NCBI GenBank assembly: GCA_905480425.1
Contig: CAJQQG010000032.1
Location: 1 to 41,795, forward strand
Length of the DNA: 41,795 bases
Reading direction: 5' to 3'
From: an uncultured Flavobacteriaceae bacterium
GTDB taxonomy: Bacteria; Bacteroidota; Bacteroidia; Flavobacteriales; Flavobacteriaceae
The notes below the pieces were generated by a model. The model saw only the letters and a list, made by a program, of their open reading frames with translations, ran no database searches and had not been told where the DNA came from. Each line of letters starts with the position of its first letter. The first letter of the stretch is position 1. The translations under genes and the position numbers were made by a program. Below, in pieces: positions 1 to 41,795 of this stretch.

Positions 1-75
1 ATGAAGTTGGGTCGCTTCGAAGGAGTTATCCTACTTTTCTTTTATACTATTTTTATATACCAAATGTTTAAGTAA
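1..75 (+). CDS. C-terminal end of a probable calcium/sodium antiporter (partial)
   Basis: Reading frame 1 is open from the first base to a TAA at 73-75 and encodes about 24 residues: a charged turn, then a hydrophobic stretch (GVILLFFYTIFIYQMF) and the stop. A basic-aromatic turn followed by a last membrane helix is how K+-dependent Na+/Ca2+ exchanger-like (YrbG/CaCA) proteins end, and that is my best guess. The gene continues upstream of the window; the ATG at base 1 is probably an internal Met. It converges on glnA and shares a terminator with it. Too little is visible for a firm family call. Confidence 0.45.
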   Translation: MKLGRFEGVILLFFYTIFIYQMFK

Positions 76-112
76 AAAAAACATTCCAATTCAAGAATTA
101 GAATGTTTTTTA
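74..112. terminator. Bidirectional rho-independent terminator between the antiporter end and glnA
   Basis: A hairpin with arms AAACATTC-c-AATTC and GAATT-a-GAATGTTT around a two-base loop is flanked by an A run on the left and a T run on the right. It can therefore terminate both the plus-strand gene ending at 75 and glnA, which ends at 136 on the minus strand. Confidence 0.85.
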
Positions 113-135
113 ATATTACTGATACTCGACTATTA

Positions 136-1143
136 TTAAACCTTAGCTGACTTTACAGTTTTAATTATACGTGCAGCAATTTTATATGGGTCACCATTAG
201 AGGAAGGTCTTCTGTCTTCCAACCATCCTTTCCAGCCTTTCTCAACTGTCATTATAGGAATTCTGATCGAAGCACCGCGGTCAGAAACACCAAAACTAAA
301 TTCATCAATAGATTGAGTTTCATGTGCACCAGTTAAACGTAGGTCATTGTGCGCTCCATAAACTTCAATATGCTCTTTAACAACAGGTCGGAATGCTTCA
401 CAAATCTTACTATAAGTTTCCTCAGAACCACAGGTTCTAAGAACTTCATTTGAAAAGTTTGCATGCATACCAGATCCATTCCAATCGGTGGCACCGAGTG
501 GTTTAGGATGCCATTCAATAGCAAGGCCATATTTTTCACCTAAACGTTCAAGTAAATATCTTGATACCCACATTTCGTCTCCAGCTTTTTGAGCACCTTC
601 TGCAAAACATTGGTATTCCCATTGCCCAGAAGCAACTTCAGCATTAATTCCCTCCACATTAATACCAGCTTCTAAACATTGATCTAAATGCTCTTCAATC
701 ATTTCTCTACCAAAAGCATTCCTAGCTCCAACAGAACAGTAGAATTGTCCTTGAGGTGTTTGGTCTTTGGGGAAACCGAAAGGAAGATTGGTTTCTGGGT
801 CCCAAAGGAAGTACTCTTGTTCAAAACCAAACCAAAAATCATCGTCATCGTCATCAATGGTAGCGCGACCATTTGAAGCATGTGGTGTTCCATCAGCATT
901 TAAAACCTCTGTCATTACCAGCCAACCGTTTTTACGATCAGGATCTTGATAAAGTGCCACAGGCTTTAAAAGACAATCAGAAGCACTTCCTTCCGCTTGT
1001 CTTGTTGAAGAACCATCAAATGACCATATCGGACAATCTTCTAAAGTGCCTTTAAAATTAGTTGCAATTTTGGTTTTACTTCGGAGACTAGCTGTGGGCT
1101 CATAACCATCCAACCAAATATATTCAAGTTTAGCTTTACTCAT
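136..1143 (-). CDS. glnA: Glutamine synthetase, type II (GSII, eukaryote-like)
   Basis: ATP-dependent ligation of ammonium to glutamate in the cytoplasm. At 335 residues it has GSII length, not the roughly 470 of GSI. Visible landmarks: beta-grasp domain with W-S-F-D-G-S-S-T (40-47), metal/substrate motif GFEQEYF (106-112), NGSGMH (222-227), ETQSIDEFSFGVSDRGASIRIP region (275-296) and EDRRPSSNGDPY (309-320), matching the GSII signature E-DRRP-SN-DPY. A run of six Asp (97-102) precedes the GFEQEYF motif. It is divergent from glnN, a type III enzyme, and the 200-bp space between them holds a palindrome also found before the porin-glnK-amt operon, so nitrogen control is likely. Family call is firm. 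Confidence 0.97.
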   Translation of the reverse strand: MSKAKLEYIWLDGYEPTASLRSKTKIATNFKGTLEDCPIWSFDGSSTRQAEGSASDCLLKPVALYQDPDRKNGWLVMTEVLNADGTPHASNGRATIDDDDDDFWFGFEQEYFLWDPETNLPFGFPKDQTPQGQFYCSVGARNAFGREMIEEHLDQCLEAGINVEGINAEVASGQWEYQCFAEGAQKAGDEMWVSRYLLERLGEKYGLAIEWHPKPLGATDWNGSGMHANFSNEVLRTCGSEETYSKICEAFRPVVKEHIEVYGAHNDLRLTGAHETQSIDEFSFGVSDRGASIRIPIMTVEKGWKGWLEDRRPSSNGDPYKIAARIIKTVKSAKV

Positions 1144-1158
1144 AATTAATATTTTTAG

Positions 1159-1166
1159 CTAAAATA
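1159..1166 (-). promoter_or_regulatory. Candidate -7 box of glnA
   Basis: On the minus strand this reads TATTTTAG, 7 of 8 matches to the Bacteroidota -7 consensus TAnnTTTG, 16 bp before the glnA start codon. No good -33 TTTG is visible; a C-rich half-site lies instead around the expected activator position. Confidence 0.4.
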
Positions 1167-1180
1167 AAATTTTTACAATA

Positions 1181-1198
1181 CCCCCTTTAAAATATTTG
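1181..1198. promoter_or_regulatory. Degenerate copy of the nitrogen-operon palindrome upstream of glnA
   Basis: CCCCCT forms one good arm (as in the perfect copy at 14063-14080), but the opposite arm is lost (TTG where GGG is expected). Its centre is about 37 bp upstream of the estimated glnA transcription start and about 52 bp from the better copy at 1231-1252. The same pair spacing (53 bp) occurs before the porin gene. Only half the site is conserved, so confidence is limited. Confidence 0.4.
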
Positions 1199-1230
1199 AA
1201 TAAAGAAATTAACAATATTTAATTTTTATT

Positions 1231-1252
1231 AACCCCCTATTTTTTTAGGGTT
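1231..1252. promoter_or_regulatory. Palindromic operator candidate in the glnA-glnN divergent region
   Basis: AACCCCCTA, seven T, then AGGGTT: an inverted repeat containing CCC-N10-GGG with TA/TA flanks. The same design occurs twice (14011-14027 and 14063-14080) upstream of the porin-glnK-amt operon. Its position between the two glutamine synthetase genes fits a shared nitrogen-responsive regulator. The T run after the first arm is inside the repeat, so it does not look like a terminator, and no gene ends here. Confidence 0.65.
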
Positions 1253-1270
1253 AAAATTTAAGATTATTCA

Positions 1271-1278
1271 TTTTTTTG
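1271..1278 (+). promoter_or_regulatory. Weak candidate -7 box for glnN
   Basis: TTTTTTTG matches TAnnTTTG at 7 of 8 positions and would put the start site near 1284, with the palindrome at 1231-1252 centred about -42. A competing 7/8 match, TATCTTTA, lies at 1308-1315. The sequence alone does not decide between them. Confidence 0.25.
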
Positions 1279-1343
1279 GATTTAGACCATGAAATAATCA
1301 AATTGTCTATCTTTAATTTTTATAATTTATCCTTTTATATTGT

Positions 1344-3527
1344 ATGGAAACTCTTCGTAAAAACAGTCTTTCTAATCTTTCTTTAAAATTATTTGAAGTT
1401 TCCGCGGCACCCTCAGGTCCGATTGAATTTGGATCTCATGTATTCAATACACAGAAGCTTGAACAGTACCTAAGCGAGAAAGCTTTTCATCAACTTGAGC
1501 AATCTGTTAACAAAGGAACTCCTATTTTAACAGTTTTAGCAGATCAAATTGCTGCCGCTATGAAAGCATGGGCCATTTCCAAGGGAGCTACACATTATAC
1601 CCATTGGTTTCAACCGCTAACAGGAGCTACTGCAGAAAAACATGATTCGTTTTTTGGGTTAAATGCAGAAGGGATTCAAATTGAAAAGTTTGAAGGAGAG
1701 CAATTAGTTCAACAAGCCCCAGAGTCTTCTAATGTATCAAGTGGAGGAATTCGCAATACTTTTGAGGCAAGAGGTTATACAACTTGGGATCCAACATCTC
1801 CTGCTTTTCTATATAATACAACACTATGTATACCAACTCTTTTTATTTCTTTCACAGGAGAGTCGTTAGATTACAAAACCCCTTTGCTAAAATCATTGCA
1901 AAAATTAGATCATGCAGCAACAGAAATTTGTCATTATTTTGATAAATCGGTAAATAAGGTTGATGCTACCTTAGGGTGGGAACAAGAATATTTTTTAATT
2001 GACAGGAGTTTAGCCTTAACACGTCCCGATTTGATACTTACAGGTAGAACCCTAATGGGTCATGTTCCTTCTAAGGGCCAAGAGTTAAACGATCATTATT
2101 TTGGATCTATTCCTGTTCGAGTGAGTCGTTTTCTAAATGCTCTTGAAAAAGAATGTAAAATATTGGGAATTCCAATAAAAACAAGACATAACGAGGTTGC
2201 TCCAAGCCAGTACGAGTTAGCTCCTGTTTTTGAATCCGCAAATTTGGCAATTGATCATAACGCTCTAGTTATGGATATTATGAACAAGGAGGCAAGTAAG
2301 CATAACTTTATCGTTTTATTTCATGAAAAACCCTTCGAAAAAATTAACGGCTCTGGCAAACACAATAATTGGTCGTTGAACACAAATAAAGGAGTTAATT
2401 TATTGAGTCCTGGAAAAACTCCCATGAGTAATTTGCAATTTCTCACCTTTTTCGTTAATACTATTGCAGCGGTATTAAAGCATGAAGCACTCCTAAGAGC
2501 CTCATCAGTTTCAGCTAGTAACGATCTCCGAATTGGAATGCAGGAGGCGCCTTCTGCTATGTTGTCAATTTTTATAGGAAAACACTTAAAACAAGTTTTG
2601 GAAGATTTGGAAAATGTTTCAAAAGGGAAATTGTCACCTAAAGAAAAGACTGACTTAAAGTTAAATGTAATTGGAAAAATTCCAGAAATCCTTCTTGATA
2701 ATACTGATAAAAACAGAACATCACCTTTCGCCTTTACAGGGGATAAATTTGAATTTAGAACCGTTGGGTCTAAAACAAATTGTGCCAAACCTGTTACTGT
2801 TATTAACTCTATTGTAACTGAACAGCTTATTGAATTTAAGGTTTCTGTTGATGGATTGATTGATGATAAAAACATGAAAAAAGATGATGCTATTTTTAAT
2901 ACACTCAGGGAAACCATTACATCTATTAAAGATATTTTTAATGACGAAGAATATGATCAATCTAAAATAGATTCACTAGCCAAAAAGAAAGGATTAAGTA
3001 ATCATAAAACCACTCCAGAAGCACTACCTGCTTATGTAAGTGATCTTTCTATTACTCTATTTGAGACTTTAGGTGTTTTTAGTAAAAATGAACTGTTAGC
3101 TCGTTATAAGATTGATTTAGAGGCGTATATCTCAACCATACAAATAGAGTCGAGAACTCTTGGTGATTTAGCACAAAACCATATTATTCCTACTTCTATA
3201 AAGTATCAAAATACCCTTATTGAGAACGTACGTGGATTAAAAGAAATATATAGTTCAAATTTTAAGATTCATGCACGCGAGCAGATTTTAATTTTAGAAA
3301 GAGTTTCAAATCATATTACTGAAATTAACAATGCGATATCTTTAATGATAAAAGCTCGAAAGAAGGCTGATATTATCAAAGATACTCATGAAAAAGCGTT
3401 AGTATATTGCAAAACTATTTTACCTTTTTTAAATAGTATTCGTTATCAGTGTGATAAATTAGAACTTACAGTAGATGATCAAATATGGCCGCTAGCAAAG
3501 TATCGTGAATTGTTGTTTATTCGTTAA
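1344..3527 (+). CDS. glnN: Glutamine synthetase, type III (GSIII)
   Basis: Second, unrelated-length glutamine synthetase: 727 residues is typical of GSIII, a large form common in Bacteroidota and some cyanobacteria. Recognisable parts: N-terminal EARGYTTWDPTSPAF region, catalytic GWEQEYFLID, the EVAPSQYELAP segment, KINGSGKHNNWS (ammonium/glutamate site), NDLRIGMQEAPS (ATP side), NRTSPFAFTG-KFEFR, and a long helical C-terminal extension specific to GSIII. It starts 200 bp from divergent glnA and shares the putative nitrogen operator. Having GSII and GSIII together suggests expression under different nitrogen conditions, which is inference. Confidence 0.97.
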   Translation: METLRKNSLSNLSLKLFEVSAAPSGPIEFGSHVFNTQKLEQYLSEKAFHQLEQSVNKGTPILTVLADQIAAAMKAWAISKGATHYTHWFQPLTGATAEKHDSFFGLNAEGIQIEKFEGEQLVQQAPESSNVSSGGIRNTFEARGYTTWDPTSPAFLYNTTLCIPTLFISFTGESLDYKTPLLKSLQKLDHAATEICHYFDKSVNKVDATLGWEQEYFLIDRSLALTRPDLILTGRTLMGHVPSKGQELNDHYFGSIPVRVSRFLNALEKECKILGIPIKTRHNEVAPSQYELAPVFESANLAIDHNALVMDIMNKEASKHNFIVLFHEKPFEKINGSGKHNNWSLNTNKGVNLLSPGKTPMSNLQFLTFFVNTIAAVLKHEALLRASSVSASNDLRIGMQEAPSAMLSIFIGKHLKQVLEDLENVSKGKLSPKEKTDLKLNVIGKIPEILLDNTDKNRTSPFAFTGDKFEFRTVGSKTNCAKPVTVINSIVTEQLIEFKVSVDGLIDDKNMKKDDAIFNTLRETITSIKDIFNDEEYDQSKIDSLAKKKGLSNHKTTPEALPAYVSDLSITLFETLGVFSKNELLARYKIDLEAYISTIQIESRTLGDLAQNHIIPTSIKYQNTLIENVRGLKEIYSSNFKIHAREQILILERVSNHITEINNAISLMIKARKKADIIKDTHEKALVYCKTILPFLNSIRYQCDKLELTVDDQIWPLAKYRELLFIR

Positions 3528-3543
3528 TAACTAATTTTTTTTA
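3513..3543 (+). terminator. Weak terminator at the end of glnN
   Basis: GTTTATT-cgtt-AATAAC forms a short imperfect hairpin overlapping the glnN stop, followed shortly by a run of eight T. The stem is AT-rich with a bulge, so efficiency is doubtful. A new promoter element for purM follows at 3569. Confidence 0.35.
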
Positions 3544-3568
3544 TGAGAGTAAAATTTATCAAATATTT

Positions 3569-3576
3569 TAATTTTG
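3569..3576 (+). promoter_or_regulatory. -7 promoter element for purM
   Basis: TAATTTTG is a perfect match to TAnnTTTG. It predicts a transcription start near 3582 and a leader of under 10 bases before the ATG at 3591. No convincing -33 TTTG at the usual spacing. Confidence 0.5.
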
Positions 3577-3590
3577 TTTAAAATAACTTT

Positions 3591-4757
3591 ATGTTAGATA
3601 GGTACAGTCAGCGAGGAGTTTCAGCACAAAAAGAAGATGTTCATAAAGCCATAAAAAAAATAGATAAAGGATTATACCCTAAAGCCTTTTGTAAAATAAT
3701 TCCAGATTATATTTCTGGAAGCGAGGAGCATGCCATTATAATGCATGCAGACGGTGCAGGAACAAAGTCATCTTTAGCATATATGTATTGGAAAGAAACA
3801 GGTGATCTTTCTGTCTGGAAAGGAATTGCACAAGATGCGCTTATCATGAATATTGATGATTTACTTTGTGTGGGAGTAACTGAAAATATTTTACTTTCCT
3901 CTACCATTGGAAGAAACAAAAATCATATCCCAGGTGAGGTGATTTCTGCTATAATTCAAGGTACAGAAGAGTTAATATTCAAGCTTGGTGAATGGGGAGT
4001 AACCATTCATAGTTCAGGTGGCGAAACCGCAGATATTGGAGATTTAGTACGAACCATAATTGTAGATTCAACAGTAACAGCAAGAATTGCAAAAAAGAAT
4101 ATCATAGATAATGCAAATATTCAAGCCGGAGATGTTATAGTTGGTTTGGCTTCAGATGGGCAGGCAACTTATGAAGACGAATACAATGGAGGGATGGGAA
4201 GTAATGGCTTGACATCAGCCCGGCACGACGTTTTTTCAAAAATTTTTGCTTCTAAATATCCCGAAAGCTTTGATTCTAAGCTACCTGAAAATTTAATTTA
4301 TTCTGGATCAAAAGAATTAACCAGTACCCTTGAAGGGGTTCCTTTGGATGTAGGAAAATTAGTTTTGTCTCCAACAAGAACATACGCACCGGTTATTCAA
4401 AAGATTTTTAGTCAAATGGGCACCACTTCTATTCACGGAATGGTACATTGCAGCGGAGGTGCTCAAACAAAAATATTACACTTTGTAAACAACCTCCATA
4501 TTATAAAAGATTCATTATTCCCTGTTCCTCCTTTATTTGATTTAATTCAAAAAGAGTCTGGAACTTCAGGTAGAGAAATGTATCAAGTTTTTAATATGGG
4601 GCATCGAATGGAATTATACGTATCACCAGATAAAGTAGAAGAGATATTGTCAATCTCTGATTCTTTTAATGTAAAGGCACAAATTGTTGGACGTGTAGAA
4701 GCTGCTCCTAAAAACAAATTAACGTTAGACACAACCTATGGCACCTTTAATTATTAA
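3591..4757 (+). CDS. purM: Phosphoribosylformylglycinamidine cyclo-ligase (AIR synthase), Bacteroidota type
   Basis: Purine biosynthesis: ATP-dependent ring closure of FGAM to AIR. The start MLDRYSQRGVSAQKEDV, the H-ADGAGTKSSLAY segment, the Asp-rich ALIMNIDDLLCVG and the GGETAD motif are the PurM/AIRS-family ATP and substrate elements. At 388 residues it is longer than E. coli PurM (about 345) and belongs to the divergent form used by Bacteroidota, often annotated only as AIR synthase-related protein. It has its own -7 element and may head the run b561-like, yceI, prfA, pyrF. The other AIRS paralogues (SelD, ThiL, HypE) are excluded by the N-terminal motif. Confidence 0.9.
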   Translation: MLDRYSQRGVSAQKEDVHKAIKKIDKGLYPKAFCKIIPDYISGSEEHAIIMHADGAGTKSSLAYMYWKETGDLSVWKGIAQDALIMNIDDLLCVGVTENILLSSTIGRNKNHIPGEVISAIIQGTEELIFKLGEWGVTIHSSGGETADIGDLVRTIIVDSTVTARIAKKNIIDNANIQAGDVIVGLASDGQATYEDEYNGGMGSNGLTSARHDVFSKIFASKYPESFDSKLPENLIYSGSKELTSTLEGVPLDVGKLVLSPTRTYAPVIQKIFSQMGTTSIHGMVHCSGGAQTKILHFVNNLHIIKDSLFPVPPLFDLIQKESGTSGREMYQVFNMGHRMELYVSPDKVEEILSISDSFNVKAQIVGRVEAAPKNKLTLDTTYGTFNY

Positions 4758-4775
4758 TGCTGTATTCTCTAAATT

Positions 4776-5378
4776 ATGATTCGATTTCTAATGTTTTTTA
4801 TTTTGCTTCTGACTTTATCAAGTACTTTTTCTCAAGAAGAAGAAATGTTTAGTTCTCTTCGATCAGAAGCTGAAATTGATACTTCACTACTTCCGGATAG
4901 AATGATTTTTACTCAACGTTTACTTTGGGGAGAAAAAGGATTAATGAGAAAAATGAGAATTTCTCCATTAACAATTGAGCAAAGAGAAAGTGAATTGAAA
5001 ATTCGTCATAAAATGCTTAAAATTCATCAGATCATAGGTTATGCTACATTAGCAGGTATGCTAGCTCAGGGATTTATTGGATCTCAACTATATAACGGTA
5101 ATTATAAATTATATGAAACTCATAAACTTGTTGGTAACTTAACTTCAATCAGTTATTTCACTGGTGCAGGACTTTCGCTTTTTTCTCCACCACCACTTGT
5201 AAACAAAAAAACAAAAGGATTAAACTCTATTAAAGCCCATAAGTATCTTGCTTCTATTCATTTTTCAGCGATGGTAACAACAAATTTTTTAGCTAACAAA
5301 AACAAAAAAATCCATCGAATTGCTGCTTATACAGCTGTTGGAAGTTTTGCTACTGCTATAATTGTATTTAAATTTTAA
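4776..5378 (+). CDS. Cytochrome b561-like four-helix membrane protein (unnamed)
   Basis: 200 residues with a cleavable signal peptide (about 1-19, ending FSQ). After a soluble stretch come four hydrophobic helices, each opening with a histidine: H84 (IHQIIGY), H116 (THKLVGN), H155 (AHKYLAS, with H162) and H180 (IHRIAAY). Four helices with one His each near the membrane edge resemble the di-heme b561 electron-transfer family; the heme role is inference. It lies 18 bp after purM and 2 bp before yceI. In E. coli, yceI is likewise paired with the b561 gene yceJ, which supports the reading. Alternative: a structural membrane protein with no cofactor. Confidence 0.6.
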   Translation: MIRFLMFFILLLTLSSTFSQEEEMFSSLRSEAEIDTSLLPDRMIFTQRLLWGEKGLMRKMRISPLTIEQRESELKIRHKMLKIHQIIGYATLAGMLAQGFIGSQLYNGNYKLYETHKLVGNLTSISYFTGAGLSLFSPPPLVNKKTKGLNSIKAHKYLASIHFSAMVTTNFLANKNKKIHRIAAYTAVGSFATAIIVFKF

Positions 5379-5380
5379 CT

Positions 5381-5935
5381 ATGACAAAAAGAAAATCACT
5401 TATATTTTTTCTTCTACTTGTTTGTTCAATTCAGGCTCAAGAAAATACTTGGATAATTGATACCTCAAAATCTTTCATTACTTACTCAGGCAAACACATA
5501 TTACATGAATGGGAGGGGAGTAATCAAAAATTATATGGTCGTGCCTTACTCAACAATACCAGTTTGGTCTTTAGTAGATTAGCTATCCTTGCTTATGTGA
5601 GAGATTTTGATAGTGAAAACTCTGGACGTGATGCCCATTCTCTAGAAGTTTTAGAAGCATTACGTTTTCCTGAGATTAAATTTTATTCAGAATCATTCGA
5701 ACATTTAAAAGATTCACTCTTAATTAAAGGAATTTTCGAATTTCATGGTAAAAAACTAAATAAACAAATTATGAGTTCTGTTGTTTTTAGTAAAAATGAA
5801 ATTCTTTTAAATGGAACATTCAATTTAATTCCTTCTGATTTTGGAATTTCATTACCAGCTTTCATGCTTGTTAAAATGGAGGATTTATTAGAAATTAGAT
5901 ATTCAATTTTCTTAACAAAAGAATCTGACTCATAA
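5381..5935 (+). CDS. YceI-family periplasmic lipid-binding protein
   Basis: 184 residues: a signal peptide (about 1-19, ending IQAQ), then W-x-ID-S-F-YSGKH and HEWEG, followed by strands with the pattern RDFDSENSGRDAH and LRFPEIKFYSESF. These are typical of the YceI lipocalin-like barrel that binds polyisoprenoids or quinones. It follows the b561-like gene by 2 bp, so the two are almost certainly co-transcribed. The N-terminal strands are closer to the Bacteroidota YceI branch than to E. coli YceI. The bound lipid cannot be told from sequence. Confidence 0.85.
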   Translation: MTKRKSLIFFLLLVCSIQAQENTWIIDTSKSFITYSGKHILHEWEGSNQKLYGRALLNNTSLVFSRLAILAYVRDFDSENSGRDAHSLEVLEALRFPEIKFYSESFEHLKDSLLIKGIFEFHGKKLNKQIMSSVVFSKNEILLNGTFNLIPSDFGISLPAFMLVKMEDLLEIRYSIFLTKESDS

Positions 5936-5950
5936 TAGCACGACAATTTG

Positions 5951-5958
5951 TAAATTTG
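5951..5958 (+). promoter_or_regulatory. -7 promoter element directly before prfA
   Basis: TAAATTTG is a perfect TAnnTTTG match ending 7 bp before the prfA ATG. The predicted start site falls at or within one or two bases of the start codon, so a leaderless prfA transcript is possible. No -33 box at normal spacing. Confidence 0.45.
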
Positions 5959-5965
5959 AATTATT

Positions 5966-7042
5966 ATGATAGAAAAACTTCAAATCATCCAACAACGTTT
6001 CGATGAAGTCTCTGATTTAATTATTCAGCCTGATATTATTGTAGATCAAAAACGATATATTCAGCTAAATAAAGAATACAAAGACCTCTCAGTAATGGTT
6101 GAGAAAATGAACCAATACAAGGTTTTATTATCAAACCATCAAGAAGCTGAAGAACTTCTTAAGGGCGAAAAAGATGAAGAAATGATTTCTATGGCCAAAA
6201 TGGAGATAGATTCTGTTAAGGAAAAATTGCCCCAGCTAGAAGAGGAAATTAAATTTTTACTAATACCTAAAGATCCCGAAGATGCTAAAAATGTAGTAAT
6301 TGAAATTCGAGCTGGAACCGGTGGAGATGAGGCTAGTATTTTTGCAGGAGATCTTTATCGTATGTATACTAAATATTGTCAATCTAATAATTGGAATGTA
6401 AGTTTTGTAGATTCTAGTGATGGAACCGCAGGTGGTTTTAAAGAAGTGATTTTTGAGGTTTCAGGTAATGATGTATATGGAACCTTAAAGTATGAGTCGG
6501 GTGTTCACCGAGTACAACGTGTTCCTCAAACAGAAACACAAGGACGCGTACACACATCTGCAGCTACTGTTATGGTATTACCTGAAGCAGAAGAGTTTGA
6601 TGTTGAGTTAGATATGAATGAAGTACGTGTTGATTATTTTTGTTCTTCTGGTCCAGGAGGACAATCTGTAAATACCACCTATTCTGCTGTTCGCCTAACC
6701 CATGAGCCTACGGGAATTGTGGCTCAATGTCAGGATCAAAAATCACAACATAAAAATAAGGATAAAGCCCTAAAGGTTTTGCGTTCTCGTTTATATGAAT
6801 TAGAGCTCTCTAAAAAGTTAGCTTTAGATTCGGAAAAAAGAAATTCACTGGTTTCTTCAGGGGATCGATCTGCTAAAATAAGAACCTATAATTATCCGCA
6901 AGGAAGGGTAACCGATCATAGAATAGGACTTACATTATATGACCTTCCAAATGTGATTAATGGAGATGTTCAAAAACTTATTGATGAACTTCAATTACAT
7001 CAGAACACAGAGAAACTCAAAGAAGCTGGAGAACTAATATGA
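5966..7042 (+). CDS. prfA: Peptide chain release factor 1
   Basis: Class I release factor reading UAA and UAG; it triggers peptidyl-tRNA hydrolysis on the ribosome. 358 residues, the normal length. The catalytic GGQ is in [10 protein letters not shown], and the stop-codon-reading tripeptide is PQT in [10 protein letters not shown], the P-x-T of RF1 and not the SPF of RF2. N-terminal coiled-coil about residues 1-100. Overlaps pyrF by ATGA (7039-7042), so translation is probably coupled. Confidence 0.98.
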
Positions 7043-7866
7043 CCACAGAAGCCCTTGTCCAACAAATTAAACTGAAAAAATCATTCCTTTGTGTTGGACT
7101 CGACATCGATTTAGATAAAATACCTCAACATTTAAGGAAAAAAGCAGATCCTATTTTTACGTTTGCAAAAGATATTATTGATGCAACGCACAAGTATGCG
7201 GTAGCCTTTAAACCCAATCTGGCCTTTTTCGAATCTTATGGAGTTGAAGGATGGGTTTCTTTTCAAAAAATAATGAAGTATTTAAACGTTAATTATCCCA
7301 ATCATTTCACCATCGCTGATGCAAAAAGGGGAGATATTGGTAATACTGCTAAGCGATATGCAAAAGCTTTTTTTGAAACCTATGAGGTTGATTCGGTAAC
7401 AGTGGCTCCCTATATGGGAAAAGATGCTGTAGAACCTTTTTTATCTTTTGAAGGAAAACATGCAATTTTATTGGTATTAACTTCTAATAAAGGAGCCGAA
7501 AATTTTCAATATACTTTAGAGAACAATGAATTCTTATTTCAAAAAGTTTTAAAAAAAAGCCTAACATGGGCACATTCAGATCGCTTGATGTATGTAATTG
7601 GTGCAACTAAAGCAAATGCGCTTTTAGAAATTCGAAAGATTGTTCCAGATTCCTTTTTATTGGTTCCTGGTTTTGGAGCACAGGGCGGAAGCTTGATGGA
7701 GGTCTCTGAGTTTGGAATGAATGATCAGTGTGGTTTATTGGTAAATTCTTCTCGTGGTATTATTTATAAATCACAAGGTAGCGATTTTGCAGCCGCAGCC
7801 GCATCTGAAGCTAGTAAAATCCAACAAGAAATGGCTTGTTATCTTAATGATAAAGGAATTGTATAG
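7039..7866 (+). CDS. pyrF: Orotidine 5'-phosphate decarboxylase (type 2)
   Basis: Last step of UMP synthesis, OMP to UMP plus CO2. The active-site segment DAKRGDIG (residues 94-101, catalytic Lys96) and FKPNLAFFE (57-65) identify the longer PyrF subfamily (about 270 residues) typical of Bacteroidota and mycobacteria. The start overlaps prfA by 4 bp, and the stop TAG shares its last base with the GTG start of the next gene, so prfA-pyrF-hydrolase form one tightly packed unit. Confidence 0.97.
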
Positions 7867-8639
7867 TGTTATATCATTCGATTTATAAAGCTGAAAATAG
7901 ATCAAATAAATGGATCACTTTTATCCATGGAGCTGGTGGAAATTCTTCTATTTGGTTTAATCAAGTTCGTTTTTTTAAAGCTTATTTTAATGTTTTATTA
8001 ATTGATTTACGAGGACATGGGAAGTCTGAGGTTTCTCCAAAAGGAACAGAATATACCTTTGAAATTATTATAGACGATATCCTAAATATCTTGGACCATA
8101 ATAAAATTGAAAAATCTCATTTTGTTGGAATTTCATTAGGGAGTATTCTTATTCAAAAAATGATTCAATTGCATAGTAATAGAGTAGAGAAAATTGGTCT
8201 TGGTGGTGCGATTTTGAATTTAAACCTTCAATCTCGTTTTTTAATGTTTATGGGTAAACTTACTCAAAGTGTTTTCCCTTTTATTTGGATTTACACTTTT
8301 TTTGCATATGTAATTATGCCCTACAAAGCACATCGAAAATCAAGAGCCCTTTTTATTAAGGAAGCAAAAAAAATATCTCATGCAGAATTTAGAAGATGGT
8401 ATAAATTAACTGCAACTATTTTACCAGTATTGGCGAAAATCAGAGCTCAGCATTTAAAACCTCCGACTCTATATATTATGGGAATTCAAGATTATATGTT
8501 TTTACCATTTGTTAAAAAAATCATTATGATTCATCAAAACGCTACCATGATAATATTACCAGGTTCAGGACACGTGGTGAATATTGATCAACCTGATTTA
8601 TTTAATGATAACCTGCTTAATTTTTTCTTAGAAGATTAG
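7866..8639 (+). CDS. Alpha/beta hydrolase, substrate unknown
   Basis: 257 residues with the alpha/beta-hydrolase fold landmarks: oxyanion HGAGG (21-25), LRGHGKS (48-54), nucleophile elbow GISLG with Ser90, a late Asp in GIQDYMF and His in GSGHVVNID. A hydrophobic insert around 130-165 forms the lid and could sit at the membrane. Initiation is at GTG, overlapping the pyrF TAG by one base; no ATG nearby fits. It converges on purU with a 4-bp overlap of the stop codons. No feature allows a substrate to be named. Confidence 0.85.
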   Translation: MLYHSIYKAENRSNKWITFIHGAGGNSSIWFNQVRFFKAYFNVLLIDLRGHGKSEVSPKGTEYTFEIIIDDILNILDHNKIEKSHFVGISLGSILIQKMIQLHSNRVEKIGLGGAILNLNLQSRFLMFMGKLTQSVFPFIWIYTFFAYVIMPYKAHRKSRALFIKEAKKISHAEFRRWYKLTATILPVLAKIRAQHLKPPTLYIMGIQDYMFLPFVKKIIMIHQNATMIILPGSGHVVNIDQPDLFNDNLLNFFLED

Positions 8640-9502
8640 GTAAAAACAATTGTTTTATTATTATAAACCATAATTTTCCGATCACAATGTAATTTGAGTC
8701 CTCTTAATAAAACTATACGCTCTAAATCTTGCCCTCTATTTATCAGATCGAGTACTTCATGTTCATGCGATACTCTAGCAATATCCTGTTCTATAATTGG
8801 GCCAGAATCTAAAATTTCTGTAACATAGTGGCTAGTTGCACCAATGATCTTGACACCTCTCTCAAAGGCAGAATGATAAGGTTTTGCGCCTGGAAAAGCT
8901 GGTAAAAAGGAGTGGTGAATGTTTATGATTTTAGAGGGATATACATCAATTAAATTTTTAGAAACTATTTGCATATATCTAGCCAGAACGATACAGTCTA
9001 TTTTGTGCTTTGTTAAGATACGTAGCTGCTCTATTTCAGCTTCTTGTTTCGTTTCTTTTGTGATAGGTACGTGGTAAAAAGGAATGTCAAATTGAGTTGC
9101 GATGTATTCTAAATCAATGTGATTACTTAGGATAAAGGGAATTTCACACTTTAATTTTCCTGAACGTTGCTGTGTTAGAATGTCATATAGACAATGATCA
9201 TACTTAGAAACAAATACTCCTAGTTTTGGTAATTTATCTTCTTGATAAAAATTACATTTAAGGTTTAACGATGAGGAGAATTCTTTTACAAAATCACTTT
9301 TAAATGTATTAAAATTTATAGAATTATTCATAGATTCTATGGCTACACGCATAAAAAAAGCACCATTAAGCCTATCTACATATTGATCAATGTATGTAAT
9401 ATTACCATTACGTGAGTTTATAAAGTTAGTTACTGCTGCAATGATTCCTTTTTGATCAGGGCAGTGCATTAATAAGATCAAGCGTTTAATGTTTTGTCGC
9501 AT
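8636..9502 (-). CDS. purU: Formyltetrahydrofolate deformylase
   Basis: Hydrolyses 10-formyl-THF to THF and formate, balancing one-carbon pools and supplying formate for purine synthesis. 288 residues: N-terminal ACT-like domain (about 5-85, with CPDQKGIIAAV), then a formyltransferase domain. Catalytic residues are N194 and H196 in NIHHSFLPAF and D232 in LDSGPII. PurN lacks the ACT domain and is shorter, so PurU is the better call. Its stop overlaps that of the convergent hydrolase. Confidence 0.95.
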   Translation of the reverse strand: MRQNIKRLILLMHCPDQKGIIAAVTNFINSRNGNITYIDQYVDRLNGAFFMRVAIESMNNSINFNTFKSDFVKEFSSSLNLKCNFYQEDKLPKLGVFVSKYDHCLYDILTQQRSGKLKCEIPFILSNHIDLEYIATQFDIPFYHVPITKETKQEAEIEQLRILTKHKIDCIVLARYMQIVSKNLIDVYPSKIINIHHSFLPAFPGAKPYHSAFERGVKIIGATSHYVTEILDSGPIIEQDIARVSHEHEVLDLINRGQDLERIVLLRGLKLHCDRKIMVYNNKTIVFT

Positions 9503-9508
9503 GCGTGT

Positions 9509-11071
9509 TTAGTTTCCTGGTTGAGTAATTCTAAAGCCTTCTTTTTTCTTAGCTATTTCAACCATTGCTTTTACTTCTCTTAGTAATTGTTTGGCATCAT
9601 AAACAACCCCTTGCCTTATAGTGTGTTTTACTCCACCAACACGGACCACCTTATTTCCTTCTGTAAGTTTAATTGCACCTGTACCATAGAGTACTTTTAG
9701 GTTTTTAAGAGGATTTTCTTCAATAATAACAAAATCTGCACTTTTGCCAATTTCTATAGATCCTATATGATCTGCAAGGCCTAACGCTTCAGCACCATTA
9801 AGCGTTGCAGAGCGAATCACTTCAAGGGGATGAAAGCCAGCTTCACGTAACATCTCTAACTCACGTATATAGGCAAAACCATAAAGCTGAAAGATGAATC
9901 CAGAGTCAGATCCAGCAGCAATTCGTCCTCCTCGATTTTTATATTCATTAATAAAGGTCATCCAAAGATTAAAGTTTTCTTTCCAGGCCACTTCTTCTTC
10001 TGTACCCCAAAAATGCCAATAAGATCCATGTGAAATTTTACTTGGTTGGAAAAATCGCCATAATGATGGCAGGGTATAATCTTCGTGCCATTCAGCTCTT
10101 CTAGCGCGGTGAAGGTCTCGGCTGGCTTCATATATATTAAAGGTAGGAACCATTGTAAAGTCTAAGTCTATTAATTCTGACATTACATTATTCCAATGGT
10201 CTGAATAGGGAACTGCTGCTTGTTTCCAAAGCTTTCCAGCTTCACCAAACCGATCTTGTTCATTTTGATAATTGTAATCTAAAGAGTAGTTTTGAACAGT
10301 CCTGTCTTCAAAAAGTGCCTCAGGAAGTCCATACCAGTGTTCCATTGAAGTTAACCCAGCCCTTGCAGAATGTAAAGCATTCCAACGTGCCACACTTAGT
10401 TGTGCATGATGACATGCAGAACGAAGTCCAAGCTTTTTGTTTTCATCCAAAGCTGCTTTCATTATTTCAGGTTCTGCTCCAAAAAATTTAATGCCATCAG
10501 CTCCATTTTTTGCATTTTGACGGACCCATTCTCTTGCTTGCGCTTTAGTACTAATTGATTTTTTACTCCCCTGTCCAAATCCAGTATAGGCCAGAATTCT
10601 AGGGGCAATAATTTCATTTTTAATGCTTCTTTGTTTTAGATCTAATGCATAGGCTAAACTTCTTCCACTGGGTTCTCTAACGGTAGTGACCCCATGTGCT
10701 AACCATAATTTAAAGACATAATCCCAGTCAGCTCCTTGGGCATCTCCACCGATATGACCATGCATGTCTATGAATCCAGGCAGAATGTACATGCCTGTAG
10801 CATTAATTTCTTTACCGTCATTATTGAGGACGGGTCTTCTTGATTCTTCAATAGCAACTCCTGGATATCCTACAACATTAATAGCTGTAATTTTATCATT
10901 TTCAACAGTAATATCAACCGGTCCAATTGGAGGGGCTCCATTGCCATTTATGAGTATTGCTCCTCGAATTATTAGTTGAGAAAAAGGCCCTTCTGCTGTC
11001 TTATTAAATTGAGATTTAATAGTACCTGCAAAGAGAATCGAAAAAAATATAAATAAATAGAATTGTTTCAT
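9509..11071 (-). CDS. Secreted metal-dependent amidohydrolase (imidazolonepropionase-like)
   Basis: 520 residues with a signal peptide (about 1-20, ending IKSQ), so it acts outside the cytoplasm. Amidohydrolase-superfamily landmarks in order: PGFIDMHGH with metal ligands H104 and H106, GADGIKFF (probable bridging Lys), H-H in SACHHAQLS, MEHWYG, AAGSDSGF (catalytic Asp), and the typical C-terminal SIEIGKSADFVII strand where the small beta domain closes. Related enzymes hydrolyse dipeptides or cyclic amides; the substrate here is unknown. The gene begins 24 bp after a terminator hairpin, so it probably starts its own transcript. Confidence 0.85.
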   Translation of the reverse strand: MKQFYLFIFFSILFAGTIKSQFNKTAEGPFSQLIIRGAILINGNGAPPIGPVDITVENDKITAINVVGYPGVAIEESRRPVLNNDGKEINATGMYILPGFIDMHGHIGGDAQGADWDYVFKLWLAHGVTTVREPSGRSLAYALDLKQRSIKNEIIAPRILAYTGFGQGSKKSISTKAQAREWVRQNAKNGADGIKFFGAEPEIMKAALDENKKLGLRSACHHAQLSVARWNALHSARAGLTSMEHWYGLPEALFEDRTVQNYSLDYNYQNEQDRFGEAGKLWKQAAVPYSDHWNNVMSELIDLDFTMVPTFNIYEASRDLHRARRAEWHEDYTLPSLWRFFQPSKISHGSYWHFWGTEEEVAWKENFNLWMTFINEYKNRGGRIAAGSDSGFIFQLYGFAYIRELEMLREAGFHPLEVIRSATLNGAEALGLADHIGSIEIGKSADFVIIEENPLKNLKVLYGTGAIKLTEGNKVVRVGGVKHTIRQGVVYDAKQLLREVKAMVEIAKKKEGFRITQPGN

Positions 11072-11094
11072 GCTATTTTTTTATGAAGATAAAC

Positions 11095-11127
11095 AAAAAA
11101 AACCTCCTGTTTTATTGAGAGGTTTTT
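11095..11127 (-). terminator. Terminator downstream of amt
   Basis: AAAAACCTC (11098-11106) pairs with GAGGTTTTT (11119-11127) around a 12-base loop. Read on the minus strand the stem is followed by a run of T (A run at 11095-11102). It lies about 150 bp beyond the amt stop and just before the amidohydrolase start, separating the two. Confidence 0.7.
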
Positions 11128-11279
11128 AAGCGTTTTAGAAAAAATACTCTTATTAACTGTTTTACAATGATTTTTTTGCTTGATTTATGATATGATATGA
11201 ATTGGTTTATGGTTAATTAACTAATTTAATTCACATAATTCATTAGAACCAAGCAAAAGTAATCAAAGTGTATCTATTT
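11128..11279. other. Gene-free AT-rich spacer after amt
   Basis: About 150 bp between the amt stop and the terminator. It contains only short AT-rich palindromes such as GTTAATTAAC. I see no ORF or structured RNA; it may simply be the amt 3' untranslated region. Confidence 0.4.
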
Positions 11280-12521
11280 TTAATGTTGATTTAATCTGAA
11301 GTCAGCATAGGCATCCATACCGTGTTCAGACAAATCTAATCCTTTAATTTCTTCCTCTGCTTCAACGCGAAGACCGGTAGTCTTTTTAACAATAAATAAA
11401 ATTAAAGTGGCACTTATAACAGAAAATGCCCCTACAATTCCAACACCGGCTAATTGAATTATAAATTGATCAAATCCAGCCATGGCACCAAAAATACCAA
11501 CTGCTAAAGTTCCCCATATTCCACATACTAAGTGAACAGCGACGGCACCAACTGGATCATCTAATTTTAATTTATCAATAAATGATACGGCAAGAACAAT
11601 AAGTATTCCAGCAACAAGTCCAATAAGAATGGCGTCGGTAGGACTCATTTGATCTGCGCCAGCTGTAATTCCTACGAGCCCTCCCAAAACACCATTCATA
11701 AACATTGTTAGGTCAAAATTTTTATACATTAAATTAGAAAAAATTGCTGCTGAAACTCCACCAGCAGCAGCGGCCAAACAAGTGGTTACTAGAGTTAAAG
11801 AAGTGAGTTCTGGATCAGCAGAAAGCACAGATCCACCATTAAATCCAAACCATCCTAACCAAAGAATTAGAACTCCTGCAGAGGCTAATGGAATATTATG
11901 TCCTGGAATTGCATTTGCAATTCCATTTTTTTCAAATTTTCCAATTCGAGCACCTAACATGTAAATCGCCATTAAAGCTGCCCATCCTCCTACAGAGTGA
12001 ACAAGAGTTGATCCAGCAAAGTCATAAAATCCCCAAGAGTCCAAAAATCCACCACCCCATTTCCATGAACCTATAATTGGATATATTAATCCAACATAAA
12101 TAACTGAGAATAACATAAATCCTTTTAATTTGATGCGTTCAGCAACAGCGCCTGATACAATAGTAGCAGCAGTAGCTGCAAACATGGCTTGGAATAAAAA
12201 GTCAGTCCACCAAGTGTATCCTCCACTTGCATATTCAGCAGTCATTCCTCCATCTGGAGGAGCTATACCAAATCCAGCAAACTTTAGAATTCCAAGAGAT
12301 CCCTCTTCAAAGCCTGGATACATTAGGTTGAAGCCTCCTAGGCAGTATAGGAGAATGCCAGCAGAGATAACGAAAAAATTTTTAAATAAAATATTTACAG
12401 CATTTTTTTGGCGTGTCAATCCTATTTCTAAGAAGGAAAAACCAAGATGCATAAAAAAGACAAGAGCTGTACAGATCATCATCCATACATTGTTAGCGGT
12501 AAAAAGTGCAGTGCTTTCCAT
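11280..12521 (-). CDS. amt: Ammonium transporter
   Basis: Inner-membrane Amt/Mep/Rh channel-like transporter for ammonium. 413 residues with about 11 hydrophobic segments. The pore twin histidines are H175 (STLVHSVGG) and H330 (VAVHLVCG), with FNGGSVL and the NGVLGGLVGITAGAD signature also present. There is no long N-terminal signal segment; a short charged tail follows the last helix. It is the third gene of a porin-glnK-amt unit, 24 bp after glnK; PII proteins classically block Amt, so GlnK control is expected from family knowledge. Confidence 0.97.
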   Translation of the reverse strand: MESTALFTANNVWMMICTALVFFMHLGFSFLEIGLTRQKNAVNILFKNFFVISAGILLYCLGGFNLMYPGFEEGSLGILKFAGFGIAPPDGGMTAEYASGGYTWWTDFLFQAMFAATAATIVSGAVAERIKLKGFMLFSVIYVGLIYPIIGSWKWGGGFLDSWGFYDFAGSTLVHSVGGWAALMAIYMLGARIGKFEKNGIANAIPGHNIPLASAGVLILWLGWFGFNGGSVLSADPELTSLTLVTTCLAAAAGGVSAAIFSNLMYKNFDLTMFMNGVLGGLVGITAGADQMSPTDAILIGLVAGILIVLAVSFIDKLKLDDPVGAVAVHLVCGIWGTLAVGIFGAMAGFDQFIIQLAGVGIVGAFSVISATLILFIVKKTTGLRVEAEEEIKGLDLSEHGMDAYADFRLNQH

Positions 12522-12545
12522 ATAATAGTTTTAAGTTGTTTAAAT

Positions 12546-12884
12546 TTAGTTTAAAGAGTTACTTCCTTTTTCTCCAGTACGAATTCTGTAGGCTTCGTCT
12601 ACCGGAAGGACAAATATTTTCCCATCACCTACTGAATCTGTAGCTGCTGATTTTAAAATAGCATCAATAGTAAGTTTTACAAAATCATCATTTACGATAA
12701 TAGAAAGGTATCGTCTTTGTATTTCTGAGGTGCTGTAACTAATTCCTCGGTATACGTGACCTTCTTTTTCATTTCCCACTCCAGTTACATCCCAGTAGCT
12801 AAAGAAATTTACCTCCACATTATGCAGTGCTTCTTTTACTTGATCAAATTTAGATTTCCTAATAATTGCTTCAATTTTTTTCAT
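12546..12884 (-). CDS. glnK: Nitrogen regulatory protein PII
   Basis: 112-residue PII family trimer subunit, sensing 2-oxoglutarate and ATP/ADP. Clear PII core: MKKIEAIIRKSKF start, YRG-SY in the T-loop (Y45, Y50 matching E. coli Y46 and the uridylylated Y51) and the nucleotide-binding end VGDGKIF-VDEAYRIRTGE. Positions that bind 2-oxoglutarate/Mg-ATP in E. coli PII differ: the RQ of GFGRQKG is N38-E39 here, and K58 aligns with R57. Placed between porin and amt. The link to Amt is strong from context; whether it is uridylylated is not known. Confidence 0.95.
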   Translation of the reverse strand: MKKIEAIIRKSKFDQVKEALHNVEVNFFSYWDVTGVGNEKEGHVYRGISYSTSEIQRRYLSIIVNDDFVKLTIDAILKSAATDSVGDGKIFVLPVDEAYRIRTGEKGSNSLN

Positions 12885-12938
12885 AAGATTTTATTTTAAG
12901 GTTGTTTAAATTACTTTTTTGAATATAACATTAAACTA

Positions 12939-13961
12939 TTAAAAAGAATAGATAGCAGCAACTACAAATGAAGCAAGATTATCAGCTGTTTCTGTTGGTG
13001 ATATAGCAAAGATTTCTGAGGAAGCAGAGTCAATTCTAAATTCAGGCTTGAAAGTAAAGTTTCCAGCAGTGTAGCTACCTGTTAATGTTAATGAAAAATT
13101 ATCTGCATCACCATCACTTACTAATGCACCAAAACCGTCTGTTTCTGAGAAAAATTCTCCTCTGAGACCAATGGCGAATGAATCTGATGTAGTAATTTGT
13201 GGATATAAAGCAACTCCAGCAAAACCGGTATCACCCCCAAGAGTAGCCGTAGTAGCATTAATTCCTATGAAAAAACTATCAGATAAATCAAAACCACCCG
13301 TGTAATCAATCTGGAAGTAATCTTCACCAGCTAATAAGTTTATATATTGACCATAAAGACCAAGCTGTGCACCGAAAGCAGTGTAGCGATCATAATTTGC
13401 TTCTGTCTGATCTGTTTGGTTAAAAATTCCTAACATTAACGATATGTCATCAGATAATGTAAAGTCTGCTTTTATCCCAGTGTGAGAAAAAGGACCGTAT
13501 GAAAACATATAAGAAGTGGAGTAGTTAAAGTTCGCTGCTGGCGATATAACTTCATATCCTAAAAAGGTGTTGAAATTTCCTAACGTAATCTTCACCCCTT
13601 CAGCAATATTGTAATATGCATACAATTGATTTACTAGTTCTGAAGAATTTCCTGAAGAACCAAATACAGCGTCGGAACCTCTAGGACCAAAAACAACATC
13701 TGCAACAAATCCTGATTTTTCGCCTTCATAAGAAACAATAAAGTTTGCCATTCCTAAGGCGAAACCGTTAAGGTTAGCAAAAGACGTTCCGGGCGCTACA
13801 GGATCTTCGGAAAAACTTGTTCTAAAATAAGTATCTACAGTTCCGCTGAAATTGAATGTCGCTTCTTCTGCAGGTTCTTCTGTTTCTTGCGCTGATAGTA
13901 ATGCATTATTGAACATAACAAGCGAAATACTAAGAATAAATAAAGTTTTAAAATTTTTCAT
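12939..13961 (-). CDS. Outer-membrane beta-barrel porin of the ammonium operon
   Basis: 340 residues: signal peptide (about 1-25, ending LSAQ), an acidic linker (ETEEPAEEA), then many alternating amphipathic strands ending in a terminal aromatic (AAIYSF), the hallmark of outer-membrane barrels. It resembles the putative OmpL-like porin-2 family seen next to amt in Bacteroidota. First gene of the porin-glnK-amt run, so it probably lets small nitrogen solutes cross the outer membrane; that role is inference from context. Confidence 0.8.
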   Translation of the reverse strand: MKNFKTLFILSISLVMFNNALLSAQETEEPAEEATFNFSGTVDTYFRTSFSEDPVAPGTSFANLNGFALGMANFIVSYEGEKSGFVADVVFGPRGSDAVFGSSGNSSELVNQLYAYYNIAEGVKITLGNFNTFLGYEVISPAANFNYSTSYMFSYGPFSHTGIKADFTLSDDISLMLGIFNQTDQTEANYDRYTAFGAQLGLYGQYINLLAGEDYFQIDYTGGFDLSDSFFIGINATTATLGGDTGFAGVALYPQITTSDSFAIGLRGEFFSETDGFGALVSDGDADNFSLTLTGSYTAGNFTFKPEFRIDSASSEIFAISPTETADNLASFVVAAIYSF

Positions 13962-13984
13962 ATTAATTAGTTTAAGATTTGAAC

Positions 13985-13992
13985 CAAAAATA
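13985..13992 (-). promoter_or_regulatory. -7 promoter element of the porin-glnK-amt operon
   Basis: The minus strand reads TATTTTTG, a perfect TAnnTTTG, 24 bp before the porin ATG. A -33 TTTG is missing; the palindrome at 14011-14027 is centred near -40 instead, the place where class II activators bind. Confidence 0.6.
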
Positions 13993-14010
13993 ATATAATA
14001 TAATGTTTGA

Positions 14011-14027
14011 CCCTATAAAAAAAGGGG
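14011..14027. promoter_or_regulatory. Proximal palindromic operator of the porin-glnK-amt operon
   Basis: CCCTATAAAAAAAGGGG: CCC-N10-GGG, an imperfect version of CCCCTA/TAGGGG. Centre about 40 bp upstream of the estimated start site and 53 bp (about five helical turns) from the distal copy. Confidence 0.6.
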
Positions 14028-14062
14028 CCTATAGACTAACTTTTAAATATATTTAAAATTTA

Positions 14063-14080
14063 CCCCCTAAAAAATAGGGG
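14063..14080. promoter_or_regulatory. Distal palindromic operator of the porin-glnK-amt operon
   Basis: CCCCCTAAAAAATAGGGG contains the perfect inverted repeat CCCCTA-N5-TAGGGG. The same element in the opposite A/T orientation lies between glnA and glnN. It is between the crcB stop (14134) and the porin start and points to no terminator function, since no T run follows on either side. Confidence 0.65.
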
Positions 14081-14133
14081 CATCATAAAATAATAATATA
14101 TAATTTATGAAATTATCAAAAAAAAGGGATTAC

Positions 14134-14511
14134 TTAAGAATCTCCTAATCTAAATAGGTAATATCCGAGAGCCACTAAAAAAAGCCCTCCAATAAGGCTT
14201 AACAAGGTATAGGACATAAAAGTCCAATAATCCCCTGATTTTAAAAAGTCCAAACCCTCAAGACTAAAGGCTGAAAAAGTGGTAAGACCTCCGCAGAAAC
14301 CAATAACTGAAAATATATAAAAATCTGAACGTGAGAGATTGTTTTTTAAAACCCATGCCATTAAAAATCCAATCAAAAGACATCCTAAATAATTGACCAA
14401 TAGAGTGGGCCAAGGGAACATCCCTTTTGGAACAGGGATTAATTTGCTCGTCAGAAAACGGAATAGACTCCCAAGTCCACCTCCTATAAAAACATAAAGA
14501 AAGGCTTTCAT
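14134..14511 (-). CDS. crcB: Fluoride ion channel CrcB/Fluc
   Basis: Exports fluoride as a dual-topology dimer. 125 residues, four membrane helices, with the family motifs GGGLGSLFRF near the start, the conserved Asn in NYLGCLLIGF, and GFCGGLTTFSAFSLE carrying the Phe box and Thr/Ser of the central Na+ site. Overlaps the preceding small gene by ATGA. I saw no fluoride riboswitch; its start is inside the upstream reading frame. Confidence 0.95.
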   Translation of the reverse strand: MKAFLYVFIGGGLGSLFRFLTSKLIPVPKGMFPWPTLLVNYLGCLLIGFLMAWVLKNNLSRSDFYIFSVIGFCGGLTTFSAFSLEGLDFLKSGDYWTFMSYTLLSLIGGLFLVALGYYLFRLGDS

Positions 14512-14696
14512 TTCTGTGTCATATATTTAATGAGTAATAAAAGACTAAAGGCAACTAAAAATCCAAGTAAAATTTTATAGCTTCCTTTAAAATAGGCAGG
14601 TTGTTTTTTTTTATCAGTTTTATATGAATAAATAATAATACATACAAATACAATAAAGAAACAGAGTCCAAAAACTAGTTGACTAAATGAAAACAT
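14508..14696 (-). CDS. Small two-helix membrane protein, unknown function
   Basis: 62 residues: helix about 6-24, a charged loop (TDKKKQPAYFKGSYK), helix about 43-57. It overlaps crcB by 4 bp (ATGA), so the two are co-translated, and its start faces the pyrophosphohydrolase gene. The hydrophobic-loop-hydrophobic pattern and tight coupling argue that it is real. I cannot assign a function; a role with the fluoride channel is only a guess from position. Confidence 0.65.
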   Translation of the reverse strand: MFSFSQLVFGLCFFIVFVCIIIYSYKTDKKKQPAYFKGSYKILLGFLVAFSLLLLIKYMTQK

Positions 14697-14752
14697 TTAT
14701 TAATTTTTTGTCTAATTTAGAAATAAATAAACCATTAACTCATATAATTAAA

Positions 14753-15145
14753 ATGATTAAAAAGCCCATTGAAGCAGTTACTAAATTTCATGAATCATAT
14801 GGCTTGGGAATAGAGCATACTCCCAAAGCCAATCTTCCCAAAAATATTTCTGAATTACGTTTTAATTTGATGAAGGAAGAAAATGAGGAGTACCTTCAGG
14901 CTGCGCAAGCTGAAGATTTGATAGAAATTGGTGATGCTCTAGGGGATATGTTATACATATTATGTGGTACAATAATCGCACACGGATTTCAAGATAAAAT
15001 AGAATCTATTTTCGATGAAATACAGCGAAGTAATATGAGTAAACTTGGTGCAGATGGAAAGCCTATTTACAGAAAAGACGGTAAGGTAATGAAAGGACCA
15101 AATTATTTTAAGCCTGACTTGAAAAAGATTCTTATGAAGGATTAG
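14753..15145 (+). CDS. MazG/HisE-like nucleotide pyrophosphohydrolase
   Basis: All-alpha NTP pyrophosphatase superfamily. Metal-binding helices are visible: E-E-N-E-E in LMKEENEEYLQA and E-x-x-D in IEIGDALGDMLY. The C-terminal part (SKLGADGKPIYRKDGKV-KGPNYFKPDL) is typical of the phosphoribosyl-ATP-pyrophosphatase-like branch found in Bacteroidota. I chose ATG 14753 (MIKKPIEAV, 130 residues). An upstream in-frame ATG at 14687 would overlap the divergent gene's start and adds 22 residues with no family resemblance. Probably a house-cleaning enzyme; substrate unknown. The stop overlaps that of ilvE by 4 bp. Confidence 0.8.
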   Translation: MIKKPIEAVTKFHESYGLGIEHTPKANLPKNISELRFNLMKEENEEYLQAAQAEDLIEIGDALGDMLYILCGTIIAHGFQDKIESIFDEIQRSNMSKLGADGKPIYRKDGKVMKGPNYFKPDLKKILMKD

Positions 15146-16188
15146 ACAATAGAGCGTGTCCACTGAAAGGGATCATCCAAGGTTTTGTATTGAATGCCCG
15201 TTAATATTTCCTTTAAATTATTTGCTAACGGAGTTTCTTTGGGTAGTTTAAAGATTTTTTTTTGATGAGAAAAACTATTTATTGGTAAAACAACAACTGC
15301 AGTTCCAGTTCCAAAAACTTCTTCTAATGCACCTGACTCATGCGCTTCTTTAATTTCACTCACTTTGATAGGACGTTCTTCAACTATTATTCCTTCTTTT
15401 TTTGCTATTTCAATAATGCTTTTACGTGTAATCCCATCTAGAATTCTGTCATTTGTGGGTGAAGTAACTAGAATGCCATTAATTTTAAAAAATATATTCA
15501 TGGTTCCAGCTTCTTCAAGATATTCATGATTATTGGCATCTGTCCATATGATTTGTTGAAATCCTTTTTTAAGAGCTTCTGAGGTTGGATAGAACTGAGC
15601 GGCATAATTCCCAGCTGCTTTAGCAAATCCGACACCCCCGCTTGCTGCACGGCTATATTCTTCTGCAATTAAAACACTAATTTCACCTCCAGAGTAATAA
15701 GCCTTAACAGGCGCACAAATAATCATAAAAATATATTCCCCTGCTGCAGAAGCCTGAACACTTGGTTGGCTTGCAAATACAAATGGTCGTATATATAAAG
15801 AATTTCCTTCCCCAGGTTTTATCCATTCCTCATCTAAATCCAATAATTTTTCCAATCCTTTAAAAAAATGAGCCTCTGGAAATTCAGGAATTTGAAGACG
15901 CTTTGAAGAAAGATTTATTCTTTTAAAATTTTCTTCAGGTCTAAATAACCAAATCTTATTTTGAGAGTCTTTAAAGGCTTTCATCCCTTCAAAAACAGCT
16001 TGACCATAATGAAACACACTTGCAGATGGCTCAAGTGTCAAAGCTTGGTAAGGTTTTATTTCGGGGGTTTCCCATTTTCCATCACGAAAATGACAGACAA
16101 ACATATGATCAGTAAAGGTTCTTCCAAAATCTAAATTTTCAAAATTTACATCCTTTATTTTTGAGCTTTTGACTTGTGTTATTTTCAT
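15142..16188 (-). CDS. ilvE: Branched-chain amino acid aminotransferase
   Basis: PLP fold-type IV transaminase making Leu, Ile and Val from their 2-oxo acids with glutamate. 348 residues, the longer BCAT (eukaryote-like) form. PLP-binding Lys190 is in GFAKAAGNYAA; phosphate/substrate elements are YGQAVFEGMKAF, RPEENFKR, E-E-AGTMNIFF and the C-terminal GTGTAVV loop. Supplies the last step for the leu operon at 27-33 kb. A 13-base T run lies upstream (16248-16260). Convergent 4-bp stop overlap with the pyrophosphohydrolase. Confidence 0.96.
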   Translation of the reverse strand: MKITQVKSSKIKDVNFENLDFGRTFTDHMFVCHFRDGKWETPEIKPYQALTLEPSASVFHYGQAVFEGMKAFKDSQNKIWLFRPEENFKRINLSSKRLQIPEFPEAHFFKGLEKLLDLDEEWIKPGEGNSLYIRPFVFASQPSVQASAAGEYIFMIICAPVKAYYSGGEISVLIAEEYSRAASGGVGFAKAAGNYAAQFYPTSEALKKGFQQIIWTDANNHEYLEEAGTMNIFFKINGILVTSPTNDRILDGITRKSIIEIAKKEGIIVEERPIKVSEIKEAHESGALEEVFGTGTAVVVLPINSFSHQKKIFKLPKETPLANNLKEILTGIQYKTLDDPFQWTRSIV

Positions 16189-16341
16189 TACTTCTGAATA
16201 TGATTAACATGTAAATTTAATCTTTTTGAATAAAAAATTAGACCAAGTTTTTTTTTTTTTAAATGCTTTATCAAATTTTCGTTATTTGAATGATCTTTTC
16301 ATAATTTTAATAATCTTAAGCCATTCAATATAATATTTATC
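16189..16341. other. ilvE-mnmD divergent intergenic region with a T13 tract
   Basis: 153 bp, very AT-rich, with 13 consecutive T at 16248-16260. A 7/8 match to the -7 consensus (TAATTTTA, 16302-16309) could serve mnmD. No ORF with a normal start codon, and no hairpin stronger than chance. Confidence 0.4.
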
Positions 16342-17019
16342 ATTAAGCTTCCAAAACAGCATATTAAAACAGACGATGGATCTTCAACATTATATATTAA
16401 AGAACTGAAGGAATCCTATCACTCTAGACATGGAGCAGTAGTTGAGTCTAAGTATATTTATCTAAAACAGGGACTGGAGTATTGGATCTCTAATAATCCT
16501 AATAAAGTATGTCGCATATTAGAATTAGGCTATGGAACTGGACTGATGTCTTATCTCACTTTGCAGTATTCTGAAAATAAACAAAAGGATTTGGATTACA
16601 CAACTTTAGAAGCTTATCCACTGACTTCAGAAGAACTAGAAATACTTAATTATGAATCATATTTTGAAAATTCACCCATTCTCTCATTTAAGAAGTTTAC
16701 AAATTTACCTTGGGAAAAAACACAAGAAATAAGTCAAAATTTCAAGCTACTTAAAAAGGTTATTAAATTTGAAGATTTTTCAATCAATGAGATCTATGAT
16801 GTTATTTTTTATGATGCTTTTGGTTCCCATGCACAACCTGAATTATGGACCTATAATTGTATGAAAAAATGTAATAATTTGATTGCCCCTAACGGTGTTT
16901 GGGTGAGTTACTGTGCAAAAGGAAGTGTTCGTAGAGATTTAGAAACGATTGGTTTTGAGGTTTCAAGACTTCCTGGACCACCCGGAAAGCGAGAAATGCT
17001 AAGAGCAATAAAGGTTTAA
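16342..17019 (+). CDS. mnmD: tRNA 5-methylaminomethyl-2-thiouridine methyltransferase (non-standard start)
   Basis: SAM-dependent last step of mnm5s2U34 tRNA modification, the stand-alone MnmD form without the MnmC oxidase domain. Visible: TDDGSSTLY, ESYHSRHGAVVESKYI, motif I LELGYGTGL, DAFGSHAQPELW, VSYCAKGSVRRDL, and the C-terminal LPGPPGKREMLRA. The frame is open from 16294 but has no ATG, GTG or TTG before the conserved N-terminus. The first ATG (16546) falls inside motif I and would destroy the SAM site. I place the start at ATT 16342; ATA 16330/16333 or ATC 16339 are alternatives. Identity is firm, the start uncertain. Confidence 0.85.
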   Translation: MKLPKQHIKTDDGSSTLYIKELKESYHSRHGAVVESKYIYLKQGLEYWISNNPNKVCRILELGYGTGLMSYLTLQYSENKQKDLDYTTLEAYPLTSEELEILNYESYFENSPILSFKKFTNLPWEKTQEISQNFKLLKKVIKFEDFSINEIYDVIFYDAFGSHAQPELWTYNCMKKCNNLIAPNGVWVSYCAKGSVRRDLETIGFEVSRLPGPPGKREMLRAIKV

Positions 17020-17045
17020 TTCCTTACTTTTGAAAAAAAGTAAAA

Positions 17046-17969
17046 ATGAAGTTACTCATTACTGGAGCTACTGGATTAGTGGGAAATGAATTAGTCAAAA
17101 TGGCTCTTAAACAAGGGATGATCATCCATTATTTGACTACACATAAATCTAAAACAAAAAAAATAATTGGCGCCCATGGTTTTTATTGGAACCCCTCTTT
17201 ACAAGAAATTGATTTTTCTTGCTTTGAAGGGGTTGATGTAATTATTCATTTAGCAGGAGCAACTATCTCCAAACGTTGGACAGCTGCTTACAAGAAAATA
17301 ATATTAACCAGTAGAATTAATTCGACTAGATTACTGGAAAATAGTATAAAAAAGACTAAGGGTAAACACCAAATAAAACAAATTATAGGTGCTTCAGCTA
17401 TAGGAATATATTCAAATGATTTTAACAATGTTGTAACTGAAGAAACAGAGGTTTCTCCTAACTCTTATCTTGAAAGAGTTGTAATTGACTGGGAGTTAGC
17501 ATCAGCTGTTTTCAATACAATGAACATTAAAGTGACTACTTTAAGAATAGGACTTGTTATTGCATCTAATGGAGGGGTAGTAGCTGCCATGAAAATTCCC
17601 ATCTTATTTGGATTGGGTGCTGCCTTCGGAAATGGATCACAGGGTCAATCATGGATTCATATTAAAGATTTAGTTGGAATGATTCTTTTTTCAGTAACCA
17701 CTAAATTGGAAGGTATTTATAATGCTGTTGCGCCCAATCCTGTTTCACAAACACATTTTATTACTGCACTAGCTAAAGCAATAAATCGTCCACATATTCT
17801 TCCCCCACTTCCTGAATTTATTATTCAGCTTATGGTTGGTGAAATGAGTAGTTTATTGTTAAATAGTCATTGGGTTAGTTCAAAGAAAATAGAAGGTCAA
17901 GGCTTTTCATTTCAATACCCTGAAATTAATACTGCATTTAAAGAATTATTCAAGAAATCAATGGTGTGA
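17046..17969 (+). CDS. TIGR01777-family NAD(P)-dependent epimerase (YfcH-like)
   Basis: 307-residue atypical short-chain dehydrogenase. N-terminal Rossmann motif GATGLVG (7-13), IHLAGATIS, SRINSTR, SAIGIYS in place of the classic YxxxK tail, and the family C-terminal domain (NPVSQTHF-ALAKAINRP through LNSHWVSSKKIEGQGFSF). The biological substrate of this family is not established. It follows mnmD by 26 bp and precedes the grpE promoter, which begins 4 bp after its stop. Confidence 0.9.
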   Translation: MKLLITGATGLVGNELVKMALKQGMIIHYLTTHKSKTKKIIGAHGFYWNPSLQEIDFSCFEGVDVIIHLAGATISKRWTAAYKKIILTSRINSTRLLENSIKKTKGKHQIKQIIGASAIGIYSNDFNNVVTEETEVSPNSYLERVVIDWELASAVFNTMNIKVTTLRIGLVIASNGGVVAAMKIPILFGLGAAFGNGSQGQSWIHIKDLVGMILFSVTTKLEGIYNAVAPNPVSQTHFITALAKAINRPHILPPLPEFIIQLMVGEMSSLLLNSHWVSSKKIEGQGFSFQYPEINTAFKELFKKSMV

Positions 17970-17972
17970 CAT

Positions 17973-18004
17973 TTTGGCATTTTTAAAGTATGGCAGTAAT
18001 TTTG
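17973..18004 (+). promoter_or_regulatory. Strong promoter of grpE-dnaJ
   Basis: TTTG (17973-17976), a 20-bp spacer and TAATTTTG (17997-18004) match the Bacteroidota -33/-7 consensus TTTG-N18-20-TAnnTTTG exactly. Predicted start near 18011, 24 bases before grpE. It is the best complete promoter in the window. Confidence 0.75.
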
Positions 18005-18034
18005 TACTATAGAAAATGTTTAAAATAAATTTAA

Positions 18035-18574
18035 ATGGCTAAAAAAGAAGTGAAAGCGACTACTAAAAAATCATCTGCTAAAAAACCAGGGTCTAAAATG
18101 GTTAAGGCAGAACATAAATTAGTTAAGCAATTGGAGGAAGCAAATTCAGCTTTTGAACAGGAAAAAGATAAACACCTGCGTCTTTTTGCAGAATTTGAAA
18201 ATTTCAAAAAGCGTACTGCAAAAGAACGTATTGAGTTATTCAAAACAGCTAATAAAGAAGTTCTTACTTCCATGATTCCTGTTTTAGATGATTTTAATAG
18301 GGCTCAAAAACAATTTGAAACAGATGAAAAAGTTATTGATAATGAAGGATTTAACCTTATTTCAAATAAATTTAAAGAAATACTTAAAGCTAACGGTCTT
18401 GAAGTTACGGAAGCAAAAATAGGAGATGTTTTTGATGCTGAAATTCATGAAGCAATTACTCAAATACCATCACCTAAAGATTCTGATGTAGGAAAAATTA
18501 TAGATATAGTAGAAACAGGATATCAATTAGGCGATCGAATAATTCGCTATCCAAAAGTGGTCGTTGGCCAATAA
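18035..18574 (+). CDS. grpE: Nucleotide exchange factor GrpE
   Basis: Releases ADP from DnaK. 179 residues: a Lys-rich disordered N-terminus (about 1-30), a long coiled coil (about 30-90) containing RLFAEFENFKKRTAKER, the four-helix region, and the C-terminal beta domain with the signature around GDVFDAEIHEAI and DVGKIIDIVETGYQLGDRIIRYPKV. Two bases separate it from dnaJ. dnaK lies elsewhere (36.3 kb), so the chaperone set is split. Confidence 0.97.
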   Translation: MAKKEVKATTKKSSAKKPGSKMVKAEHKLVKQLEEANSAFEQEKDKHLRLFAEFENFKKRTAKERIELFKTANKEVLTSMIPVLDDFNRAQKQFETDEKVIDNEGFNLISNKFKEILKANGLEVTEAKIGDVFDAEIHEAITQIPSPKDSDVGKIIDIVETGYQLGDRIIRYPKVVVGQ

Positions 18575-18576
18575 TT

Positions 18577-19677
18577 ATGAAAGAAGACTATTACGATATT
18601 TTAGGTATTTCTAAATCAGCAAGTTCATCTGAGATTAAGAAAGCTTATCGAAAAAAAGCAATTCAATTTCATCCAGATAAAAATCCTGGAGATACTTCTG
18701 CAGAAGCAAGTTTTAAAAAAGCTGCGGAAGCCTACGAGATTTTAGGAAATGAAGAAAAACGTACTAAGTACGATCAATATGGACATGCTGCTTTTGACGG
18801 TAATCAAGGTTTTGGTGGTGGGGGTATGAATATGGATGATATTTTTAGTCAGTTTGGAGATATTTTTGGAGGTGCTTTTGGTGGTTTCGGTGGAGGAGGT
18901 GGACAACGCAGAGCTAAGGGAACTGACATGCGCATTCGTGTTAAATTGACTCTGGAAGAAATTGCAGCTGGAGTTGAGAAAAAAATCAAGGTCCCTAGAA
19001 AAGTTCAATCACCTGGTGTTCAATACGGAACTTGTTCCGCATGTAATGGTAAAGGTCAGGTTATGAAAATCACCAATACCATTTTAGGGAGAATGCAAAC
19101 AGCTGCTACCTGTGGAACTTGTGGTGGAGGTGGACAGTCATTGTTGAATCGTCCAGCTGGAACTGACGCTCAAGGAATGATAAAAAAAGAAGAAACGGTC
19201 TCTATTAAAATACCAGCAGGTGTCGAAGAGGGAATGCAATTAAAAGTAACAGGTAAAGGAAATGATGCTCCAGCCAATGGAATTTCAGGAGATTTACTTG
19301 TTTTAATTGAAGAAATCATACATGATACATTTGTTCGAGAAGGAAATCACATGCACTATGATTTATATATTAGTTTATCAGAAGCTACCCTTGGTATCTC
19401 AAAAGAACTAGCTCTTTTAGAGGGAAAAGCAAGAATTAAGTTAGAGTCTGGAATACAATCTGGTAAAACTTTACGACTTAGAGGAAAAGGTTTGCCAAGT
19501 GTAAATGGTTATGGAACAGGAGATCTTATGGTTCATATAAATGTGTGGACACCTAAAACTTTAAATAAGGAGCAACGTCAATTTTTTGAAAAAATGCTTG
19601 AGGAGCCTAATTTTATTCCAAGCCCAGAAAAATCAGACAAATCTTTTTTTGAAAAAGTTAAGGACATGTTTGCTTAA
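18577..19677 (+). CDS. dnaJ: Chaperone DnaJ with a reduced zinc region
   Basis: Hsp40 co-chaperone stimulating DnaK. 366 residues: J-domain with HPD (32-34), Gly/Phe-rich linker (about 75-110, very Gly-rich), zinc region, two substrate-binding beta domains (VSIKIPAGVEEGMQL onward) and the C-terminal dimer segment. The zinc region has only two CXXC pairs (C153/C156 and C179/C182) where E. coli DnaJ has four CXXCXGXG repeats, so at most one zinc site remains. That fits the flavobacterial DnaJ type as I remember it. Confidence 0.96.
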   Translation: MKEDYYDILGISKSASSSEIKKAYRKKAIQFHPDKNPGDTSAEASFKKAAEAYEILGNEEKRTKYDQYGHAAFDGNQGFGGGGMNMDDIFSQFGDIFGGAFGGFGGGGGQRRAKGTDMRIRVKLTLEEIAAGVEKKIKVPRKVQSPGVQYGTCSACNGKGQVMKITNTILGRMQTAATCGTCGGGGQSLLNRPAGTDAQGMIKKEETVSIKIPAGVEEGMQLKVTGKGNDAPANGISGDLLVLIEEIIHDTFVREGNHMHYDLYISLSEATLGISKELALLEGKARIKLESGIQSGKTLRLRGKGLPSVNGYGTGDLMVHINVWTPKTLNKEQRQFFEKMLEEPNFIPSPEKSDKSFFEKVKDMFA

Positions 19678-19770
19678 TTTTTAAGAATAATAATGTTTTC
19701 AAGATAATTTTATCATTAACACTAGTAAGACTTTATTCAAAATACAATTTTTTCGAATCTTTTACCGAAT

Positions 19771-20658
19771 ATGAGTTTTATTTTTTATGGTATCTTTCCC
19801 ATGGATTTTATGAATGCATTTAGACAATTTATCAAACTTTTTAATCATACATTTACTATTGGTGAAAGTATTTACTTTACCCCAAAATCAATATTAATTG
19901 TTATTCTGGTCTTTGTTCTGACCTCACTGTTATTAAAAATTTTCAGAAAAATAATTTATCGAACACTTTCCGATGACGCTAGAGTTAAGTTTAAAAGTAT
20001 TTTTTCTTTTTTTAATTATTTTGTCTACACTGTAGTTGTTTTACTAACATTTCAAAATGTCGGGGTTAATCTGACAGCAGTTTTTGCTGCTTCTGCTGCA
20101 CTATTAGTTGGTGTTGGTCTTGCTTTGCAAACGTTTATCCAGGATATAATTTCAGGTATTTTTATACTGGTTGATCAATCAGTTCATGTTGGTGATATAA
20201 TTGAAGTTGATGGGCAAGTTGGAAAAGTTGAGAATATAAAATTAAGAACAACTAGGGCTGTTACTCGAGAAAATAAAGTATTGATTATTCCAAATCATAA
20301 ATTTTTAACCTCTATTTTATTTAACTGGACTGAAAATGGGGTGATTACAAAAGAGTTTGTTGCAGTAGGGGTAAGTTATGACACCGATGCCGAAAAAGTA
20401 ACAAAATTATTATTAGAAATTGCTGAAGGTCACAAAGCAATTTTAAAAAAACCAATTCCACAGGTTATTTTTAATGATTTCGGTGATAGTGCCTTACAAT
20501 TCCAACTTTACTTTGCATTAAACCGAAGTTTTGTGTCAAATATTGTGAAGAGTGATTTACGTTATTTAATCTTACTTAAGTTCAAGAAAGAAAATATTGA
20601 AATCCCATTCCCACAACGTACCTTAAGTTTTGTTAATTCACCAAAACCTTTGAAATGA
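19771..20658 (+). CDS. Small-conductance mechanosensitive channel (MscS family)
   Basis: 295 residues, inner membrane. About three hydrophobic segments; the third is the pore helix, LTAVFAASAALLVGVGLALQTFIQDIISG, with the Ala/Gly pattern of MscS TM3. It is followed by the beta domain (VGDIIEVDGQVGKVENIKLRTT, then N-T-LIIPNH) and the alpha/beta C-terminal cage. Releases solutes on osmotic downshock. Overlaps the response regulator by ATGA (20655-20658), suggesting co-expression but not proving a joint role. The ATG at 19801 (MDFMNAF) is a possible later start. Confidence 0.93.
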   Translation: MSFIFYGIFPMDFMNAFRQFIKLFNHTFTIGESIYFTPKSILIVILVFVLTSLLLKIFRKIIYRTLSDDARVKFKSIFSFFNYFVYTVVVLLTFQNVGVNLTAVFAASAALLVGVGLALQTFIQDIISGIFILVDQSVHVGDIIEVDGQVGKVENIKLRTTRAVTRENKVLIIPNHKFLTSILFNWTENGVITKEFVAVGVSYDTDAEKVTKLLLEIAEGHKAILKKPIPQVIFNDFGDSALQFQLYFALNRSFVSNIVKSDLRYLILLKFKKENIEIPFPQRTLSFVNSPKPLK

Positions 20659-21818
20659 TTCAAGTTTTATTAATCGAAGACGAAGAGTCTATCAGAAGGG
20701 TAATGTCTAGAATTTTAAAGGAAGAAAATGATCAATATCAGATTACTGAGGCTGTAGACGGTAAACAGGGTTTAGATTTGTTATTCAAAATACAATTTGA
20801 TCTTGTACTATGTGACATCAAAATGCCTAAAATGGATGGTATTGAAGTTTTGAAAAAGGCCAATGATGAAATGCTTAATATTCCTTTTATTATGTTGACA
20901 GGACATGGGAATATTGAAACTGCTGTAGAGGCAATGAAATTAGGGGCATATGATTTTATTTCAAAACCTCCAGATTTAAATCGTTTACTGAATTCTGTTC
21001 GGCATGCAGTAGAAAATAAATCATTGCGTTCAGAAAACACTAAACTTAAAAATAAGGTAGCTCAAAAATATTTAATTATAGGTGAAAGTTTTTCTATTGA
21101 AGAAGTTAAAAGAATGATTTCTAAAGTAGCATCAACAGACGCACGCGTTCTTATAACTGGAGAAAACGGCACTGGAAAAGAATTAGTGGCCCAACAACTT
21201 CACCAGCAAAGTGAACGTTTTAAAGAAAACTTTATTGAAGTAAATTGTGCTGCAATACCCTCTGAATTAATAGAGAGTGAACTTTTCGGACATGTTAGAG
21301 GCGCTTTCACTTCTGCGGTAAAAGATCGTTCTGGAAAATTTGAAGCTGCTCATAATGGAACATTGTTTTTAGATGAAATTGCAGATATGAGTTTAGCAGC
21401 TCAAGCTAAAGTATTAAGAGCATTGCAAGAGAAAAAAATTCAGAGAGTAGGAAATGAAAAAGATATTTCTGTTGATGTTCGAGTCATTGCGGCGAGTAAT
21501 AAGAATTTAAAACAAGAGATAAAAGAAGGTAGGTTTAGGGAAGACTTATACCACCGTTTAGCCGTTATACTCATTCATGTTCCCACGCTAAAAGAGCGTC
21601 TTGATGATATTCCTTTGCTAACATATCATTTTATAAATCTCTTAACTAAAGAACAAGGACTTGAAAATAAACTTTTTTCTCCAGAAGCACTTCAAAAGCT
21701 TAAAGATTATCCATGGTCAGGTAATGTAAGGGAATTACGGAATGTAGTTGAACGCCTAATGATTCTGGGTGATAATCCAATTACGTCTGAAAATATTAAT
21801 CAGTTTGCACCAAAGTAA
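20655..21818 (+). CDS. Sigma-54-type response regulator lacking a DNA-binding domain
   Basis: 387 residues. Receiver domain 1-120 with phospho-acceptor D54 and K104; AAA+ domain about 135-375 with Walker A GENGTGKE (169-176), the sigma-54 contact loop GAFTSA (216-221, where GAFTGA is the classic form), Walker B GTLFLDE (235-241) and the arginine-finger region REDLYHRL. It ends right after the AAA+ lid at INQFAPK; the usual Fis-type helix-turn-helix is missing. It could therefore activate sigma-54 without specific DNA binding. No partner kinase is in the window; target genes unknown. Confidence 0.93.
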   Translation: MIQVLLIEDEESIRRVMSRILKEENDQYQITEAVDGKQGLDLLFKIQFDLVLCDIKMPKMDGIEVLKKANDEMLNIPFIMLTGHGNIETAVEAMKLGAYDFISKPPDLNRLLNSVRHAVENKSLRSENTKLKNKVAQKYLIIGESFSIEEVKRMISKVASTDARVLITGENGTGKELVAQQLHQQSERFKENFIEVNCAAIPSELIESELFGHVRGAFTSAVKDRSGKFEAAHNGTLFLDEIADMSLAAQAKVLRALQEKKIQRVGNEKDISVDVRVIAASNKNLKQEIKEGRFREDLYHRLAVILIHVPTLKERLDDIPLLTYHFINLLTKEQGLENKLFSPEALQKLKDYPWSGNVRELRNVVERLMILGDNPITSENINQFAPK

Positions 21819-21824
21819 TTTAAT

Positions 21825-23204
21825 ATGAAGAAACCTTTCTTTTTATCACTGCTTATTTTTTACTGCTTTACATCCAATAGTCAAGAAAGCACTCATAATA
21901 AACAAATTAAAACGATTTATGATCTTGCACTAACCCAAGGAAATACATATGAATGGTTGGATCATCTTACCAATCAAATTGGTGGTCGCCTTTCGGGATC
22001 ATTAAATGCTGAACGCGCAGTTAAGTGGGGGCAAGATGAATTAAGTGAAATCAATTTAGACCGAGTTTATCTTCAAGATATAATGGTGCCAAAATGGGTT
22101 CGAGGTACATTTGAATACGCAAGTATAATTACAGGTCCTGGTAGAAGTATGAATGTGCCTGTTTGTTCATTGGGAGGCTCAATTTCAACTCCATCTGCAG
22201 GTTTACAAGCTAAGGTTATAGAGGTTAAAAGTTTTAAAGAATTGGACTCCCTTGGAAAAAATAATATAAAAGGAAAATTTATTTTTTATAACCGTGCAAT
22301 GCCAGAAAATTTAATAAACACATTTGATGCTTATTCAAAATCAGTAGATCAGCGTTCACAAGGGGCAGCAAAAGCTGCTAGACTAGGTGCCGTTGGTGTA
22401 ATAGTTCGCTCTATGAACTTACGTTTAGATGATTTTCCCCATACAGGGTCCATGAAGTATGGTAATTTGCCAAATAAACTTAGAATACCTGCTGCTGCAA
22501 TCAGTACTAATGGTGCACAACTTTTAAGCTCGATGCTTTCGTTAAATGATGATTTAGATTTTTATTTAAAACAAGACTGTAGAAATTTTCCCGATGTACC
22601 CTCACACAATGTTGTAGGGGAAATAAAAGGGAGTGAATTTCCTGATGAAATTATAGTTGTAGGAGGTCATTTAGACTCATGGGATCTAGGCGATGGCGCG
22701 CATGATGATGGGGCAGGTATCGTTCAGTCTATGGAAGTTTTACGTCTTTTAAAAAAAATGAATTATAAGCCAAAGCGAACCATTAGAGCAGTGCTATATA
22801 TGAACGAAGAAAATGGTTTACGTGGAGGAACAGCTTATGCAAAATATGCCAAGAATAATAATGAAACTCATATTTTTGCTTTAGAGTCAGATGCAGGTGG
22901 TTTTACGCCTCGAGGTTTTGTTTTTGAAGCAACTAAAAAACAATTTAACACTATAACCTCTTGGAAACCCTATTTTGAGCCTTATATGATTGATCGTTTT
23001 AAATTAGGGGGGAGTGGAGCAGACATTGGACCCTTAAAAAACGGAATAACAGTTCTTTCAGGCTTGCGTCCTGATTCTCAAAGATATTTTGATTACCATC
23101 ATGCAGCAAATGATACTTTTGACGCTGTTAATAAACGCGAACTTGAATTAGGAGCTGCCGCAATGACTAGCTTAGTTTATTTGGTAGATCAGTATGGATT
23201 TTAA
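21825..23204 (+). CDS. Secreted M28-family zinc peptidase (carboxypeptidase Q-like)
   Basis: 459 residues: signal peptide (about 1-19, ending SNSQ), a PA-type insert domain (about 125-255) and the M28 catalytic domain. Zinc ligands are visible as H282 (GGHLDSWD), D294 (GAHDDGAG), E328/E329 (MNEENG), D356 (LESDAGG) and H425 or H426 (DYHHAAND). This matches the M28 two-zinc arrangement and the order seen in plasma glutamate carboxypeptidase. Likely degrades dipeptides or releases terminal residues in the periplasm. Follows the regulator by 6 bp. Confidence 0.93.
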   Translation: MKKPFFLSLLIFYCFTSNSQESTHNKQIKTIYDLALTQGNTYEWLDHLTNQIGGRLSGSLNAERAVKWGQDELSEINLDRVYLQDIMVPKWVRGTFEYASIITGPGRSMNVPVCSLGGSISTPSAGLQAKVIEVKSFKELDSLGKNNIKGKFIFYNRAMPENLINTFDAYSKSVDQRSQGAAKAARLGAVGVIVRSMNLRLDDFPHTGSMKYGNLPNKLRIPAAAISTNGAQLLSSMLSLNDDLDFYLKQDCRNFPDVPSHNVVGEIKGSEFPDEIIVVGGHLDSWDLGDGAHDDGAGIVQSMEVLRLLKKMNYKPKRTIRAVLYMNEENGLRGGTAYAKYAKNNNETHIFALESDAGGFTPRGFVFEATKKQFNTITSWKPYFEPYMIDRFKLGGSGADIGPLKNGITVLSGLRPDSQRYFDYHHAANDTFDAVNKRELELGAAAMTSLVYLVDQYGF

Positions 23205-23221
23205 CTATAAACTGACATTAG

Positions 23222-24616
23222 ATGTTTATAAACCTACAACAGTATACTAAAGAATTTAAGTATAATCTCTCCCTAGCTTCTCCAGTAATTATTGGACTTT
23301 TGGGACATACTTTTGTTCAGCTTGTTGACAATATTATGGTGGGTCAGCTGGGAACAGCTGAGTTAGCTGCCGTTTCTTTAGGGAATAGTTTCTTTTTTGT
23401 AGCTATGTCATTAGGAATAGGATTTTCAACTGCGATAACACCTCTGGTGGCTGAAACGGATGGCGTTAATGATGTAAAGTCTGGACGAAATTTATTTATC
23501 CATGGCTTATTACTTTGTTCTTTTATTGGAGTTTTTTTAGCAATTGCCGTTCTTCTCAGTAAACCTTTATTATTCCAGATGAGACAACCAGAAGAAGTTG
23601 TGGTTTTAGCCTTTCCTTATTTGAAATGGGTTGGAATTTCGCTGGTTCCCTTAATTATTTTCCAGGCATTTAAGCAGTTTTCAGAAGGTCTTTCTCATAC
23701 TCGCCCTGCAATGTATGCTACGCTCATTGGAAATGCAATTAACGTAGTGCTTAATTACTTCTTAATATTTGGTTTTTGGATTTTTCCAAAAATGGGAGTT
23801 GAGGGAGCTGCTTTAGGCACTTTAATTTCAAGAATTGCAATGTTATTGTTTATGGCGCTATATGTTCGTTATAACAAACGTTTTATTTCTTTTGCTCAAA
23901 ATATTGTTTTTAAAAAACCCAATTGGAATTTATTCAAAAAAATTATTCGCCTAGGATTTCCTTCAGCATTGCAAATGTTTTTTGAGGTTGTGTTTTTTAC
24001 CGCTGCTATATGGCTTTCAGGTTTTTTAGGAAAAAACTCACAGGCGGCAAATCAGATTGCTCTTAATTTATCTTCTATGACGTTTATGTTTGCAATGGGA
24101 TTGGGGGTTACTGCAATGATAAGAGTGGGAAATCAAAAAGGTAAAAATGATTACGAAGCTCTTAAGAGAATAGCTTATTCAATTTTTTTACTAATGTTTA
24201 TTTTTGATGTGCTTTTCTGTCTCTTCTTTTTATTGACTAATAATTACCTTCCTTGGATTTATCTTGATGGGTCAAATCCACTTCAAATTTCAGATGTAAC
24301 GCAAGTTGTTAAATTGGCATCTACCTTGTTAATAGTATCTGCATTTTTTCAAATTTCAGATGGAATTCAAGCGGTTGTTTTGGGAGCATTACGTGGTTTA
24401 CAAGATGTAAATATTCCAGCATTTATAATATTCTTTGCATATGGTATCTTTGGTTTGCCCATATCCTTTTATTTAGGCCTTCATACTTCTTTGGGTGTAA
24501 CTGGAATATGGATAGGATTATTATCAGGGTTAACCGCATCTGCAATTTTACTACTTATTCGTTTCAATTATATGACACAAAAATTAATTTTAAATAATCC
24601 CAATGGAACTACCTAA
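23222..24616 (+). CDS. MATE-family multidrug/sodium antiporter
   Basis: 464 residues with about 12 hydrophobic helices arranged as two similar halves. Family marks: ASPVIIGLLGHTFVQLVDNIMVGQLGT at the start of half one and FPSALQMFFEVVFFTAAIWLSGFLG at the start of half two. NorM-type drug export in exchange for Na+ or H+ is the family role; the substrate cannot be read. Its last 14 bases overlap the start of the next gene, so translation is coupled. Confidence 0.93.
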   Translation: MFINLQQYTKEFKYNLSLASPVIIGLLGHTFVQLVDNIMVGQLGTAELAAVSLGNSFFFVAMSLGIGFSTAITPLVAETDGVNDVKSGRNLFIHGLLLCSFIGVFLAIAVLLSKPLLFQMRQPEEVVVLAFPYLKWVGISLVPLIIFQAFKQFSEGLSHTRPAMYATLIGNAINVVLNYFLIFGFWIFPKMGVEGAALGTLISRIAMLLFMALYVRYNKRFISFAQNIVFKKPNWNLFKKIIRLGFPSALQMFFEVVFFTAAIWLSGFLGKNSQAANQIALNLSSMTFMFAMGLGVTAMIRVGNQKGKNDYEALKRIAYSIFLLMFIFDVLFCLFFLLTNNYLPWIYLDGSNPLQISDVTQVVKLASTLLIVSAFFQISDGIQAVVLGALRGLQDVNIPAFIIFFAYGIFGLPISFYLGLHTSLGVTGIWIGLLSGLTASAILLLIRFNYMTQKLILNNPNGTT

Positions 24617-24827
24617 ATTTTTAATTGCTGATAATTCTAAACTTGAAGATGATCTCTTTATTGTTCATACTGAATATCCTCGTTTTATTCTAAATGTTTC
24701 TAATGATGAAGTGCATTGGATGGAAGAGTTTGATAAGGAAGATGAAGCTTCACTTAAATCAGAATCACAATCTTTGATAGAAGCAGCTTTTGAATTTTAC
24801 GATAATGAAATGGAATCTTTGGAATAA
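24603..24827 (+). CDS. Small acidic protein of unknown function
   Basis: 74 residues, strongly acidic (DKEDEASLKSES), no signal peptide or membrane segment. It begins inside the last 14 bases of the MATE gene and ends 3 bp before the PAP2 gene, a packing that supports a real coding gene. The pattern FIVHTEYPRFILNVSNDEVHWMEEFD is one I recall as conserved in flavobacteria without a function. Probably cytoplasmic; nothing more can be said. Confidence 0.7.
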   Translation: MELPKFLIADNSKLEDDLFIVHTEYPRFILNVSNDEVHWMEEFDKEDEASLKSESQSLIEAAFEFYDNEMESLE

Positions 24828-24830
24828 ACT

Positions 24831-25397
24831 ATGGAAACATTAATTTCATTAGATAAAGCTTTTTTTTTGTGGCTAAATGGATTGGGTTCCCCTAAATTTG
24901 ACAATTTTTGGATGTTAATGACCCACCGAGAATCAAATGTGATTGTGTATCTATTTCTTTGGATTTTCATCTTTATAAAAACTTCCTGGAGAAATGGACT
25001 TTACCTTTTGATATTTACGGGACTATTAATTTTATGTACAGATCAACTCACAAATTTATTTAAATTTTCTTTTGCACGATTAAGACCTTGTTATGATGAA
25101 GAAATTAAATCATTAGTTCGACTAGTAAAGCCAACTTGTGGAGGTCGTTTTAGTTTTTTTTCAGGACATGCTTCAAATTCTTTTGCATTAGCTATTTTTT
25201 TTAGTGGGATACTCAAAGCATATTCCAGACTTTTCCCTTATTTACTCTTATTTATCGCTGCTTTAATTGCTTATAGTAGGATTTATATAGGTGTACACTT
25301 TCCATTAGATATTATTTGTGGAATGCTCATGGGAAGCTTAATTGGATATTTATTTCATAAACTGTGGATCTTTTTTACCCATCGTTTTTTAGATTAA
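24831..25397 (+). CDS. PAP2-family membrane phosphatase
   Basis: 188 residues, five to six hydrophobic helices. The three acid-phosphatase motifs are present: K-x6-RP in KFSFARLRP, the SGH of FSGHASNSF, and SR-x5-H-x3-D in SRIYIGVHFPLD. The family dephosphorylates lipid phosphates such as undecaprenyl pyrophosphate or phosphatidic acid; which one is open. Its last 23 bases overlap the 3' end of galM on the other strand, with no terminator between. Confidence 0.9.
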   Translation: METLISLDKAFFLWLNGLGSPKFDNFWMLMTHRESNVIVYLFLWIFIFIKTSWRNGLYLLIFTGLLILCTDQLTNLFKFSFARLRPCYDEEIKSLVRLVKPTCGGRFSFFSGHASNSFALAIFFSGILKAYSRLFPYLLLFIAALIAYSRIYIGVHFPLDIICGMLMGSLIGYLFHKLWIFFTHRFLD

Positions 25398-26280
25398 ATT
25401 CAAAACATGTTTTGTGGTTATAGAGTTCTCCAGGTTTTATTAAAGTTGAGGGAAAGGAATCGATGTTAGGGGTGTTTGAGAACTTTTGAGTTTCAAAACA
25501 AATAGCTTCAAAATGAGAAGGTGTAAATACAACGACCCCTGGTTGATTAGTGTAAATTTTCATTTCTATTCCACTATGTGGAGAATAAATACTCGCTGCT
25601 TTTTCAGCTGAGGTATTTAGCACAAAATAGTCATCTAGACTTTTTTCTCCAATGAGTTTAGGTACTTGATAATCAAAAGATGTGTTTTTCAACATTTTTT
25701 TATGTCCCGTTGGAACAAGTGTATTTTTGAGCAATAACATTTCCTTAGATTCAATACATAGTAATTGGGCATCAATTTTACCTGAAGGATTTATATTAAA
25801 ATAAGTGTGATTTGTTAAATTTATATGGGTAGATTCTGTCGTAGTAGCATTATATTCGATATGTAAATTCCTGCCTTTTATTGAATAGGTTATGATTGCT
25901 TTTACCTCTCCAGGAAATCCACTACTTTGAGATGGACAGGTATAGCTAAAATGAAGCATATGTTTTTCAATGTCTTTTGTTACTCCCCATATCTTTGAAT
26001 TCCAACCGCTTTTTCCGCTATGCAGTAAAACACCTTCCTTATGTTCTATTTCAAAAGGGATTCCGTCAATATGTATTGGATTTTCAAGACGCCCAGCAAA
26101 ACGACCAATGATAGCTCCTCGTGACCAATCATCTTCAAGATAAGCCTTTGGGGCCTCTAATCCATTAATAACATTTATTGGCAGTCTATCTTCATCTTTA
26201 ATCCATAGCTGATGAATAATAGCACCATAATCTAAAAAGACAACTTTTAGGTATTTATTTTCAAGAATATATTCCTTCAA
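25375..26280 (-). CDS. galM: Aldose 1-epimerase (galactose mutarotase family)
   Basis: 301 residues. Landmarks: AIIGRFAGRLEN near residue 55, NLTNHTYFNI (catalytic His), the DDYFVLN segment, and GVVFTPSHFE-ICFETQKFSNTPN where the catalytic Glu lies in the C-terminal part. Interconverts alpha and beta aldoses. No sugar-use genes are nearby to name the substrate, and the family includes hexose-6-phosphate epimerases, so the symbol is provisional. Starts 4 bp after msrA's stop: one transcript. Confidence 0.85.
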   Translation of the reverse strand: MKEYILENKYLKVVFLDYGAIIHQLWIKDEDRLPINVINGLEAPKAYLEDDWSRGAIIGRFAGRLENPIHIDGIPFEIEHKEGVLLHSGKSGWNSKIWGVTKDIEKHMLHFSYTCPSQSSGFPGEVKAIITYSIKGRNLHIEYNATTTESTHINLTNHTYFNINPSGKIDAQLLCIESKEMLLLKNTLVPTGHKKMLKNTSFDYQVPKLIGEKSLDDYFVLNTSAEKAASIYSPHSGIEMKIYTNQPGVVVFTPSHFEAICFETQKFSNTPNIDSFPSTLIKPGELYNHKTCFEFNLKNDG

Positions 26281-26284
26281 AATT

Positions 26285-26938
26285 TCAATGATTTTCCTTT
26301 AAGAGTTCAGGATAAGCATTTTGAAACTTCCTAAGTCGTGGGACAGATACATTTTTTACGTAAGGATTATTTGGATTATTTTTTTCGTAATTCTGATGAT
26401 ATTCTTCTGCATAGTAAAATTTCTCAAGAGGTTTTATTTCTGTTACAAGTTCTTTGTTGAATACCTTTTCTTTATTTAGCAGCTCCATGTATGATAAAAT
26501 GATTTCTCTCTCTTGGTCTGAAGTATAAAAGGCGATAGAACGATATTGAGTTCCGTAATCTGGACCTTGACGGTTTGCAGTTGTTGGGTCATGCGAACCA
26601 AAGAAAACCTGAACTAGAGTATTGAAATTCACGATGGTAGGATCATAAATCACTTCAACAGCTTCTGCGTGTCCAGTTTTACCAGTACCAATTTGGTTGT
26701 AATTTGGATTTTTTGTATATCCTCCAGAATATCCAGAATAGGCTTCAGTAACACCTTTAACACTCTCATAAACTGCTTCTACACACCAAAAACATCCAGA
26801 AGCAAAATACGCTTTTTTTAATCCCTGCTGCATTTCAGTTTGTGGTGTCCAAACTGGCTCTGTATGATTAGATGCAGGAGAGTTTGAAATACAAGTTTGA
26901 AGCGATATGACACTTAGTATAGCGACTATTATTTTCAT
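26285..26938 (-). CDS. msrA: Peptide methionine sulfoxide reductase A, exported
   Basis: Reduces methionine-S-sulfoxide. Active site GCFWCVE with catalytic Cys49; GYSGG and TGHAEAVEV-YDP are further MsrA signatures. 217 residues including an N-terminal signal of about 16 that ends in Cys16 (SLQTC), an imperfect lipobox, so it is probably an envelope lipoprotein repairing periplasmic proteins. Followed by galM 4 bp later. Confidence 0.96.
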   Translation of the reverse strand: MKIIVAILSVISLQTCISNSPASNHTEPVWTPQTEMQQGLKKAYFASGCFWCVEAVYESVKGVTEAYSGYSGGYTKNPNYNQIGTGKTGHAEAVEVIYDPTIVNFNTLVQVFFGSHDPTTANRQGPDYGTQYRSIAFYTSDQEREIILSYMELLNKEKVFNKELVTEIKPLEKFYYAEEYHQNYEKNNPNNPYVKNVSVPRLRKFQNAYPELLKENH

Positions 26939-27181
26939 TATTTTATTTATTAGTTTTTTGCTTGATATTACTAAATTATTTAAGATTGAGAGATTAAAAG
27001 TGTTCTTTGCTTAAAATCCCAATCACATTTGGATATTTTTTTAAAATATTTTTCACACAGTCCATACAAAACGTACATTAATATTTACATATTAAAGCCA
27101 CTAGAATATTGGGTTGTAAATCTTTATTATAGCTTTCACAATTAGTTTTCATTTAAAGCATAGTTTATTATATAAATTAGA
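26939..27181. other. Gene-free AT-rich region between leuB and msrA
   Basis: 243 bp with no ORF of note. It must hold the msrA promoter and the end of the leu transcript, but I find no perfect TAnnTTTG and no convincing GC-stemmed hairpin; only AT-rich self-complementary stretches near 27040. Confidence 0.4.
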
Positions 27182-28249
27182 CTACCCTATAATTTGTTGC
27201 ACTAAATAATCGCCCACTTCAGTAGTTGAGTTTCCTTTTTCGCCTTCTCCTTTTAAATCTTCAGTTACAATTCCCTCAGCAAGTGAAAGGTTTACCACAC
27301 GACGTATTTCACTTCCTTCCTCAGTTAATCCAAAACTCATTTCAAAAAGCATAGCTGCAGAAAGTACTGTTGCTAGAGGATTGGCTATTCCAAGGCCAGT
27401 AGCTTGGGGGAAAGATCCGTGAATAGGTTCGTACAAAGCATTTTCAGTTCCTACAGAAGCTGAGGGCATTAGACCCATAGAACCTGATATAACAGAAGCT
27501 TCATCGGTAAGGATATCCCCAAAAAGATTTTCTGTAATTAATACATCATAGCTATTAGGCCATTGAACTAAACGCATAGCTACAGCATCTACAAATTCAT
27601 ATGAAACTTCCACTTCAGGATAATCTTTTTCCATTGCTTGTACTGTTTCTCTCCATAGGCGAGAGCTTTCCAGGACATTAGCTTTGTCTACACAGCATAA
27701 TTTTTTAGAACGGGTCATCGCCAATTCAAATCCTTTAACTGCCAAACGCTGAATTTCTTTACGGGTATATGTACATGTATCAAAAGCGGTATTACCATCA
27801 TCTTTACGGCCATGCTCTCCAAAATAAATTCCTCCGGTTAATTCACGTAAGAAAACCAAATCTGTTCCTTCAATACGCTCTCTTTTTAGAGGTGATTTAT
27901 CTAAAAGAGAAGGAAAAGTGAATGTTGGTCTTACATTGGCAAATAGACCTAATTTTTGACGCATTTTCAATAAACCTTGTTCAGGACGAACTTTAGCAGA
28001 CGGGTCATTATCAAAACGAGGGTGTCCAATGGCACCAAATAAAATTGCATCTGCATCCAAGCAGACTTGATGTGTCTGGTTTGGATATGGATCACCTACT
28101 GCATCAATAGCTGCTGCACCTGTGAGAGCAGGTGTCCACTCAATACTATGATTAAATTTTTTCGCAATTGCGTCAGATACTTTTACGGCTTGATCAATCA
28201 CTTCAGGTCCAATACCGTCGCCGGCTAAAAGGGCAATTTTTAAATGCAT
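27182..28249 (-). CDS. leuB: 3-isopropylmalate dehydrogenase
   Basis: NAD-dependent oxidative decarboxylation of 3-isopropylmalate in leucine synthesis, and very likely of methylmalate in the citramalate route. 355 residues. LLAGDGIGPEV at the N-terminus, the arginine-rich substrate part (GLFANVRP, LVFLRELTGGIYFG), the Lys/Asp catalytic set around DAVAMRLVQWPNSYDV and the NAD site EPIHGSFPQATGLGIANP. Last gene of the leu operon, 7 bp after the cimA-like gene. Confidence 0.97.
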   Translation of the reverse strand: MHLKIALLAGDGIGPEVIDQAVKVSDAIAKKFNHSIEWTPALTGAAAIDAVGDPYPNQTHQVCLDADAILFGAIGHPRFDNDPSAKVRPEQGLLKMRQKLGLFANVRPTFTFPSLLDKSPLKRERIEGTDLVFLRELTGGIYFGEHGRKDDGNTAFDTCTYTRKEIQRLAVKGFELAMTRSKKLCCVDKANVLESSRLWRETVQAMEKDYPEVEVSYEFVDAVAMRLVQWPNSYDVLITENLFGDILTDEASVISGSMGLMPSASVGTENALYEPIHGSFPQATGLGIANPLATVLSAAMLFEMSFGLTEEGSEIRRVVNLSLAEGIVTEDLKGEGEKGNSTTEVGDYLVQQIIG

Positions 28250-28256
28250 ATAAGTT

Positions 28257-29777
28257 TTAGTTTTGAATAATATTCAACATTTTTTCTGTGGCTTTTATAG
28301 CAGCAACCGTTTGATCAGAGTCCAAACCTCGAGTTGTAAATTCTTTTAAATTACTTTTCCATGTAATGGTAGTTTCGCAAAGTGCATCAGAATTACTTCC
28401 TGGGGGAATACGAACAGCATAATCAGTTAAATAAGGTAAATTAATTTTTTGACGTTTATATATTTTTCGCAGCGCATTCCAGAATGCGTCATATTGTCCG
28501 TCACCAGGAGAGTTTTCTTCATATTTTTCACCATCAATCTCTACTGAAATACTTGTAGTTGGCCTTAGTCCTTTTGAGTGGGTGAGAACATATGAATCGA
28601 TTTTAACACGACTGTCTGTATTATTCCCTAAAACATCTGAAATGATAAAGGGTAAATCCTCTGCTGTCATGCGTTCTTTTTTATCGCCTAGTTCGATGAT
28701 ACGCTGGGTTACTTTTTTAAGCTCATCCTGATTTAGAGTCAAACCTAATTCTTGTAAATTCTTTTCGATATTTGCTTTTCCAGAAGTTTTTCCAAGCGCG
28801 TATTTTCGTTTACGTCCAAAACGCTCGGGGAGAAGATTATTAAAGTATAAATTCTTTTTTGAATCACCATCAGCATGGATTCCCGCCGTTTGTGTAAATA
28901 CATTTTCACCTACTATGGGTTTGTTGGCTGGAATACGAAAACCAGTAAGGGTAGCTACTAACTGACTCACCTTAAAAAGAGAATCTTCATTAATGTTGAT
29001 GTTTATTTCGGGCAAGAAATCGTTTATAACAGCTACCACACTAGCTAAAGGTGCATTTCCAGCTCGTTCTCCCATACCATTAACAGTTAGGTGCAAACCA
29101 TTAACACCTGCCTTAACAGCTTCCATTGTATTAGCTACACTTAAGTCATAGTCATTGTGCCCATGAAAATCAAAATGAAGCTTTGGATAACGATCAATAA
29201 TTGAAGTAAGATATTTTTTTGTGAGTTCGGGAGTCAAAACCCCTAATGTATCTGGAAGCAATATTCGCTCTATAGGTTGCCCCGAAATAAAATCCAAATA
29301 ATCAAAAATATAAGATTCCGAGTGGCGCATACCATTGCTCCAATCTTCTAGATATACATTGGTTTTAAATCCATTCTTCTTTGCTTGTTTTATGATTTGT
29401 TCGATGTTGTTGAAATGTTCTGCAGGTTTTTGCTTAAGTTGATATTTTAAATGGTTTAAAGAACCTTTTGTTAAAAGATTTTGAACAAGTGCACCCGCAT
29501 CTTGCATCCATTTTATTGAAGTTCCTCCATCCACAAAAGTGAGTACTTCTATTTTTTCAATAAATTTATTTTCCTTTGCCCAAGAAGTAATTTCTTTAAC
29601 TGCTTTGAATTCTCCATCCGATACTCTGGCTGAGGCAATTTCTATACGATCTACTTTTAATTTTTTTAGGAGTAGTTTTGCTAAAGTTAATTTTTCAGAC
29701 GCTGAAAAGGATACACCCGAAGTTTGTTCACCGTCGCGAAGTGTGGTGTCCATGATTTCAATCGTTCTTTTTTTCAT
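28257..29777 (-). CDS. cimA: Probable (R)-citramalate synthase (second LeuA-type enzyme)
   Basis: Condenses acetyl-CoA with a 2-oxo acid. 506 residues: DRE-TIM barrel (TTLRDGEQ at 11-18, HGHND metal site, NGMGERAGN) plus a C-terminal LeuA-type regulatory domain (about 390-506). It is strikingly like Leptospira CimA as I recall it: GVSFS-SEKL, KVDRIEIASARVS, NVYLEDWSNG, EDVFTQTAGVHADG-type segments. The pyruvate-pocket residues of that enzyme (Leu81, Leu104, Tyr144) align with L79, L102 and Y142. So pyruvate, not 2-oxoisovalerate, is the expected substrate. The usual annotation would be 2-isopropylmalate synthase; that remains the alternative. Confidence 0.75.
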   Translation of the reverse strand: MKKRTIEIMDTTLRDGEQTSGVSFSASEKLTLAKLLLKKLKVDRIEIASARVSDGEFKAVKEITSWAKENKFIEKIEVLTFVDGGTSIKWMQDAGALVQNLLTKGSLNHLKYQLKQKPAEHFNNIEQIIKQAKKNGFKTNVYLEDWSNGMRHSESYIFDYLDFISGQPIERILLPDTLGVLTPELTKKYLTSIIDRYPKLHFDFHGHNDYDLSVANTMEAVKAGVNGLHLTVNGMGERAGNAPLASVVAVINDFLPEINININEDSLFKVSQLVATLTGFRIPANKPIVGENVFTQTAGIHADGDSKKNLYFNNLLPERFGRKRKYALGKTSGKANIEKNLQELGLTLNQDELKKVTQRIIELGDKKERMTAEDLPFIISDVLGNNTDSRVKIDSYVLTHSKGLRPTTSISVEIDGEKYEENSPGDGQYDAFWNALRKIYKRQKINLPYLTDYAVRIPPGSNSDALCETTITWKSNLKEFTTRGLDSDQTVAAIKATEKMLNIIQN

Positions 29778-29793
29778 ATAAACCTTATCTTTT

Positions 29794-30390
29794 CTAAAGT
29801 GGAGTGTTTAATGCAAATCGCTCGATATCTGATTTGATATTACTCAGGTAATCAATATCGTCATAGCCATTTAGCATATTATCTTTTTTGTAGTCATTTA
29901 TGTCAAAAGACTCAGATTTTCCAGAAGAAGAGATAGTGACATTTTGTTTATGCAAATCAACAGTCAATTCCGTTGAAGGTTGGTTTTGAATGGCATCAAA
30001 AATTTCGTCTAAAAATTCAGAAGAAACCTGAACGGGAAGTACTCCTATATTCAAACAGTTATTTCTGAATATATCAGCAAAAAAACTAGAAATAATACAG
30101 CGAAAACCATAATCATAAACTGCCCATGCAGCATGTTCACGAGACGATCCTGATCCGAAATTATGCCCACCCACAAGGATTTTTCCTTGATAGGTAGTGT
30201 TGTTTAAAACAAAATCAGTTTTGGGAGAATCATCTTGATTATAACGCCAATCACGAAATAAATTATCTCCAAATCCAACACGCTCCGTAGCTTTTAAAAA
30301 ACGAGCAGGAATTATTTGGTCAGTATCTACATTTTCAATTGGTAGAGGTACCGCTGTACTTGTTAAAATACTAAAAGAATCGTATGCCAT
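29794..30390 (-). CDS. leuD: 3-isopropylmalate dehydratase small subunit
   Basis: 198 residues; pairs with LeuC to isomerise 2- to 3-isopropylmalate (and citramalate to methylmalate). Swivel domain with VDTDQIIPARFLK, GHNFGSGSSREHA (substrate-binding loop) and FADIFRNNCLNIGVLP. Follows leuC by 5 bp. Length is normal for bacterial LeuD. Confidence 0.97.
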   Translation of the reverse strand: MAYDSFSILTSTAVPLPIENVDTDQIIPARFLKATERVGFGDNLFRDWRYNQDDSPKTDFVLNNTTYQGKILVGGHNFGSGSSREHAAWAVYDYGFRCIISSFFADIFRNNCLNIGVLPVQVSSEFLDEIFDAIQNQPSTELTVDLHKQNVTISSSGKSESFDINDYKKDNMLNGYDDIDYLSNIKSDIERFALNTPL

Positions 30391-30395
30391 GTTTA

Positions 30396-31790
30396 TTATA
30401 TTAAAGTTCTTGGGTCTGTGATTTTTCCTGTAATCGCTGCTGCTGCTGCAACTAAAGGGCTAGCAAGCAAGGTTCTTGAACCTGGTCCTTGGCGTCCTTC
30501 AAAATTTCTATTGGAGGTACTTACTGCATATTTGCCAGCAGGAATTTTATCGTCATTCATGGCTAAACAGGCCGAACATCCAGGTTCTCGAAGTTCAAAT
30601 TCAGCTGCTTCAAAAATATCAAGCAAACCTTCTTCTTTGATGGAAGCTAGAACTTTATGTGATCCGGGCACTAACCAGGCAGTAATATTTTTAGCACGTT
30701 TATTTCCTTTGACGATACTTGCAAAAGCTCTAAAATCTTCGATTCTACCATTAGTGCAACTTCCTATGAAGACAAAGTCAATGGGCTTTCCAATCATACT
30801 TTCTCCCTCTGCAAAGCCCATATAATCTAAAGATTTTTTGTAGGTTGCAGCACCACCTTGAACACTATCTGCAGTTGGAATAGCTTTAGTTATACTCATT
30901 CCCATTCCTGGGTTAGTACCAAAAGTGATCATCGGATCAATTTCTGTACCATCGAACGTAAGCTCTTTGTCAAAAGTAGCTCCTTCATCTGTATACAAGG
31001 TTTCCCAATATGCCATTGCTTTGCCCCAATTAGTACCTTGAGGAGTAAATTCTCTTCCTTTTATGTAATCAAATGTTTTTTTATCAGGAGCTATCATTCC
31101 CCCACGGGCTCCCATTTCAATACTTAAATTACAGACGGTCATTCGGCCTTCCATACTAAGTTGCTCAAAAACTTCTCCAGCATATTCTACAAAATAGCCT
31201 GTTGCTCCTGAAGTAGTAAGTTTTGAAATAATAAAGAGTGCAACATCCTTAGGAGTCACTCCATGATTAAGTGAACCATCAATTGAAATTCGCATTTTCT
31301 TAGGCTTTGGCTGCATGATGCACTGTGTTGCCAAAGCCATTTCTACTTCTGAAGTTCCAATTCCAAAAGCGATTGCACCAAAGGCTCCATGAGTTGAAGT
31401 ATGCGAGTCTCCACACACTATAGTTGCTCCTGGTTGGGTAATTCCATACTCAGGACCAACAACGTGAACAATACCATTTTTTTTATGTCCTAACCCCCAA
31501 TATGAAATACCGTGTGCTTTAGCATTTTCTTCTAAAGCTTTTAATTGATTTCGTGACAAAGGATCTGCTACAGGTAGGTGTTGGTTTACGGTAGGTGTAT
31601 TATGATCTGCAGTTGCGAATGTTCGCTCTGGATGTAAAACAGGGATTTTTCTATTTTTTAATCCTAAAAAGGCTACTGGACTTGTTACCTCATGAATCAT
31701 ATGTCGGTCTATAAAAAGTACATCAGGTCCGTTTTTGATACTTTCAACAATATGGGAATCCCAAACTTTATCAAATAGGGTTTGTTTCAT
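30396..31790 (-). CDS. leuC: 3-isopropylmalate dehydratase large subunit
   Basis: 464-residue aconitase-family protein with a [4Fe-4S] cluster. Cluster cysteines are in the family motifs [10 protein letters not shown] and [10 protein letters not shown], with a third in [13 protein letters not shown]. Also [10 protein letters not shown] at the start and the DHNTPT motif. Makes the LeuCD enzyme with the next gene. Leads leuD by 5 bp and follows leuA by 11 bp. Confidence 0.97.
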
Positions 31791-31801
31791 TTAAATTCAA
31801 A

Positions 31802-32950
31802 TTAAATATTACTTGCTTCAATGATTTTTGGTAAATCATCATTATTAATTTCTTTCTTTTTGTCAGCTTGAATTAAAAACTGAGTGTAAACTTTATCTAA
31901 TTGTAGTTTATCTAATTCATAGCCAATATTTTTTGCACGGTAGGCTAATGCTGCTCTCCCGCTTCGTGCAGTAAGAATAATAGATGATTCAGTAACACCT
32001 ACGTCTTTAGGGTCAATAATTTCGTATGTTTCACGTTTTTTAATCACTCCATCTTGGTGAATTCCAGAGGAGTGTGCAAAAGCATTAGCACCCACAATTG
32101 CTTTATTTGGTTGTACCGGCATAGCCATACTGTCTGACACAAGCTGACTTAAGCTATTTAACATTTGAGATTTAATACGTGTGTCTAGATTTAAGCTTGG
32201 ATGTTGTCTTAATATCATTACAACCTCTTCCAAAGAAGTATTTCCAGCACGCTCACCAATACCATTAATGGTGCACTCTATTTGCCTAGCTCCATGCTGG
32301 ACTCCTGCAATGGAATTTGCAGTTGCCAACCCTAGATCATTGTGACAATGACAAGAAAGGCGCACTTTATGGATACCTTTAACATTTTCCTTTAAATATT
32401 TCATTTTGGAACCATATTCTTCAGGCAAACAATAGCCTGTGGTGTCTGGAATATTTAGAACAGTTGCCCCCACTTTGATTACAGCTTCGCAGACTCTTGC
32501 TAAAAATTCGTTATCTGTTCTTCCCGCATCTTCAGCATAAAACTCCACGTCTTCAACATAGCTTTTGGCGTGACTTACAGCCGCAATAGCACGTTCTAGA
32601 ATCTGGTCGGGTGTGGCATTGAACTTATAACGCATGTGACTTTTAGAAGTGCCTATTCCTGTGTGAATACGAGAGCGTTTGGCAGGTTTTAAAGCTTGAG
32701 CAGCAACATCAATATCTTTTTTAACGGCTCGGGTCAAACCACAAACACGTGCATTTTGAACTAATTTGGAAATATCTTCTACCGCTTTGAAGTCACCAGG
32801 ACTAGAAATGGGAAAACCAGCTTCCAGAACATCAACACCGAGAAGATCTAATTGTTCTGCAATCACTAACTTTGTTTTTGAATCTAGTTTACAACCAGGA
32901 ACTTGCTCCCCATCACGCAAAGTTGTGTCAAAAATTTCTACGTATTCCAT
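31802..32950 (-). CDS. leuA: 2-isopropylmalate synthase, short form without regulatory domain
   Basis: Acetyl-CoA plus 2-oxoisovalerate to 2-isopropylmalate, the committed step of leucine synthesis. Catalytic barrel complete: [43 protein letters not shown] and HSSGIHQDG. It stops at 382 residues, without the C-terminal dimer domain (about 120 residues) through which leucine inhibits classic LeuA. I chose ATG 32950 ([10 protein letters not shown]); an in-frame ATG at 32992 adds 14 hydrophobic residues with no family resemblance. First gene of leuA-leuC-leuD-cimA-leuB. Confidence 0.93.
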
Positions 32951-33019
32951 TTGGAAGTTAAATAATAATATAAATAAATCCCTAAAATACATTTTACGTA
33001 TTTAGTAAGATAAAATCAC

Positions 33020-33027
33020 TATTTTTG
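33020..33027 (+). promoter_or_regulatory. -7 element upstream of the conserved unknown at 33102
   Basis: TATTTTTG, a perfect TAnnTTTG. The predicted start near 33034 gives a leader of about 68 bases containing the small inverted repeat CCC-AAAATA-GGG (33046-33057). No -33 TTTG at normal spacing. Confidence 0.4.
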
Positions 33028-33101
33028 TATTACAACATCCTGCATCCCAAAATAGGGTATAAGAACCTAATTAGTAACTACTTAAGTCAAAATATATTAC
33101 A

Positions 33102-34682
33102 ATGACAAATGAGCAAAAAGATAATTTATTTGTACTTGTAAAATCACTTACCAAGTCAGAAAAAAGACAATTTAGATTGTATGTTGGTCGAATGGGCTCT
33201 AATCAAGACGCAAAATTTTTAAATCTTTTCCAACAATTAGATCGGATGAGTCGTTATGAAGAGAAGATTATATTGAGCAAAGGGATCGTAACAAAACAGC
33301 AATTATCAAACTTAAAGGCACACTTATATAAACAAATTTTGGTGAGTTTACGAATGAATCCTGTAAATAAAAATATTCGAATTCAAATTCGAGAACAGTT
33401 AGATTTTGCAACTATTTTATATCAAAAAGGTTTATATAAGCAAAGCTTAAAAGTATTGGAAAAGGCTAAATTATTAGCTATAAAATATGAAGAAAAATTT
33501 AGCGCATATGATATTGTGGAGCTAGAAAAAGTAATTGAATCTCAATATATCACAAGAAGTTTAAGCAATAGAACTGAAACCCTTATTTTTGAATCTAACC
33601 TTTTAAGAAAGCAAAATAATATAGCTACTCAACTTTCTAATTTATCTCTACAGCTATATGAACGATTGATTAAAGCGGGGTATGCAAAAAGTGATCAAGA
33701 GTTTAGAGAAATAACCCAATTTTTTTATGAGAATTTACCAAAGTTTAGTTTTGAAACCTTAGGCTTTAGAGAAAAACTGTGGTATTTTAAGGCTCATGTT
33801 TGGTACAGTTTTCTTACCCACGACTTTTTATCATCCTATCGTTATGCGTCAAAGTGGATTAAAATGTTTGAAGATTCGCCCTCTATGATTGCAATTCATC
33901 CAGTATTCTATTTGAAAGGAAATAATTATTTAATGGAAAGCTTAACCTTAATTAAATATCCCTCAAAATTTTATGCTGTTTTACAGCAAATGATTTTTAG
34001 AACCTCTCATGAGGACTTTCCAGTAAACGAAAATTTAAAGGCATTAAATTTTCAATTTCATTATAGCAATAAAATTAATCTTTATTTTTTAAAGGGAAAT
34101 TTTGAAGACGGTTTGTTGATTGTGCCAGAAATATTGAAAGGTATTGTTGCCTATGAAAATCAGATAGACCCCCACCACATTGTAATGTTTTATTATAAAA
34201 TTTCATGTATATACTTTGGGGCTGAAGATTATGAAAATTGTATTATTTATTTGGATAAAATTATAAGTAATAAACAATTAAAAATGCGAGAAGATTTACT
34301 TTGTTTCTCGAGGGTACTTAATATTTTTGCTCACTATGAAGCAGGTTTTGATTATCATTTAGAGACTCATCTTCGAGAAACTTATAAGTTTTTAATTAAA
34401 ATGAATGACCTGCATGAAGTTCAAAAAGCCATGATCCGTTTCGTGAGGTCATTAGGTGATATTTTTCCCAACGACCTTAAAGCAGCTTTTGAATCTCTTT
34501 ATGAAGAACTTAAGCAATATGAAAATGATCCATATGAAAAACGCTCGTTTTTGTATTTAGATATTCTTTCTTGGTTGGAGAGTAAAATAAAAAACATTCC
34601 TATTTCAACTATTATTAAGCAAAAAGCAATTCAGTTTAATCGCAAGGAACGGCCTTCCATATCCCCGTCTTCGAAGGATTAG
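33102..34682 (+). CDS. Conserved helical protein of unknown function
   Basis: 526 residues, no signal peptide or membrane helices. The N-terminal 80 residues (LVKSLTKSEKRQFRLY, then QQLSNLKAHLYKQILVSLRMNP) look highly constrained; the rest is helix after helix with weak TPR-like spacing (for example LYQKGLYKQSLKVLEKAKLLA and FGAEDYENCIIYLDKII). I recall similar sequences throughout flavobacteria, all without function. A scaffold or regulatory role is possible. The 3' end overlaps the convergent pseudouridine synthase gene by 47 bp. Confidence 0.75.
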   Translation: MTNEQKDNLFVLVKSLTKSEKRQFRLYVGRMGSNQDAKFLNLFQQLDRMSRYEEKIILSKGIVTKQQLSNLKAHLYKQILVSLRMNPVNKNIRIQIREQLDFATILYQKGLYKQSLKVLEKAKLLAIKYEEKFSAYDIVELEKVIESQYITRSLSNRTETLIFESNLLRKQNNIATQLSNLSLQLYERLIKAGYAKSDQEFREITQFFYENLPKFSFETLGFREKLWYFKAHVWYSFLTHDFLSSYRYASKWIKMFEDSPSMIAIHPVFYLKGNNYLMESLTLIKYPSKFYAVLQQMIFRTSHEDFPVNENLKALNFQFHYSNKINLYFLKGNFEDGLLIVPEILKGIVAYENQIDPHHIVMFYYKISCIYFGAEDYENCIIYLDKIISNKQLKMREDLLCFSRVLNIFAHYEAGFDYHLETHLRETYKFLIKMNDLHEVQKAMIRFVRSLGDIFPNDLKAAFESLYEELKQYENDPYEKRSFLYLDILSWLESKIKNIPISTIIKQKAIQFNRKERPSISPSSKD

Positions 34683-35319
34683 CTTTAAAGGATAGAATTT
34701 CTTTTGTAATAGGATGTTGGATTTTTAATTTTCTAGCATGAAGACTTATGCTACCATCTTTATTACTCCTTGGTGCTCCATATTTTAAGTCTCCTTGAAT
34801 AGGAAACTCTATTGCACTTAGTTGAGCTCTAATTTGGTGATGACGTCCTGTTTCAAGGGTTATTTCTAATAAACAGTAATGATCTAATTCTAATACTCGC
34901 TTAAAAAGTAAGGAAGCTTCTTTGCTATTAGGAACTTCGTTTTTATGTGCTTTGGATTTATTTTGTTTCTCATTTCGCGTCATCCAATGATTAAGTTTTC
35001 CCTCTTTTTTAGAAAAAGTTTTTACAACAACGGCCCAGTAAGTCTTTTCAGGGATCCTTTTCTTAAATTGTTCATTTAAACGCGATAAGGCTTTTGATGT
35101 TTTTGTAAAAATTATCACACCACTAGTAGGTCTGTCTATCCTGTGAACAATACCAAGGTAAACGGCTCCTGGCTTATTATATTTTTTTTTTATATAAGCC
35201 TTTAAATGATCGGCTAGGGTAGTATCTCCTGTTTTGTCTCCTTGTACTAGTTCTCCTGCTTTTTTATTAACAACAAGAACATGATTATCCTCAAATAGGA
35301 TTCGATCCTTAATATTCAT
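34636..35319 (-). CDS. RluA-family pseudouridine synthase
   Basis: 227 residues, the compact RluA form without an S4 domain. Catalytic Asp in GIVHRIDRPTSGV; the LETGRHHQIRAQL motif and SLHARKL-IQHP follow in order. Isomerises uridine in rRNA or tRNA; the target base cannot be told from sequence. Starts 6 bp after panB's stop, so the two may share a transcript. 47-bp tail-to-tail overlap with the unknown gene. Confidence 0.9.
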   Translation of the reverse strand: MNIKDRILFEDNHVLVVNKKAGELVQGDKTGDTTLADHLKAYIKKKYNKPGAVYLGIVHRIDRPTSGVIIFTKTSKALSRLNEQFKKRIPEKTYWAVVVKTFSKKEGKLNHWMTRNEKQNKSKAHKNEVPNSKEASLLFKRVLELDHYCLLEITLETGRHHQIRAQLSAIEFPIQGDLKYGAPRSNKDGSISLHARKLKIQHPITKEILSFKANPSKTGIWKAVPCD

Positions 35320-35325
35320 GAGGTT

Positions 35326-36144
35326 TTAGTATTGTTCTTTATTGTTTGGAAATATTCCTTTTTTTACATCACTAGAATATGATTGTACCGCACCATTAAT
35401 ACTTTTGTTAAGATCTAAATAGCGTCTAAGAAAACGAGGGCTAAACTCTTTGCTCATTCCAAGCATATCATGTAACACTAATACTTGTCCGTCCACAAGA
35501 TTTCCTGCACCAATACCAATCATAGGTATTAAATTTTCAGAAGCAACTTTTTCAGCTAGTTTTGCAGGTATTTTTTCTAATACAATTCCAAAACAACCTA
35601 ATTCCTCAAGCATTTTAGCATCTGTTCTTAGTTGATTGGCTTCTTCTTTTTCTTTAGCTCTTACAGTGTAAGTACCAAATTTATATATGGATTGAGGTGT
35701 TAAACCTAAATGTCCCATTACTGGAATTCCTGCCTGTAGAATTCGTTCTATTGACTCTTTTACTTCATGGCCACCTTCAAGTTTTACGGCATGTGCTCCA
35801 GATTCTTTCATAATTCTAATGGCAGACCGCAAAGCCTCTTTAGAATCAGCTTGATAGGTTCCGAACGGAAGGTCTACGACAACTAAAGCACGATCAACTG
35901 CCCTAATCACGCTGCTTGCATGATAAATCATTTGGTCTAGTGTAATTGGCAATGTAGTTTCATGGCCCGCCATAACATTAGATGCGGAGTCTCCCACTAA
36001 TATGATGTCAATTCCTGCTTGATCTACTATACCTGCTAAGGTATAATCATATGCTGTTAGCATAGCTATTTTTTCTCCATTTGCTTTCATTTCAAAAAGA
36101 CTTTTGGTGGTAATACGAGTATAACTTTTCTTTGCTGAAGACAT
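35326..36144 (-). CDS. panB: 3-methyl-2-oxobutanoate hydroxymethyltransferase
   Basis: First step to pantothenate: adds a hydroxymethyl group from 5,10-methylene-THF to 2-oxoisovalerate. 272 residues from ATG 36144 ([13 protein letters not shown]). [43 protein letters not shown] and HLGLTPQS are the PanB metal and substrate motifs. A longer frame opens at 36231, but its extra 29 residues look unlike PanB and a perfect -7 box lies just upstream of 36144, inside that extension. Confidence 0.95.
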
Positions 36145-36158
36145 GTTTACATTTTCAT

Positions 36159-36166
36159 CAAAAATA
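36159..36166 (-). promoter_or_regulatory. -7 element of panB
   Basis: The minus strand reads TATTTTTG, a perfect TAnnTTTG, 14 bp before the ATG at 36144. It gives a leader of about 8 bases and decides the panB start against the longer frame. Confidence 0.5.
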
Positions 36167-36296
36167 GTATTTCTTTTTAAAACTATATCTAAACAATAAT
36201 ATCTGAGCAATGATTTCACTGAAACTGTCAAGCTGTCAGTTTACGTATTGTGGCATAATGCTTGAAATAGTTTAAATTAAATATTAATATATTATC

Positions 36297-38201
36297 ATGA
36301 GTAAAATTATTGGAATTGATTTAGGAACCACTAATTCGTGTGTTTCCGTAATGGAAGGGAATGAACCTGTTGTTATTCCTAATGCAGAAGGCAAAAGAAC
36401 GACCCCTTCTGTAATTGCATTTGTTGAAGGAGGTGAAATCAAAGTCGGCGATCCTGCAAAAAGACAAGCGGTTACAAATCCTACAAAAACAATTGCTTCT
36501 GTTAAGCGTTTTATGGGGAATAAATATTCTGAGTCAAGTAATGAACTCAAGAATTTAGCATATAAAGTTGTGAAGGGAGACAATGATACTCCTAGGATTG
36601 ATATAGATGGGCGTTTATATACACCTCAAGAATTATCAGCAATGACTCTTCAGAAAATGAAGAAAACAGCGGAAGACTATTTAGGTCATGATGTAACAGA
36701 AGCAGTTATTACTGTTCCAGCTTATTTTAACGACGCCCAACGTCAGGCCACTAAAGAAGCAGGTGAAATCGCAGGTTTAAAAGTACAGAGGATCATAAAC
36801 GAGCCTACCGCTGCTGCTCTTGCATATGGAATGGACAAAGGTGGTTCTGACAAGAAAATAGCAGTTTATGACCTTGGTGGAGGTACTTTTGATATTTCTA
36901 TTCTTGAATTAGGGGACGGAGTTTTTGAAGTGTTATCAACTAATGGTGATACTCACTTAGGAGGAGATGATTTTGATCAAGTTATTATTGATTTTTTAGC
37001 AGAAACATTTTTAAAAGATGAGTCGATTGATTTACGAAAAGATCCAATGGCACTCCAGCGTTTAAAAGAAGCTGCTGAAAAGGCTAAAATTGAATTATCG
37101 TCTTCTGCACAAACAGAGATTAATTTGCCTTATGTTACTGCAACAGATTCTGGACCAAAACACTTGGTAACGACACTTACCCGCTCTAGTTTCGAGAAGT
37201 TAGCAGATAGTTTAGTGAAGCGTTCTATGACCCCTGTTAAAAAGGCATTAGATGATGCTGGACTTTCTACTTCTGAAATTGATGAAATAATTTTAGTAGG
37301 TGGTTCAACTCGTATGCCTGTAATTCAGGAGCAGGTGGAGAAATTTTTCGGAAAGAAGCCTTCAAAAGGAGTAAATCCTGATGAGGTAGTTGCTGTAGGT
37401 GCTGCCATTCAGGGAGGAGTATTATCAGGAGATGTAAAAGATGTTTTATTATTAGATGTCACTCCACTTTCTTTAGGAATCGAAACAATGGGGGCAGTAA
37501 TGACCAAACTAATTGAGTCAAATACCACTATTCCTACTAAAAAATCTCAAGTTTTCTCAACAGCTGCAGATAATCAACCTTCAGTAGAAATTCATGTTCT
37601 ACAGGGAGAGCGTTCAATGGCGACTGACAATAAAACTATTGGTCGTTTTCATTTAGATGGGCTTCCGCCAGCGCAAAGAGGAACTCCACAAATTGAAGTA
37701 ACTTTTGACATCGATGCTAACGGAATTATTAAAGTAAGTGCGCAAGATAAAGCTACTGGAAAATCTCAAGATATTCGTATTGAGGCTTCTTCAGGATTGA
37801 CAGAAGAGGAAATTGATAAAATGAAAAAAGAAGCAGAAGCAAATGCTGATGCAGACAAGAAAGTAAAAGAGGAAGTTGATAAGCTTAACAGTGCGGATCA
37901 AATGGTTTTTCAAACTGAAAAACAATTAAAAGAGTTCGGAGATAAGCTTTCAGATGATAAAAAAGCGCCTGTTGAAAGTGCTTTAGAAGAATTGAAAAAG
38001 GCACATGCCTCTAAAGATTATACAGCTATTGATAAAGCCTTAGAAACTGTAAATGAAGCATGGAAAAATGCTTCTGAAGAGATGTATAAGGCACAAGCTG
38101 AAGCTGGAGGAGATTCAACACAACCAAAAGGTGATGCTCCAGGACCTGATGCAACAGGAGGTGACGATGTTCAAGATGTAGATTTTGAAGAAGTAAAGTA
38201 A
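36297..38201 (+). CDS. dnaK: Chaperone DnaK (Hsp70)
   Basis: 634 residues. ATPase domain begins [18 protein letters not shown]; phosphate loops [14 protein letters not shown] and [11 protein letters not shown], the linker [16 protein letters not shown], substrate domain, helical lid, and a C-terminal tail with the co-chaperone motif ending DVDFEEVK. It is alone here, separate from grpE-dnaJ at 18 kb. No CIRCE inverted repeat upstream; the promoter region has TGGCA-N6-TTG-N-A (36251-36266), shared with grpE. Confidence 0.98.
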
Positions 38202-38222
38202 TGTTGCTTTATTTATAAAACT

Positions 38223-38251
38223 AAAAAGCATCTTAATAAGGTGCTTTTTTT
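38223..38251. terminator. Terminator after dnaK
   Basis: AAAAAGCATCTT and AAGGTGCTTTTTTT pair around a short AAT loop (one G-T wobble), with A and T runs on the two sides. It can stop dnaK on plus and rlmF (stop at 38268) on minus. Confidence 0.85.
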
Positions 38252-38267
38252 ATGTAAAAAAGACTGA

Positions 38268-39227
38268 TTATTTCCAACGTTTTTCTCTCCACTCATTTTG
38301 TTGTTTTTTAGAGAGAAATGTCCAAACAACAATTCGTGACACTTTATTACCTGTGCCCATTTTTATAGTTTTTACCTCGGTAGCTTTTTCTTTATTTAAT
38401 AGTTTATAAATACCCCTTAAATTAGATTGCTTAGCGACAAGTGTTGTAAACCAAAAACAATTTTCTGCAAAAATTTTACTTTCATTGATAATATTGGAAA
38501 TAAAACTCAATTCTCCTCCCTTATAAACTAATTCATTTGAGTTTCCTGAAAAGTTACGTAGGGTTTCGTTATTGATTTTTCCACTTAGGTTTTTAACTTT
38601 ACGTTGATTTTCTTTTAATGCCGATTCAATAGATTCATGGAAAGGTGGATTACAAATGGTAATATCAATAAATTCTGAAGTGTCAAGAATTCCATTAAAA
38701 ATGGAAGTAATGTTTTTTTGAACCCTGCACTCAATGTTAGATTTAAGAGTAGGGTTTGAACTGATTATTTTATTAGCACTGTCAATTGATTTTAAATCAA
38801 TGTCAGTAGAAATGAATCTCCAGTTGTATTCCGTAACTCCTAAAATTGGATAGATACAACTAGCCCCAGTTCCAATATCCAAACATTTAATTTTTGAGCC
38901 CTCTGGAGTATGACCAAAATTATATTCGCTTATTAAATCTGCCAAGTAATGAATATAGTCTGCTCTTCCTGGAATGGGTGGGCATAGATTAGTGTCAGGA
39001 AATTCCCAGTAAACAATTCCATAATAATAATTAAGTATTGCTTTGTTTAATTCTTTTACAGCCTTAGGGTTAGCAAAATCAATAGTGTCATTACCATGTT
39101 TATTGGGTTTCACAAAAGCTTTTAATTCGGGACTTTTTTTTACTAATTCATTTAGATCATAGCGACCTCGATTTTTATTTCGTGGATGAAGCCTTAATTT
39201 TTCTTTTATCTTCTTTTTGCTGGACAT
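38268..39227 (-). CDS. rlmF: 23S rRNA (adenine-1618-N6)-methyltransferase
   Basis: Methylates A1618 of 23S rRNA using SAM. 319 residues: Lys/Arg-rich N-terminus with LHPRNKNRGRYDL, then AILNYYYGIVYWEFPD, LCPPIPGRADYIHYLADL, SAM motif LDIGTGASCIYPI, and the N6-adenine catalytic NPPF in ICNPPFHES. These match RlmF (YbiN) throughout. A -7 box (39251-39258) serves it. Confidence 0.95.
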   Translation of the reverse strand: MSSKKKIKEKLRLHPRNKNRGRYDLNELVKKSPELKAFVKPNKHGNDTIDFANPKAVKELNKAILNYYYGIVYWEFPDTNLCPPIPGRADYIHYLADLISEYNFGHTPEGSKIKCLDIGTGASCIYPILGVTEYNWRFISTDIDLKSIDSANKIISSNPTLKSNIECRVQKNITSIFNGILDTSEFIDITICNPPFHESIESALKENQRKVKNLSGKINNETLRNFSGNSNELVYKGGELSFISNIINESKIFAENCFWFTTLVAKQSNLRGIYKLLNKEKATEVKTIKMGTGNKVSRIVVWTFLSKKQQNEWREKRWK

Positions 39228-39250
39228 TTAAAATTTATTAGAAAATCTTT

Positions 39251-39258
39251 CAAAGATA
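39251..39258 (-). promoter_or_regulatory. -7 element of rlmF
   Basis: TATCTTTG on the minus strand, a perfect TAnnTTTG, 24 bp before the rlmF ATG. A TTG lies 22 bp upstream of it as a possible -33 element. Confidence 0.5.
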
Positions 39259-39325
39259 TAGCTTTCTTAGAAGTTTATCTCAAGTAGTTACGAGCCCTTT
39301 TAGATTTTAGTTAAATTTACAATCT

Positions 39326-39742
39326 ATGAAAAAAGAAGAGATTCTAAAACTTATGAATTCATCCAATTCGCAAACATTGATGGAAACATTATCAATCGAT
39401 TTTATTGATTTTGGTGAAGATTATTTAATTGCAAAAATGCCTGTAACTCCGAAAATCCATCAACCTGATGGAATTTTACACGGAGGCGCAACGTTTGCTT
39501 TGGCCGAAACTGTTGGGAGTGCCGCTGCCCAGATGTTTAGTAAGTCTAAAAACAAAATAGTTAGAGGGATTGAAATGTCAGGTAATCATCTTAAAAGCAT
39601 CAAAGATGGTTTTGTTTATGCAAAGGCACAGTCCATTCATAACGGATCTACTACTCAGATCTGGGAGATAAAAGTAACTAATCAAGCAGGTGAGCTAATT
39701 TCTAGTTGTAAGTTAACAACACTCACATTACCTAAAAAATAA
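39326..39742 (+). CDS. Hotdog-fold acyl-CoA thioesterase, probably DHNA-CoA thioesterase
   Basis: 138 residues with the PaaI/4HBT hotdog signature: HQPDGILHGGATFALAE-VGSAAA (the HGG and downstream Glu of the active site) and NHLKSIKDGFVYAKA. It stands 100 bp before menF and 1.2 kb before menD. In many bacteria such a gene supplies the missing 1,4-dihydroxy-2-naphthoyl-CoA hydrolysis of menaquinone synthesis (MenI). The function is inferred from neighbours; the fold is certain. Confidence 0.85.
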   Translation: MKKEEILKLMNSSNSQTLMETLSIDFIDFGEDYLIAKMPVTPKIHQPDGILHGGATFALAETVGSAAAQMFSKSKNKIVRGIEMSGNHLKSIKDGFVYAKAQSIHNGSTTQIWEIKVTNQAGELISSCKLTTLTLPKK

Positions 39743-39841
39743 ATCTTAGCAAAACAAATAAAGTCTAATGATGTGTGCGTACTCAAAACATGAGCCTTTT
39801 ACTAATTGTAATCACCTAACTAATTATTAGAAAAAGTCAAT

Positions 39842-40879
39842 ATGAATTCATTACAAGATAAACTTATAGAATTATGGGACAGGCAACATCCTTTTGTTTC
39901 CTTTAGGGTTCCTAATTCAGAAGAGGTTATTGTCTATTACCAAAACAAAAACAATCTTTATTCAACTAATGATATGTTGGTTTCAGGATTTGTTATGAGT
40001 CCTTTTTCACAAACTGAAGAAACATATTATATCCCTGATGATTTAAATGAAACATTTCTGAGAAAAAATATTCCTTTAAGTGAAAAGCACGAATATAACA
40101 TTATGGAAGATGCTTCAAAAAAAACAGATTTTATTGAATTAATTACACGTGCAAAAGAGCAAATTTACTCTGGAGTTTTCAATAAGGTGGTTGTTTCTAG
40201 ACATTTAACATTTCCTTCAAAAAAAAAGCCAGTAAATTTATTTCTAGCATTAGAAAACCTATATCCTGAGACTTTAGTGTATTTATGGCATCATCCAAAA
40301 GTAGGTACTTGGTTAGGTGCTTCGCCGGAACAGCTGGTTAACTCAACTGTAAAAGAAACGAAGACAATGTCTTTGGCAGGAACACAACTATATAATCAAT
40401 ATGAACCTTCTAAATGGACTTCTAAAGAATATGAAGAACAAGCAATAGTGACTAAAGAAATGACAAATGATTTGAAAACCATATTTCCTTCTGATCAAAT
40501 TCTTGTCAAGGGTCCTTTGAATTTAAGGACAGGAAATTTATTGCATTTGTGTACCCATTTTAAAATGCCAGCATTAAAAGTGCCACTTCAATTATTAATA
40601 AATGCTTTACACCCAACACCAGCTGTAGCAGGTGTACCTAAAGAGAAAGCCATAGAATTTATTAAATCAGAAGAAGGTTATAATCGTTTGTTTTATACTG
40701 GATTTTTAGGGATTATTACAAAAGAGAAAAAACATCTTTTCGTCAATCTCAGATGTGGAAAATGGAAAGAAGGAGAACTCACTTTATTTGTAGGAGCTGG
40801 AATTACAAAAGGGAGTATTCCGGAGAATGAATGGATAGAGACTCAGCGTAAAGCAACAACCCTTTTTAGAATTTTATAA
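39842..40879 (+). CDS. menF: Isochorismate synthase, short form
   Basis: Chorismate to isochorismate, first step of menaquinone synthesis. 345 residues, about 85 fewer than E. coli MenF because the N-terminal part is trimmed; the catalytic chorismate-binding domain is complete: VVSRHL, WLGASPEQLV, MSLAGTQ, HPTPAVAGVPKEKA, YTGFLGI, FVNLRCGKW and GAGITKGS-P-EW-ET. Followed by menD. Salicylate or siderophore isochorismate synthases are the alternative, less likely beside menD. Confidence 0.93.
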   Translation: MNSLQDKLIELWDRQHPFVSFRVPNSEEVIVYYQNKNNLYSTNDMLVSGFVMSPFSQTEETYYIPDDLNETFLRKNIPLSEKHEYNIMEDASKKTDFIELITRAKEQIYSGVFNKVVVSRHLTFPSKKKPVNLFLALENLYPETLVYLWHHPKVGTWLGASPEQLVNSTVKETKTMSLAGTQLYNQYEPSKWTSKEYEEQAIVTKEMTNDLKTIFPSDQILVKGPLNLRTGNLLHLCTHFKMPALKVPLQLLINALHPTPAVAGVPKEKAIEFIKSEEGYNRLFYTGFLGIITKEKKHLFVNLRCGKWKEGELTLFVGAGITKGSIPENEWIETQRKATTLFRIL

Positions 40880-40948
40880 ATCTATTTTCTTTTTCTTGGT
40901 GTGCTAACGGTTTTGTACTTTTACAAGGAATGAAGCATGCCTTAACGA

Positions 40949-41795
40949 ATGAATAAATATTCTTCTATTCCTCTTGCCCAAACCTTGGTTCGCCTCTGTG
41001 CCCAAAATAAAATTGAGAGGATAGTGATTTGTGCAGGTTCGCGAAATGCTCCATTAACTATCGGTTTTGTTTCTGATCCCTTTTTTAAAACTTATAGTAT
41101 AGTAGATGAACGTGCTGCAGGATTTTTTGCTCTTGGAATGGCACAACAGCTAAAACATCCTGTTGCTTTAGTTTGCACTTCAGGCTCTGCATTATTAAAT
41201 TTCTATCCCGCAATAGCAGAAGCATTTTATAGTGACATTCCATTGATTGTTTTGTCTGCAGATAGAATGCCTCATAGAATTGACATAGGAGATGGTCAGA
41301 CCATAAGACAATCAGGAGTTTTTGATTTACATTTGGAAACTGCTGCAAATTTAAAACCTGATGTAAGTCATGCGACAGATACCTTACTTCAAAACCCCTT
41401 GCAAGAGTTGCTTCCCTTTTCAGCAAGCCTTAAAGAGATTAATGCGATACAGAAAAAAAATCAACTTTACAATAATAAAGAAATTTCAAGAGTGCTAAAA
41501 ATAGCAATTAATCAAAAAGGGCCTGTTCATCTGAATATTCCTCTAGAAGAACCTCTTTATGAAATGACTTCAAAAGCAATTCCTTTGTCTAAATACAAGA
41601 ATGAAGTACCTGTTTTTGATGAATTTAATAAACAGATCAAATCAATTAAAGATCAGTGGCATAATACATCTAAAAAGTGGGTCATTATTGGGGTTATGTC
41701 TCCAAACAATATTTCTCAGAACCAGATAGATTTACTTTGTGAAGATCCTACAGTTGTCGTTTTTACAGAAACAACTTCAAATATAACTCATTCAA
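40949..41795 (+). CDS. menD: SEPHCHC synthase MenD, 5' part
   Basis: Thiamine diphosphate enzyme joining isochorismate and 2-oxoglutarate. The frame from ATG 40949 (MNKYSSIPLAQTL) stays open to the window end, about 282 residues of a protein near 550-580. Diagnostic parts: VICAGSRNAPL, the ThDP Glu54 in VDERAAGFFALG, CTSGSALLNFYPA-AEA, DRMPHRIDIGDGQTI (written D-R-P in other MenD proteins) and GPVHLNIPLEEPL. Starts 69 bp after menF. The C-terminal cofactor domain is beyond the window. Confidence 0.95.
   Translation, partial: MNKYSSIPLAQTLVRLCAQNKIERIVICAGSRNAPLTIGFVSDPFFKTYSIVDERAAGFFALGMAQQLKHPVALVCTSGSALLNFYPAIAEAFYSDIPLIVLSADRMPHRIDIGDGQTIRQSGVFDLHLETAANLKPDVSHATDTLLQNPLQELLPFSASLKEINAIQKKNQLYNNKEISRVLKIAINQKGPVHLNIPLEEPLYEMTSKAIPLSKYKNEVPVFDEFNKQIKSIKDQWHNTSKKWVIIGVMSPNNISQNQIDLLCEDPTVVVFTETTSNITHS

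Follow-up and report, generated by a model that had tools for sequence, protein, structure and literature searches.

Paired dyads at a fixed distance from the -7 box mark a candidate nitrogen-assimilation control region in Flavobacteriaceae

Nitrogen genes are classic targets of NtrC, and nitrogen control by repression is known from AmtR and from the GlnR of Bacillus. The TnrA/GlnR regulators of Bacillota, which are of the MerR type, recognise TGTNA-N7-TNACA, and regulators of the Lrp/AsnC type act on gltBD and on alanine dehydrogenase. The CRP site, TGTGA-N6-TCACA, is an even dyad. Flavobacteria abound in surface seawater, an ammonium-poor environment. The open-licence literature, in the portions available, names no regulator or operator for ammonium uptake or assimilation in flavobacteria, and the same portions name neither the operator sequence described here nor its family-wide geometry or its nitrogen regulon in Flavobacteriaceae. 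A comparable promoter layout has been described in E. coli. An excerpt of PMC2859248 places CRP at class II promoters with its centre at -41.5 and the C-terminal domain of the RNA polymerase alpha subunit (alpha-CTD) upstream on AT-rich DNA, where it covers 6 bp of A/T-rich sequence 18-19 bp from the CRP centre. CRP sites also accumulate at -93.5, and at deoC a CytR site lies between CRP sites near -40 and -90 (both from parts of PMC5957442). Activator promoters of the tandem class II/III type are already known.

We analysed 41,795 nucleotides of DNA from an uncultured Flavobacteriaceae bacterium (contig CAJQQG010000032.1), and this whole stretch is referred to as the window. It contains a minus-strand operon for a BBP2-family beta-barrel porin as the first gene (12939-13961; PF07642, 1.7e-58), the PII protein GlnK (12546-12884; PF00543, 1.3e-22) and the ammonium transporter Amt (11280-12521; PF00909, 1.3e-112). 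The upstream neighbour, crcB (14134-14511, minus strand), is co-directional with this operon, and two dyads and a -7 box occupy the gap between crcB and the porin gene. The proximal dyad has a 17-bp core, CCCCTTTTTTTATAGGG (14011-14027, centre 14019, minus strand), and the distal dyad a 17-bp core, CCCCTATTTTTTAGGGG (14064-14080, centre 14072, minus strand), with matrix scores of 18.4 and 23.6, respectively. The -7 box, TATTTTTG (13992-13985, minus strand), fits TAnnTTTG fully, as the first-pass annotation had claimed, and on visual reading the -33 zone of the promoter showed no TTTG, also as claimed there. In the available parts of two 5'-end mapping reports, TAnnTTTG is located at -12 to -5 in F. 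psychrophilum (PMC9723704) and in F. johnsoniae (PMC6847099). Transcription is therefore predicted to start near 13980 on the minus strand with a leader of 19 nt, and the dyads would be centred at about -39 and -92. This agrees with the earlier estimate that the proximal palindrome lies about 40 bp before the start. The distance of 53 bp between the two centres, about five helical turns, was likewise recovered, both by reading the sequence and by a direct-repeat search.

The arrangement resembles the class II and deoC promoters of E. coli in that the proximal site lies near -40 over the -33/-35 zone, the second site about 50 bp upstream, and A/T-rich DNA between them. It differs in the dyad, which in the matrix and in the window sites has the form CCC-N11-GGG with an odd centre and an A/T-rich middle. 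The Bacteroidota -7 box and the nitrogen genes under the promoter are further differences from CRP control.

A palindromic matrix was trained on 76 homologous promoters, with at most two sites of at least 7 bits allowed in each. The training promoters came from 60 stretches around GlnK, from 15 loci carrying relatives of the porin, and from the window. The GlnK search covered 120 genomes, each with a different genus label, and the 60 stretches, all of the same family, represent 62 of its 77 strong GlnK matches; 14 were not taken and one was that of the window. Half of the 30 porin-relative loci were kept out of the training, either for cut or misplaced starts (L071, L072, L074, L075, L080, L085, L087, L088 and L089), for Ns (L082) or for want of clear dyads (L069, L076, L078, L081 and L084), and the presence count was for this reason taken from the 60 GlnK stretches. 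The matrix resolved to [A/C]CCC-N11-GGG[G/T], the centre being A/T throughout. At the 7-bit threshold, the first gene of the operon was preceded by two dyads in 42 of the 60 loci, by one in 12 and by none in 6, one of which (L141) has its upstream region off the contig. The 76 promoters contained 57 pairs, and the spacing was 53 bp in 42 pairs, 52 bp in 10, 54 bp in 3, 51 bp in 1 and 157 bp in a single outlier. The dyads follow the promoter and not a particular gene: they stand before the porin gene in porin-glnK-amt operons and before glnK in glnK-amt-porin operons. The exact tandem pattern was present in 25 of 60 family genomes, the window's included, compared with 2 of 60 for the reversed control, and its three GC-rich occurrences are probably due to chance. 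Outside the family, 37 of 266 genomes carried the pattern and 30 carried the control, so there was no sign of the tandem operator in those genomes. In genus g121 the pattern was found in none of 17 genomes.

The distance between the proximal dyad and the core promoter was also found to be conserved. In 48 of the 56 two-dyad promoters TAnnTTT starts 25-27 bp downstream of the centre of the proximal dyad, compared with 0 to 5 of 56 when control windows of equal size were displaced by 3 to 15 bp. Six held-out porin-amt promoters, which had been found by the tandem pattern alone, had the box at 26, 26, 27, 26, 26 and 28 bp. Start-codon distances were excluded as evidence because open reading frames called from the first start frequently come out too long (L134-L136, L144). 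The proximal site, centred at about -39, is near the -41 of class II promoters and overlaps the -35/-33 zone, and the second site is in helical phase with it (52-54 bp in 55 of 57 pairs). TTG occurred in the -33 zone of only 8 of the 56 promoters, and the zone is mostly occupied by the GGG of the right half-site. The first-pass annotation had counted the missing -33 element towards activation. This argument is weak, since the parts of PMC6847099 and PMC7366714 at hand describe F. johnsoniae promoters with little or no -33 motif, and its absence is a rule of the group and not evidence of an activator.

We consider it likely that this promoter region belongs to a nitrogen-assimilation regulon of the Flavobacteriaceae and that two in-phase dimers of one regulator, at about -39 and -92, activate transcription from it under nitrogen limitation. 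Both dimers would bind their dyads from one side of the helix. The nearer one, lying over the -33 zone, would assist RNA polymerase at a promoter whose -7 box is good but which lacks a -33 box, and the distal dimer, five turns upstream, would increase activation, probably through alpha-CTDs seated on the intervening A/T-rich DNA. Nitrogen limitation would be the inducing signal. The two-site, in-phase class II geometry put forward in the first-pass annotation gains strong support from the spacing and from the fixed offset of the -7 box, and activation would be more probable than repression. The six dyad-less loci, four genomes with degenerate dyads and the varied offsets at glutamine synthetase and alanine dehydrogenase genes, described below, were counted against this reading.

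The same sites could be repressor operators that block transcription in ammonium excess, with the distal dimer providing cooperativity or a small loop, so that nitrogen limitation frees the operon. The polymerase footprint extends over part of a site at -39, phasing along the helix would also suit cooperative repressors, and a constraint on position at -39 is possible for a repressor too. However, the dyad/-7 distance, which varies by only about 1 bp in 48 of 56 promoters, appears tighter than blocking would need, and what is conserved is a position 25-27 bp upstream of the -7 box, away from the box itself and from the start. The fixed distance therefore seems to fit contact with polymerase better than simple blocking, and we regard repression as unlikely.

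Neither the A-tract that is conserved between the dyads nor the glutamine synthetase operator of the window had been mentioned in the first-pass annotation. In the window the A-tract reads TTAAAAGT (14039-14046, minus strand), at -27 to -20 from the proximal centre. The family consensus, ATAAAAAT, starting at -27 from the proximal centre, was exact in 25 of the 56 promoters and present with at most two mismatches in 39 of 56; none of the other offsets tried gave more than 12. By eye the A-tract was seen in five of the six held-out porin-amt promoters, and it was retained in L076, L078, L081 and L084 despite their largely degenerate dyads. Its centre is about 23 bp from the proximal dyad, which is similar but not identical to the 18-19 bp of CRP and alpha-CTD in E. 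coli. A three-part switch like that of deoC is conceivable here, with activator dimers at about -39 and -92 and the A-tract as the site of a second regulator or of alpha-CTD; this would refine the activator explanation and does not exclude it. The fixed offset of the A-tract and its recurrence in the held-out promoters and in the four degenerate-dyad genomes speak for such a switch. At deoC the CytR site lies between the CRP sites, so a second regulator at the A-tract is also possible. Bending alone can, however, conserve A/T-rich DNA, and no A-tract was evident on visual reading at the equivalent place in glutamine synthetase and alanine dehydrogenase promoters. The three-part arrangement is a doubtful, though not a negligible, refinement of activation by two dimers.

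Scanning of the window with the matrix gave matches of at least 12, and likewise of at least 16, at three sites only (six overlapping matches in 41.8 kb): 14019, 14072 and 1242. In 20 Markov-1 shuffles of the window, matches of at least 16 numbered zero in seventeen and one in three, and those of at least 12 totalled 11. The site at 1242, which was held out of training, scored 27.1. Isolated dyads elsewhere in this and related genomes scored 17.8 to 24.9, so the score of a lone site is not decisive and it is the pair and its position that count. Some of these single dyads lie inside open frames (L280, 18.7; L271, 18.4; L274, 17.8). Two others, in L268 (centre 3009, 24.9 bits) and L273 (centre 3070, 21.6), lie just 3' of a gene and are perhaps terminators, which is a warning for use of the matrix genome-wide. 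Loose single-dyad patterns for genome searches were dropped, as in three scans they matched less often than the reversed control and their matches were mostly chance; variable positions had been fixed in them, which accounts for the low counts, and the matrix took their place. With the core pattern, 28 sites were found in four small genomes compared with 15 for the reversed control, and 2 compared with 5 in G052.

Another candidate reading takes the two dyads upstream of the porin gene as transcription terminators of crcB. A consensus scan of 13900-14200 returned three terminator-like calls compared with 0.2 in shuffles, two of them at the distal dyad and the third inside crcB, and crcB runs in the direction of the operon in the window, as it does in 24 of the 60 loci. 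The proximal dyad, however, was not called by the scan, and 20 of 21 porin-first loci with a divergent gltB upstream, where no gene runs in, keep the pair. RNA folding did not stand out clearly from shuffles (z values of -1.29 and -0.44, with 23 and 59 of 200 shuffles folding equally well), and no Rfam match was obtained at E 1. Termination would also leave the constant spacing and the constant distance to the -7 box unexplained, and we judge it highly improbable.

The third matrix site, at 1234-1250 (centre 1242, no strand), lies between two divergent glutamine synthetase genes. One encodes a type II enzyme, GSII (136-1143, minus strand), which matches PF03951 and PF00120 and scores 362.8 bits against NF041605, short of the cut-off of 500; the other encodes a type III enzyme, GSIII (1344-3527, plus strand; PF12437 GSIII_N, 5e-68). 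On the GSII side, 52-53 bp from 1242, a half-degenerate partner dyad was read by eye at 1181-1197 (no strand), below the matrix threshold. The strong dyad and this partner, as read visually, make 1181-1250 a repeat of the tandem layout. TATTTTAG is a possible -7 box for GSII.

Tandem dyads were found at comparable genes in other genomes. Among 18 stretches with the core pattern, three had tandem sites, at the glutamine synthetases of L272, between gltB and a porin gene in L284 and at the alanine dehydrogenase gene (ald) of L285. Further tandem dyads lie between gltB and porin-amt (L168, L178, L183, L185, L186 and L201), before GSIII (L181), between GSII and GSIII (L200, as in L272) and before ald (L179 and L198, as in L285). 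Family searches confirmed gltB in L168, GSIII in L181 and ald in L285, and the other target genes were recognised by sight. All A/T-centred pairs with neighbours that were read serve ammonium uptake or assimilation. TAnnTTT was found at an offset of 24 for GSII in both L200 and L272, at 18 (L200) and 37 (L181) for GSIII with none in L272, and at 27 (L198), 28 (L179) and 44 (L285) for ald. Since these offsets vary, the strict offset is limited to glnK/amt promoters. The dyads at ald suggest that alanine dehydrogenase may be controlled jointly with ammonium assimilation, and those at glnK-amt, gltB, glutamine synthetase and ald together appear to outline a nitrogen-assimilation regulon of the Flavobacteriaceae.

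The status of nitrogen genes as NtrC targets favours a sigma-54 promoter with NtrC-type enhancer sites, and the window does encode a response regulator of the sigma-54 activator type (20655-21818). Its Pfam matches, however, end at the AAA lid domain, with no Fis-type HTH. By eye no GG-N10-GC was found from the proximal dyad to the start codon, and the promoter has a conserved sigma-A -7 box. The selected sigma-54 promoters tabulated for F. psychrophilum, in the part of PMC9723704 available, serve chaperone, motility and envelope genes. Control by sigma-54 at these dyads is on this evidence barely credible.

We also searched for the regulator that would bind the dyads. A Crp-type HTH (PF13545) was found neither in the window genome (G000, 85% complete) nor in G052 (90% complete), both of which bear the dyads, and it was present in G043 and G046. 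A CRP/FNR regulator is therefore unlikely, with some room left by the incompleteness of the two genomes. MerR proteins occurred in 24 of 24 genomes searched, LysR proteins in 16 of 17 and AsnC proteins in 17 of 17, with dyads or not. In the alignments no change in the HTH tracked the dyads, and none of these three families visibly covaried with them. A K-or-N position in MerR matched the dyads in 8 of 9 genomes but not in G008; a second set did not confirm it, and it was rejected. No transcription factor was recognised by eye in the 28 neighbour clusters that occur most often around the 60 loci. In the stretches with candidate regulators the best dyad scored 14.9 (L307) and was reckoned to lie inside a gene.

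The dyads share with TnrA/GlnR sites the triplet-N11-triplet build and the A/T-rich centre, and the targets are in both cases genes of nitrogen assimilation. A small MerR protein occurs in all 24 genomes searched. Among its three PDB matches was GlnR 7tec (E 9e-4), and its best NCBIfam match was HspR, far below the cut-off. The half-site spacing and the 7tec match serve as leads only. The dyads described here have CCC/GGG in place of TGT/ACA and are paired 53 bp apart, and the small MerR also occurs where dyads are missing. Its HTH was much alike in the four degenerate-dyad genomes. Only a large MerR was found in the genome of L069, which is without clear dyads and for which no completeness is given. 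The Lrp/AsnC regulators are similar with respect to the targets gltB and ald, phased multiple sites and odd dyads. They are set apart by the finding that each of the two AsnC-type proteins of the window genome is matched, in close relatives whose operon lacks dyads, by a protein with a similar HTH. An AsnC-type gene was observed at G064:C51:7219-7395, beside L127 and about 3 kb from a dyad-less glnK operon.

We tentatively propose, at somewhat less than even chances, that these promoters belong to a general nitrogen regulon of the Flavobacteriaceae whose regulator would stand outside NtrC, NtcA/CRP, TnrA/GlnR and AmtR. Such a regulon would be read through a three-part code on promoters without a -33 box, with one dimer five turns from the other and an A-tract that serves alpha-CTD or a second regulator. 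Knowing the operator, how it is arranged and which genes it fronts provides bait for the regulator, and the promoter is a ready test for activation of the unusual sigma-A of the phylum where a -33 box is missing.

The operator is not kept in all members of the family. In L091, L092 and L093 (genomes G020, G095 and G065) the operon was kept and no recognisable dyads were found around it, and the GlnK proteins of these genomes are among the most similar to that of the window. Dyad control may have been lost or replaced in these three loci. L076, L078, L081 and L084, from three 'AG-' isolates and one metagenome bin, retain the -7 box with largely degenerate dyads, and a change in the specificity of the regulator is possible there. 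An AGCC...GGCT palindrome was observed at the distal place in some of these four stretches, in which the porin gene is at 4001.
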